NCBI RefSeq assembly: GCF_009727055.1
Contig: NC_052350.1
Location: forward strand, 265,569-329,568
Direction: 5' to 3'
Source of the DNA: Benincasa hispida
Taxonomy: Eukaryota; Streptophyta; Magnoliopsida; Cucurbitales; Cucurbitaceae
DNA: 64,000 nucleotides
The position numbers were made by a program, and so were the translations under genes. The notes beneath the pieces were generated by a model. That model did no database searches. It was not told where the DNA came from and was given only the letters and a program-made list of their open reading frames with translations. Each line of letters opens with the position of its first letter. Positions within the stretch are counted from its first letter, which is position 1. Positions 1 to 64,000 of the stretch are shown in pieces.

Positions 1-1935
1 TCTCCATCATTTCCAGGTTCAAGAATAACTAAATCTTCAGGACGCATCGACATATTTATTATGAATTTTTCAACTGTTATAGTTGTTAATATGTCAACCC
101 AACAAAATCCAATTTCTAAGGTTACCTATAAGATCTAAATATTATATATTTAAATTAGCCCAAATCTAAGATTCATAAAGTATATATTTAAATCAGCCCA
201 AATCTAAGATCCATCAACTATATATTTAAATCAGCCAAAATAAAAAAAAATATATCCATGAATCATACGTTTAATTCAGTCCAAATGCAAACAAAATAAT
301 ATATATATAATGATATGAACCAATCTTTACTTTTTATAAACATATACATATATATTTCTACATTCAACAACGCCAAAAATACATATCATCGAATAGATAT
401 ATAAAAAATAAAGCCAAAGCAAATAAATAACATAATCATCCAGAAAATAGTCCAATAAATCAGCCAACAAAATCTAATTTCTACTAGTTCTAACTACCCA
501 AAATAGCAAACAAATGAGACAAATAATATACATATATTTCTAAGCTTCCAATCCAACAGATAAATCGTAGATCCATAAACTAAACATTAAGTTCAAACTA
601 AATGCAAACAAAATAATATATATATACATATATATATATAATATATAAGATGTTATATATTGAAAAACAACTAAAGAATAATTAACATAGAAGTGGAGCC
701 GGACGAACAAATGGAGACGATTTCGAACAATTTACGAATTTTGGACGGACGAGCAAACTGGAGGAGTTTGGATGCCAACAAGACAGAAAGCATAAAATGA
801 GGAAGATTTTCGGAATTTTGGAGCGGAGAATATGCAACAAAGAAGGCAAAATCGACGGACGGTAGAAAGCTTTCGATTGAAGGCAGGAAAGCTCGACGAG
901 GAAAAAGGGAGCAGGCACGGGATTTAATTGCATGACTCGTGTACCAGGTTACAGCGATTAACCACGATAGCATGATAAATACCCTATTTTTGGGAGTATT
1001 CTTCCTCTACCTATTTTTGTCATTATAGTATTAAAAAAATATTATTTTAAAAAAAAAAATCTTTTCCTCGTTTAAAGTTCATTTTTTGATGTTGTGGCAT
1101 CGGATCTTGAAACGATGGCCATTTGTTAGAGTCTTGAGTATTTGACTAATTTCGTTATTTCGAATCTGATTTTTGAGTCTACCTGAAGGTAGTGAGTTTG
1201 TTGAATGGCGAGATTGTGGTTTTCTTTGTTTTATTTATTTATTTTTGCTTTTTTATGAGGCCAAAGAGAGGGGTCGAGGTGGGGATCATTTTTTTCTCCC
1301 ATGCTCATGGGGTTCCCACAGTGGTCTGATGAATGAAATTATTATCATAGGGTGTTTTGTTTTGACTTTGCTTCCTAAAAAAAATTAAATAATTTCGTAA
1401 ATATATTTAATTAACATGCAGGCTTTTCAGGCGTTTTAAATAAATTAAAATTTTCTTATTGTTAATATTGTGTTCAAGTTATGTTTATACATGTGTGTTT
1501 AAATATTCACTTGGTGAATTGTCCGATGTCATACACAATACTAAGAGACATATAAGGACAATAAATACTATTCCAATTTAGTTAGATTCTTTGATGTTTG
1601 ATTTGACAAATATTAGAAACAACTAAGGAAAAGTAAAGTTTATTCTTTTTCTCTCTTTTAAGTTAAAAAAAAAAATGGAAGTGTGATTCAAATTTCTAAC
1701 TCCTGTGTTCACATTTTATGCCATATGCTCACATTCGACAAAAGAAAATATAGCTATTGGATAATCATAATAGCATTATATTATAGCTCAATTTACATAA
1801 ACAATAGAAACTTTGGAAGCAAAAATTCACCGAACACCAAAAATCGTCGGCAACCATTACAAAAAGTTATATTGTTGAATTTTCCCTAAAAAAGAAAAAC
1901 AAAAACAAAAAACCCATAAAAAGAAAAAAAATAAA
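1..1935. other. AT-rich intergenic left flank
   Basis: This stretch lies outside the large retrotransposon nest. It is AT-rich, with many short A and TA runs. Open frames at 671-973 (minus), 1173-1388 and 1683-1889 (plus) are short and resemble nothing I recognise; I treat them as chance. A somewhat less AT-rich patch at 690-960 shows no gene structure I can support. No RNA gene was seen. Confidence 0.6.
136..245. repeat. Short tandem repeat, ~45-50 bp unit
   Basis: The phrase TATATTTAAATYAGCC followed by CAAATCTAAGATYCAT recurs at about 145-180 and 185-220, with a third partial copy to about 235. A related phrase (CAAATGCAAACAAAATAATA) appears at about 285-304 and again near 600-620. Local tandem duplication in non-coding DNA is the simplest reading. 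Confidence 0.55.
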
Positions 1936-2378
1936 TCAATAATGCAACACATAAACATCGTAGTTGGATTGAAGTAATGAGTTTTTGCCAAAGCATAGCC
2001 ACTAGCAAATCGGAACTTGCCACTTCCTTCGACGACTGGCATCTCCCTCATGGCGTCGGAGATGAGATTCCGACCAAGCACAATGAAGAAGCTGCCGTTG
2101 TATTTACCATTAGTGAAGGCAAAGTTCATAGCCATCAAAAGCCCAATTTGATCTTCGGCCGAGGCCGCATATAATCCTTGAGATCGGCCCACCAATTGTG
2201 AGTCCAATTCAGGGTCCACGGTCAAAGGATTGTCAAAGATGTTGACTTCATCGAACACGGTGGCATTGTTGAGCGGTGGGAGAAATACAATGCTAGAGGG
2301 TTTAGCTCCACTGTGTCGTGCCAATAAAGATGAAAATGGGTAAGTTGTTGTTTGTTGAATTATAAAGATTTTGGCCAC
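1936..2378 (-). pseudogene. Dirigent-family protein, frameshifted pseudogene
   Basis: Dirigent proteins are small secreted beta-barrel proteins that steer stereoselective coupling of phenoxy radicals in lignan and lignin metabolism. The longest frame reads 173 residues from 2378. Its core matches the family: NATVFDEVNIFDNPLTV, SQLVGRSQGLYAAS and VLGRNLISDAMREMPVVEGS, then FRFASGYALAKTHYFNPTT. The usual ends sit in other frames. LTHFHLYWHDT lies upstream, about 2313-2346, shifted against the core. YDVYVLHY plus a TGA stop at 1936-1938 follows the core in yet another frame, with a few codons before it missing. A stop lies just upstream of LTHFH, and no signal peptide is seen. So there are at least two frame breaks plus loss of the N-terminus. 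Family assignment is firm; whether an upstream exon once existed is unknown. Confidence 0.82.
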
Positions 2379-3549
2379 ATCCTATCCATTATATATGCTA
2401 TATCATCTCAGCGCTCTAAATAGCCATAACGTCCCAAACAGCTCCTAAATGATAACAAAAGTAAACACAAAATTGTGATGATTTTGGTTGGCTTGACCGT
2501 GGCCTTTTTTACTTTTGGAGAGTTGGTTTGATTTACTTTGTGAGTAAAGAACTTTGGAATGAAAAGGGCCATGTATTATAAGCAAAATGAGTGCAAAATA
2601 ATATTAACCGCATTTGGCTAATTATAGAAGTAAATTTTAATGGCATTTTTTTAAAAATTGAATCTTTGCCGTTGAATAGGCTCGATGGTTATGGATGAGG
2701 TCATATATTGTTGCACTCAATATATATATATATATATATATAAGAAAATATGATCTTGGTTGGCTCGGAAAATTTACTTTTGGATAAGGTCATTGTCTGC
2801 TCGTGCTTCCCAAACTTGGTTTAGATAACTTCGATCTCAAGACTTTCCTATGTTCTTGGGCCATTTGTGCATGTTAGGCCTAAAATACGTGGGTCGTGGG
2901 CCAAGCTTTTGAGACCACCCTTCACTAGCAACATTATATAAATGATTGTAAGTTGAGAAATTGGAAATGTATATCTATAATGGGATGTCAAAATGAGACC
3001 ATAGCCATAGTTAATGTATTAAACATTATATCCTTAATCTCATATGTTTGTGAATTCTCACTTTCACTTATGGTTTAACTAAAAAAATTAACAAAAAATA
3101 ATAATGATGATGAATCTTTAAGTTATTTATTAATCTTTTTTTCTTAACATACGTGTTATGTTCGCAAAGTATATATATTTGCTAATTCCATAAAGGATAA
3201 ATATAACTTAGTATAAGTGAAATGTGGTAAAAGGAAAATTTAAGTTTCTACCACGAATTATTGTAAGGTGATCAATTTTTATTAACTTTCCATTACAACA
3301 AATTGAATATTAAATTTGGACATGTGTTGTAATTTTTATCCTTTATGGTCTAAAATTGAACATTACCGAAAATTGACAATATAAATGAGAAATCAATAGT
3401 AAAAACGAAAACATATAGTTTTTAAAAAAGTATCTATGTCATTCTGTTTTTCTTTCCTAGAATATTACATCATATTTATAGGTCGGGAGTTCTAACCCTA
3501 TGACCTCTCCTAAAAGTAGAGATGCATTAATTGTTAAGCTATACATTAG
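2379..3549. other. Intergenic region up to the retrotransposon nest
   Basis: AT-rich non-coding DNA with no supportable gene. It contains a perfect TA microsatellite at 2721-2742. The last five bases, ATTAG at 3545-3549, form the left target duplication of the large Sirevirus-type element. Confidence 0.6.
2721..2742. repeat. (TA)11 microsatellite
   Basis: Eleven uninterrupted TA units. Simple-sequence repeat in intergenic DNA; likely length-polymorphic. Confidence 0.9.
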
Positions 3550-4877
3550 TGAAAAAGCAATAGGTTGACTCGTCACTTGAATTATGGATGTTAAACGGAA
3601 AGCACTGACAAGTACTGTAACAACAAAATTCTAACAACATGAAAACAAGTAAATGAATATAGGAGTTAGTAACCCAGTTCAATGATAAATTACTAACTTT
3701 TGGGGGCAGTATGCCTAGGAAAGATAATTCAATAATATTAAAGGGTTAACAATTACAACGTCATACTTATCTATAATACACCGACTACTATAGTGACTCA
3801 CGTAGAGTCAAACTCACAAGTTACCTAGGCACCTCTTAGATGTAAGACTCTCAATTGTACTCAAGCTTGTTGAGGATTGTGCCCTAAATCTTGTGGTTTG
3901 CGATGTATAAACAATATTCATTTATTTAATGAAATAAGAAGTTATTTTATTTGACATTTAAAATTGTATAACTCAATCCAATAAACAAGATCCGAGATTA
4001 TTTTATGTAACTTAAACATGTACGTGGTTGACATACAAGTGGATCATGTTCAAGTAATAATCTAAATGGTCTGTGGTATATGGATAAGATTGGGTGTCTT
4101 ATCCTGGTGACACTATGGATGCAATCCACTTTGTAGTTGTTACAATGGTTGTAAAGTGTTACAATGATTCAATCCTAATCATTCATGTGGAGACATGTGA
4201 ATGAAGGTATTCTATACAAAGAGTTTGTATAAGATTGAACCGCGAAACAATTAGTCTTTTTTTATAACACCATTACTTGAAAGACTTACATTTCACTAGG
4301 ATATCCATAGGTAACTTGACCTTAATACTGAGTGAGTTGTGAACTCCTACCTATGAGGGATCCTTTGATATGTATGGATAAGAGTGGCTAGATTTGCCGA
4401 CTCAATATGCCTACCATTTTGGGATTTTTTTTTTTAGTGGGCACTGGGAACACAACTATACAAGATGAAATTCTCTTATTCCCGTCTTAAGGGAAAGTAG
4501 ATGATTTGCTCCCTTAAGGGTTGATTCTGAGTCTTGAATAATGAGGTGTCTCACCCTCTCACTGGCTAGAGAGAGGTCTAGTTTATAATTGGATTATAAC
4601 TACTTGTTCATTAGAAGAATTAATGGTACATAAGGAGTTATATATAACTATAGGGATAAAATGGTCATTTGACCTAGTTGTAGTTACGAGCATTTTGTGA
4701 AGGGTCAATTTATTGTTGATTGGTTCTATCTATGGATACAAAAATATATCTATAGTATAAAGAGTGCAATTGTCGGTCTTTAATGGAGTGACTGACAGTT
4801 AAAGAATGTTGGTTAATTAATTAAAGAGTTTAATTAGTTAATCTTGTATCATTGGAGCTTCTAAACTGTAGGTATAT

Positions 4878-6589
4878 TGATAACTGGCAGAAATGCCAGT
4901 TATTATAAGCCTTTTATTTAGAATTATGAGGGCTAACAGGTAGAAAACGCAGTAATAATACTTAGAATTTGTGAAAAATTGAGTTTTGGTTCGATAAGCA
5001 CCTAAAACCTCACTGACCCAATATTATGCGTTATTCCATGCCAAAGTGTCTATTTTTGTGGCTATCGCAGGAATCAAACGCATGCGTTTGTAATAAGCAA
5101 TCACAGACAAACGCATGCGCTGAAGCCAGGCGACCGCAAAAGACGAACGCAGACGGCAACCTCATGCGTCCAACGCATGGAAGTTGAGGTAAACACATGC
5201 GTCCAACGCATGGAGAACGCGGTGAACAAATAGAGATTGCGGCCACGAAGTGACAGCCATAATAGAAGATCGCAAGATGGGTAGAACGCGTTGATAACTT
5301 CAGCTAAATTAAGCTCAGACGCATACCTTGGGAGTATCAACAAGATAAGGCGATGTGACAACGACCATACCGCGACAAAAGCAGTAGTGAGCCATACCTT
5401 CACCATTACAGCTGTCAGCATCCAAATTCTATAAATAGTCCTTGAGACCTTCATTTTGAGACATCCGAACTTCTGCCTCAAGGCAGAAGTTTGTGATCAC
5501 AGATGAGAGCTTGAAAGAGACTTCCAATGAGAATTCTTCATTTTCACAGCCCAGACCGAGTGACGATCAGAGCATTCGTCAGAGATAGAGCTCGAGAGAG
5601 ACATCTCCACCATTCAACCATGGCACTACCGACAACCTTGACGCAGAGTCCTTTATCTTCCTTCTAATCTCTGTATTGTATTACATTTTAGCTTGAGATA
5701 TTAAGATATTTTGTGATCAATGCAAATCTTACTCCTTCATTACCGTCTTCTTCATCATCTTCATCTCTATCATAGTTTTTCTTCAGCGTTTATTAATCAA
5801 AGTCAATCACATACTTAATCGTGTAGCCTAGAGATAGGACGCATGTAGCAACCCACCGAGAGGTTTCGTTGTGCAAAATATAGTGAGTTAATCCTCTTTG
5901 CTTGATGAAAGGCTGTGGCAATGCCTGTCTATGGGATGTTGCATTGCTTGTGTATAAGTTAAGTAGTCGCGTCTAACTGCCTGAGAAGGTAAGGGATGGA
6001 ACGCACTAAGCAAGGTTCGTATTGTTCCTAGAGATAGGCACAATCTTATGCTCGACGCAACCATGCACTATAGAGATATAGTCATGTGGCTGACCACCTA
6101 GAGGTATGATGCGTTAGTGAAACGAGCTGAGATTACTCGAGCGATTTAAGATAGTAAATGTTACTAAGCGTTAATGGTTGTTGTGTCTTTACCTATTCTC
6201 ATTACAAGTCTTCTATTGCTCAATCTGTTTAGTTAGGAGTAGGAGTAGTGTGCAAAACATTTAAACCTTCTTCGCTTTATTTTTGTTCTAATTCATCGCC
6301 TCAGACGCATCACTTCATAAATATTATTGAGTGACAAGTCCCGTGTTCGACCTCGGATTACCCGAGAAACTTGCGTTTGTGTTATACTTGGCGCAAGCGT
6401 AAGAAAACTTGTGATAGGAACGCACGATTATTGCATGCTAAGATTTACGCATCATCATTCCAATGCATGACCTCAGACGCATGAGAGCAAACACATCAGT
6501 TATGTCTAACGCATGATTTCATGATTCAAACCCATCCATCCTTAAATGATAAAAATAAAATAGAAACGCGTCCCTAAATTATCCCAACA
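4878..6589 (+). mobile_element. Athila-type Ty3/gypsy solo LTR
   Basis: 1712 bp, beginning TGATAACTGGCAGAAATGCC and ending AAATTATCCCAACA, with a perfect 5-bp target duplication TATAT (4873-4877 and 6590-6594). The start is a 10-bp stem with a GAAA loop (4880-4903), as in the minus-strand Athila LTRs at 45396-46944 and 59488-61081. Rich in ACGCAT/ATGCGT words, including the perfect palindrome CAAACGCATGCGTTTG (5075-5090). The phrase GTGTTCGACCTCGGATTACC near 6343-6362 is the kind of downstream motif these LTRs carry. Open frames at 5031-5481 are chance. Confidence 0.85.
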
Positions 6590-6879
6590 TATATGGTTTT
6601 AGAATAATTTGAAATGTTCAAATTATTTAAGGAAAAATTTATATTAATATGATTAATATAAAGTATAATGTATATTGATAAATTATACATAGTTAATTAT
6701 GAATGTGATTTATAACTAGTACTATGTAAAAGTGAATTAACATAATGTATATTGATACATAATAGTTAATTATAAATATGATTTACAATTAATTAGAGAG
6801 ACAAATATTTGAATGAGATTCAAGTTAATATAATGTATATTGATATATTATAATATATAGTTAATTATAAATATGAATT

Positions 6880-8693
6880 TGTTGGATCGACACCAGCACG
6901 ACGGAAGACATCAGGATCGATAAGCACTCCAATCGATTAATTTTGGCGGAAAAGAAACATGCTAAAACAGAGTTTAATAGGTTTCAAGAACATACCTTGG
7001 CCGAACCGTTGAAATCTCTATTTCCAGCAGCTAATTCCTCCAAATCTTTGTGTAGACCATCACAAGATCTACCCTACTATTTTCTTGGTGCTCTAGATTG
7101 AGTCGTGGGACTCAAAATAAGCTGGAATCAAAGGGAATTTGGAGAAAGCTCATTGCATCAACCTAAAATGAAGAACATCTTCTTCATCCGAATTTTTCAG
7201 AAAAATTCAATCAGTTCACCACCTTCATCACGCTCCAATCTCTTCAATATATTGAAGACTATCATGCAAAGAGATTTGCTGCATGGGATGCAACTCATGC
7301 TTGGAGTTAATGAAGGAAGATGTGAGTTTCTTTGTAAGCTACTTTGAAGATGAACATGAAAAACTCATTTGTCAAGTTTGTGTAATTTTCTATTTCCAAA
7401 ATCTATTTTGATTTTAAAAACATATTTTATTTCTAAAATCAAAATTTATTAATTTTACAAATTAATTTCATAAATTAATTTTCTAATAAAATTAATAAAT
7501 AATTATTTAAACAATTTAAATAATTCTAATTAATTTAATATCCAATATTAAATTAATTTTTACACAAATTCATCTTCATATATTTAATCATATTTAAATA
7601 TATATATATATATATTCTCCAATTCCGTTTGATTCTAATTTAAACGTTTCAAATTAACTTATCATGCTACTCTAGAGCTAATCCATTTCCGAGCTAGTAG
7701 GGGGACCTTATGGACCTACAGATCATGGGCTCCAACGATCTGAGATTAATCGGCTAAACTCATTAGACTGATCTAACCCCCATTCGTTAACTAATGGGTC
7801 ACTCCACTAAAGCCATTAGTTGAACTCCCTTCACTGTAGATATATTATGTTCACTCGATATAACCATGATTAGTAAGTTAACCCTTCACAGGTTGTTCGT
7901 AATAACGGCTGGGTCAAATCTCTGTTTTACCCCCAAAATTACCTCTTGTTCCTTAAGTCCCCACTGATCCCTTAATGAACAATTTTTTTTTTGTGATCCA
8001 ATCAACAGAACTGAGTCCCTCTTACGCTAAATGAGAGGGCGGGATCCCTTGTTCAAGCCCTAGAATCAGCACTTAAGGGAACAACCTCTCTACTATCCCT
8101 AAAAGCGGGTAGGAGGGAATTACCTCTTGCACCCAATGTCCCTGGCTATCTATCCGGTCTTATCCCTGAAATGAGAGTCTTATTGAGCTGGCGCTGTTGA
8201 GCCAACCCTTACCTATGTAAATCTAAGGGTAATCTCGAATAAACAGGAGTTCATAGTTAGCTCAGGATTAAGGTCAAGTTACCTAGGTCATCGCTTTGAA
8301 ATAGTCAGTCTTAAACTGTAAACAACGTTAAAAAGTAAGAATGACTCATTTTGTGGTTCGATCTTGTACAAACCCTTTTGCACAAGGACACACCCACTCC
8401 TCATGTCCAATATGAACGAATTAGGATCACTTCGTTTGTAGCACTTTACAACTACTTGTAACAACTACAGAGTAGGCTGCATCCAATAGTGTTACAAGAA
8501 TAACGTACCCAACCTTATCCATATACTATAGATCATTTTGACTATTTACTCAAACCTAATCCACCTTTATGTCTCCACATAAAGTTCAAGTACTCATCCA
8601 ATAGTCAAGAAATTTTTAGGTTTATTGTATTTCTATTCAAGCAATAGATCTATTCAATAACATCTATTCAAGCAATACAGAGCCCGCTCAACA
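6880..8693 (-). mobile_element. Family-B LTR inside A1
   Basis: Starts TGTTGGATCGACACC and ends GCTCAACA. The body matches the family-B LTRs at 35622-44952 and 40913-42905, for example GAGCTAGTAGGGGGACC near 7693 and GTAAACAACGTTAAAAAGTAAG near 8318. Flanks GAATT and TTTTC do not form a clean duplication, and the last ~60 bp differ from other family-B ends, so the right edge may be deleted or rearranged. A frame at 7105-7347 resembles nothing I recognise. Confidence 0.6.
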
Positions 8694-9184
8694 TTTTCTC
8701 TGATTTTTCTCTCTGTAGGAGAATAACACGAAAGTCTTCTTGGTGGTGTCCATTATTCGTGATTAGTGTTGAACGTGGGAATTTTTGTATGAGGGAGATC
8801 AAGCTCGAGGCGGTTCTTGACTTGGAAATGAAACACCCAGAAGAGAGTTTTCAAGGATAAGTTTCATATTGATCAATTCTCCTTCTTAAAAACATGCTTA
8901 GATAGAATTGTTTGTCCTGTAAATTTATGTTATTCTTTGTATTTTATGTTTTTCAAATTGGAAGCCCAATTTCATGGCATTCACACGGTTCTATGAGGAA
9001 TTTGATTCCTTCAAGGCTCCCCCCTAAATGTGATAATATTAGTGCTGAACACTTTGACTTTCGATAGTGTTTGAGACCCTTCTCTGCTTGATTATCTTCC
9101 TTGTAACTCACTGAACTCCTTTCATATGAGAACTTAGGTCCCTCTAAGTCTTGAGAACTCACTTTTCAATAAATAATACCTTAG

Positions 9185-10410
9185 TGTCACATGGTTAGAG
9201 TTTAAGCTAACCGAATGTGCAACACTTGGCTGTCTTGCTATCAAAGAAGCAAAAAGTAAGCCTTATGAAGAGCTTTTGCCTATTAAAGGCACTTAGGTAC
9301 AAGTTAAGAGGTTTTAACAGTGATGGGAAAGTGAGTGAGTTTGAGAGAATGGTTTAGAGCTTTGTTGATGCTCAACTCATTCATTGTGTACAAATGAGGG
9401 GTAGTGTGCTATTTATAGCCTTGCCTCACCGACATAAGGGACTTAAACTGCCCTTAAGGGTCAGTTATAGCTCATTTAGAGCCTTCTCAATGTGTCTTTG
9501 AAGGTTCTTGGGCCATACTAGGCCTTTCTACAATCATTCAAGTACATACAAGATGTTTCTAGACTCTCCTAGGCTATTCTAGACCATTACAGATAAATCT
9601 AGAACATTTACATATAGGCTGGAGTTGGGACATTCTAGCATGTCCATGAGCCATCTAGAGTCATCTGACATGTTTTGGCACTATCTAGCCTTTCTAAAGG
9701 CTTTCGACACTGTCTAGCCTATTCTAGGGTTGTATAGGCCTGTCTGGATGCTTCCAGACGTGTCCAGGCCTTTCTCGAATGCACTGGCACTGTCTAGTGC
9801 CTTTTGGGACCATCTGGGGTTGTCTAGGCCATGGGAAAGCAACCTGGTTGTGTCTTGATCATTCTAGAAGCTTCAAGGGCTATCTAGAGGTGTCGTGCAT
9901 CTTCCAGCATTGTCCCGAAAGGTCTCAACCATGGGGGTATGCGCAAGGACTTGTGCGCACCTGAGGTGTGAGTGTGTGGCATTGCACGCATGCATTGGCG
10001 TTCGCTTCTGTGAGGCGTATGGGGAAGCATATGCATGGCTTGTCGCCTGGGGATCGTGTAGGCGTGGTTGCTTTTGCACGTCTGGACTCGTGCATCTAGG
10101 ACAGGGGCGCACGCTTGGTCACGCACCCATTGGCTTTCTTGGCTTCACATGGGGTCGTGCGTCTTCTGGGCGTGCGTGCGCATATGGTGCACATGGGCAC
10201 TCGGTGGGGCTCTTACAGGGGTCTTGACCGTGCGCCTGATGCTTGGACGCTATCGTACGACCTTGGCAACTTGTTTTCTCACTTAGTCGTGCACGTGTGC
10301 GACGCTTGGGGGCTTTAGGGCACCTCTTCCTTGACTTCTCCTTAGCCTCGCTAAAGGAGTCTTGGCCCATTTCATCGCGGTTTGAAGGGTCATCTTTGTG
10401 GGGTGTGACA
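9185..10410 (-). mobile_element. TGTCACA-type LTR (probable Ty3/gypsy solo LTR)
   Basis: The 1226-bp insert begins TGTCACATGG and ends GGGGTGTGACA, giving a 7-bp inverted terminal repeat TGTCACA/TGTGACA. TTAG is present on both sides (9181-9184, 10411-10414); the intact right-hand Sirevirus LTR reads CTTAGGCTCC at this place. Minus-strand LTRs starting TGTCACACCCC are typical of chromovirus (Tekay/Del-like) elements, which is an inference here. Its right third is clearly richer in G+C than its surroundings, and the words TCTAG and CTAGCC recur from 9540 to 9900. The overlapping open frames at 9779-10425 on both strands look like by-products of that composition. Confidence 0.6.
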
Positions 10411-11020
10411 TTAGGCTCCCCTTAAGGCTTGAGAAATTCTTCACGATGATTGAAGTCTTAGGCTCCCCTAAGACCGAGAATCTCTTCCCTTCAATTGTGC
10501 CTTATGCTCCCTTTAAGACATAATAATCTCTATATTCTTGAACGATTCACACAATGACATTGCACAACAGAAAATAGTGAGCAAAGATAAAACCAATTTG
10601 TTTAGAAAAACAACCACCAAGAACAAATATACTCATCATAATAAACAAATGTGACCATCCTAAATGAGGGCCATTATTCTCCTTTTAAAAATGTGGCCAA
10701 TCAAGGAAAGAATTTTCAAAAAAATATTTCCCTTTTTGTCAAAATAAAATCCACCATAAATAAGAAAAATATCGATCAAAATACTTATGCTAAGATTTCC
10801 TAGATTAGAACATGAAAATATTCTGCATGTAAATTTCAATTAGGAAAGAAAAATATTCTGCAGAAAATAGTAATGTCTGAGGTAGATGTTAAGACTTCAT
10901 TTGTGACAACTACAAAAACCGCCAGAAGTTGCCTTACAAAAATATAAAGACAATTAAATCTCCAAAAATCTCTCTTTGGCTGATATTTTTTAAGGCAGGA
11001 TATTTAGCAACCAACCAACA

Positions 11021-11289
11021 AAATAAAGGATGTCAGAAATAACGTTGAAACATCATCAATAGCAATTGAAAGAGCAGAAAACTTTTACAACAAAACCCAA
11101 ACAAATAAAACCATTTAGCCAAGAGCAATCAAAACTAAACATCAACAAACAACCAAACCAAACAACACCAAAACCTTCAAAACCAAGAACCTCAATAGAA
11201 AAAGCTTGAGCTTTCCTCCAGATCTCCAACACAACACCACCATGTCACCACCACATCGCTCCCTTTTTTGCTTTAAAAAGAAAAAAAAA
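11021..11289 (-). other. Sirevirus region between envelope-like frame and 3' LTR
   Basis: Non-coding. On the minus strand this is the untranslated stretch downstream of the envelope-like frame. It is CA-rich on the plus strand, with repeated ACCAAA and CAACAA words. I cannot identify a convincing polypurine tract. Confidence 0.45.
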
Positions 11290-13424
11290 TCAGGCACGCC
11301 TCTGAGAAGAAGAAGCCTCTGTCTTGGACAGTACTGCCCGCATCACCTGCAACACCTCATCAATTTCAGAATTTCATTCCTGTAGTCTCTGCATCATGAT
11401 CTCAATGTCCCGAGACTCATTAGATAACACTTGCAGAACACGATTACCAAAAGAATATTCAATGAAAGCTTAGTCGGGGCAATCAACATGTAAGGCTGTG
11501 GTGGTAGTATTAATATCAGGAACATGTCCTTGTAGGAGCTTGGGATGAATGATAAAAAGATTGGGTGATGAGCCAGTGGGTTTAATAGGTGTGAGCAAAT
11601 CAGATTTCTGGGATAAGAGAATGCCACAAATCAACCGCAAATAATAGATGAGCAAAGAAGGACTTTTGATCCAATGTGCCTCTTAATCTGATTCAGAACA
11701 AATGCACCATAGTTGAATTGAGACCTAGTTCCAATTTGTTAGATCATCGTAGTAGGAGAAACAGAGATACCAAACATGTGGTAAGAAAGGCACCAATTTA
11801 CAATCCCAAACTTATGTAGAAATATATATTTTATACCAAGCACGACTTTGTAGGTAGCTGACCCTTCTGAGGCCAAGAAGAACGGGCACCCCCAGTTAGT
11901 TCAAACACAAAATCCCTTAAAGATGGACATTGTTCAATCACGTTCTTTGGCACATTCCTATGAAGGAAATGATTGATTATGGCAAGGGATATAACAAAAA
12001 GAATGACGTCTGATATGGACTTTCTAGAAGTCAGGACCTTTTGGATCAATGAAATCAGAGGTCAAGTTCACAATAAATTCTCGAACAAGTTGGGGATAAT
12101 AAGGCCCCAATTCAACACAATATTTTCAAGCCCAACATCAAATAGTAGCTCCATGAGATCAAGGCACTACTGAGTATGTTCAGATAGTTCTTTTTCTTCA
12201 ATAATATTTCTCTTCACCACTATTTGTACAAACTAGCGCCCTCCCCAATATGGAAAGACACTCCATCCAAAGGAACAGGAGAAACATTAGAACTGGTATA
12301 CTGCTTTCTTCTGCCTTTTGCTGTGCATGAGTGATACAGACATATTCAAAGTCCTCATTGTTAGACCTACTCCGTAGTCTCCAGTTATAGTCCTCCTCAA
12401 AAGGAGACTTTTTAGAATCATTTTTAGATGTCTCATGCGAAGCATCCACATCAATTTCAACATCTGTGCCTCCATCGTCAACAACACTGACACCAATATC
12501 CTCAGTTCTCTTCAATTTAAGCTCAGCAAGAGGAGCATTTTCATCAATGTCTTCATCAGAAACATGGACAGAGCCAGGAGATTTTTTTGGATTTTGATCA
12601 GTTGTTTCAAGGTCAACATCAGACAAGACTGCACCCTTTAATTTCTCACCATTCTTAATAGCCAAAGGATCATCAATAAAATCACCATCTACATTTCCTT
12701 GATCAGTTATAGTATTTGTCTCAAGAGGAGTATTAACACCCTTTTCATTAGGATGCAGAGTTTTAGGAGAAACATCTAAATCAACATTCTCAACAAGATA
12801 TTTAGAAGCACTAATTATAGACAGTTTGGATATAGAAGTAGTCGTTTAAAAATCATTTTATCAACAAAATCATGTAAAACATTCTCATCAGGCATAAGAA
12901 AACTTTCTTTTTCCATCTCTGAAGAACTAGGAACCCCAAAAATTTTCTTCTACAAGCATACTAGATTCAGGTAAAGCGGATTCAACATTGCCAGAAACAG
13001 AAGCAGGGTTATCATCAACCACCATCCTACCTTCAGGAACCCTAACTTCAACTTGAACATTAGTAGACGATTCGACGGTATCTCTAGGGTTTCTAGACAA
13101 GGAAATAAACTTGTGCATGTCGCTGGATGAATCACTAGAGGAGGATTTTTCTTTATCCAGATAAATTTTAACTCCAAATTCTATAAGATCAGTCAAATTG
13201 AGAGATGAATTACTTACTTTTCCTTTCCCTTTTATTTCAATAGACAAATTAACACCAGAGCACCTTTTTTTTTTTTTTTTTTTTTTCGAAGGATAAGGAA
13301 CTCCAATTTCTTTCTTTACAACACGGAGTCCTTGCACATGAAATTTATATTTGATGGTTATGGATGGAGGAACATCCTCCGTAACATTCAAATTTCTTTT
13401 AGCATTCTCTTTGTACCTCACCAT
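11290..13424 (-). pseudogene. Sirevirus envelope-like ORF, degraded
   Basis: Several Sireviruses carry an extra frame downstream of RNase H, called envelope-like by position; its role is unproven. Here the frame starts at 13424 and continues, interrupted by stops, through 13424-12927, 12665-12198 and 11627-11394, all in the same frame; 11655-11470 is open in another. Residues 1-60 are basic and hold a polylysine stretch encoded by a 22-T run (13265-13286). The middle is acidic and serine-rich, and the 3' part holds hydrophobic segments such as LICGILLSQK. Assignment rests on position, composition and recall of the family. It is non-functional as it stands. Confidence 0.6.
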
Positions 13425-13895
13425 CTTACTATTTGAAGTGTGTGTTCCCTATCTAGTGCTTACCATTTGTAGAGAGATCACAAAAATCACAAATGAGAAA
13501 ATACTTTAGAATGGTTGAAAACAAAGGGCACCCACAATTTCGAAAGAGAACCTGTCATACACCAACTACAAAGAATTCAAATTCAAAAGGAATTTGAAAT
13601 AAAACTGCAATTAAACTTCCTTACACCCTCAACAATTGCAATTAAGGCATTTTAAACATGATTATTCCTTCGAGCTACCAAAAGAGATGGGCCACGATCA
13701 ATTTAAGATTGGTTCACAAAATTAATTGCTATGCTTTCAAAACACACAGGCCCAAAGTAGCTATCAGGGCCTCAAAACGAGCTACATCTAAAGCCTTTGT
13801 AAAAATATTTGTTATTTGATTTTGTTTTTTGTTCTGACATGCTCCAACATGATCTGTTTGCTCTTTACAAGATCACGAATAAAGGTTACAACATG
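13425..13895 (-). pseudogene. Sirevirus RNase H C-terminal end and spacer
   Basis: On the minus strand, 13895-13780 encodes HVVTFIRDLVKSKQ and LEHVRT, the end of a copia RNase H domain, followed by stops and then a spacer of ~350 bp before the envelope-like start. The domain is cut at about 13896 by an A-family LTR and resumes at 15223. Confidence 0.6.
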
Positions 13896-15222
13896 ATCTT
13901 TAATTAAATCTTAAATATTTAATCAATCTAATATTTGAATCATATTCAAATATCATTCTCTCTCATAACCTATAGTTTAATATGAATCTCATTCACATTA
14001 AATTTACTATATAGGTTTAATATGAACCAATTCATATTGTTTAATATTTGAACCCAAATATTATTCTCTTATATTATATCTAATTTAAATAAACTATATA
14101 TTATAATGTATCTATAGACATTATATTAAATTGTATCATATACAATAAATTTCCTTTAACAATAATTTGAAAACTTCAAATTTACAAACTTAAATTCTTG
14201 TTTCATCCTGATATGAGCTAGTAGTGGATCTTATTGACCTATAGTTATAAGCTCCAATAATATGATATTAATTAATTGAACTCTTTAATTAAATTAATCA
14301 ACATTCATTACCTTATAAGCTCCAAGATCCATAGCTACGCTTTTATGAACTGTAGAATATTTATGTGTCCATTGATTTTTAACCATTTCATGTAAGTCAA
14401 TCCTTCACAGGTTGTTGGTAACTACAATTGGGTCAAATTGTCATTTTACACTTGTAGTTACTTTTGCTCCTTAAGTACCATTGATCCTTTAATGAACACT
14501 CTGTTTATGATTCAACCATAAAAAAATTCCTCTCAGGCCAGTGAGAAGATGAGACTTCATTGTTCAAGTTTCGAAGTCAGCACTTAAGGGAATAGCATAT
14601 CTACTTACCTTAAAGGAGAAAATGAGTGAATTCTGTCTTGTGACGCTATATTCTCAACTCTTCAGTCGGTATCATCCCCAAAATGGTAGGGTTATTGAAT
14701 TAACAACTAGGGCCACTCTCACCCATATGAATCAAAGAATAACTCTCATGAGCAGGAGTCCATAACTCACTCAGGATTCAGATGAGTTACATGGTAATGA
14801 TTTGAAATATTAATCTATTCAGTTAACAGTGTTATAGCGAGAGACTATATATTTCGTGGTTCGATCTTATACAATCTCATTGCATAGGACACCCTCACTT
14901 ACATGTCTCCACATAAATGATTTGAATCAAATCGTTTGTAACAATTACAAAGTGGGACGTATCCATAATGTTACCAATACAAGACATCTAAACTTATCCA
15001 TATACTATAGACCTTTTATGTTATTACTTGAACATGATTCACTTATATGTCAGCCACATATTATTCAAGTTACATGAAAACAACCTTGGATCTTAATTTA
15101 TTGGATTTGAGTTATGCAATTAAATGAATAATGATTATTATTAAAGGTAAATAACATTTTACTTATATAGAAATTTTGTTTACAAATTTACAGACTAGAG
15201 GTTTAGGACATGAATCCCAACA
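13896..15222 (-). mobile_element. Family-A copia LTR fragment in Sirevirus RNase H
   Basis: The right end reads GAATCCCAACA (to 15222), the minus-strand edge of a family-A LTR. The body matches other copies, such as TTCGTGGTTCGATCTTATAC near 14853. About 800 bp of the LTR's left part, including the TGAAGGAAC edge, is missing. The left junction near 13896 is therefore approximate and no target duplication can be stated. Confidence 0.65.
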
Positions 15223-15693
15223 GAAACACATTTTTGTTTCTTGTTCCTTCAGAAACAAAATTTACAAACAAGTTGTTCCCAAGAAAAAAAAAAACAACCT
15301 TCAGATGTACTTTTCCTGTCTTCAGAGCTCTCAGCCCAATCTGCATCACAGTAGCCCACCACGGAGCTACTTGTATCAAAAGTGTATGATAAACCATAAC
15401 CACTTGTGCCATTGATATATTTGATTATTCTTTTAGTACGAAGCAAGTGACTGATCTTGGACAAAACTGATATTTAGCACAAACACCAATAGCAAATGCA
15501 ATGTCAGATCTACTAGCTGCTAAATGGAGCAAACTTCCAATGATACTTCTATACAAACTCTCATCAACTTGAGTTCCATCTAACTCTTTTGACATTTTAG
15601 CATGAGTGGGAGCAGGGGTTCTTTTAACACTAGCCTTCTCAAGGCCAAACTTCTTCACAATGTTCTTGGCATATTTACTTTGAGAGATAAAAA
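15223..15693 (-). pseudogene. Sirevirus RT end / RNase H start
   Basis: Minus-strand frames encode SQSKYAKNIVKKFGLEKAS, then RSIIGSLLHLAASRSDIAFA, then GYGLSYTFDTSSSVVGYCDADWAES and RKSTSEGCFFF. These are the RT C-terminal connection and the start of copia RNase H (YCDADWA). The frame changes twice. It joins the 17814-19015 piece on the right, from which it is separated by a solo LTR, and the RNase H tail near 13895 on the left. Confidence 0.8.
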
Positions 15694-17813
15694 TGAAGGA
15701 ACTCTTACACAAGAGTACCTATGAGTGGAAGCAGATCTTTCTGATTTCCTTGTGACAGAATTTTCACACATACATTCTAACATACATATATGCATTGAAA
15801 ACATTAATTACTGGCATTCTTTAAAAGATAAAAACAAAAGAACAAGAGAACGTACCAGTTGAAGACTTTCTTCACAAGAACTCGGTCCAACTGTGAACGA
15901 ACTCCTCTCGTTCCTACTTGTCCAGCAAGCAATCACCTAGCAGTACCACGGTCGTCTTCACGAATAGCAGCGCACAAACAACAAGCGAACGGGGACGACA
16001 CCACCACTCGAAGCCCTCAATATTCTCGGAGTGAGAATCCAAAGGGTGGGCTTTGATGTAATTAGTAGAGGGGAGGAGGAAAAACAATCGTGTACTACAA
16101 ACAAGCAAGTGGGAGATAGAGAAGACTATCATATAGTCGGGTGCTTGATCGTCTAGGACGGGGTACACGATCGTGTAGTTAATGCTAAGCGATCACCTAT
16201 CAAAAGGTAAGCGATTGTTTAGTTATGCTCGGCGCGCTAAGAAATCGTCTAGCAAAGGTAAGCAATCGTTTAGGCAACGCGGGTGTGTGATCGTTTAGTA
16301 GGCAGACATTATCGTATAGGCTCTCAACACTAAGCGATATAAGACTTTCACACCGTGAGCGATTTTTCGTGTCCTTTTCCTATCACTTTCAAAATGAAAA
16401 CTATTTTCATTTTATTCTTCAGTTACTAGAACTGAATTCAACTTCCCACTTTCACACGAATTCGGAGAAAACTTCAACCAATTATCCCATAACCGCCCAA
16501 TTAATAAAATAATGAATATAATCATATTACATCTTAACCTATAGTTTGATATCATATATCAACTATAGTATTTTCTCCTCTACTTGATATAAATCATATT
16601 TATATCCAATTTCCTCCAAAATAATGCATCTCATACATTTAGTCCATCATATCATATATAATTAATCAGTTCAATTATATCATATATAATCAAACTCGCT
16701 ATTGTCAGTTTGAACATTTTAAATTGACCCAAAAACGGATTCTCAACTTGTATCCAAGATATCAAAAGGTATGGACTTATGGCTCGAAGCTCCAACGGTA
16801 CGTGAATAGCTTACTAAATTCTTTAGCCACGAGATCCACCATCCGTTAACTGTCAGGCATTCCACTAAAGATCGACAACTGAACTCTTCTTACCAAAAAT
16901 ATATTTCTGTGTCCATCGGATATAACCAATCATGAGTACGATAACCCTTCAGAGATGCTCGTAAGTACAGTTGGGCCAATTTACCGTTTTCTTCTGTAGT
17001 TACATCTCACTCCTTAAGTACCCCTGATCCCTCTAATGAATAATACAACATAGTCTAACTATGTGTGAACAACTCTTAGGCCATGAGAAGGTGTGTGCCG
17101 CTATATTGTTCAAGCCCTGGAATCAACCCTTAAGAGAGCTATCTATCTACTTGCCACTACTTCGAGGAAGAAGTGAATTCCATCTTGTGTAGTTGAGTTC
17201 CCAACGCCCAAATCAGATGAATCCCCAAAGTGGTAGGTTTGAGTCGGTGGACTGGCCACTCGCACCCATGCAAATCAAAGGACCGCCCTCAATGGCAAGA
17301 GTTCCCAACTCACTCAGGATTGAGGTCATGTTACCTATGGTCATCCTAGTGAAGTGAAGTCTCTGTCATGAATGGTGTTATATAACGAGACGTTAACACT
17401 TCGTGGCCAAGTCTTATACAAACTCTTTGTATATGATGCCCTCGCTCGCATGTCCCTTACACGAATGATCAGGATCAGATCATCTGTGACAAGTCACAAC
17501 ATTTCTAACTATTCCACAAAGCTGGCCGCATCTGTAGCGTTACCAGGATAAGGTTTCCCTCTTACATCCATATACTACAGACCATTTTGGTTATTACTTA
17601 AGACATGATCCACTTGTATGTCACCACATACATGCTTAAGTTACATAAAGACAACCAGGAATTTTAGTTTATTGGTTTGTGGTAAAGAAAATAAAACATT
17701 CAGATGAGTAAAATCAAGAAGTGAAGTAAATATCATATATTATACATCACAAGCATTCATACAAACTGTTTACAAACTACAGAACACGAGACTTTAGGGC
17801 ATCAACCCCAACA
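15694..17813 (-). mobile_element. Family-A copia solo LTR 'A7'
   Basis: 2120 bp, beginning TGAAGGAACTCTTACAC and ending ATCAACCCCAACA, with a perfect duplication AAAAA (15689-15693, 17814-17818). No internal coding region. Contains GATCGTTTAG-type words at 16140-16310. It interrupts the Sirevirus RT between GELFYFLEF and SQSKYAKN. Confidence 0.88.
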
Positions 17814-19015
17814 AAAAATTCTCTCATTCAGTTGTTTAATCTAAAACTCAAGAAAATAGAACAGTTCTCCTACTATGCTCATTTTGAATTCTTTCTGCAT
17901 TTGTTTAACAAAGAGTTCTACCATCTCTTCCAACTGTTGTTCCTCTACCAAGGGCAGGTTCTTACGCATTACACACTTGTCCGCCACCAGAAATACCACT
18001 TTCTGTTCGACTTGCTTTATCTGTTCTTCTACCATGAGAGCTGATTGGGATTGTTTAAGCAACTCACGTAATCGTTAACCTCTTACCAATGTGACTTCCC
18101 TCCAAACATAATGTCGTCAACATAGATTTTGACAATCATAAACTTCTCTTGAGATTTTTTCACACACAAAGTCTTATCAACACCTCCTCTACTATAACCA
18201 TTATTCACAAGGAATTGAGTCAAACGTTTATATCAGGCTCTAGACACCTATTTGAGTCCATAAAGAGCCTTGTTGAGTTTGTACAGATAATCATGATGTA
18301 AAGGATCCACAAATCCTTTGGACTGCTCAACATACACTTCCCCATTCAGATATCCATTAAAAAATGCACTCTTTACATCCATTTGATATAGTTTGAATTT
18401 TATGAGGCAAAATATTCCAAGCAACAACCTGATAACCTCTAGGCGAGCAACTGGGGCAAGGGTTTCATCAAAATCTATACCTTCTATTTGGGTATACCCC
18501 TAAGCAACTAATCTGGCTTTACTTCTAGTGACATTGTCCTTCTCATCAGTTTTGTTCTTGAATATCCACTTTGTGCTAATCACATTAACAGAATCTGATC
18601 GAGGGACTAGAGTCCAGACATTATTTCTCACAAATTTTCCAAGCTCTTCTTGCATTGCATTAATCCAACATTCATCCTCATGAACTTCTTTGACATTTCT
18701 TGGTTAAACAGGGGAGGTGAAGAAAATATTATTGATCATCTCCAAATAGTTAACTTTATCTTTCCTTTTGGTTGTCACCCCTTCTTCAAGATCACTAATT
18801 ATGTTACTAGAGGAATGGTTTTTATGAACCCTACTGGATAGTTTCTTGTTACTAACTTTAGCCTGCTCAGAAACTAACTGGTTGTTCTCCACTAGAGTTT
18901 CAAAATTCATGTAAAATGACATGTCTGAGGAGGTGATAGGGACATTTGTATTAACAAGTGAAAGTGTGTTGGACTCTTCTACTTCCACAGTAGAGGAGCT
19001 TGATGAATTTGCAAC
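17814..19015 (-). pseudogene. Sirevirus reverse transcriptase, degraded
   Basis: RT copies element RNA into cDNA. On the minus strand: an acidic linker (18988-18704), then WIFKNKTDEKDN, GYTQIEGIDFDETLAPVAR, YQMDVKSAFFNGYLN, KLNKALYGLK and KIYVDDIMFGGKSHW, followed by the piece ending GELFYFLEF. The YVDD catalytic box is encoded by 18113-18124. Several in-frame stops and shifts are present, for example before GYTQ. The order and words are those of Sirevirus-type copia RT. Upstream integrase and protease should lie to the right of 19015, but an A-family LTR begins there instead. Confidence 0.8.
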
Positions 19016-21072
19016 TGAAGGAACTCTTATCCAAGAGAACCAGTGAGCGAAAACAAGATCTTTCCAAGCCCATTGTGACAGAATTAAAGGTATTCACAAA
19101 CACACAGAACAATTATGCATCTTAGAACAAATTACAACATGCTTTAGTAATTAAAAACAAAAGGAACGAGAGACATACCTTTGAAGAAATCTTTTTCTAC
19201 AAATATCTCGCTCTTGTGAAGACTTGGACAACAACCTCTCGTTTAGTTCACCTACCCAATCGTCTAATGATCACGAACAGTCTTCTCCTCGAACAAACAC
19301 CCTTCGACACCACCACTCAGCAACCTTGGTATTCTCGGAGTGAGAATCCAGAAGGTGTGGGCTTTGTTGGATTTGGTAGAAGGATGGAGGAAGACAACGA
19401 TCGAACTATATGATCAAGCAAGTGGAAGGAGGTTACTGTTTATCGCATAGACTGAGATGGTTGATCGTTTAGTAAAACTCGGTTGGTACATGGTCGTTTA
19501 GTAAAACACTCTTGATCATTTACACGATCGTTTAGTAAAAGGTTCTTAGCACACGATCATTTAATAAAACGCTTTGCGCGATCATTTAGTAAATTGCCAG
19601 TGCACGATCGTTTAGAAACTTGCTTGAAGGTTATCGTCTAGTCTCTCATGAGTTAAATGATTAGTAATACACACAATGAAGCGATCTCATTCAAAATGAA
19701 AAGTCTTTTCATTTTATCCTTCAATTATTCAAAGCTGAACATAACCTCCCACTTTCACGGTTAATGGAGAAAATAACCAACCACAATTATCTCATAATTA
19801 TTTTAAGTATGAGTAAATATAATAACTTTATCATATTATATTTATAACCTATAGTTTTAATATCACATCATATGTAATATTTAAACCATATTTATTTTCT
19901 CCTTTATTCAATATAAATCATATTATATCAAATTTCTCCAATTAATGTATCTCATACATCATATCAATTATATCACATATAATTGAACGAGTTTAATTAT
20001 ATCTCCCTCTAGTTAATTTGAACACTTCAAACTAACCCAAAAACTGATTCTCAACTTGAATCCATTGAGCTACCATGGGGACCTTATGGACCTGTAGCTT
20101 GAAGCTCTAACGATACGTGAATAGCTGACTAAACTCTTTAATCACGAGATCCATCATTCGTTAACTGTCGGGCACTCCATTAAAGACCAACAGTTGCACT
20201 TTTCTCACTACAGATATATTTTTGTGTTCATTGGATATAACCAGTCAACAGTGCAATAACCCTTCACAGATCGCTCGTAAGTACAACTGGGCCAATTTAC
20301 CCTTTTTCCTATAGTTACATCTAACTCCTTAAGTACATTGACCCTTTAATGAACAATAAATCATAGTCCAACTATGACTAAACCCCTCTCAGCTACAAGA
20401 GGGTATGACACCACATTGTTCAAGCTCCGGAATCAGCCATTAAGAGAGTAATTTATCTACTTACCCCGACCTCGGGGAAGGAGTGAATTTCTTCTTGTGT
20501 AGCTGTGTTCTCAACTCCCCATTCAGACGAATCCCCAAAATTGTAGGCTTGTTGAGTCGGTGATATGACCACTCTCACCCATAGAAATCAAAGGACCGCC
20601 CTTAGGCAGGAGTTCACAACTCACTTAGAATTCAGGTCATGTTATCTATGGTCATCCTGGTAAAATGTAAGTCTCTATTATGAACGGTTTTATATAATGA
20701 GACCAAATATTTCGTGGTCCAGTCTTATACAAACTCCTTTGTATAGAATATCCCCACTCACATGTCTATACATGAATGATCAAGATCAGATCATTTGTAG
20801 CACTTTACAACAATTGTAACACCTATAAAGCGAGCCATACTCGTAGCGTCACCAGGATAAGGTACCCAGCCTTATCCATCTACTATAGACCATTTAGGTT
20901 ATCACTTAAAAATAATCCACATGTATGTCTCAAGATAACCTTGGATATTAGTTTATTGGCTTATGGTTAATGCAACAAAAAATATCATATATTTGATTAA
21001 ATAGACAATGAGTTTGTTCAAGTCATTTACAAATTATAGGACCCTACGAGATTTAGGGTATCAATCCCAATA
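19016..21072 (-). mobile_element. Family-A copia LTR 'A2'
   Basis: Begins TGAAGGAACTCTTATCC and ends ATCAATCCCAATA, where the usual CA is changed to TA. The left flank GCAAC lies in the Sirevirus linker; the right flank lies in another family-A LTR, so no duplication matches. It holds an array of GATCGTTTAGTAAA-type words at 19455-19625. Confidence 0.75.
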
Positions 21073-23007
21073 ATCGCATTGTTGATTGGTTATATTTAAT
21101 GGATAGAAAAATATATATGTAATGCGAAGAGTGAAGTTGTCGATCTTTAGTAAAGTGATCGGTAGTTAATGGATGATGAATAATTTAATTAAAGGAGTTT
21201 AACTAATTATTCAAGTACCATTGGAGTTTCAATCTACAGGTCCATAAAGTCCCATTTGTAGTTGAATAGGGATTACTGAGAATTAATTTTGGATTAATTT
21301 GAATTCTTCAAATTAATTAAGGGAATTAATTAGATGTGATGTAATCAATTTAAACTGATATAATTAATATAATGTATTTGATACATTATAGTATAAAGTT
21401 TATTAGAGAGAAATTAAATTTGAATATGATTCAAATTTTAATTATATGGATGAGATTCATATAACTGAATTTAGTATAAATGTGTTTTATATTAAATACC
21501 ATGCATTGATGAGAGAATTAAAATCTATAGGTTATATTGTATTTGATACAATATAAAAACTATAGCTGTATGTATATATATATATACATACATACATAGT
21601 AAAAGTGAATAGAGAACGCAGCTACACAAGAAGAAATTCACTCATTTTCTATAGTAAGAGAAAATAGAGAAATTGCTCCCTTAAGGATTGATTTCGGGGC
21701 TTAAACAATGTGACGCCACACCCTTTCCTGGCTCGAAAGGGGTTTGGGTCATAGTTGGACTATGACTTATTGTTCATTAGAGGGATCAGTGGTATTTAAG
21801 GAGTTAGATGTAACTACAGGAAAAAAATGGTCATTTTGGTCTACCTGTACTTACGAGCAATTTGTGAAGGGTCAATGCTCTGTTGATTGGTTATATCCAA
21901 TGGACACAAAAATATATCTATAGTCCAAAGTGTGCAGTTGTTGGTCTTTAATGGAGTGACTGACAGTTAATGAAAGTTTGGTAATTTAATTAAAGAGTTT
22001 AATTAATTAACCGAGTATCATTGGAGCTTCAAGTTATAGGTTCATAAGGTCCCCTCGGTAGCTCAACTGAGATTATTGAGAATCAGATTAATTTTGGATT
22101 AATTTGAATTGTTCAAACTAATATAATGTATGATATAATTAATATAATGTATTTGATACATTATACTATAACGTTTAATTTGAGAAAAAATAAATATTTG
22201 AATATGATTCAAATATTAATTATATGAATTGGATTCATATAAAAACTATATGTTAATTTTAATATGAATTTAATTTATATTAAATAACCATAGGTTTATT
22301 GAGAGAATTTCAAACTATAGGTTATATTATATTTGATATAATATAAACTATAGGTTATATGTTATATTAGATATAACATATAGCATAATGTACATTATAT
22401 GATAAGTTAGTTATCATATAGTTATATTATATTAAAAAGTTTTTTTTAATTTAATTTTTGAATTAAATTAAAAAGGGGAGTTATGAAAATAACTCCCCTT
22501 CCCCCAATTCTCTCAATTAAATCGTGGGAGTGTGGTGATTTTCAATCAATCGTCGTCTTCCCTAAAACACATAAGGTCTTTGAATGTGATTTCTCTACTC
22601 CTTCCCAAATCAATATCTGAGTAAAGAATTCCTTCCAAAATTCTTAATCCCTCTCCCAAAAATTATCTTACCAAGCCCACCACTCTTGTGATTCTCAACC
22701 TTTAAGAGAATACCCTGGTTTCTTTGTGGTGGTGTTCAAAATTAGATCTTTAAGTTGCTGTTTTTGGAGAGTTCGTGATCCAATGGTTTTTCGAATTGCT
22801 TGTGATCAAGGAGAAGAATACAAAAAAAAAAAAAAAAAAATTGTGACTTCAAGGGTAAGTGTTATCCTAACCCTAATTCCTTCTCCTTTCTTGTTTTAAG
22901 CATATTGTTACTTCAAATGCATAATGTTTTCATCTCTGTAATTTTATGTTTATGTGAAAATTTAAAATTGGGATCCGATCATGCTTCGCGGTTTTCACTA
23001 ACCTTCA
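21073..23007 (+). repeat. 5' LTR of the family-A copia element, two pieces
   Basis: The second piece, about 21608-23007, runs from GCAGCTACACAAGAAG to the LTR end CTAACCTTCA, next to the primer site. The first piece, 21073-21607, matches a more downstream part of the LTR (GTTGATTGGTTATAT through GTATTTGATACAATAT) yet lies upstream, so the pieces are out of order. The true LTR start is absent. Poly-A of about 19 bp at 22822-22840. Confidence 0.65.
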
Positions 23008-23009
23008 AT

Positions 23010-23021
23010 TGATATCAGTGT
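23010..23021 (+). other. Primer binding site (initiator tRNA-Met type), mutated
   Basis: TGATATCAGTGT lies three bases after the LTR end CA (23006-23007). It resembles the copia tRNA-Met site TGGTATCAGAGC with changes, as expected in an old copy. Confidence 0.65.
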
Positions 23022-25294
23022 GTGCTTTTTTTAGTCCCAATTTTTATTTTTCCAAAATTATATTTAGAGTTATGGTGAGTAGTGTTTTGTTACTGCAATT
23101 ATGTTGATGAACGTGAAGTTTGCACATTGTGGATGTTTTCGGGATTAGCTTTTCGTTTTACTACTTATTTTATATTTTCGGTATGTAAGAGCCCTTTTAT
23201 TTTTGGGCATTATTGCATTCAAGTCTATAAATTTGTAGTCCGGGTCGTTTGTGAATTGTTCTAGCAAAGATTTGGAGGTTACAGGGCCAAAAAGGAAGAA
23301 ATTTGGAGTATCCATCTGCTGTACATAATGATTCTATCAGTAGCACTGCGATGTTGTACCTTAGTGTCACGGAAGTCCGACGCGATGACGAAAGGCAGTT
23401 TTTGTAGTGTCACGACGCTAGGGTACAACGTCACAACACTCTGAGACGCGTAGGAGTGCGCGTTTGGGCTGGTGCACCAACGTTTTGCGTGGTTATTCTG
23501 ATTCGCTAACAGTTTGAGTTGTTGGTTCGGTCCAAGTGATTTAGCTACTGTTTTTTTTTTTTTTTTTGTAATAATTAGTTTTTTAACTAATGAAGCTAAT
23601 ATAAATGTTATATTAATTTAATTAATTGTTTAGAAGCCAATCCCAGTCTAAAATGTGTTTGTTTATCTTCTTCTTTTTTTTTTTTTTTTTATTATGATTG
23701 GATGTATGATTTATTTTATAATATATCATAATGTATGTCATATAGAGAAAATACCACCATAGGATATGCATTATTCATGCATCATGAATATTATAAATGT
23801 TATAACATAGTTGCAATGATTTAATTAAAATATGCTCATGCATCACATATTATAACTCTTGTATTATATGATTGCATGCATTAATAACATTAACATGCAT
23901 CATTTATATTATAATTGTTATAATATATAGTTAGAATGTATGGATGTATGTTGTGAATATTTTTCATTACTTTAGTATATAAATGTTATGTATGTTAAGT
24001 AATAAAAATGAGATTGCATGAAGCATGACATTACTTTAGGTAATTTATAAATGTTATATTTTTACAAAGTAAGTCATTAGATATAATCTTAGATTTTAAT
24101 TTATTTCATTTATTCTTTATAATAATTATAAATAAATAAAATTATAAATTAAAATCTATAATAAAGAATTGCATGCTCACATAGGTTAAAAATCATTTTC
24201 TAAATAGTTTAAAATATGATTCACTTTAGAACTATGATCACATTATTTCTAATAAGATTAGAAATAGGTTTAATATTCCTTTTAATCATTTTAATAAGAT
24301 TAAATTTGTAACAAGTGTATATATAAGAGGCCTTTGTTTAAGGATGGTTTTGTTTGGGCTAGGGTATTTAAGCTAATGGAAATGGAACATCCCTACTTGG
24401 AAACTAGCCTAGAAGGTGAATTAGATATATTTGCTACAAGCATGCAATGATTGATTATAGTTTATTAAAGCATTTAATGAACAATAATCAATATTGTTTA
24501 ACTATCCAAAGTAAATGTTACATTAGGCAAAGTATACAATCACTTAGTAAAAATAATCAGCCGTACTTTTCTAAGTTAATTAACCCTAGGTAAAACACTC
24601 AGTGGAAGAAAAATGGGATATATGATACTTCATTTTTTCTATCACGTCTCTCTAAAAGTTCATATCGTGAGACCTATACTCGGCCTTGAGGCACATTTGC
24701 TTGTGTCCCCCTACAGGTGGTGTTTGTATTGGTTAATATCAAGGTGATAGAGAGAGTGTCTATAGTAAGTGGGAGCAAAACGTGTGTCAACACATCCCAT
24801 GGTCATTCTCATTATTTTGGAGTAAACTTTCATGCTCGGCCTTGAGACACATTTGCTTGTGTCCCCCCTACGGATGACATTTGCATGAATTTTTACTTAA
24901 ATTCTAGAAATGGATAGGGTTGCTTTAGTTTTTGCCCCAATCAATTTTTTCCTACGGTTGGCTCATCGGAGCGAACTCTATAATCTAAAATGAGAGGTTA
25001 CACTTACAAGAAAAATGTTAAGCTAGTCAACAATTTTCTGGATCAAACAATGGTGACTAATAATTATAGGAATAAGAGTTGTTCTAGTGTAATTAATGGT
25101 TGAGATAGTCTTAATTCAATGAAAAGGTAACAGTTCGCCCTACGGTGGCTTTTACCCTGTCCCACAAAAACACATTGCAAAATAGATGTTACATAGGGTG
25201 CATTAAATTTTCTTGCTAAATTGATTGGTTTTTCAAATTAGGTCATACTTGTTTAACTAATATAAATAAATTATATGTTTCAACAATATTCAAT
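23022..25294 (+). other. Untranslated leader of the family-A copia element
   Basis: No supportable coding region; the 60-residue frame at 23082-23264 is probably chance. Contains poly-T runs near 23550 and 23680. A 12-base inverted repeat, GTTGTACCTTAG (23353-23364) and CTAGGGTACAAC (23418-23429), has one mismatch. Two related phrases, CTCGGCCTTGAG with ACATTTGCTTGTGTCCCCC, occur near 24680-24715 and 24835-24870. Confidence 0.55.
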
Positions 25295-26097
25295 ATGACT
25301 TCTGCTACACTTAATATGCTTGCCGCTGACAAATTAAATGGTGATAACTACGCTACCCGAAATTTTTGGGAAGCATATGAATGATGGGTTCAGCCAAATG
25401 AAAAGGCTCAAGCATATATCTTGACAAGCCTATCTGAGGTCTTGGCCAATAAACATAAGCCCATGCTCACTGCCTGTGAGATTATGAAGTCCTTGAGAGG
25501 AATGTTTGGGTGACCGTCTACTCAGCTCAGGCATGATGCGCTCAAGTTATCTTTAATTCTCGCATGCTAAAAGAGGCCTCTGTTCGAGAACATGTTCTAA
25601 ACATGATAGTCTACTTTAATGTGGCGAAGATGAATGGGTCTTTCATTGATAAAGCCAGTCAGGTTAGCTTTATCTTGAAAACTTTACTTGAAAGTTTCCT
25701 ACAGTTCTGTAGCAATGTTATTATGAACAAGATTGACTACAACCTGACCACCTTGCTCAAGGAGCTACAAACATACCAATCCTTAATGAAAGTCAAGGAA
25801 TAGAAGGGTGAGGCAAATGCTTTCTCATCCTCAAAGTTTCATAGAAGTTTGACCTCTAGAACTAAGTTTGTACCCTCTTCTTTCGGCACCAAAAAGTGGA
25901 AGAAAAAGAAAGGAGGCCAAGGGAAGGCTAACCCACCAGCTACTGCCCAAAAAGGCAGGATGGCCAAGGCTATAAAGGGAATTTGATTCAATTGCAACTA
26001 GCAGGGACATTGGAAGAGGAATTGTCCTAAATTCTTGGCAGAGAAGAAGAAGACCAAACAAGGTAAATATGATTTACTTGTGTTGGAAACTTGCTTA
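25295..26097 (+). pseudogene. Copia gag, degraded (family A element)
   Basis: Gag forms the cytoplasmic particle that packages element RNA. ATG at 25295 gives MTSATLNMLAADKLNGDNYA. An internal deletion follows, then NEKAQAYILTSLSEVLANKH. The frame at 25564-25803 (SVREHVLNMIVYFNVAKMNG, NLTTLLKELQTYQSL) is the rest of the UBN2-type gag domain. The CCHC knuckle lies at 25984-26025: its first cysteine codon is now TGA (25984-25986) and another knuckle codon is TAG (25999-26001), while QGHWKRNCPK is preserved. At least four stops or frame changes. Confidence 0.8.
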
Positions 26098-27515
26098 GTG
26101 GAGAATGATTATTCGACCTCGATAATAGATCCAGGCACCACTAACCACGTTTGTTGTTCATTTCAGAGAATTGATTCCTGGCGATTGGTAAATAACGATG
26201 CATGTTAGAACTAGGCACGCCATCTCAACAAAGGCACTGAGAGGACTTTGTCTTACTTTACAGAAATCATTTATTTTGTTAGAAAATGTTTATGTAGTTC
26301 CTGATCTAAAAAGGAACTTAATTTCTATAAAGTGTTTAATTGAACAAAGTTATTATATACATTTTTCTATACTTTATAAAGATGGTGTAGAGATTTGTTC
26401 TAAGTTGGAAGGTAAACTTTATGTGCTAAGGCTGTTAGCAACAAAGACCTTCCTAAATATTGAACTGTTTAAAACTGCGGTAACTCAAAATAAAAGACAA
26501 AAAAATTCTCTTAAAGAAAATGTCCATCTTTGGCACTTAAGGTTAGGACACATAAATCTCAATAGAATCGAGAAATTGGTTAAGAATGTACTTCTAAGTA
26601 AGTTAGAAAAAAATTCTCTACCGGTATGTGAGTCATGCCTTGAAAGCAAAATGATTAAGAGATCTTTTACTGGAAAATGTCATAGAGCCAAAAAGCTCTT
26701 AGAACTTGTACATTCGGACCTCTGTGGTCCTATGAATGTTAAAGCAAGAGTAGGTCTTGAATATGTCATCACCTTTACTGATGATTATTCAAGATATAGG
26801 TATGTTTATTTAACATGAAGTTTGAAGCCCTTGAAAAGTTCAAGGTGTACAAGGTTGAAGTTGAAAATGCATTAAGTAAAACAATTAAAATATTTTTATC
26901 TGATCAAGATGAATAGTATATGGATTTGAAATTCCAAGACTATTTGATAGAATAACCCAACTTTTAGCACCTGGTACACCTCAGCAGAATGGTGTATCAG
27001 AAAGAAGAAATTGAACATTGTTGGACATTGTTCGATTTATGATTCTTTACTCTTCCTTACCTGACTCATTTTAGGGTTATGTAGTACAGATTGCAGCCTA
27101 TATTTTGAACTGTGTTCCATCCAAGAGTGTTACTGGAATACCTTTAGAGTTATGGAGTGGTCGTAAAGGTAGCTTTTGACATTTCAAGATCCGAGGATGC
27201 CCAACACATGTGCTTGGAGCTAATCTTAAGAAGTTGGAACCTCGTTCAAAATTATTCTTATTTGTAGGTTACCCCAAAGGAAGGGAAGGTAGTTACTTCT
27301 ACGATCCTAAATATAATAAAGTGTTTGTATCGAACGCTACATTTTTAGAAGAGGATCACATAAGGGAGCATAGACCACATAGTAAGATAATATTAACTGA
27401 GTTTTCCAGTGAACCTACTAAACCTTCAACAAGAATTATTGAAGAGCCTAGCACCTCAACAAGAGTTGTTAAAGTTGGTTCATCTAGTAGGTCACATCCA
27501 CCTCAATTATTGTGA
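26098..27515 (+). pseudogene. Copia protease and integrase, degraded (family A element)
   Basis: The protease active-site region reads IIDPGTTNHVC (DPG at 26128-26136). The frame 26198-26818 contains NVYVVPDLKRNLISI, the pre-integrase box HLWHLRLGHINLNRIEKL, the cysteine pair CESC and the integrase core HSDLCGPMNVKARVGLEYV with TDDYSRYRYVY. It breaks at 26818. Later pieces include PGTPQQNGVSERR in a shifted frame (about 26970-27010) and the C-terminal KLEPRSKLFLFVGYPKG (27210-27515). Integrase inserts the cDNA into the genome; this copy cannot. Confidence 0.8.
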
Positions 27516-29150
27516 GAGCCTCGATATAGTTGGAGGGTTGGGAAGCTTCCTATTCGTTATATGAGTTTCTCAGAAACACTAACTATCATATCTGATGGCG
27601 ACGTTGAGGATCAATTGTCTTACAAGTAGGTAATGGATGATGTTTACAAAGATGAATGGATCAAAGCTATGGATCTCAAAATGGAGTCTATGTACTTCAA
27701 TTCGGATTGGGATATTTTAGATAACCTGATGGGGTAAAATCTATAGGTTGCAAATGGATCTACAAGAGGAAACAGGGTGATGATGGGAAGGTACTAACCT
27801 TCAATGCTAGGCTTATGGCAAAGGGTTATACCCAGGATGAGGGAGTCGACTATAAGGAGACTTTCTCACATGTTGCCATGTTAAAGTCTATCCGAATACT
27901 TCTGTCCATTACCTCATGTTATGACTATGAGATTTTGCAAATGGACGTTAAGACTACTTTTTTGGTTGACAATATTGAGGAGACTATCTATATGCAGCAA
28001 CCTGAGGGATTCATAACCCAAGGTCAAGAACAAAATATTTACAAGCTTAATCGGTCCATTTATGGATTGAAACAAGTTTCTCGATCTTAGAATATAAGAT
28101 TTGATACTGCGATCAAATCTTATGGCTTTGATCAAAATATTGATGAGCCTTGTGTATTCAAGAAAATCATCAATAGTTTAGTAGCTTTTTTTGTGTTGTA
28201 TGTAGATGATATCCTACTCATTGAGAATGATGTAGGTTTACTGACTGAAAATAAACATTGGTTGGCGACCCAATTCCAAATGAAAGATTTAGGAGATGTG
28301 CAGTCTGTTCTGGACATTTAAATCTTTAGAGATTGATAAAACAAAACATTGGCATTGTCTCAAGTATCATATAAAGATGTTTGTCAAGTATTCGATGCAA
28401 AACTCCAAGAGAGGCTTGCTATATTTCAAGCATGGAGTTTTTTTGTCTAAAGAACAGTGTCCTAAGACACCTAAGAAGTTGAGGAAATGAGATGGATTCC
28501 CTATGCATCAGCTATTGGTAGCTTGATGTATGCGATGTTATTTGTCAGACCTGACATCTGCTATGCAGTGGGGATAGTCAGTAGATATCGGTAAAATCCA
28601 AGATTAGATCATTGGAGTGCCTTTAAGCTATTCTCAAGTATCTTCGGAGAACAGAGGCTTACATGCTCGTATATGGGTCTAAGGATTTAATTCTTACAGG
28701 ATACACTGGCTTTGATTTTCAGATCGATAGTGATTTTAGGAAATCCACTTCAAGATCAGTGTTCACTCTTAACGAAGGGGGTTGTAGTATGAAGAAGCAC
28801 CAAACAAGGGTTCATTACTGACTCCACTATGGGGGCAGAGTATGTAGCAACTTGTGAAGCTGCCGAGGAGGTTGTCTGGCTCAGGAAATTCTTAACTGAT
28901 CTAGAAGTAGTTCCAGACATGTCAAATCCCATCATCCTTTATTGTGATAATGGTGGTGTTGTGGCTAATTTTAAGAAGCCCAGAAGTCACAAACATAGGA
29001 AGCACATAGAGCGGGAGTATCACCTAACACGAGATATTGTGCATCAGCACACAATGTTGCTGATCTGTTTACAAAGGCCCTCACAACTAAGGTGTTTGAG
29101 TGTCACCTACAGAGTATGGACCTATGGGACATGCCACATTTAGTCTAGGG
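27516..29150 (+). pseudogene. Copia RT and RNase H, degraded (family A element)
   Basis: RT words: MAKGYTQDEGVDYKETFSHV (from 27815), LQMDVKTTFLVDNIEE, YMQQPEGFI, LNRSIYGLKQVSRS, then the catalytic box YVDDILL (YVDD at 28199-28210) in another stretch. RNase H words: MGAEYVATCEAAEEVVWLRKF (from 28829), ILYCDNGGVVANFKKPRSHK and HIEREYHLTRDIV. Multiple stops and shifts separate the pieces. Word choice suggests the Tork/TNT1-like lineage. Confidence 0.82.
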
Positions 29151-29260
29151 CAAATGGGAGATTTTGTACTGAGCGTGTATTATATGCTCTAGTTTCTTGT
29201 TTTATGTGTACTTTTGTAATAGTTTTACTTTTATGATGTACACCCCATTAGCTTTAGAAC

Positions 29261-29270
29261 AAGTGGGAGA
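29261..29270 (+). other. Polypurine tract of the family-A copia element
   Basis: AAGTGGGAGA directly precedes the 3' LTR, the usual place for the RNase-resistant primer of plus-strand synthesis. Confidence 0.75.
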
Positions 29271-29410
29271 TTATTGAGGTTGATGTCCTAAACCTCGTGA
29301 GTCCCGTAGTTTGTAATTGTAATGTAGAAATAATTTATTTATTTAATAAAGACATTTAGTAGCGTTAACACAGAAAACCAATAAACTAAGATTCAAGGTT
29401 ATCTTCTGTA

Positions 29411-29546
29411 ACTTAAACATGTATATGGAGACATACAAGAAGATCATGTTCAAGAGAACCTAAACAGTTTGTGGTAGATGGATAAGGTTGGGTACCTTAT
29501 CCTGGTGACACTAAGAATACGACCCACTTTGTAGATGTTACAACTG
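29411..29546 (+). repeat. 136-bp segment duplicated exactly at 30156-30291
   Basis: Every base matches 30156-30291 on reading the two side by side. This copy continues naturally into the LTR on both sides; the other is bounded by synthetic adapter on both sides. This is therefore the genuine locus. Confidence 0.9.
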
Positions 29547-29949
29547 TTGTAAAGTGTTACAAATGATTTGATCCAGATCATTCATGTGAAGACATGTAAA
29601 CGGGGATGTTCTATACAAAGAGTTTATAGAAGATCGGACCACGAAATAACTAGTATCATTATATAACATTGTTGATACATAATGATGAACCTGGCTCTAA
29701 TACCAATTGAAGGAAATTGGAACTGAGATTTCCATGAGCAGCGGAACAAGATTATTCTAAATCACAATCATAACTGAACATAACATTTACAGTCGACTTC
29801 AAACAAACGGTTATACAATTCATACAGAAATTACAACATGAAAATAGAAATGCACAAAGAGCAAACTGTACGAACAATCAAAGAAGCGTCTCCATGCTCC
29901 GTTGCGCGATCGCTCAAACAACAACGACCACAAACGCTTAATCTACACG

Positions 29950-29987
29950 CTGTCTCTTATACACATCTAGATGTGTATAAGAGACAG
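29950..29987. other. Synthetic Tn5 mosaic-end junction (adapter artefact), copy 1
   Basis: Two 19-bp Tn5 mosaic ends head to head: CTGTCTCTTATACACATCT (29950-29968) and its reverse complement AGATGTGTATAAGAGACAG (29969-29987). This 38-bp palindrome is the circularisation junction of transposase-based mate-pair libraries. It is not plant DNA. Confidence 0.97.
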
Positions 29988-30117
29988 GTTTTAATCTGAT
30001 GTGCACTCTGATCGATCACAGCAACCATGAGCGCTTAATCTACACGACCGCAACACCGCATGAACACTTCACGCTTGTCCTCAACGATTGCCTCGATGAA
30101 CTCCTCAGCAATAGCAC
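29988..30117. other. 130-bp segment between adapter copies
   Basis: Bounded on both sides by the adapter palindrome. It shares CGCTTAATCTACACG (30032-30046) with the bases just left of the first adapter (29935-29949), so it may carry the true continuation of that locus (ACCGCAACACCG). Order and orientation are uncertain. Confidence 0.7.
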
Positions 30118-30155
30118 CTGTCTCTTATACACATCTAGATGTGTATAAGAGACAG
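30118..30155. other. Synthetic Tn5 mosaic-end junction (adapter artefact), copy 2
   Basis: Same 38-bp palindrome as at 29950, with no mismatch. It joins the 130-bp segment to an exact copy of 29411-29546. Confidence 0.97.
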
Positions 30156-30291
30156 ACTTAAACATGTATATGGAGACATACAAGAAGATCATGTTCAAGA
30201 GAACCTAAACAGTTTGTGGTAGATGGATAAGGTTGGGTACCTTATCCTGGTGACACTAAGAATACGACCCACTTTGTAGATGTTACAACTG
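30156..30291 (+). repeat. Exact 136-bp copy of 29411-29546 between adapters
   Basis: Identical to 29411-29546 and bounded by adapter palindromes at both ends. A library fragment built into the assembly explains this better than a genomic duplication. Confidence 0.92.
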
Positions 30292-30329
30292 CTGTCTCTT
30301 ATACACATCTAGATGTGTATAAGAGACAG
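30292..30329. other. Synthetic Tn5 mosaic-end junction (adapter artefact), copy 3
   Basis: Third perfect copy of the 38-bp palindrome. Minus-strand LTR sequence resumes at 30330 (AACCCTTCACAGATCGCTCG near 30360). Confidence 0.97.
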
Positions 30330-31591
30330 GTGTCCATCTTAACCAATCAGCAGTGCGACAACCCTTCACAGATCGCTCGTAAGTACAGCTGGGTCAATAA
30401 CCATTATGCCCCTATAGTTACATCTGTCTCCTTAAGTACCACTGATCCCTCTAATAAACATAAGTCATAATCCTACTATGACTGAGTTTTCTCTTCCAAA
30501 GAGAAGTTGTGGCCACTATGTTCAAGCCTCAGAATCAACACTTAAAGGAGAAATCTCTCTATTTATCCTTGCTTCGGGAAAGAAGTGAATTCCATATTGT
30601 GGATTGAGTTCCCAGCTTCCAGATCAGACAAGTCCCCAAAAAGGTAGGTATGTTGAGTTGACAATCTGGCCATTCTCATCCATACTAATCAAAGGACCGC
30701 CCTCAAAGGCAGGAGTTCCCAAAACACTCAGGATTGAGGTCGTGTCACCTATGATCGTTTAGGTGAGATGTAAGTCTCTAGTATCAACGGTGTTATATAC
30801 AGAGTTTGGTCATCTCGTGGTCCAGGTCTTATACAAACTCTTTGTATAGGACACTATCGCTCCACGTCCGCACATGAATGGTCAGGATCTACCATCTGTA
30901 GTAGTTTACAACACTTGTAAACCTCTACAAAGCGGGCCGTATCCATAGTGTCACAAGGATCAGATATCCCACCTTAATCCTTATACTACAGACCTATTTA
31001 GGTTATCACTTAAGGCATGATCCATTTGTATATCACATATACATGCTTAAGTTCACATAAGATAACCAAGGAGCTTTGTTTATTGGATATGAATAAATGC
31101 CAGAATTAAATAACACTTATTTTATTCATTGAACAATGTATATCCTTACAAATTAACGAGATTCCGGGAGAATTAGGACACCAATCCCAACAAGAAGAGA
31201 CTTACATTTCACCAGGATGACTATAGGTGACTTGACTTGAATCCTGAGTGAGTTGTGAACTTCTGCCTATGAAGGCGATCCTTTGATCTACATGGGTGAG
31301 AGGAGCTAGTGTCGCTGACTCAATATGCTTACCATTTTAAGGATTCGTCTAATAGGAGAGTTCGGAATATAGCTACACAAGAAGGAATTCACTCCTTTTA
31401 TAAAGTCAAGAGTAAATAGAGAAATTGCTCTCTTAAGAACCGATTTCAAGACTTGAACAATGTGACACCACACCCTCTCCTGGTTCGAGAGGGGTTTGGT
31501 CATAGTTAGACTACGACTTATTGTTCTTTAAAGGAATCAATGGTACTTAAGGAGTTAGATGTAACTACAAGGGAAAAAAGGTAATTTTTGC

Positions 31592-32192
31592 TAGGGGTAT
31601 TCAAATGGCCCGACAACCCGAACAACTTAGACTATCCAACCCAAACTATAATGGTCGGTTGGGTTAGTTTTGTTTTTGAGTTGAGCTGGGTTGAATTTTT
31701 TCTATTTTTGTTGGATTGGGTTGAGTCTAAGGTTGAATAAAAAAAATTGGGTTGACCCAACCCAATCCAAATTACATATATACTAACAAAAAATATATAT
31801 ATTTATTTTAGAATTGATGAATTTGTGAATTCTTTATATTTTTCTTTTTATTTTTTATAAACTTTGTAATGATGTTATAGATATTAGGTATGTAAGAATT
31901 GAGTTTTATGAAATTTTGATTATTAGATAGAGTTGAGTTTTATGAGCTTTTAATTATTAGATAGAGTTGAGTTTTATGAGATTTTAGTTATTAGAAATGT
32001 GTTGTAGATAAAATTTAAATATTTTAAATTAAGAAAAAAACAAACAATAACCGACAACCCAACCCAAATTTTTTAGGGTTGAGTTGGAGAACATGTTTGG
32101 GTCATTTGGGTTGCTAACTCGACCAATCCAAATTTTTGGGTTGGTCTAAAAATATGCCACAAGCCAACCAACTCAACTCATGTACACCCCTA
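31592..32192. mobile_element. hAT-like MITE in copia 3' LTR
   Basis: 601 bp with terminal inverted repeats starting TAGGGGTATTCA (left) and, reverse-complemented, TAGGGGTGTACA (right). The 8-bp flanks ATTTTTGC (31584-31591) and ATTTTGGT (32193-32200) match at 6 of 8, as in an aged hAT duplication. The interior has GGGTTGGGTT and AACCCAACCC runs that can pair. No coding capacity. Confidence 0.75.
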
Positions 32193-32663
32193 ATTTTGGT
32201 CCAACTGTACTTACGAGAAATTTGTGAAAGGTCAAACACACTAGTGATTATTTATATCCAATGGACATAGAAATATATCTGTAGTACGAAGAGTGCAACT
32301 GTCGATCATTAGAAGTTGTCGGTAGTTAATAGAAGTTAGGTAATTTAACTAAAGAGTTTAATTAATTAACCAAGTACCATTGGAGCTTCAATTTATAGGT
32401 CCATAAGGTCCTATCGGTAGCTTAACTAGGATTACTGAGAATCAAATTGATTTTGGATTAATTTGAATTGTTCAAATTAATTGATGGAATAAATTATATA
32501 AGATATAATTAATATAATGGATTTGATACATTATAATATAAAGTTTAATTTGAGAGAAAATAAATATTTGAATACGATTCAAATATTAATTATATGAATT
32601 GGAATTTATAGGTTAAATTTAACATGAATTTAATTTATATTAAATAACTATAGGTTTATTGAG

Positions 32664-32910
32664 GGGAAATTATTTCAAATGGTAAAACTGTTGAAAATAT
32701 TTACAAGATATAATAAAATTTTAGAACTATCAATGATAGACGTTGATAGACACTGATAGACTTCTAGCAATATCTATCAATGTTACTGATAGATACTGAT
32801 ATACACTGATAGAGTCTATCAGTGTATATCAGTATCTATCATTGATAGTTCAAAATTTTTTCTATATTTTGTAAATATTTTGATTCAGTTTTCTATATTT
32901 AAAAACAATC
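32664..32910. mobile_element. Mutator-like MITE with ~100-bp inverted repeats
   Basis: 247 bp flanked by GTTTATTGAG on both sides (32654-32663, 32911-32920); 9 or 10 bp fits Mutator-like elements. Each half contains AAAATATTTACAA, then ACTATCAATGATAGA, then ACACTGATAGA, in opposite orientation, so nearly the whole element is one long hairpin. No coding capacity. Related words recur at 62730-62809 and 63490-63560. Confidence 0.75.
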
Positions 32911-33585
32911 GTTTATTGAGAGAATTTCAAACTATAGGTTATATCATATTTGTTATAATATAAATTATAGGTTATATGTTATAGTAGATATAACATATAG
33001 TATAATGTATATTATATGATAAGTTAGTTACCATATATTTATATTATATCAAATTAAATTTAAAAAAATAATTTAATTTTTGAATTTTAAAAATGGAGTT
33101 ATGAAAATAACTCCCCCCTAATTCTCTCAATTAAATTGTGGGAGTGGGGTGGTTTTCAATTAGTCGTCTTCTTCCCTAAAACACTGAAGGTCTGTAATCT
33201 CTGAGTAAAGAATTCCTCTCAAAATTCTTAATCCCAATCCCAAAAATTGTCTTACGAAGACCACCACTCTCGTAATTCTCAACTCTTAAGAGAATACCTT
33301 AGTTTTCTTTGTGGTGGTATTCAAAATTGGATCTTTAAGTTGTTGTTTTTGGAGAGTCCATGATCCAAGGGTTTTTCGAATTGTTCATGATCAAAGAGAA
33401 GGATACAAGAAAAAAATTGTGACATCAAGGGTACATGATAACCTAACCCTAATTCCCTATCCTTTCTTGTTTTAAGCATGTTGTTACTTCAAGTGCATAA
33501 TGTTTCCATCTCTATAATTTCACCTGTGAAAAAAAATTAAAATTGGGATCTGATCACGTTTCTGCACGATTTTCACAAACCATCA

Positions 33586-33995
33586 CAAAATTCTGACATT
33601 TTTGCACACTACGTCTTTCTCTACTCTCTAACTTGAGAATGTTTATTCTTCAAATCTTTAATAGTAGACATAATTTTGTGATTATCAGTCGTCAAAGTCT
33701 CAATTCTTTCTGTGTATATATAGATGACTATCTGATCATCTTGCCATTTGATAAAAAGAGCTTGATAAGAAGGATCCATAAACCCATGGTTAATAGTGTC
33801 GTGAATATTTTCTACATACACATCACTCAGAAATCTCACATGATGAGTTGTCAGATGAGATGTTACTAACAAGTGCTTTGACATCTTCCTCTGAGTCACT
33901 AATATCTTCAGACCCATTATCAGATAGAGTTAAAAGATAGCTTTTACCCTGCTTCCTAAAAAAACTAGGACATTCTACTTGAAAGTGTCCATAGT
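33586..33995 (-). pseudogene. Sirevirus gag C-terminal part with coiled coil
   Basis: On the minus strand this begins with the second half of the CCHC knuckle, GHFQVECPSFFRKQGKS (about 33990-33940), followed by SDNGSEDISDSEEDVK and, from 33917 to 33621, a 98-residue frame rich in charged heptads (IETLTTDNHKIMSTIKDLKN), probably coiled coil. It ends at the copia LTR edge 33585. The first half of the knuckle lies beyond the insertion at 33996-35280. Confidence 0.75.
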
Positions 33996-35280
33996 TGTTT
34001 ATTCGGGTCGAGAATCGATGTCGTTAATTCAACTCCAAATCGAAGCAAAATAAAATTTGTAAATACCAAACTACTTCTATCACTACTAAAACATAGCAAC
34101 AGTAATAAGTCTGAGTCGATCCACAGAGAAGCACGATTGGTTTCGTTGAGTTAATTTTCTAACTATAGTGATAAATGAGGGGTTTTGGTGTGGAAGAGAT
34201 AATATGTGTGAAATTAAAATAAAAGGATAAATACAATCTAGGATAGGGGTCTATCTAATTTCTAGAACAAGAGAGAGTTCCTATGCAATTTCTTTCATTA
34301 ATCACCAATTAATTACACTGAATCTGTCAATCCCTCAACCTATTAGAAATTCTAATAGCCCAATTAGCCAATTTTGATTAAAAATCCAAACCAACATTAA
34401 TTCAGTTTAAAACATTTCCTTCTTAGCGACATACATGTTAAAATTGAAAAGCATTAAGAAAGGGTTTAATTGTTGAGACATACTACAAGCTAGAAAGTCA
34501 TATCTTGTAGCATGATTTATTTGGAAAGATTATACTAGGGTATACATAAGTTTGGCCAAAAAAAAGTCTAGACCCTAAACATGTGATCCTAATACTTGCA
34601 ACTAAATCAATCAATGATGCATAGGCTAGAATGATTTTGCAAACAATAATTTCTTCAAATTAATTTGTTAGAAGAATTTATCAAAACTTCAATAAGATTA
34701 AAACAAATCCAACCAAAGAATTCACAAGATTTTAGTCAAATTAATTAAGAAACCTTCAAGAAATTAAACACATGGCTCTTGTTCAAAGAAACTAGATAGA
34801 GATTACCTTTCAATTCATAGACAAATCTGAGATACACATTCGTTTCATTGATTACAACCCAAAATAAAAAGCGAAACTAACCTAAAGATACCAAAAATTG
34901 AAGGGAATGGACGAAGGAACGAGTTTTACTTCGGCCTCTATCAATTTGGTCTCCAAAATTCGGCATATTTTAACCTAGGATCGAAGAGATATATTTATAG
35001 GAAAAATCGCAGCGTTGCAATGTTGATAACAACATTGCAACACTCATTTGCGTGCGCGCTAACCGTGTCCGTCCGTCAAAGTTCGCAACGTTGCAGCGGT
35101 GCACATTCTGCCTTAGAGCGTTTGTGACAGTACAGTGGCAATTTCGCCTTAGTCCCGTTTGTCTCCGATTTCTTGGTTCTACCTCCTCGATGCATGATAC
35201 CTACAAAATAAGACAATAAACACATAAAATCCGTTAACGAGCCTAAATTAAGCTAAGAATAATAGCTCTTTTTTAGATCT
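33996..35280 (-). mobile_element. Gypsy-like LTR 'D' splitting the Sirevirus zinc knuckle
   Basis: Starts TGTTTATTCGGGTCGAG and ends near TTTTTAGATCT. The phrase GAGTCGATCCACAGAG (34111-34126) is of a kind found near the 3' end of Athila/Tat-type LTRs. The flanks ATAGT and TAACT do not form a clean duplication, so edges are good to a few bases. It contains a perfect 12-bp hairpin with ATAA loop (35014-35041). No coding region. It falls between codons of the gag CCHC motif. Confidence 0.6.
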
Positions 35281-35621
35281 AACTTGTCACACTCTCTGCA
35301 TTTAAAGAACTTTTCTTTTTGAAAATTTAAAGCATCTGACTTGCCAGCTTCCTTCTTACTACTCTGAATTCTGAATTATTTGGGGGAAAGATAACCACCA
35401 TACTTGTTATTCTGAGAAATACCAGACCTCTTTCCAAATCGTTTGAGAACACGATTGAACTATTTTGAAAACAGTGAAATAGATTCAGCAAGGAAATCCT
35501 CAGACTCTCTATCAGGATCAACATGTTCATCTTCAACGAAGGATTATAAAGAAATTCCCTTGTTCTTCTTTTCTATTTTTCCATCCAGAGACATCTCAAA
35601 AGCGAGCAAGGAACCAAATAA
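35281..35621 (-). pseudogene. Sirevirus gag middle part
   Basis: Minus strand: after the B1 insertion the frame reads through the acidic ESEDFLAESISLFSK, then a stop, FNRVLKRFGKRSG, and the first half of the zinc knuckle FFKCRECDKL just before insertion D. Ends of the piece coincide with the AATAA duplication of B1 (35617-35621). Confidence 0.75.
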
Positions 35622-36583
35622 TGATGGAATGTACACATGTGAAACAAAAGAAATAAAGGATCTAAAGTACTCTAATTAAGTTAATTTCAAAGAATAAGCA
35701 TGTAGGTAAAATAACTACAAAGGGATAGAAGAAATACAACTTTTGTAGACTCAAGTCTTCTCCAAATCAGCTCTAATCTCCTCACGAACAGTTCGTAGAC
35801 TACCACGAGAGTCTTCACGACTATTCTTTAGCCTTAGAACGAGATGGTGGATTTGGTGAGTGACTAATTTGGAGAGGAGAAGGCTAAGTATTTGAGAGAA
35901 AATAAGGGTTGAGATTATCAAATAATCTCATAAACTTCCACTTGGCCAAGAAGATTAGAATTCATTAAACTCTTCATTTTAAAAGTCATTTTATGCATAA
36001 CATGCAACTTTGAGTTTGATGAGAATTTGACACTAAAAAATCCACTAACTCAAAGTGGGATTAGTGGAGCAAGTGTCTTCAATTGAAGACAACACTTAGC
36101 AATGCAAATGTTTGCATTTCCCACTCACAATCATTGGATATTTCCACTAACTTGGTCAAAGGTCAAAGTTTGACTCTCAAAGTCCAAATTCAACAATTTT
36201 GACTTTTTGACTTTCAAAGTCAAAAGTCAACATTTTGACTTCCATTGCAATTTTAACCTAGTCAACTATTTTGATTTTTATTGCAATTTTGATCAATTTC
36301 ATTTAATTTTAAAATTAATTCTAATAATTAATTTTAAAATTAAATTAATATTAAATAATTAATTAAATAATTTAATTAATTAATTTAATATTAAATCCAA
36401 CATAATCTCAATCAATATGAATCCCTATTCATAATCTTGATATTTAAATCTTATTTAAATATCTCATATTTTCTTGATCTTTATGTTTAATTCACAATTA
36501 AAAATTAGGTTAAATATATCGTATATATTTAACACTTTGCTCCAAAAACCGAATTCGAACACTTCAAATTCATTCATCAGACT

Positions 36584-39500
36584 TGAAGGAACTCGTTTTA
36601 CAGAGATCCTTGAGCGGAAGCAGATCATCCAAATTTCATTTTGATTGAAAAACTAAATTTGTAGTATATATACAAGATATGCATTCTATATATAAATTAC
36701 AGCATGCTTGAAAGAAGAAAATGATTCAAAAGATAATACCTTTGAAGAACCTTTCTTCTTATTAATCCCTCGAATGGTCAGAAACTCGAACACAATAACC
36801 CTTAAAGACTTTCTTTAAGAACTTCACAAACCAAAACCAAGAAGACACTACCAGGGAGCCTTCGGTATTCTCATGGTGAGAATCCAGGAGTGGTGGGCTC
36901 TGACTATTTTGGTCATGAGGGTTTGTTTTGAGTTTAGAGAACACATAACGTTTTTGTTCACTGTATCGTATAGAAAACTTCAATCGTGTAACCATATTAG
37001 AAAGAAAATAAAAATAATTTCTTTTATTCCTTTTGCCATAAAATCAATTAACCACCCACTAAGCTGGTTGGAGAGAAATTAGGAATTATTATTCAAAATA
37101 ATAAAATTAATATAAATAAATATGATAACTAACTTATCATATCTTATTTATATTAAACTATATGTTATATCTGTTGGGGATGATGCCCTAAACTCTTGTG
37201 TCCTGTAGTTGGTAAACACGATTTTGAACGAATACTTGTGATGTATAATACATGATATTTTCTTCACTACTTGTCTTTAAACATTGGATGTTTTATTTGC
37301 TTTACCACAAACCAATAAACTAAAATTCCTGGTTGTCATTATGTAACTTAAACATGTATGTGGAGACATACAAGTGGATCATGTCTTAAGTAATAACCAA
37401 AATGGTCTGTAGTATATGGATATAGGAGGGAAACCTTATCCTGGTAATGCTACGGATGTGGCCTGCTTTGTAGAATAGTTAAAAGTGTTATGACTTGCTA
37501 CAGATGGTCTAATCCTGATCATTCATGTGGAGACATGCGAGCGGGGACATCCTATACAAAGAGTTTGTATAAGACCTGACCAAAAAGTGTTAACGTCTCG
37601 TTATATAACGCCATTCATGATAGAGACTTCACTTCACTAGGATGACTATAGGTAACATGACCTCAATCCTGAGTGAGTTAGGAATTCCTGCCTTTGAGGG
37701 CGGTCATTTGATTTGCATGGGTGCAAGTGGCCTGATCCTCGACTCAAACCTACCACTTTGGGGATTCGTCTGATTTTGGAGCTAGGAACACAGCTACATA
37801 AGATGAAATTCACTTCTTCCCCGAAGCAAGGGTAAATAGATAGATTGCTCCCTTAAGAGCTGATCCCGGGGCTTGAACGATGTGGCACAACACACCTTCT
37901 CATGGCCCGAGAGGTGTCGACACATAGTAGGACTATGTTGTATTGTTCATTAGAGAGATCAGTGGTACTTAAGAAGTTAGATGTAACTAGAGGGCAAAAC
38001 GGTAAATTTGCCTGGCTGTACTTACGAGCATCTGTGAAGGGTTATCGTACTTTGATTGGTTATATCCGATGGACACAAAAATATATCTGCGGTAAGAAGA
38101 GTTCAGCTGTCAGTCTTTAGTGGAATGTCTGGCAGTTAACGGATGGTGGATCTCGTGGCTAAAGAGTTTAGTCAGCTATTCACGTATCGTCGAAGCTTCG
38201 AGCCATAGGTCCATAAGGTCCCCTTAGTAGCTCAATGGATTCAAGTTGAGAATTAGTTTTTGGGTCAGTTTAAAATGTTCAAATTGACAAGAGGGAGTTC
38301 GATTATATATGTTATGATTGAACTGGTTAATAATATATGATATCATTGACTTTATGTATGAGATACATTAATTTGGAGGAAAATGGATATAAATATGATT
38401 TATATCTAGTGGAGAACAGAACATTATGGTTTATATATGATATTAAACCATAGGTTAATGAATATAATATGATTATATTTATTATTTTAATTTGACAACT
38501 ATAGAATAATTGTACCCGCCGTTTTCTCCGTAACCGTGTGATAGTGGGAAGTTTCATTCAATTTTCGTAATTGAAGAATAAAATGAAAATCGTTTTTATT
38601 TTGCAAGAGATCACGTAATTCGCTCAAGAGTGTATATTGCCTATCGCTTAGCTAACCGAGAGACTATACGATAGCTCAAAGTTGCTTCACAATCGTATAC
38701 ACGCGCGCCACTTTCTAAATGATCGCCTAAGATTTTCTAAACCATCGTCTAGCACCGACCGTTTACTAAATGATCGTCTATACGATCGTAGCTTATTTAC
38801 TACACGATCGTGTACTTTTTTTAAACGATCAAGCATTGTCTATATGATAGACTCAGCCTTCTCCCACTTGCTTGGTCGTTGTATACGATCTTCATATCCC
38901 CTTTCCCTCTACCAAATTCCAACAGAGCCCACACTTTGGGTTCTCACACCGAGAATATTGAGGTGTTCTAAGTGGTGGTGTCATCCCCATTCTTCTATTC
39001 GTGTGGAGGCCGTTCGTGAGTAGACGACCGGTGGTTTTAGTGAACGATTGCTTGGACGTTCTAGCGAGCGTGAGAGCAGTCCCTTGAAGAGAACGAGATT
39101 TGTTTTGGAGAAAGGTTCTTCAACTGTTAATTTTTCTTGTTTTCTTGTTATTTTGTTCAAAGCATGCCGGTAATTTGTTGTGTAATGCATATCTTGTCTG
39201 TTAGAATGCAAATGTGGTAATTTTGTCACAGTGTATTTGGAACGATCCGCTTCCGCTTAGAGGTACTCTTGTGTAAGAGTTCCTTCAATATCAAATATAA
39301 CATATAACCTATAGTCTTAATGTTGTATCAAATACAATATAAATTATAGTTCATTTTCTTTATTTTATGACATTTAATATAAATCATATTTATATTAAAT
39401 TTAATAACTATGAATCACATTCATAGAAAATATATTTGAATCTCATTCAAATATTTATTTTCTCCAAATAAACTATAATGTATCAAATACATTGTAACAA

Positions 39501-40648
39501 TTATATCATATATAATTAAATTCCCTCTTATTAATTTGAATAATTCAAATTACCCAAAAAACTGATTGTCAACTAAATCATTTTGAGTTATCAAGGGGAC
39601 CTTATGGACCTATAGCTTGAAGCTCCAACAATACGTGAATAATTAATTAAACTTTTTAATTACATTATCCACCATCCGTTAATTGCCGAGCACTCCACTA
39701 AATACCAATAGCTGTACTCTTCGCACTACAAATATATTTCCGTCCATTGGATATAACAATTCAACAGTACGATGACCCTTCATAAATTGCTCGTAAGTAC
39801 CGTTGGACCAAATTACCATTTTGCCCCTGTAGTTACATTTAACTCCTTAAGTTCCACTGATCCCTCTAATGAACAATAGATCATAATCCTACTATGACTA
39901 AATCCTTCTCGGGCCAGGAGAGGGTGTGACATTACATTGTTCAAGAATTGGAATCAGCCCTTAAGGGAGCAATTTATCTACTTACCCCTGCTTCGAGGAA
40001 TGAGTGAATTCCATCTTGTGTAGTTGTTTTTCTAGCTCCCCAATTAGACGAATCCCCAAAATGGTAGGATTTGTTGAGTCGGCGATCTGGCCACTCTCAC
40101 CCATACAAATCAAAGGACCTCCCTCATAGGTAGAAGTTCACAACTCACTCAGGATTAAAGTCATGTTACCTATGGTTATTCTGGTGAAATGAAAGTTTCT
40201 ATTATGAATGGTGTAATATAATTAGACTAAACATTTCGTGGTCTGGTCTTATACAAACTCATTTATATAAAATATCCCCGCTCTCATGTCTAATACATGA
40301 ATGATCATGATCAGATCATTTATAGTACTTTACAACAATTGTTACACCTACAAAGCGGACTATACTCGTACTGTCACCAGGATAAGGTATCCAACCTTAT
40401 TCATATACTACAGACCATTTAGGTTATCACTTCAATATGATCCACCTGTATGTCTCCACATACATGTTTAAATACAACGACAACCTTGGATGTTAGTTTA
40501 TTAGTTTGTGATTAATGCAACTAAAATATCACATATTTTATAAACAAAGTGAATAAAAATATCATATATTATTAATCACATAAGAGTTTGTTCATACATG
40601 TTTACAATCTATAGGACCCTACAAGATTTAGGGGCATCAACCCCAACA
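36584..40648 (-). mobile_element. Family-A copia LTR 'A5' in B1, itself split
   Basis: Begins TGAAGGAACTCGTTTTAC and ends GCATCAACCCCAACA. Flanks AGACT (36579-36583) and AAACT (40649-40653) differ at one base. Its two parts, 36584-37171 and 39288-40648, are separated by the opposite-strand solo LTR A4. No coding region. Confidence 0.82.
37172..39287 (+). mobile_element. Family-A copia solo LTR 'A4' inside A5
   Basis: 2116 bp, TGTTGGGGATGATGCCC to GTAAGAGTTCCTTCA, with a perfect duplication ATATC (37167-37171, 39288-39292). It is the cleanest family-A LTR here and a good reference for the others. It is plus-strand while its host A5 is minus-strand. GATCG words recur at 38715-38835. Confidence 0.9.
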
Positions 40649-40912
40649 AAACTGTTCTAAGGTTTAGTCTGATATGAGTTAGTAGGAGAACCTCATAGAC
40701 CTATAGATCATGGGCTCCAACGATCTGAGATTAATCGGCTAAACTCTTTAACCTAATTAACCACCATTCGTTAACTGCCGGGTCACTCCACTAAAGCCCA
40801 ATAGTTGCATTCCTCTCACTGTAGATATATTATGTCCACTCGATATAACCATGATTAGTAAGTTAGCTCTTCACAAGCTATTCATAATAAAGGCTGGGTC
40901 AAAAGCTGTTTT

Positions 40913-42905
40913 TAATGGGATGTATAATCATGCAACGGATGCAAACAAAATCAAAGCACTCTAATTATATTTAATTTGAGTTTTAAAAGCATGTAAACAC
41001 ATGTTCTTCAGAAAAAGGGTTTCAAGAACAACATATGTTTGTTGAATTCCTCCAATTCCAAGCTGCTCCTCATGAATTCTGAGCTTCAAATTTACAGTTA
41101 ACCACTAAAAGATCTTCTCTACTATCCTCAGCCTTGAATTTGAGTGGTGGAACTCAAGATTGAAGTGAAAAGTGAAGGGATTTAGAGAGGGTTTCAACAG
41201 AAACTTTTTCTTGCAACAGTTTTAGAGAAAATTAGCTTCATCATCCTTATCAATCTGAAATTGAAGTGTTTTTATATATCTCATACATGCAGCCACTTTA
41301 GATTTCATATTTGGCCACTTCAATTTGAGGAATTGAGTGGTCTAGGTGTTGGTTTCTTGGTAAAACACATTGGAAATCTCCACTAACAAATGTAATTTTC
41401 AATTTTTCATTTTAATTAATTCAGAATTAATTAATTAAAACAAAATTAAATTTATGAAATTGAATAAAAAATGAAAATTATTTTGATTTTTAATTAATTA
41501 AACAAATTTAATTAATTAAATAATAATTTAATATCAAATATTAAATTAATCAAACACCTAATTTTAAACATGAATCTTATTCATGTAATTAATATTTAAA
41601 TCAATATTTTAAATATTATAAACTCTCCAATTTTGTTTAATTTCGATAAATTAAACGATAGTTATACAAACCTGAAATTAAACAATTCAAACTCAAACCT
41701 TAATTTGCAATTTAAACACTTCAAATTGAAACCCTAAATTCAATTTGAACATTTCAAATCAAAATTCAATTTGAACACTTCAAATTGAAATCATTTCATA
41801 TTCACCTAATTTACTAATCCAAGATGTTCATGTTTTACGAGCTAGTAGAGGGATCTTATGGACCTACAGATCATGAGCTCCAACGATTTGAGATTAATTA
41901 GCTAAATTCTTTAGACCAAATTAATCAATATTTGTTAATTACCGAGTCATACCATTATAGCTCGATAGTTGCACTCTTCTCACTGTAGATATATTTATGT
42001 CCACTTGATCTAACCATAATCAGTAAGTTGACCCTTCACAGGTTGTTCGTAATAATGACTAGGTCAATATGTTTTTTTACCCCCAAAATTACATCTTGCT
42101 TCTTAAGTTCCACTGATCCTCTAATGAACAATTGGTTTGTGATTCAATCACTAAACTGGATCCCTCTCGGGCCAATGAGAGGGTGTGGTCCCTTGTTCAA
42201 GACCTGGATTCAGTACTTAAGAGAATAACCTTTCTCCTATCCCTAAATTAGGTAGACGTGAATTCCATCTTGTACCCTATGTCCCCAGCTATCTACCCAA
42301 TCTTACCCCTGAAATGGGAGGCTTATTGGGTCGGTGCTATTGATTCAACCCTCACCTATGCAATCTTAAACAGTAGTTCATAGTTAGTTCAGAGTTAAAC
42401 AGAAGTTCATAGTTAGCTCAGAATTAAGATCAATGGTTATCTATGTGAAATAGTCAATCTTAAACAGTAAACAACGTTATAAAGTAAAAGTGACTTATTT
42501 CTTGGTCTAATCTTATGCAAACTCACTGCATAAGACGCCCCCACCCCTCATGTCAATACATGAAAAATCAGGATCACATTGTTTATAATACCTTACAACA
42601 AATTATAACACCTACAGAGTGGACCGCATCTGATAGTATTACCAAAATAAGGCACCCAGCCTTATTCGTATACTATAAATCATTTTGGCTATTTACTCGA
42701 ACTTGATCCATCTTGATGTCTCCACATAAAATTCAAGTACTCATGTAATAGCCATGGATCTTAGTTTATTGGATTTAGTCTTTACAAGTGCAATTTACAT
42801 AAAATCAAAAACAATTTTATTGAAGAAATGACTAATAAAATCTTTATTGATAATATAAGATGTTTAATTTTACAAACTGTGAGTTTTAGAACATACAACC
42901 CAACA
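40913..42905 (-). mobile_element. Family-B solo LTR 'B2' inside B1
   Basis: 1993 bp, TAATGGGATGTATAATC (TG changed to TA) to ACAACCCAACA, with a perfect duplication GTTTT (40908-40912, 42906-42910). Family B has thus inserted into a copy of itself, in the same orientation. No coding region. Confidence 0.85.
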
Positions 42906-43164
42906 GTTTTACCCCCAAGATTACATCTTGCTCCTATCCTCTAATGAACAATTGGTTTGTGATCCAATCACTAAACCAGGTCTGTCTCGGGCCAATAAGA
43001 GGGTAGGGCCCCTTGTTTAAGACTCGGAGTCAACACTTAAGGGAACAACCTCTCTACTATCCCTAAAAGTGGATAGGAGTGAATTCCGTCTTGCACCCTA
43101 TGTCTTCAGCTATCTACCCGATCTTATCCCTGAAATGGGAGGCTTATTGAGTCAACGTTGTTGA

Positions 43165-44421
43165 TGTTGGATCGATATGGCAACCCTAGAGGGGGGGAGG
43201 GTGAATAAGATTTAATTAAACTTTTTTTTTCTAAATAACCCAATTAAAATAATTAATACACTTTTTATAAATAATAAAAAAATTCAAATTATGCAACAAA
43301 TAAGATGACAAAAAATGTGATAATTTAATTCTATCAAATTTTAGCAAATAAATAAGAACAAACTAAAACATACAATAAATTGCTTAAATTAATTGCAAAA
43401 ATAAAAAGGAAAGAGTTAGAGAAGAAGACACCATAATTTTTATAGTGGTTTGGTCAAACTCGACCTACTATACTCCCCAAGCGCCTCTTGGAAATTTGAA
43501 TAAAATCTTTCCGACTCTTTCCACGGATTAGAGCCTAACTGTTACACCACCGCTCCTTTTACGGGTTCAAGAGCAAATCCGATCCTTTCCACGGTTTAGG
43601 ATCAAACCGTTACAAATGTTGGAATTTTTGAAGAACACAATACAACTCTCACTAGAGTGGATTTACAAGTTTAAGCACTCAACAAATTTATCATCACAAT
43701 ACAATAACACTCTCTTAAGAATAAGATGAAAAGAAAAGAAAAAAATTGGGAACTTAGAGAGAGCAACAATGGAACTTTTGAGTTTTGAAGGATTATGAAA
43801 TGTAAAATTTTTTTTAGTTTAAAATTTGGAGAGGAAGATGGTTTATATTGAGATGGAAAAATTTTTAAAAACCACAATTAATTTGGACCATTGGATTTTA
43901 GAAAAGAAAAATCAATAGTTGAGATTTTAAATTAAACTAGTCGTTAGATACAAACAAAATATAATATTAAATTCCTTTTCTTTTTAAAGTCAATCCAAAA
44001 ATAAAAAACTAGCCGTTAGACACAAACATAAAATAATATTAAATTTATTTTCCTTTTAAATTTCTTTTTAATTTCAATTTTTTTTATTTTAAATCAATCC
44101 AAAAATCAAAAGTCCAATCTCTTAATGATCCACCATTCAACCAATATGCTGCCACATGTCTACATGGAAATGGTCTGGTTATGCCACGTCATCCACCACG
44201 GTATTTTCTCTATAGACTTGTTTTGGTCATATCGTCTTCGTTTTAGCTCCGATTTGAGTGATTCAAAAGGTGTTGGAATCGCTGTTCCAAGCTCTATGCT
44301 ATGGACATATTAAAACGCTAAGATTTTCAGTAATTAAAAATTGAGTTTGTTATCATCAAAACATTGATTAATTAATTAATTAAAATTAATTAATTTAAGA
44401 TTAAGGGTCAAAAAGCCAATA
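43165..44421 (-). mobile_element. LTR 'C' (solo) inside B1
   Basis: 1257 bp, TGTTGGATCGATATGG to AAAGCCAATA. Flanks GTTGA (43160-43164) and GTTAA (44422-44426) differ at one base. Near the left end it has CAACCCTAGAGGGGGGG followed by GGGTGAATAAG, and later a CTCCCCAAGCGCCTCTTGG stretch; these resemble plant copia LTRs I have seen, but the lineage is unassigned. The frame 43671-43877 is probably chance. Confidence 0.75.
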
Positions 44422-44952
44422 GTTAAGTCAACCCTCACCCATGTAAATCTAAGGATAATCCTGAATAAATAGGAGTTCATAGTTAGCTTAGGATTAAGGT
44501 CAAGTTACCTAGGTCATCGCTTTGAAATCGTCAGTTTTAAACAATAAACAACGTTATAAAGTAAGAGTGACTTATTTCTTGATCTGATTTTATGCAAACT
44601 CATTGCATAGGATGCTATCTCGTTTGTAGACTACACGACAAATTGTAACAACTACATAGTAGGTCACATCCGATAGTGTTACCAGAATAAGGCACCCGAC
44701 CTTATTCATATACTATAGACTGTTAGCTATTTACTCAAACTTGATCCATCTTTATATCGCCACATAAAGTTCAAGTATTCATATAATAGCCATAGATCTT
44801 TAGTTTATAGGATTTAGGTTATTTCTAAAACAAAATGAGCAATTCATACATTCAATAAGAACTTTTTGAATAAAACCTCAATAACATCTTTATTGATAAC
44901 AGAATAAGTTTATTGTTTACAAACCACGAGTCTTAGGACATAAAACCCAATA

Positions 44953-45214
44953 AATAATTCATCTATTTTCAACTTTGTTACATCTTGAGCTTCCTCAATG
45001 GCAGTAACTTTCATGTCAAATTTCTTAGATAAAGACCTAAGCATCTTCCAAACAAATCTTTCTTCTGAAATATTCTCACACAAAGCAAACGACTCATTTG
45101 TAATGTCCTCCAAACATTGAATTCAGTAATTGATTCTTCATCATACATTTTAAGATTTTCAAACTTCAAAGTCAATAATTGCAACCTCGACATTTTAACT
45201 TTTGAAGTTCCTTC
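44953..45214 (-). pseudogene. Sirevirus gag piece (UBN2-like region)
   Basis: Minus-strand frames read MSRLQLLTLKFENLKMYDEE, ITEFNV and, after a shift, KMLRSLSKKFDMKVTAIEEA and KIDELFIG. This is the central copia gag domain. It is bounded by the A3 insertion on the right (CCTTC, 45210-45214) and by B1 on the left (AATAA, 44953-44957). Confidence 0.8.
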
Positions 45215-45395
45215 TGTTAGGGTTAATGCCCTAAATCTCGTGGTTTCGTGGTTTATAAATTTATTTGTATAAACATATTATTTATTTAATAAAATAATTT
45301 GTTATTTTATTTGAAATTTAGTTGCATTAACCCAAAACCAATAAACTAAGATACAAAGTTATTTGATGAAGCTTAAATATGTATGTGGAGATATA

Positions 45396-46944
45396 TGTTC
45401 GTTGCTATCGTGATTCGAGCTAGGAGTGTATTGTATAAAATAAATTGGAAAAATAAGTTCTATGTATGAATCATGCATTTGATGCGTTGATGCGTTGATG
45501 TATTCGTAACGCGTTGGTGCGTTATTGTGCAATAGAACACACGACACTCCTTCTATTGACGTTCAAGTTTTCCTAAATCAGACCCAAGTATAAATCCAAT
45601 TTAGGTTCCTGGTAAGTCCAGGGTCGAACTCAGGGATTCAGATTAAGCTAATGCAGACCTTGCATTGTAGCTGTTGTAAGGGTTTCCTAAATGTATGAAG
45701 AAATGTGTTATTTACACTAAGGTTCTGTGTGTGCGCAAGAAGATACAAACGGGTTGAGTAGAGAATAATGAATCGTGTGGAAATGGATTTTAATGCAAGT
45801 GGTATGCATCCATCTAAGATGAATGTACACGAACTAGAATGTAATGTGAATGAGATGGATTGCTTATCTTTGTTTATGCGTTAAACTCTTACTCGACACT
45901 TTTCAGCGCGAATAACATACAAAACCTATCTCTAGGATGCATGTGTCAAACATATAATGCAATAAACACCAGTAAGTCTATCTCTAGATATACTAGGTGT
46001 TCTACTTGATGTTGGCTTATTTATTCTCTCGAATAGTCTAAGCTAAAGATGCTTTTACTAATTGATCAAGTTGGCTTAAGAGTTTGAAATGAAATTTTGC
46101 ATGAAGTATAGATGCATTCAACATAAACAAGAAATAAACAATGGCAAAGTGTGATAGATCAAATATATGAATTTATAAAGAAGCAGATTGTCTTTACAAA
46201 AGCAATACTTAATCAGATGAAAGAATGAAAACGATAAATAAGATGAAAGGAACTGAGTCAAGCCGCAAAGTACAATCTCTTGTATCCCTTTGGCTCAATT
46301 CTAGTTGTGTACAATCACTTGTATAAGAGTTGGACGAAGTGTCTCTCTCAAGCTTGGCTTCCTTCGCTCCTTGATCAGCAGTGATGGTGGTTCTCTTCCC
46401 TTCTACTCTTCTTGGCACCATAACATAGCTCTAAAGAACTAAAACTACGACTAAGCTAATATTGAGAGTAAGAACTTGAAATTTTCTGTGTACTTCGAAC
46501 TTTGGAGGGATTTCATCTATTTATAGGCGTTGGTCATCTCTAGCTTGGTGATGGGCAGCATTAAAGTCCATGCCCTGGTCAGCCGCCTGACACTCAAAAG
46601 CTTTTCAAACGCCGCCTGTTACAGGTGCCCATGCTTGCAAGTAGTGATTTGACACAAACAGCCTAAATCGATGAATCTTCCTTGCGTTGAATCCCTCCGA
46701 CTCATGGCTCATGCGTTAGAACTTGCCTGCGACATTTTTTATTCATGCGTTAGCCTCTTGTTTAAATCCTGCAATACAATGCGTTAGTGTCGCAGTACTT
46801 TAGTAATAAACATTCTTTTGCATAAGTTTGCTAATGTTTGAGTAATTCCATGCGTTTCTTCTAAAAATAAGGAGAATTTATCATTAAAAACCTTAGTTGT
46901 TCCAACTTAAGAGCCAAAATAACTTGTATTTCTACAAGTTATCA
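45396..46944 (-). repeat. Athila 3' LTR
   Basis: 1549 bp, TGTTCGTTGCTATCG to TACAAGTTATCA on the plus strand. The right end (LTR start on the minus strand) is a 10-bp hairpin with a GAAA loop (46919-46942). It holds the phrase AAGTCCAGGGTCGAACTCAGG (45616-45636, near the LTR's 3' end) and many ATGCGTT words. Frame 46209-46421 is chance. Confidence 0.88.
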
Positions 46945-46957
46945 CCACCATCAAATT
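46945..46957 (-). other. Athila polypurine tract
   Basis: Minus strand AAATTTGATGGTGG abuts the LTR start TGATAAC. A plus-strand GTCCTCAAGCATTCC phrase follows at 46969-46983, a usual neighbour of this site in Athila-type elements. Confidence 0.65.
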
Positions 46958-48039
46958 TGAACAATGCTTGTCCTCAAGCATTCCATAAATAATTCTTTGT
47001 TATCTCCCTTGTCTTTAGTGTGCAGAGTTCGCCTCTCATCATATTCAATTATAAGCTCGAGACAAGAGTTTGGAAAATGTAACATAAATTGACTCTTTTC
47101 TAAAAGGAATAATGTTTAGTTTCAGGTGCAGCAAGCCTTTCATCAACAACTCCTTTCGTTTCTCAAAACATTCCCGTTTTTTCTAAACCAGCAATGCATT
47201 AGATGCTTTTTTAAAATAGATGTCGGACAAAAAGAAAAAAATATATGAATTTTCAATTACCCATGTGTTGTTCCAGGTATCCCACTTTTGTTTTGGCTTG
47301 CCCCCACAGGTGTCATGCGAGCATCCAACTACGGGTGAGAACCCTTCACAACTAAACTCATATCTAACATTCATGTGTTTCATGATACAACGTCTTTAAA
47401 CTAGATAGAGGAGTTTTATGGGACGCATTGGTCTAGGAAATTTAACATCGTTTTGGCTTGCCCCCACAAGTGTCTGCGAGCATCCAACTACAGCTAAGTG
47501 CCTGTTCCAACTTTAACTCATGCCACTTTGAGGTTTTTCTTTTAGAGGAGTGACAGAGGAGTTGCGTTTAACATTATTCTATTTTGTTCCCTTTCTTTTT
47601 TATGTACTCAATTAATGCGTCTTAACTCGGATTTTTCTCATCCCCAAATTTGGAGATGAGCTAAATCCTCATTGCTAAAAGAGAAACAAAATTTCGAAAA
47701 GGCTTTGAGAGTTCCGAAAGAAGTTTTGAATTAAAGCTTGCATGCGTTAGAAAGAAAACATGTAGTCTTTTTAGAGAAGTTCAGGCTTTGCTGATTTTCC
47801 TAACGCCTACTCTATACTTATAGATTTCATATTATTGATATCATTGAGGTAAGGCAAAGCACAAGACTAGAAAATAGCTAAAGAACAAAAAAAAGTATGC
47901 TAAGGTCAAATGCAAGGAAAACAATTATAGAAAATTTTCATTCATTTTCATAGGATAACATGAAATAAACAAACAAGACAAACAAATACAAAAAATTATC
48001 AAATAAATCAAAATACAAAATAACCAACACCCCAAAACT
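46958..48039 (-). other. Athila 3' untranslated region with a 160-bp-spaced repeat
   Basis: Non-coding between ORF3 and the polypurine tract. Contains two copies of a ~42-bp phrase starting TTTTGGCTTGCCCCCACA and continuing to GCGAGCATCCAACTAC, at 47291-47332 and 47451-47491, with minor differences. The frame at 47183-47383 overlaps the first copy and is probably chance. Confidence 0.6.
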
Positions 48040-50325
48040 TTATTGTGCTAGCGCGTCATCCCTGCGTTCTTCTGCAGGGTCTTCATCCATAAAGCGCAAA
48101 GTGTTTCTAAGATGAGTAGGTAGTGGAGGCAGAGCAAACATTCCAACCAAGACCTGATTAATGTACTGTGTTGTATACACAAATTGGTCTTGCATTTTTC
48201 TTGTTTGCTGCCTTAAGTAATCCCTTAGAACCTTGTTTTGTTGTTGAAGACTTTCAATGGACCTGGCCAATGGTCTGAGTTGATCACTGATGAAAGTTTT
48301 CAACTCCTCAATGTCAGTGTTGCGTTGAGGTGGTGCTGGCTCTTCACTTTTTTCAACTGGGTCTTCAAAATTTACTACGTTACTCGATCCTAACCCAGTT
48401 GGTTCAAAAATGATTGGAGGAGGCACAAAAGTGGGAATTGGAATTGGTGAGGGCAAAGGAAGGGGACAAGGGATGTCTTAATCTACATCAGTAGGCTCTT
48501 GGTGCGTTGGATCAAAACTCCCTTCTCGCAGGGCCACTGGTGAGTTTTGGAGAGTAAGGTTTAGGTTTGGCCGCACTTCTTCATCCGTAAGTGCAAGCTC
48601 TGCTTCATAATATTCATTCTCTGAAGCTTCATCGTTGTGTTCAATTATCCGGACGCGTCTTCTTTTGGGGGCGCGTTTGGATGATCGAGGTCTAGTTGCC
48701 ACTTCTTTGGGAGGTAAGGCAGGCTGATGCAGTGAACCTTGAAGTAAATGCCTGATTAGCTTGATGTCCATTAGACCGTCGATCTCTTTATAATCATTCC
48801 CCAGAGGGATGCCCCCACATTCACACAGTGCGCAGATCAGCCATGGAAAATAAAGTTGTCCTCTTGGTTTGGTTTTGATGGCTTTGATCTGATCCCTTAT
48901 TATTCTCCCTACATCTAAAGGGATGCACTGCATGATACAGTAGGTGGCCAAGACGCGTTCTTTTGACAATGTTTCATCATGCGACGTAGGCATGATGCTT
49001 TTCTTAATCAGATAATACCATAGATTCGTGTCTGGCTTTAAGTTCCTGGAAGCTCGCATCTTTGCTCCATTTCTTGACATTTTCCATTTGCTTCCAGGCT
49101 TGGCTACCACTCTTAATGCATCTTCAACTTGGCTTGGAGTTGGTTGTTCCAAGATGTGGTTGCCTTCTACGTCCAAATTACTCTTGATGTTGAACACTTC
49201 ATTGATCTTATCAGATGAGAAGCGCACCAATACCCCATCAACATATGCAATACTTTTCTCCATGTTGAACTCACTGCTGTAGAACTAGTGGACAAGGTTG
49301 GGCCAAATTCTTGTATGCCCAACGCATAGCTGTCCCCAACCCATTGCTTCTATGGTTTCAGTTATGTATGCTGGCAATGGGTGGCATTCAAGAAAGAAGC
49401 CTTTCTCTGCAAAAAAATATCACTGAATTGACGCTTCCTTCCTGTGGTCTTCTTAGGTAATACGTCGTTTACCTTGCGCTTTCCCGCTACATATGCCTTG
49501 GCTTCCCATGCTAGCTCCCTTAATTTATTTTCCAATTCCCTTTGGAGAGCTGACTTCCTTTGCCCTTGCCTTGCAGGCTAATAACGTTCCAATTCCTTCT
49601 CTAACGTGTTGTCCCTTGAGCAGCTTCCACGCGTTGCATCCTTAGGACCGGATGCGGTCTGCTCATATTCTTCTTCAAAGATTAATTTTCTCTTTCTCGT
49701 CACTCTCTTTTCTTTTGAGGGCCCTTCATTCGCGTCAGTTTGGCGAGATTGCGATGCGTCTGGGCCAACTTCCCTTTCTTCATCTTATTCTTCTAACTTC
49801 GCTTTGAGCATCATTGCGTAGCGCTCCGCTTCATCCATTTCTAGTGATGTGTTGAGTGGGTCAGAACGCATCACTTGCTCTTCTTGGCCTTGATTCAGAC
49901 TTGCCAAGATTGCTCCAAACATTTTTTGCTTGTCCCTCCAAGCCAATTCCGCTAGTTCTTCAAGGTTTCGCTCTGAGCAGGACTGTCAGAGCTGGGCCTT
50001 GGTAGAGTGAATGATGGGGTGCCTGATGGGGTATGTGGCGACCCAGGGGATGAGATGATGATGGGTGAACATGGCGGTTGGTTGGACGCGTCTGCTTCAA
50101 CTGGGTAGATGGTGGCCAAGGGTTGTATGGACAGTAAAGAAGGTGGACGCACGGCTGGCGATGGTGCGTTATGAAGGTAGGTTGAGATGGGGTCATGCGT
50201 TGCACCCACCAGAGTGATATTCGGAATGAATGGTGGTGGGGCGGGCTTGGTATACGATTTCTTGGCAGTCGTAGATGACAAAGGACGCTGCCTTTGAGGT
50301 CGTGGGCGCCCATATACCACTTCAA
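48040..50325 (-). pseudogene. Athila third ORF (putative plant transposon protein domain)
   Basis: Athila elements carry an extra ORF after integrase; its role is unknown. From the right: a proline- and serine-rich N-terminal part (50325-49952, open in two frames), a broken stretch, then 49263-48478 (261 residues) with RASRNLKPDTNLWYYLIKKS, TYCIMQCIPLDVGRIIRDQI and LYFPWLICALCECGGIPLG, which I recognise as the 'putative plant transposon protein' family often annotated in plant genomes. An acidic tail and a basic RSSKRAPKRRRVR segment follow. The frame continues in phase to 48040 beyond one TAA (48478-48480); this last part (LRPLARSIESLQQQNKVLRD) looks coiled-coil. Confidence 0.75.
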
Positions 50326-51175
50326 ACGGTCTTTGGTTTTGAAGGGGTTTTAGGTTTTGGTTTTGGGGTGGTTTTGAGCTGTTGAAGGTTGGTGGTCTTT
50401 AGTAAGGAGGGTTTTGTTCTGCGTGGCTTTAGGGGGTTTCGACCGAGAACGGTCGTGGAGATGGAAGATGGCCGTCGGTGCGGAGGTTTAGTAGGGCGGG
50501 TGTTTTTTTAGGATCTGTCGATGGGCCTCTCCGGGGACGCGACGTTTGAAATAGGGCGGGGACGAGAAAGAGCTTAACATGTCAAGATGACATTCTCAAT
50601 AAAGCTCATTTGATTGAAATTATCTGGCTAGCCCGGACGTGGGAAATGCATTCGGTCGTCGAAAAGTTGATCGGAAAAAATACCGAGTAGTGGTGAAAGT
50701 GAGAGGCGCTAGGGTTTTTTTTTTTTTTTTGTTCTTTCGCAGCAGGCTTGAACGGCAGGATGGAATAAGAAAAAAGCAAAGGTATTCGAGTTATATAGGA
50801 GCCTAGGTAGTTGCAGGGAGTTGGTTGATGTTCATGCAGGCGTCCTTGAAATACAGGACGTCCATTGGGCTTCCAAGCACTCGAGTGCTTTGCATTTTCG
50901 AGATGCGTCTTTTCGACTTGGGCCATGCATTAGACTTAGTCTAACGCGTCCATTTATTCCCATCCCAATTGTACACAACTTTTTTTTTTTATTATTTAAA
51001 ACAAGTAAATCTCTAACTATGAAGGCAATAACAATGAACAATCAATCTTAAAACGCAGACAAACAAAGTAAATTCAAATGTATTGATAAAATACATAATG
51101 CAAAAAGAATAAGGGAAGAGGAAGCGTCTCTGGAACTTGTGTCGATGCGAACGCAGGGATGCTTCGACGCGAGCC
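50326..51175 (-). other. Athila spacer between integrase and third ORF
   Basis: No convincing coding domain. Poly-T runs near 50715-50731 and 50980-50990. Frames at 50606-51051 on both strands resemble nothing known. The spacer probably contains the splice or start signals of the third ORF, but none can be pinned down. Confidence 0.45.
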
Positions 51176-52350
51176 TCAGTTGGCTTCACGTAGTACGAGA
51201 GATGACTTTTGACGTTCTATGTCATCTTCAAAGTATGGCTTCACTCTTTGGCCATTTACTTTGAACGTGTTGGTGCCATTCTCTTGCGTTAATTCTACTG
51301 CTCCGTGGGGAAAGATTGTTTTGATAATGAATGGTCCTGACCACCTTGACTTTAACTTTCCTGGGAACAAACGCAACCGTGAATTGAACAATAAAACTTT
51401 TTGGCCAACAACAAACTCTTTCTTACTAATGCATTGGTCATGCCAACTTTTTTTCTTCTCCTTATAGAGCTTGTTGTTCTCGTATGCGTTCAATCGTCAC
51501 TCCTCAAGCTCATTGAGCTGAAGTTTGTGTTGATCGCCCGCGGCATCCAAGTTCAAATTTAGCTTCTTTACTGCCCAAAAAGCTTTGTGCTCCAACTCTA
51601 GGGGTATGACAAGCTTTTCCAAATACTAAAGAGTATGGAGACATACCTATGGGGGTCTTGTAGGCAGTCCTGTAGGCCCAGAGCGCTTCATCCAACCTCT
51701 GTGCCCAGTCTTTCTGTGATGCGTTGACAACTTTTTCCAATATTGATTTTATTTCCCGATTTGATACCTCAGCTTGATCGTTCGTTTGTGGGTGGTATGC
51801 AGTAGCGATCTTGTGCCTAACATTATATTTGGCAAGTAATTTAGAAATGATGCGATTAATGAAATGCGTACCTTCATCACTTATCAGAGCTATTGGTGTT
51901 CCAAAGCGTGTGAAAATGTTCCTAGTAAGAAACTTAGAAACAGTCGACACATCATTTCTGGCACAAGCTACTGCTTCTACCCACTTTATTGCAAGCAGGA
52001 TATATTGTTGACCGCAGGACAAGGGAAAAGTTCCCATAAAATCAATGCCCCAGACATCAAATAATTCAACTTCAAGAATATTGTTCAAGGGCATTGCGTC
52101 CCTTGATGAGATATTCCCGGTGCGTTGGCAGAGGTCACACTTACGAACATACTCCCTCGCATCGTTGAATAGGGTGGGCCAGAAGTATCCGCTTTGAAGA
52201 ATCTTCGCAGCGGTTCTTTGCCCTCCAAAATGCCCTCCGTAAGGAGAGTCATGACACTCAGCCAAGATGCGTTGTGTCTCTTCCTCCGGAACGCATCGAC
52301 GCATGATGAAGTCTGGGCCTTGTTTATAGAGAAATGGTTCATCCCAAAAA
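51176..52350 (-). pseudogene. Athila integrase
   Basis: Minus strand. N-terminal HHCC zinc motif: [17 protein letters not shown] through [15 protein letters not shown]. The catalytic core has [10 protein letters not shown] (first D), [11 protein letters not shown] (second D) and [11 protein letters not shown] (E), the D,D-35-E set. [15 protein letters not shown] is well preserved. The main frame ends at 51510; after a short break a C-terminal piece, 51493-51176, has KKSWHDQCISKKEFVVGQKV, WSGPFIIKTIFPHG and GQRVKPYFEDD, the usual gypsy integrase tail. Only one or two lesions are visible here. Confidence 0.88.
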
Positions 52351-53929
52351 TAAAATTTGATGTCATGTACTAACCATTTCTTTTGCTGAGAGTTGAAGTT
52401 CCCAGAGAATTGCTTGGTAGTTAAGTAATTAACTATGTTTGCGTACCAAGGTTCCCTGCCTTCAATTCTGAACAAGCTTTCATCAAGAAATGAATCTTTG
52501 ATTTCATTTTCTTGATCTTGTATTTCCTGATTTTCCAATCTGGACAGGTGGTCAGCCATCTGATTCTCCGTCCCCTTTCTATCCTGAATATCAATGTCAA
52601 ATTCTTGTAATAGCAACACCCATCTTATTAATCTTGGTTTCGCATCCTTTTTACTCATCAGGAACTTTATGGCTGAGTGATCTATATAGATGGTTGCTGA
52701 CGCACCAACTAAATAAGATCTAAACTTCTCGATGCTAAACACTACAGCCAACATTTTTTTTTTCCGTGGTTGTGTAGTGTTCCTGAGAGTCGTTCAGTGT
52801 CTTGGATGCGTAAGAGATGGGATGTATCAAATTTCCTTTCTTCTGCCCCAGCATGGTACCTACTGCAATATCACTCGGTCGCACATGAGAATAAAACGTT
52901 GCGTCCAATCTGGTGCTATTAGTACCAGAGTTGTAGTCAACGCATATTTCAATGTTTCAAACGCGTCACAGCAGTCCTCATTGAAATCGTAGGGCCAGTT
53001 CGCTTCTAATAATGCGCTCAGAGGTCGTGCAATTTGAGAAAATCCTCTAACGAACCTTCGGTAGAAGCCAACATGTCCTAGAAAACTTCGTAGAGCTTTT
53101 ACATTTGATGGTGGTGGAAGTTTAGCTATGACATCTATCTTGGCTTCATCAACTTCCAACCCAGCTTTAGATACTTTGTGGCCCAAAACTATTCCCTCAG
53201 TCACCATAAAGTGACATTTTTCCCAATTTAGCACAAGGTTTGTTGCCTCGCATCTAGCGAGGACAGCCTCTAAGTTATCTAAGCATGATTGGAATGAGTC
53301 TCCAAAGATTGAAAAATCATCCATGAAAACTTCAACGGTCTTTTCCAAGAAGTCAGAGAAAATTTCCATCATACACCTTTGGAATGTTCTAGGTGCGTTG
53401 CATAGCCCAAAGGGCATGCGCTGAACGCGAATGTTCCAAAGGGATAGGTGAATGTTGTCTTTTCCTGATCTTCTGGGTCAATCAAAATCTGGTTATAACC
53501 AGAGTATCCATCAAGGAAATAATAAAATTCTTTTCCAGCCAGTCTATTAAGCATCTGGTCAATGAAAGGAAGGGGGAAGTGGTCCTTCTTAGTTGCCGCG
53601 TTGAGCTTCCTATAGTCCATACAGATGCGCCAGCTTGTGACAGTCCTCGAAGGAATGAGTTCATTATTGCTATTGACTATCATAGTTATTCCCCCTTTCT
53701 TAGGAACGCATTGGACTGGGCTTACCTAGCTGCTGTCGGATATAGGAGGGATGACTCCTGTGTCCAGCCATTTTAAGATTTCTTTCTTGACCACCTCCTT
53801 CATTATGGGGTTCAGCCTTCTTTGAGGCTCAATCGATCCCGACTTCCCTTCTTCCAACCTGATTTTATGCATGCAATAAGATGGGCTAATGCCACGAATA
53901 TCCGCTAGCGTCCAACCTATTGCACGCAT
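52351..53929 (-). pseudogene. Athila reverse transcriptase and RNase H
   Basis: Minus strand: 53929-53726 (RRLNPIMKEVVKKEILKWLD, GVIPPISDS), 53683-53369 (RICMDYRKLNAATKKDHFP, YYFLDGYSGYNQI), then 53417-52860 in another frame with MPFGLCNAPRTFQRCM and the catalytic VFMDDFSIFG (FMDD at 53316-53327), HFMVTEGIVLGHKVSKAG and ALRSFLGHVGFYRRF. A stop at 52860 separates RNase H, in the same frame ([39 protein letters not shown]). The lesions are one frameshift near 53400 and one or two stops. Confidence 0.9.
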
Positions 53930-53943
53930 GTGCTTTGCAGCAT

Positions 53944-54885
53944 CTACAAAAGAGAATGTTCGTTAGGTTCAATAAGATTTGCGGAAATAATTACAGGTAA
54001 GGTTTTATTTGTTCCAAGTAAGGCGTGTTTAAGGTGACTAGGTAACGGTTTCAACACAAGTTCTGGTGGTTCCTCTAGTGATGGACGCGTTGGTTTCGTC
54101 TGTCGCTCACTCAGACTTGGCGGCTCTGGTTCTTTCATGTTCTCCTCCAACGCAAGGACCTCACATACTTGGGTCACTTCTTCTTCAGGAAACCCTATTC
54201 TATTTAGTTGACATTCTTCACTATCCGGGAACTTTAATGCGTTTAACACCTTAAACTTCACCTCTTGATTGTCTACGCACATAGTTAATTTTCCTTTATG
54301 CACGTCTATTAAAACTTTCCCAATGGCTAGAAAGGGGCGTCCAAGGATAATTGGTACATCTCTATCTGCTTCATAGTCCAAGATGATAAAATCCACTGGG
54401 AATATGAAGTTGTCAACTTTTACCAGAACGTCTTCAATCTTTCCTTCAGGGTACTTGATTGTTCTGTCAACGAGTTGAAGAGTAACAGAAGTGGGTTGTG
54501 CTTCACCAATTCCCAATTTCTTGAAGATTAAGAGTGGCATGAGATTAATACTTGCTCCCAAATCACACGACGCATGTCCCACCTCCAACCCTCCGATCGA
54601 GCACGGAACTGTAAAGCTCTCAGGGTCTTTTTGTTTCTTGGGTAGTCTACTGCTTACTAACGCATTGCACTCCTGCGTTAGTGCAATTACCTCTGTCTCG
54701 CTGACTCTCCTTTTCTTCGTCAAAATATCTTTCAAAAATTTGACATATTTTGGCATTTGCTCCAAGGCTTCTACAAGTGGAATATTGATATGCATTTGCC
54801 TCAGGAGTTCAAGAAAATGCTTAAATTGTTGTTCATCATTCTTCTTCATCAAACGTCTAGGGAATGGTGCGTTCAGCGACACCAC
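53944..54885 (-). pseudogene. Athila aspartic protease region of gag-pol
   Basis: Open for 313 residues from 54885. The active-site motif DLGASINLMP lies at residues 108-117, in place of the classical D-S/T-G-A. It is followed by VDFIILDYEADRDVPIILGR at about residues 160-180, the second conserved strand and the ILGRPFL box. Upstream are charged helices (FKHFLELLRQMHINIPLVEA). It cleaves the element polyprotein in related elements. Neighbouring frames join it to gag and RT, so it is part of one polyprotein now split by stops. Confidence 0.85.
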
Positions 54886-55184
54886 AGGTTTTCCCGTGTT
54901 AGACGTGTTTCGCTCTTAATGGCTTGTTGTTTCAGGCATTCTTTCTTCTTGATCTTCTAATGCCATTGAATGTGTGTTGCGTTCTTTTGAAGGATTGTTG
55001 CTTCTTGGATTCATGGTTCTTTCTTCAAGAGCTTTTCCACTTCGCAATGTCACCGCGTGACATTGCTTCTTTCCATTCTGTTCCCAGGAGTTGCAGTGTT
55101 GCTAGGCAAAACTCCAGGCTGCCTATTCTTCAATTCACTTGCTATCTGCCCCACCTGTATCTCCAGGTTTTTGATAGACGACGC

Positions 55185-56352
55185 CTAGCTTTTCAGCAAC
55201 GCGTCATTCTGGGCGATGTACTCCTTTAATAGATTTTCAAGCGGAGATCCTGAGCTCGACGCCTGACCTTCTCTATTAAAGAATTGTTGGTGTGGCTGAT
55301 GCATTGGTTGGAATGCAGGCAGCGGTCCTTGCCTTTGCTGTTGGTTCGCCCCTAGTGGTGCTCCTGTTGATTTCCTATCCAAGAAAAATTTGTATGGTTC
55401 CTCCATCCAGGGTTATATGTATTTGAAAATGGGTTATTTTTTATGAAGCATACTGATTGCGGGTTTTATGGGCAATCAGCGTAGGAATGGGGATCTCCAC
55501 AGCCCACACAGCTAACCATGGGTTGCTCGAATGCTTCTACCTGATTCACCTTCTGCTGATTTGATGCGTTCTCTAGTGATATGTTCTACAAAAGGTTGGT
55601 CATAGTAGCCACTTATGCATAGAGTGTGGCTATTGCGTTGGAATCGATAGATTAACATTCTGAGATCTCTTCTTCCTGTCAGTTCTTGTGTCATACGTGT
55701 CATCCACCCATTCCATGTTGTGCTTAGCAATGCGGTCTAATATTTCCTTAGCTTCAGTGTAAGATTTATCCATAATTCCACCAGTTGTAGCTGTGTCGGC
55801 TACCATCTGTGATGCTCTATTCAATCCACCATAAAAAGTCTCTATCTAGATAGTTAGTAGTAATCCATGGTTCGTGCAATTTTTGACCAATCCTTTAAAA
55901 TGCTCCCATGCGGCGCTTAAGGTTTCAGCTTCTTCTTGCTCAAAGTTCATGATTTCTCGACGCCTTCTTGCGTCGGTGGTGGGTGGGAAGTATTTTTGCA
56001 TAAATTTCTCCACCAACTTCTCCAAGGTTGTGATTTCTCCAGGCTCCAGTGAGTTTACCCATTGCTTTACGTTATCACGCAAAGAATAGGGGAACAGAGA
56101 TAGCCTGATTGCTTCTGGGGTGATTCCAAGAATCACAAAAGAGTTACATGTTTCCAGGAAACGTTTCATGTGGGCGTGAGGATCTTCTCCACGACTACCC
56201 CCAAATTGTCCAGCAGTTTGGAGCATTTGCAGCCTCACGGATTTCATCTCGAATCTTGTCCTGTCTGGCGTTGGGTATATGATTCCTGGTGAGAAATCAT
56301 ACAATACAGGAGATGAATACTCCCTCATGGGACGCGTACTACTGTTCGCCAT
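55185..56352 (-). pseudogene. Athila gag with CCHC knuckle
   Basis: The start at 56352 gives MANSSTRPMREYSSP. The retrotransposon gag domain lies at residues 40-165: GEDPHAHMKRFLETCNSF, IRLSLFPYSLRDNVKQWVN, TTLEKLVEKFMQKYFPP. The frame stops at 55846; pieces 55824-55630 (KEILDRIAKHNMEW) and 55406-55185 (glutamine- and proline-rich) continue it. A CCHC knuckle CVGCGDPHSYADC lies at 55472-55510, followed by a stop and NPQSVCFIKN. Confidence 0.85.
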
Positions 56353-56654
56353 TAGGATCGGATTTTACACGGCATGAGCTAGTTGTTGAGCTAAGTTCTG
56401 ATTTTCCTGGTTGTCTGCCATTTCTTGTTGCCTGTTTTGTTGTCTGAGAAGTTGTTGCCTCAACCTTCAACAACGATTAGATCGATTTCTTCGTTGGAAG
56501 GTTCTTTCAATCTCGGGGTTGTATATAAGTTCAGGAGTGCTCTCACTACTCATAAACGTTCACAAGCTTAGGCTTAGCTCGTAATACTCCCTCGGTTGAA
56601 GTGTTCCTACAAAAGATACAAGCAAAATTTCTGGTTAGTTTTGTTTCTGAATCC

Positions 56655-56672
56655 CCGACAATGGCACCAAAA
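56655..56672 (-). other. Athila primer binding site (tRNA-Asp type)
   Basis: Minus strand TGGTGCCATTGTCGGGGAT, close to the tRNA-Asp site TGGCGCCGTTGCCGGGGA used by Athila-type elements. It lies next to the LTR stub starting TATTCGTTGTTATCATG at 56676. Confidence 0.8.
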
Positions 56673-56675
56673 ACT

Positions 56676-56715
56676 TATTCGTTGTTATCATGATTCAAGC
56701 TAGAAGTGTATTGTA
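56676..56715 (-). repeat. Stub of the Athila 5' LTR
   Basis: About 40 bp matching the first bases of the 3' LTR at 45396 (TTCGTTGYTATCRTGATTCRAGC, GTGTATTGTA). It breaks off at 56713-56715 and continues directly as family-A LTR (GGACTATGATGTATTG). GTA is shared by both partners at the join. Confidence 0.85.
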
Positions 56716-57952
56716 GGACTATGATGTATTGTTCATTGGAGAAATCAATGGTACTTAAGGAGTTAAATGTAACTATAGGGGCAAAACAATAAATTGATCC
56801 AGCTATACTTACGAGCGATCTGTGAAGGGTTATCATACTGATGATTGGTTATATCCAATGGACACAGAAACATATCTGTAATGCGAAGAGTGCAGTTTTC
56901 GATCTTTAGTGGAGTGCTCGTCAGTTAAAGAGTTTAGTGGATATTGTGATTAAAGAATTTAGTCAGTTATTCACATACTGTTGGAGCTTCAAATTACAGG
57001 TCCATAAGGTCCCCTTGGTAGCTCAATGGATTCAAGTTGAGAATCAGTTTTTGGGTTAGTTTGAAGTGTTCAAATTAATAAGAGGTAATTTGATTATATA
57101 TGATATAATTAAATTGGTTCAATTATATGTGATATAATTGATTTGATGTATTAGATATATTAGTTGGAGAAATTGATATAAGTATGATTTATATTAAATA
57201 AAAGAGAAAAGAACTATGGTTTAAATATTACATATGATGTGATATTAAAACTATAGGTTATAAATATAATATGATAAGTTAGTTATTATATTTATTTATA
57301 ATAAAAACAATTATGAGATAATTGTTTATTGGTTATTTATTTTCTCCATTAACCGTGAAAGTGGGAGGTTATTTTTAGTTTTAATAACTGAAGAATAAAA
57401 TGAAAAATGTTTTCATTTTACGAGTGATCGCTTCATTGTTGATATCTAATCAATCGCTCACGAGAGACTATACGATAGCCCTCACAAGAGACTAAATGAT
57501 CGAGCGAGAGATTGTTAGACAATTGAGTACCCACTGTCTATACGATAGACTAAACCTTTCTCCCACTTACTCAATCGTGTAGCTCGATCGTATACTTCCT
57601 CCTTCCCTCCACCAAATTCACTTAGAGTCCACACCTCGTGGATTCTCACTCCGAGAATACCAAGGTTACCGAGTGGTAGTGTCGAGGGTTGTTTTTCAAG
57701 GATCAGACAGTTCATGATTGTCACGAGAGCGAGAGGTTGCTTGACAATTACTCACGAGAGAGAGAGAGTCCCAAAAGAAGAGTTCTTCAAAGGTATGTCT
57801 CTCAATTCCTTTTGTTTTAGTAAGAAAGCATGCTGTAATTTTCTCTATAATGCATAATTGTTCTTGTATGTTTGTGAATGCATTTATTCTTTCACAATGG
57901 AATTGGAAAGATCCTGCTTCCGCTCATTGGTTCTCTTGAATAAGAGTTCCTT
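56716..57952 (+). mobile_element. Family-A LTR, 3' two-thirds only
   Basis: Runs from GGACTATGATGTATTGTTC to AATAAGAGTTCCTTA. It matches A4 from about 37927 to its end and lacks the upstream third. It may be the remainder of the LTR into which Athila jumped, or a separate LTR nested in A3. A GAGAGAGAGAG stretch lies near 57760. The frame 57515-57724 is chance. Confidence 0.7.
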
Positions 57953-58273
57953 AGGAAGCCCACAACTTTCCTTGATTCTAATCTTGAGAATAATGAGGTA
58001 ACCAATGTGGTGATGTCTAAGTTCTTCAAGGACTTCCTAATGTGTTCATGGAGTTCGTGCTCGAGGGAAGGCAAAAAGTTCGTTGTTTCACCAAAGAGAA
58101 AATGAGAAGAATAGTTCTTCAAGGATAAGTTTCTGTAATTTACAATAGAATGCATGCTTAAAGTTGAATATTTATCCATGTTTCTGTCCTCTCTGTTTTT
58201 GTTAAGTTTGTAAATGAATTCTAAGACATGAATGCAATCACTCACTTCTGCTGTGGGAATTCCATTCCCTTCA
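57953..58273 (+). repeat. Tail of LTR A3
   Basis: LTR end sequence with TTCTTCAAGGATAAGTTTC, comparable to 8845-9013 of A1, closing at ATTCCCTTCA. Followed by ACTTC and the Sirevirus gag. Confidence 0.65.
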
Positions 58274-58619
58274 ACTTCATGGGAAACCGACAAAATATCT
58301 CGTGCCTCTTTTGTATAGATGCGGGTATTAATTAGCCTGAATATGTTACAATCAACACCATTAAATATGGCATTAAATGCTCGAGAATTCTCTAATGATG
58401 CTTCATCTTTAGCTTCAGACCACTGGAATTCTGGTTTCAAGATTTCCTTGCCATCATCAGTTTTGGTGGTTGGATGAGATCAGCCAGTGACTATAGTCTT
58501 CCATGTTTTACTATCAATCGCTTTTAGAATGGCAGTCATTCGAGCTTTCTAGTATGAATAGTTTGTTCCATCTAGAACAAGGGGGCAAGTGGTGGTGCCA
58601 CCTTCTTTGATTCTGCCAT
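58274..58619 (-). pseudogene. Sirevirus gag N-terminal part
   Basis: The ATG at 58619-58617 starts MAESKKV; a shift of frame then gives CPLVLDGTNYSY, a stop, KARMTAILKAIDSKTW, and from 58440 KPEFQWSEAKDEASLENSR and FNAIFNGVDCNIFRLINTR followed by EARDILSVSHE. This is the N-terminal copia gag domain. It is cut by LTR A3 after the HE dipeptide; gag resumes at 45214. Confidence 0.82.
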
Positions 58620-58650
58620 GATTGAAGCACTTAAGATAAAGGTGAACAAC

Positions 58651-58661
58651 TCTGATACCAA
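58651..58661 (-). other. Sirevirus primer binding site (tRNA-Met)
   Basis: TCTGATACCAA on the plus strand; the minus strand reads TTGGTATCAGA. It abuts the LTR end TTTTTTCA at 58663, the usual copia arrangement. Confidence 0.85.
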
Positions 58662-58662
58662 T

Positions 58663-61303
58663 TGAAAAAAATGATAGATTGACTCGTCACTCAAATTACG
58701 GATGTTAATCGGAAAGCACTGACAAGCATTGTAACAAAAAAAATATTAACAACAAGAAAACAAGTAAATGAACACAGGAGTTGGCAACCCAGCTCGACAA
58801 TAAACCACCTATGTTCAGGGGGCAGTGTGCCCAAGAAAGATAATCCACTAATATTAAAGAGTTAAGCAATTATAACGTAGTACTTATTTGTAATACACCA
58901 ACTGCTACAGTGACTCACGTAGAGCCCAACCCACAAATTACCTAGGCTCTCCCTAGATGTAAAACTCCCTCTCAATTGTACTTAGGCTCCCCCTAAGAGT
59001 AATAATTTTAATGTTGAACACTTCGACTTCCGACAATGTGTGAGATCTTATCTACGCGATTATCTTCTTTGTAACAACTACCTTCACATGAGAACTTAGG
59101 TTCCCCTAAGACTTGAGAACTTCATTCTCAATAAATAACATCTTAGGCTCCCCTTAGGGCTTGAGAAATCCTTTTTTTATGAATGACGTCTTATGCTCCC
59201 CCCTTAGATCGAGAATCCCTTCTCTTCAACTGCGCTTTAGGCTCCCCCTAAGACAGAATAATCTTCACGCTCTTGAACGATTCACACAATGATGTTGCAC
59301 AACGGAAAATGGTGAACAAAGATCAAAAACAAATTTTTGAACAAAACAACCACCAAGAATAAATACACTGCTCACAATGATCAAATGCGACCACCCTAAA
59401 TAAGGGTCATTATTCTTCTTTTAAAAACGTGGCCGATTAAGGAAATAATTTCTATAAAAAAATTTCTTTTTGTCAAAATAAGATCCATGATTTCCTTGTG
59501 ATTTTGATTCTAAACATGCTTAAAATGATGGAAGAGCATGGTGATGAATGAATATGATGAATGGAGATTGATGAAAGAGTGATTTCTCTCTAGGTAAGAG
59601 AATCTGGGGATGCGTTGGTAGTGGATGCGTGCACACCTTCTGAATGCATACAAATTCTCTCAAGTCAAACCCAATTATAAATCTAACTCATGTTTTCTAG
59701 TAAGTCCAGGGACGAACGTAAGGACTTTAGAATGCTTCTAACGCATGCCTTGTTTTTTTATCTAATACAGATGTTTCATAATTAACTTGAGAAATGTTGG
59801 TTATTTACACTGAGTTAATGGCACGCATGCAAGAAGAAATAGGAGTTCAGAAGGAGAAAGTGATTTATGGATGAATGGTTCTAGGTGTAAGTGGTATGCA
59901 TTGATTGCTTGGTAAGTTTAGCAAGTCTATGTAGTGCAACGAGAATGAGATGAAGATGATACAGATGATTGTTTACAATCTAAATGTATTTGTTATGCGT
60001 TGAAAATTCGATAATTTAGTTAATGCTAATGTTCAGCATCTCTCGATGCAAAAGCCACATGTAATCCTATCTCTAGGGTGCATACGTTGGTCATAAAGAA
60101 TAAGCAAAAGACATGAGCAACTTTATCTCTAGACTTATTCCACGCCCTAACTTAATGTGTTCAATAGTTAAATTGCTCTCTTAAGTGACTTAACTACTTA
60201 ATTACTTTAGTTAACTGATCAGAGAGACTTAAGTAATAGATTTCATGCTCTCATTAAGTTAGAAAATTTCACAAACACATACAATTTTGAAGGTAAACAG
60301 ATGGAGAAGTGATAAATGGTCAAATTTAAGATTGAATTAAAGATAATCAGTGTGTGTACAAACAATCTCATATTAGTGAAATGAAATGGTGAATGGAAGT
60401 GAAGTGTGAAAAGTAAAAGTCAAGCCAGAGAGTTCAATCTCTTGTTCTCTTTGGCTTGTTTTTTATGCTTGCTACAACCAACGTAGTAGAGGAATCGAAG
60501 AAGATATCTCTCTCAAGCTTCAATCCAATGACACCTCTTGATCAACGGTTAAATGGTATCTTCCCCCTATTACTTGCTTGCAAACAACAGATGCTATCTA
60601 CTAGTGCTAAAAAGAAAAGTTTATAACCGGTTGTCTCTAAAAATTGTCTAACACTGATTCTGAAGGTGGCTTCTCCTTATATAGGCAAATCTCAACAACT
60701 GGGTAATTGGACCTGCATTAAATTCCATACCCTAGAGCAACCACCTACCACTTCTAAAATGTTCAGATACCGCCAGTCAGATGCCCATGTCTGCAAGTGA
60801 TGATTTGACAAGAAATGCACGAGCTAATGTATCCTTCATGTGTCGAATATTCTTGGACGCATCTCCTGCATTGGCATTGGCCGCAACACTTAATAATTTT
60901 TTTTATTCCTACATTGAAATGCGTTAGTGAAGCAGCTTTTACTAAAAAAGATACTTGTATGGGTCGACTACATATATGAAATTTCATGCGTTTTTCTCTA
61001 CAATGAGTGTGTTTGTATCACTAAAGATCCTAATTATTCCAACTTTGAGAGAACAATAACTTGTATTTTTACAAGTTATCAATGCACCATAAATAAGGAA
61101 AATATCGATCAAAATACTTCTGCTGAGATTTTCCATATTAGGAAATAAAAATAGATTGCATATAAATTCCAAATTAGGAAAAAAAATATAATGCAAAAAA
61201 TAGTAATGTGTGAGGCAGATGTTAAGATTTCATTTGTAGCAACTACAAAAACCATCATAAGTTGCCTTAAAAAAATATAAAAACAATCCATAGATATCCA
61301 ACC
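58663..61303 (-). repeat. Sirevirus 5' LTR, split by a solo LTR
   Basis: Pieces 58663-59487 and 61082-61303 align with the left LTR. The last ~60 bp differ from the left copy (CAATCCATAGATATCCAACC against a longer version ending CCAACCAACA), suggesting a deletion next to the outer edge. Outer flank ATTAG (61304-61308). Confidence 0.75.
59488..61081 (-). mobile_element. Athila-type solo LTR in Sirevirus 5' LTR
   Basis: 1594 bp, TGATTTCCTTGTG to TACAAGTTATCA. Flanks ATCCA (59483-59487) and ATGCA (61082-61086) differ at one base; the uninterrupted left LTR reads AAATCCACCATAAATAAG there. The 24-base hairpin with 4-base loop lies at 61056-61079. The phrase TAAGTCCAGGGACGAACG (59701-59718) lies near the LTR's 3' end. 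Similar in length and ends to 45396-46944 but clearly diverged. Frames 60763-61312 are not genes. Confidence 0.87.
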
Positions 61304-62669
61304 ATTAGTCATGTAAGGTTGTTTTTAAATCATACTTATTTAATTTAATGTTGTCACACTCAATACTATTAAATAAGTCAAATTCCATATTAGGGTTCAC
61401 CAACCAAGTCCTCATTATTAAAATTAATCATGCAAAACTACCTTCCATTATGATGTAATAGAGAGATTCCATTAACCTATTTATCTTATTGGTTCCATCA
61501 TTACAATTATTTAAAGTTATCTTCTATATTACACAATAAACTTTTTCTTTAATATTATCGACATTTTTACTCATATTAAAACATAAAAATAAATAAACAA
61601 TAAAATAATAATGTAATTTTTTCGATTTGATTGAGACATCAAATATAATGACTATATTGATCTTTTAAAAAAGAAAACTTTAAGAAGCAATGTAATTAAC
61701 ATAACCTTTACTCATATATATATATATATACACACTCACACACGTAATCCAAAATAAAATATATTTGATACTTTTCCAAAAAAAAATATATAAATTTCTT
61801 TATAATAAGTAAGTATTTAATTAAAAAAATAGAATTAGCCTAATTCATGAATGGTTGAAATAATTTTCATAATTTAATTTGGTAGCTTTTCAAAATGTCC
61901 TTTGCTTTAAAGCTTAGACATGGGCTTAAAGATAGAGCACAAGCACCTTCATCATAACTAGTTTTAGGCCTACAATTATTTAACACTCAATCCCAACAAA
62001 TGTGATTTAGTTATCATATTCCCTATTGGAGGCATACAAATCATCAAGTTTTGCTTCTAATTTAATACAAATATCAAAGGACCCCCAAAAAAAAAGTGCT
62101 TCTTCTTTATCATCCACTAAGGCAATTTCCATTGCCAACAATTTAATCTTTATATTTATCAATATTTGATTTTAAAAAAATCTATATAAAATATCGATAA
62201 ACGAGAAAAATCTAACACACCTCTTGTGATCTAAATTCAGTCTAAACCTTTGCAGTACCTTTTAAAGTGTCAAGACTAAACCACTAAAAGAATGTATGTA
62301 TAAAGATAATTATTATATATATATATATATATAGGAGTTAAGATGCACGACTAAATCTCATTAAACTATATTCAGAACTATAAATAATTTAAAATTTTAA
62401 TAGTTAATTAATGTGGTCATGAGACCCCTACTTAGAACATTACCTTAAAGATGAACTAATAATAATGATTCATTGTTAATATTTTTCCATGAATTGCTTT
62501 TACTTGTGGAAGAAAACCTCAAATGAAGTTTCATACTAACATAATCATACGAAATGCTAAAAGGTAAATTAACAAACAAACAAATAGTTTTTTTTTTCCC
62601 TTTTTGATTTCAAGTTTCTTGCTCGAACAAAAGACACTTTGCTTAAGAATCAACAAAAAGAAAAAGAGA
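61304..62669. other. AT-rich intergenic right flank
   Basis: No supportable gene. Contains TA/CA repeats at 61713-61745 and an AT repeat at 62312-62332. The first five bases ATTAG are the right target duplication of the Sirevirus. Confidence 0.6.
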
Positions 62670-63640
62670 GATTTTCAAAAATAGAAAAAATAATAAAAAC
62701 TATTTACATAAAATAGTAAAATTTTAATCTTCTTTTATAGAGACTGATAAAAGTCAGTTTTTTATTAGTGTCTATCAGTGATAGAAACTAATAGAAGTCT
62801 ATCAGTTATTAGAGATGTCCACGGGGCCAAGAATGTCATTCCTCGTCCCCATTTCATTCTCCATTCCCGTGAAATTTTCGACGGGGATCGGGGCAGGGAT
62901 TTCCCGCGGAGAATTTGTGGGGATCAGGTTCCCCGTAGGGAATTTTTTTCCATTAATTTTTTTAAAAAAAAATCAATTAATTTAAATCACTAATGTGGAC
63001 AAATTTTAATTGAATAATTAACTTTGTCATTAAATTGTTTATTATGGTTAGTTTTATATGACAATTTGAATTTAAAGATAAATTACTCAAACTTTTGCCT
63101 AAAAAAACTAATCAACTTTTTTAGTAGAAAGAAATAAATATAAATCAAATTATTCACATATATAATCTAAATGTAAATATTCAATTTAAACATATTCGTC
63201 ATCTTGACAATAAACAATCAAACTTGAAATTTAAGTGTAACGTTACATACTAATAATAACATAACATTAAATAATTATACTAAATAAATAAATAGAGGCT
63301 AACCGGCATCGGGACGGAGAACGGAGTGTGAGCGGGGCGGAGGCAAGAACGGGGAACATTCCCCGTCCCTATCCCCGTTTAGCTCACGAACAAAAATTTC
63401 CCCACTTCCTCCCCATTCCTCACCTAATCGGGGAATCCCCGCCCCGTTCAGGACAGGGTCCGTCCCCACGAAGAGATTAGACATCTCTATTAGTGATAGA
63501 AACTGATAAAAGTCTATCACCGATAGACACTAATAGAGGTCTATCAATACCTATCGATTTTTTTTTTTTTTTTTTGTTCTTTCTATAAATAATTTGACAT
63601 TTTTTCTATCTACCAAAATTTTCTAAAGAAAAACCTATTA
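62670..63640. mobile_element. Mutator-like MITE relative split by an hAT-like MITE
   Basis: Outer arms 62670-62809 and 63490-63640 are inverted copies of each other: TAGTGTCTATCAGTGATAGAAAC on the left and CTGATAAAAGTCTATCACCG, GATAGACACTAATAG on the right, with TTTCAAAAATAGAAAAAAT opposite ATTTTTTCTATCTACCAAAA. The words match the MITE at 32664-32910. No exact duplication at the outer edges was found, so the limits are approximate. Confidence 0.55.
62810..63489. mobile_element. hAT-like MITE with GGGGA/TCCCC-rich arms
   Basis: 680 bp, TAGAGATGTCCACGGGG to AGACATCTCTA: inverted terminal repeat TAGAGATGTC (one edge reads TAGAGATGTCT). 8-bp flanks TCAGTTAT (62802-62809) and TTAGTGAT (63490-63497) match at 6 of 8. 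Subterminal GC-rich blocks with GGGGA/TCCCC words at 62820-62940 and 63300-63470 surround an AT-rich centre. No coding capacity; the frames at 62778-62993 and 63299-63520 arise from the GC-rich arms. Confidence 0.75.
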
Positions 63641-64000
63641 AACCCCACACCAAAAGAAGGGGAACTACAAAAGAAATCATGAGAAAGTCAAATCTCCACC
63701 AAGGTATGAGCAAAAAACCTCAAAACATGCACTGACTAAGAGAAGAATATATATATATATATTGTAAAGGTATTGAATTAAATACATGGGGTAGGGGAAT
63801 CAAACCTCTAACTTTGAATTTGATGGTACAAGTATTATGTCTTGAACTATGTTTATTTTGACAAGAATATATAAATTTTAAGTTAAAAAAGAAAATGGTA
63901 ATGTTTGTCATCATTCATCCACTCACCACTAAAAATTCAACCTCTTATAATATATGATCTTTAGAAGCTTAAATCACCAACGTTCATTTTTAACACCAAC
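63641..64000. other. Intergenic DNA at right end
   Basis: AT-rich, with a TA repeat at 63749-63762. No gene seen. Confidence 0.55.

What the first reader, a model, noticed from the sequence alone, without database searches (positions are those of the whole stretch)
29950..30329. Three embedded Tn5 mosaic-end junction palindromes: the assembly is artefactual here
A 38-bp perfect palindrome made of two 19-bp Tn5 mosaic ends occurs three times (29950-29987, 30118-30155, 30292-30329) with no mismatches, in a region where real repeats are worn. That exact head-to-head unit is the junction adapter of transposase mate-pair libraries. A real Tn5 insertion would show transposon or payload DNA between outward ends and a 9-bp target duplication. 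Sequence order from about 29680 to 30330 should not be trusted.
Basis: partly seen in the sequence, partly recalled or inferred. Interest (0 to 1): 0.9.

Follow-up and report, generated by a model that had tools for sequence, protein, structure and literature searches.

The report
Sequencing adapters left in plant genome
Three perfect copies of a man-made DNA-library adapter sit in this chromosome sequence (likely a plant's), and 9,991 exact copies sit in the whole assembly; they are most likely leftovers of mate-pair sequencing that the assembler built in, so this is likely an error and not biology.

Summary
Confirmed artefact. The 38-bp palindrome (two 19-bp Tn5 mosaic ends, back to back) is present exactly at 29950-29987, 30118-30155 and 30292-30329. 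It is printed as a biotinylated circularisation ("ring") adapter (PMC7357533). The window's 913-Mb assembly holds 9,991 exact copies, 10,978 with up to 3 mismatches, and none of the reversed-pattern control. The same 38-mer occurs in scaffolds of unrelated bacteria. Adapter flanks in this assembly carry the Tn5 target bias learnt from other organisms' junctions (z 8.5; the six window flanks P about 0.004). No junction of the 24 sampled, nor the 3 in the window, has a full 9-bp target duplication. Segment 30156-30291 is an exact 136/136 copy of 29411-29546, and relatives of the right-hand repeat continue past the point where junction 3 cuts it off. The artefact lies in the terminal-repeat region of a Ty1/copia element. 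Best mechanism (inferred): mate-pair reads with untrimmed junction adapter were built into the sequence. In the clearest cases a short tagmented fragment had closed on itself, giving fragment-adapter-fragment.

The parts
29950..29987 (.). Junction 1: 38-bp palindrome, two Tn5 mosaic ends back to back
   Evidence: exact match; no 9-bp duplication of the flanks (3 of 9 positions agree)
30118..30155 (.). Junction 2: same 38-bp palindrome
   Evidence: exact match; flanks agree at 2 of 9 positions
30292..30329 (.). Junction 3: same 38-bp palindrome
   Evidence: exact match; flanks agree at 2 of 9 positions; homology of the right side to two repeat relatives starts at 30330
29988..30117 (+). Segment between junctions 1 and 2 (130 bp), placement not trusted; 30018-30046 resembles 29921-29949 (24 of 29 bases)
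30156..30291 (+). Segment between junctions 2 and 3 (136 bp), likely false duplicate of 29411-29546
   Evidence: 136 of 136 identical; the other copies found in the window are at most 83.1% alike
29411..29546 (+). Source copy of the duplicated segment, inside the terminal-repeat region of the Ty1/copia element
30330..31126 (+). Repeat copy (antisense to the copia terminal region) cut off at its left end by junction 3
   Evidence: alignments to 16909-17675 and 38076-37312 begin exactly at 30330, while those two relatives align with each other for about 800 bp further; alignments to other copies begin at 30340 to 30361

Best explanation
The three palindromes are exact copies of a synthetic mate-pair junction adapter (two Tn5 mosaic ends) that were likely left untrimmed in sequencing reads and built into the assembly, so they are most likely not part of the organism's genome. 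Inferred steps: transposase cut the DNA and added one mosaic end to each fragment end. Fragments were then circularised end to end, which creates the 38-bp palindrome between the right and the left end of a fragment. Junction reads were not clipped, and the assembler or gap filler walked through them inside a multi-copy retrotransposon repeat. Where a short fragment had closed on itself, the result is fragment-adapter-fragment; that arrangement is seen in complete form at 3 of 24 sampled junctions of this assembly. In the window, junction 2 fits a fragment running from 29411 to 30117, about 669 bases without junction 1, whose start reappears as 30156-30291. That fragment assignment is inference, and junctions 1 and 3 are not resolved.
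For: Exact 38-mers, 3 of 3. The 38-mer is printed as a biotin-labelled ring adapter for circularised libraries (PMC7357533, passages seen). 9,991 exact copies in the 912,946,352-base assembly, reversed-pattern control 0; 10,978 with up to 3 mismatches, so 91% are perfect. Tn5 target bias: 43 distinct flanks from 20 own-assembly loci score z 8.5 above random 9-mers on a matrix trained on 290 flanks from other organisms; the six window flanks give P 0.0037 (local control 0.0044). Flank duplicated in direct orientation within the locus: 10 of 24 own junctions against 0.43 at random places, 61 of 154 in other organisms against 10.5. Complete fragment-adapter-fragment: 3 of 24 own and 14 of 147 bacterial junctions. 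Segment 30156-30291 is a 136/136 duplicate. Homology to two relatives breaks at 30330.
Against: No reads were available. The 24 own junctions are the first listed on contig C1, out of 9,991, not a random sample. Gap proximity is weak: 30 of 154 junctions in other organisms lie within 300 bp of an N run against a control mean of 21.1 (maximum 28), only 3 of 20 own loci show any N run and the window has none, so 'gap filling' as the exact step is not shown. 14 of 24 own junctions have no duplicated flank nearby. Four of the six window flanks are individually unremarkable for the Tn5 bias. Junction 3's left flank is copied upstream, not downstream, so it does not fit a simple self-closed fragment. 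One of 143 junctions in other organisms has a 9 of 9 flank match.
Confidence: 0.98

Rival explanations
1. The 38-mer comes from shear-and-ligate circularised libraries (the same ring adapter ligated to sonicated DNA), not from transposase cutting.
For: PMC7357533 uses exactly this 38-mer on ultrasound-sheared DNA.
Against: Flanks of 24 own-assembly junctions carry the Tn5 target bias (43 distinct flanks, z 8.5), and the six window flanks taken together are biased too.
Confidence: 0.04
2. Another Tn5 library type (for example hairpin or long-read tagmentation) left back-to-back mosaic ends.
For: Such methods exist; LILAP uses a 19-bp mosaic end in a hairpin adapter (PMC11226609, passages seen). 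One own locus (L149) shows four junctions at an exact 167-bp period, as a read going round a small circle would give.
Against: The LILAP hairpin carries the PacBio adapter next to the mosaic end, so a bare 38-bp palindrome is not expected from it.
Confidence: 0.04
3. Real integrations of a Tn5-derived synthetic transposon, or a natural repeat of the organism.
For: None beyond the presence of the mosaic ends.
Against: No payload between the ends; 0 of 3 window and 0 of 24 own junctions have a full 9-bp duplication. 91% of copies within 3 mismatches are perfect, while the repeat alignments of this window are mostly 66-86% identical. The same sequence occurs in unrelated bacteria.
Confidence: 0.003

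Closest known systems
Mate-pair junction (ring) adapter, 38 bp, as printed in PMC7357533; junction-adapter trimming with NxTrim described in PMC6298255
   Same: Identical 38 bases to the printed ring adapter; Tn5-type flanks; fragment-adapter-fragment structures
   Different: PMC7357533 used it on sonicated DNA; the passages of PMC6298255 do not print the sequence. Here it sits in an assembly instead of in reads.
Same adapter left in draft bacterial assemblies
   Same: Exact 38-mer, several junctions close together (17 of 127 loci hold more than one), direct duplication of flanks (61 of 154 junctions)
   Different: Hosts are mostly bacteria; here a 913-Mb assembly, likely of a plant, with about one copy per 91 kb

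Membership tests
Tn5 mate-pair junction adapter artefact | Exact 38-bp mosaic-end palindrome | tested here: met
   3 of 3 in the window; sequence printed as adapter
Tn5 mate-pair junction adapter artefact | Flanks show Tn5 cutting bias | tested here: met
   z 8.5 on 43 own-assembly flanks; six window flanks together P 0.0037, two of six stand out singly
Tn5 mate-pair junction adapter artefact | Flanks are fragment ends: right flank copied upstream or left flank copied downstream | tested here: met
   9 of 24 own junctions in the expected sense (3 of the 9 in the tandem array L149), 4 in the opposite sense (wrong-sense copies listed only in L149), 3 complete. In the window met for junction 2, not met for junction 3's left flank, not visible for junction 1
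Tn5 mate-pair junction adapter artefact | Absent from independent PCR-free or long reads | not testable with these tools
   no reads held
Real Tn5 insertion | 9-bp target duplication and DNA between outward ends | tested here: not met
   0 of 3 in the window, 0 of 24 in own loci, best 7 of 9; no payload
Native repeat family of the organism | Copies diverged like other repeats of the genome | tested here: not met
   9,991 perfect of 10,978 within 3 mismatches

The most novel reading that the evidence does not exclude
About ten thousand untrimmed junction adapters mark false joins or false tandem duplications throughout a chromosome-scale 913-Mb plant reference, so its repeat annotation and fine gene order carry a systematic, mappable error.
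Probability: 0.85. Interest if true: 0.25.

Novelty: not a real feature. Interest (0 to 1): 0.1.

Why it matters
Anyone using this assembly would otherwise read 30156-30291 as a recent duplication and 29950-30329 as a palindromic element. A one-line screen with the 38-mer marks 9,991 such places to mask or to re-assemble from trimmed reads. Biologically it is ordinary.

Tried and rejected
Natural Tn5 ends (IS50 outer and inner end) and other adapter strings (Nextera read adapters, TruSeq, P5/P7, loxP linker, nanopore, PacBio), all typed from recall, were sought as exact matches in the window and not found. Real Tn5 insertion was rejected for lack of duplication and payload. Rfam gave no match at gathering scores in the window. 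Proximity of junctions to N runs was tested and is weak. Whether segment 29988-30117 has its true place elsewhere in the assembly could not be learnt: the machine did not answer. The same holds for segment 29690-29949 and for a count of the single 19-bp end. I looked for a paper reporting this contamination in seven searches; of these I saw listings only and recognised none, since the species is not identified here. I saw passages of four papers: PMC6298255, PMC11226609, PMC7357533 and PMC5066668. That the organism is a plant is inferred from the dirigent-like protein, the copia and Ty3-like elements and the genome size.

Full report
Observation. The 19-bp mosaic end is expected 0.05 times in the window with up to 3 mismatches and is found 6 times. 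Apart from the three, the closest 38-mer in the window has 13 mismatches.

What the unit is. The same 38 letters are printed as a 'biotin labeled ring adapter' for circularising fragments in PMC7357533 (passages seen); it was the only paper of the library holding the full string. PMC6298255 (passages seen) describes tagmentation with biotinylated junction adapters and trimming of the junction adapter with NxTrim; the passages do not print the sequence. That the mosaic end is an engineered hybrid of the two IS50 ends is recalled; neither natural end, typed from recall, is in the window.

The whole assembly. The window is contig C2, 265569-329568, of an assembly of 912,946,352 bases in 1,791 contigs. 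It holds 9,991 exact copies of the 38-mer, and 0 of the same pattern read backwards. With up to 3 mismatches the count is 10,978, so 91% are perfect; there is about one perfect copy per 91 kb. In 20 stretches of 9.5 kb taken around the first listed places, the 26 matches within 14 mismatches are 24 perfect, one with 1 and one with 2 mismatches. The repeat alignments of the window are mostly 66-86% identical.

Other organisms. Viral contigs gave 7 stretches, plasmid records 5 of 72,556, and complete E. coli genomes 0 of 20,395 records. I know of no shared biology that would explain this spread.

How the flanks look. From 129 loci with the 38-mer (the 120, the 7 and two plasmid stretches) I took 290 distinct flanks and compared their first 9 bases. 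They show a strong position-dependent bias, close to the recalled Tn5 target consensus GNTYWRANC (mean score 3.62 against 2.52, z 15.5). A matrix trained on these flanks scores 43 distinct flanks from the window assembly's 20 loci far above random 9-mers of the same loci (z 8.5). The six flanks in the window also score above random taken together, P 0.0037, or 0.0044 against local sequence. Individually only two of the six stand out: GTTTTAATC at 0.0008 and GTGCTATTG at 0.029; the other four lie between 0.22 and 0.42. This points to ends cut by Tn5 transposase. No full 9-bp duplication flanks the adapters: the window's three agree at 3, 2 and 2 of 9 positions, and none of the 24 own junctions reaches 9, best 7. 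In other organisms 1 of 143 does. This is what separate fragment ends give, and not an insertion.

How the assembly was damaged. A 25-base flank is repeated in direct orientation in the same stretch at 10 of 24 own junctions, against a mean of 0.43 (maximum 3) at random places; inverted, 0 of 24. In other organisms it is 61 of 154, against 10.5 (maximum 18), and inverted 2 of 154, which random places also reach at most. The sense of the copies is that of fragment ends: the right flank recurs upstream, or the left flank downstream, within 3 kb at 9 of 24 own junctions, with 4 in the opposite sense (the two counts may overlap). One search lists wrong-sense copies only in the tandem array L149, which also supplies 3 of the 9. 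For 147 bacterial junctions it is 43 against 24. Complete fragment-adapter-fragment arrangements occur at 3 of 24 own junctions, with fragments of 190, 109 and 129 bp, and at 14 of 147 bacterial junctions. L149 has four adapters at an exact 167-bp period, which is a 129-bp fragment plus 38. Of 20 spacers between neighbouring adapters in other organisms' loci, 8 consist wholly of 20-mers found elsewhere in the locus in direct orientation and 4 have none. The simplest account is small tagmented fragments that closed on themselves, read through and built in. That is inference from these structures.

In the window. Segment 30156-30291 is identical at 136 of 136 bases to 29411-29546, whereas the other copies found in the window are at most 83.1% alike. 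Its position, to the right of junction 2 with the source upstream, fits one fragment from 29411 to 30117, about 669 bases without junction 1. Junction 3's left flank does not fit a simple self-closed fragment. Segment 29988-30117 has no full copy in the window; its bases 30018-30046 match 29921-29949 at 24 of 29 positions, the last 15 identical and ending exactly at junction 1. To the right, alignments of 30330 onward to two relatives (16909-17675 and 38076-37312) begin at 30330, the first base after junction 3, although those relatives align with each other for about 800 bp further. Alignments to further copies begin slightly inside, at 30340 to 30361. The adapter thus appears to cut a repeat.

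Setting. A Ty1/copia GAG-pre-integrase domain lies in the frame 26192-26815 on the + strand. The stretch 26524-29043 aligns at 69.5% with a record that encodes a copia-type protein with GAG-pre-integrase, integrase and RVT_2 domains (L128). The terminal region of this family follows at 29269-29678 and resumes at 31196-31588. What lies between, 29679-31195, includes an opposite-facing copy of the same repeat family (30330-31126) and the adapter junctions. Whether the opposite-facing copy is a real nested insertion or also a misjoin cannot be told here. The window holds more than nine places alike to this repeat, which makes it a likely place for short-read assembly to break.

Limits. No reads are held, the species and library records are unknown, the own-genome sample is 24 of 9,991 junctions from one end of one contig, and the true positions of the displaced segments could not be searched. 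Proximity to N runs is only weakly above control in other organisms (30 of 154 against 21.1), only 3 of 20 own stretches show an N run and the window has none, so whether the contig builder or a gap filler made the joins is open.

Verdict. The feature is a library adapter artefact, one of about ten thousand in this assembly, and has no biological novelty.

Noticed in passing
L128 (NZ_CP115454.1, Kitasatospora cathayae 'plasmid', 4,649 bp); also NZ_CP115302.1, Streptomyces camelliae 'plasmid', 5,159 bp (search row only): Both match the window's Ty1/copia region; L128 aligns to 26524-29043 at 69.5% over 2,558 columns, has 39% GC and encodes a copia-type protein with GAG-pre-integrase, integrase and RVT_2 domains. 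They look like plant retrotransposon contamination deposited as bacterial plasmids.
   Followed up: partly
NZ_CP032357.1, NZ_MT039157.1, NZ_KY978628.1, NZ_MF589339.1, NZ_MF918372.1: Five plasmid records carry the exact 38-bp adapter, NZ_MT039157.1 at its very end; the two inspected (NZ_KY978628.1, NZ_MT039157.1) are titled complete sequence.
   Followed up: partly
L149 4452-4990: Four adapters at an exact 167-bp period with 129-bp spacers that repeat each other exactly, as if a small circle had been read or walked round several times.
   Followed up: partly
L041, L044, L075, L082, L085, L088, L089 and others: Bacterial scaffolds with two to four adapters close together; of 20 spacers tested, 8 are wholly made of 20-mers found elsewhere in the locus and 4 have none.
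   Followed up: partly
window 29269-29678 and 31196-31588: One copia terminal-region copy is split at matching points by 1.5 kb (29679-31195) holding an opposite-facing copy of the same family and a motif at 29694 that resembles a primer-binding site (recalled); nested insertion or misjoin.
   Followed up: partly
window 1857-2381 (-): Dirigent-like protein gene or fragment (Pfam PF03018, E 1.6e-36).
   Followed up: no
window 51510-56364 (-): Retrotransposon with gag, reverse transcriptase, RNase H and integrase matches and a protease match below its curated cut-off, in separate frames; Ty3-like order is my reading.
   Followed up: no
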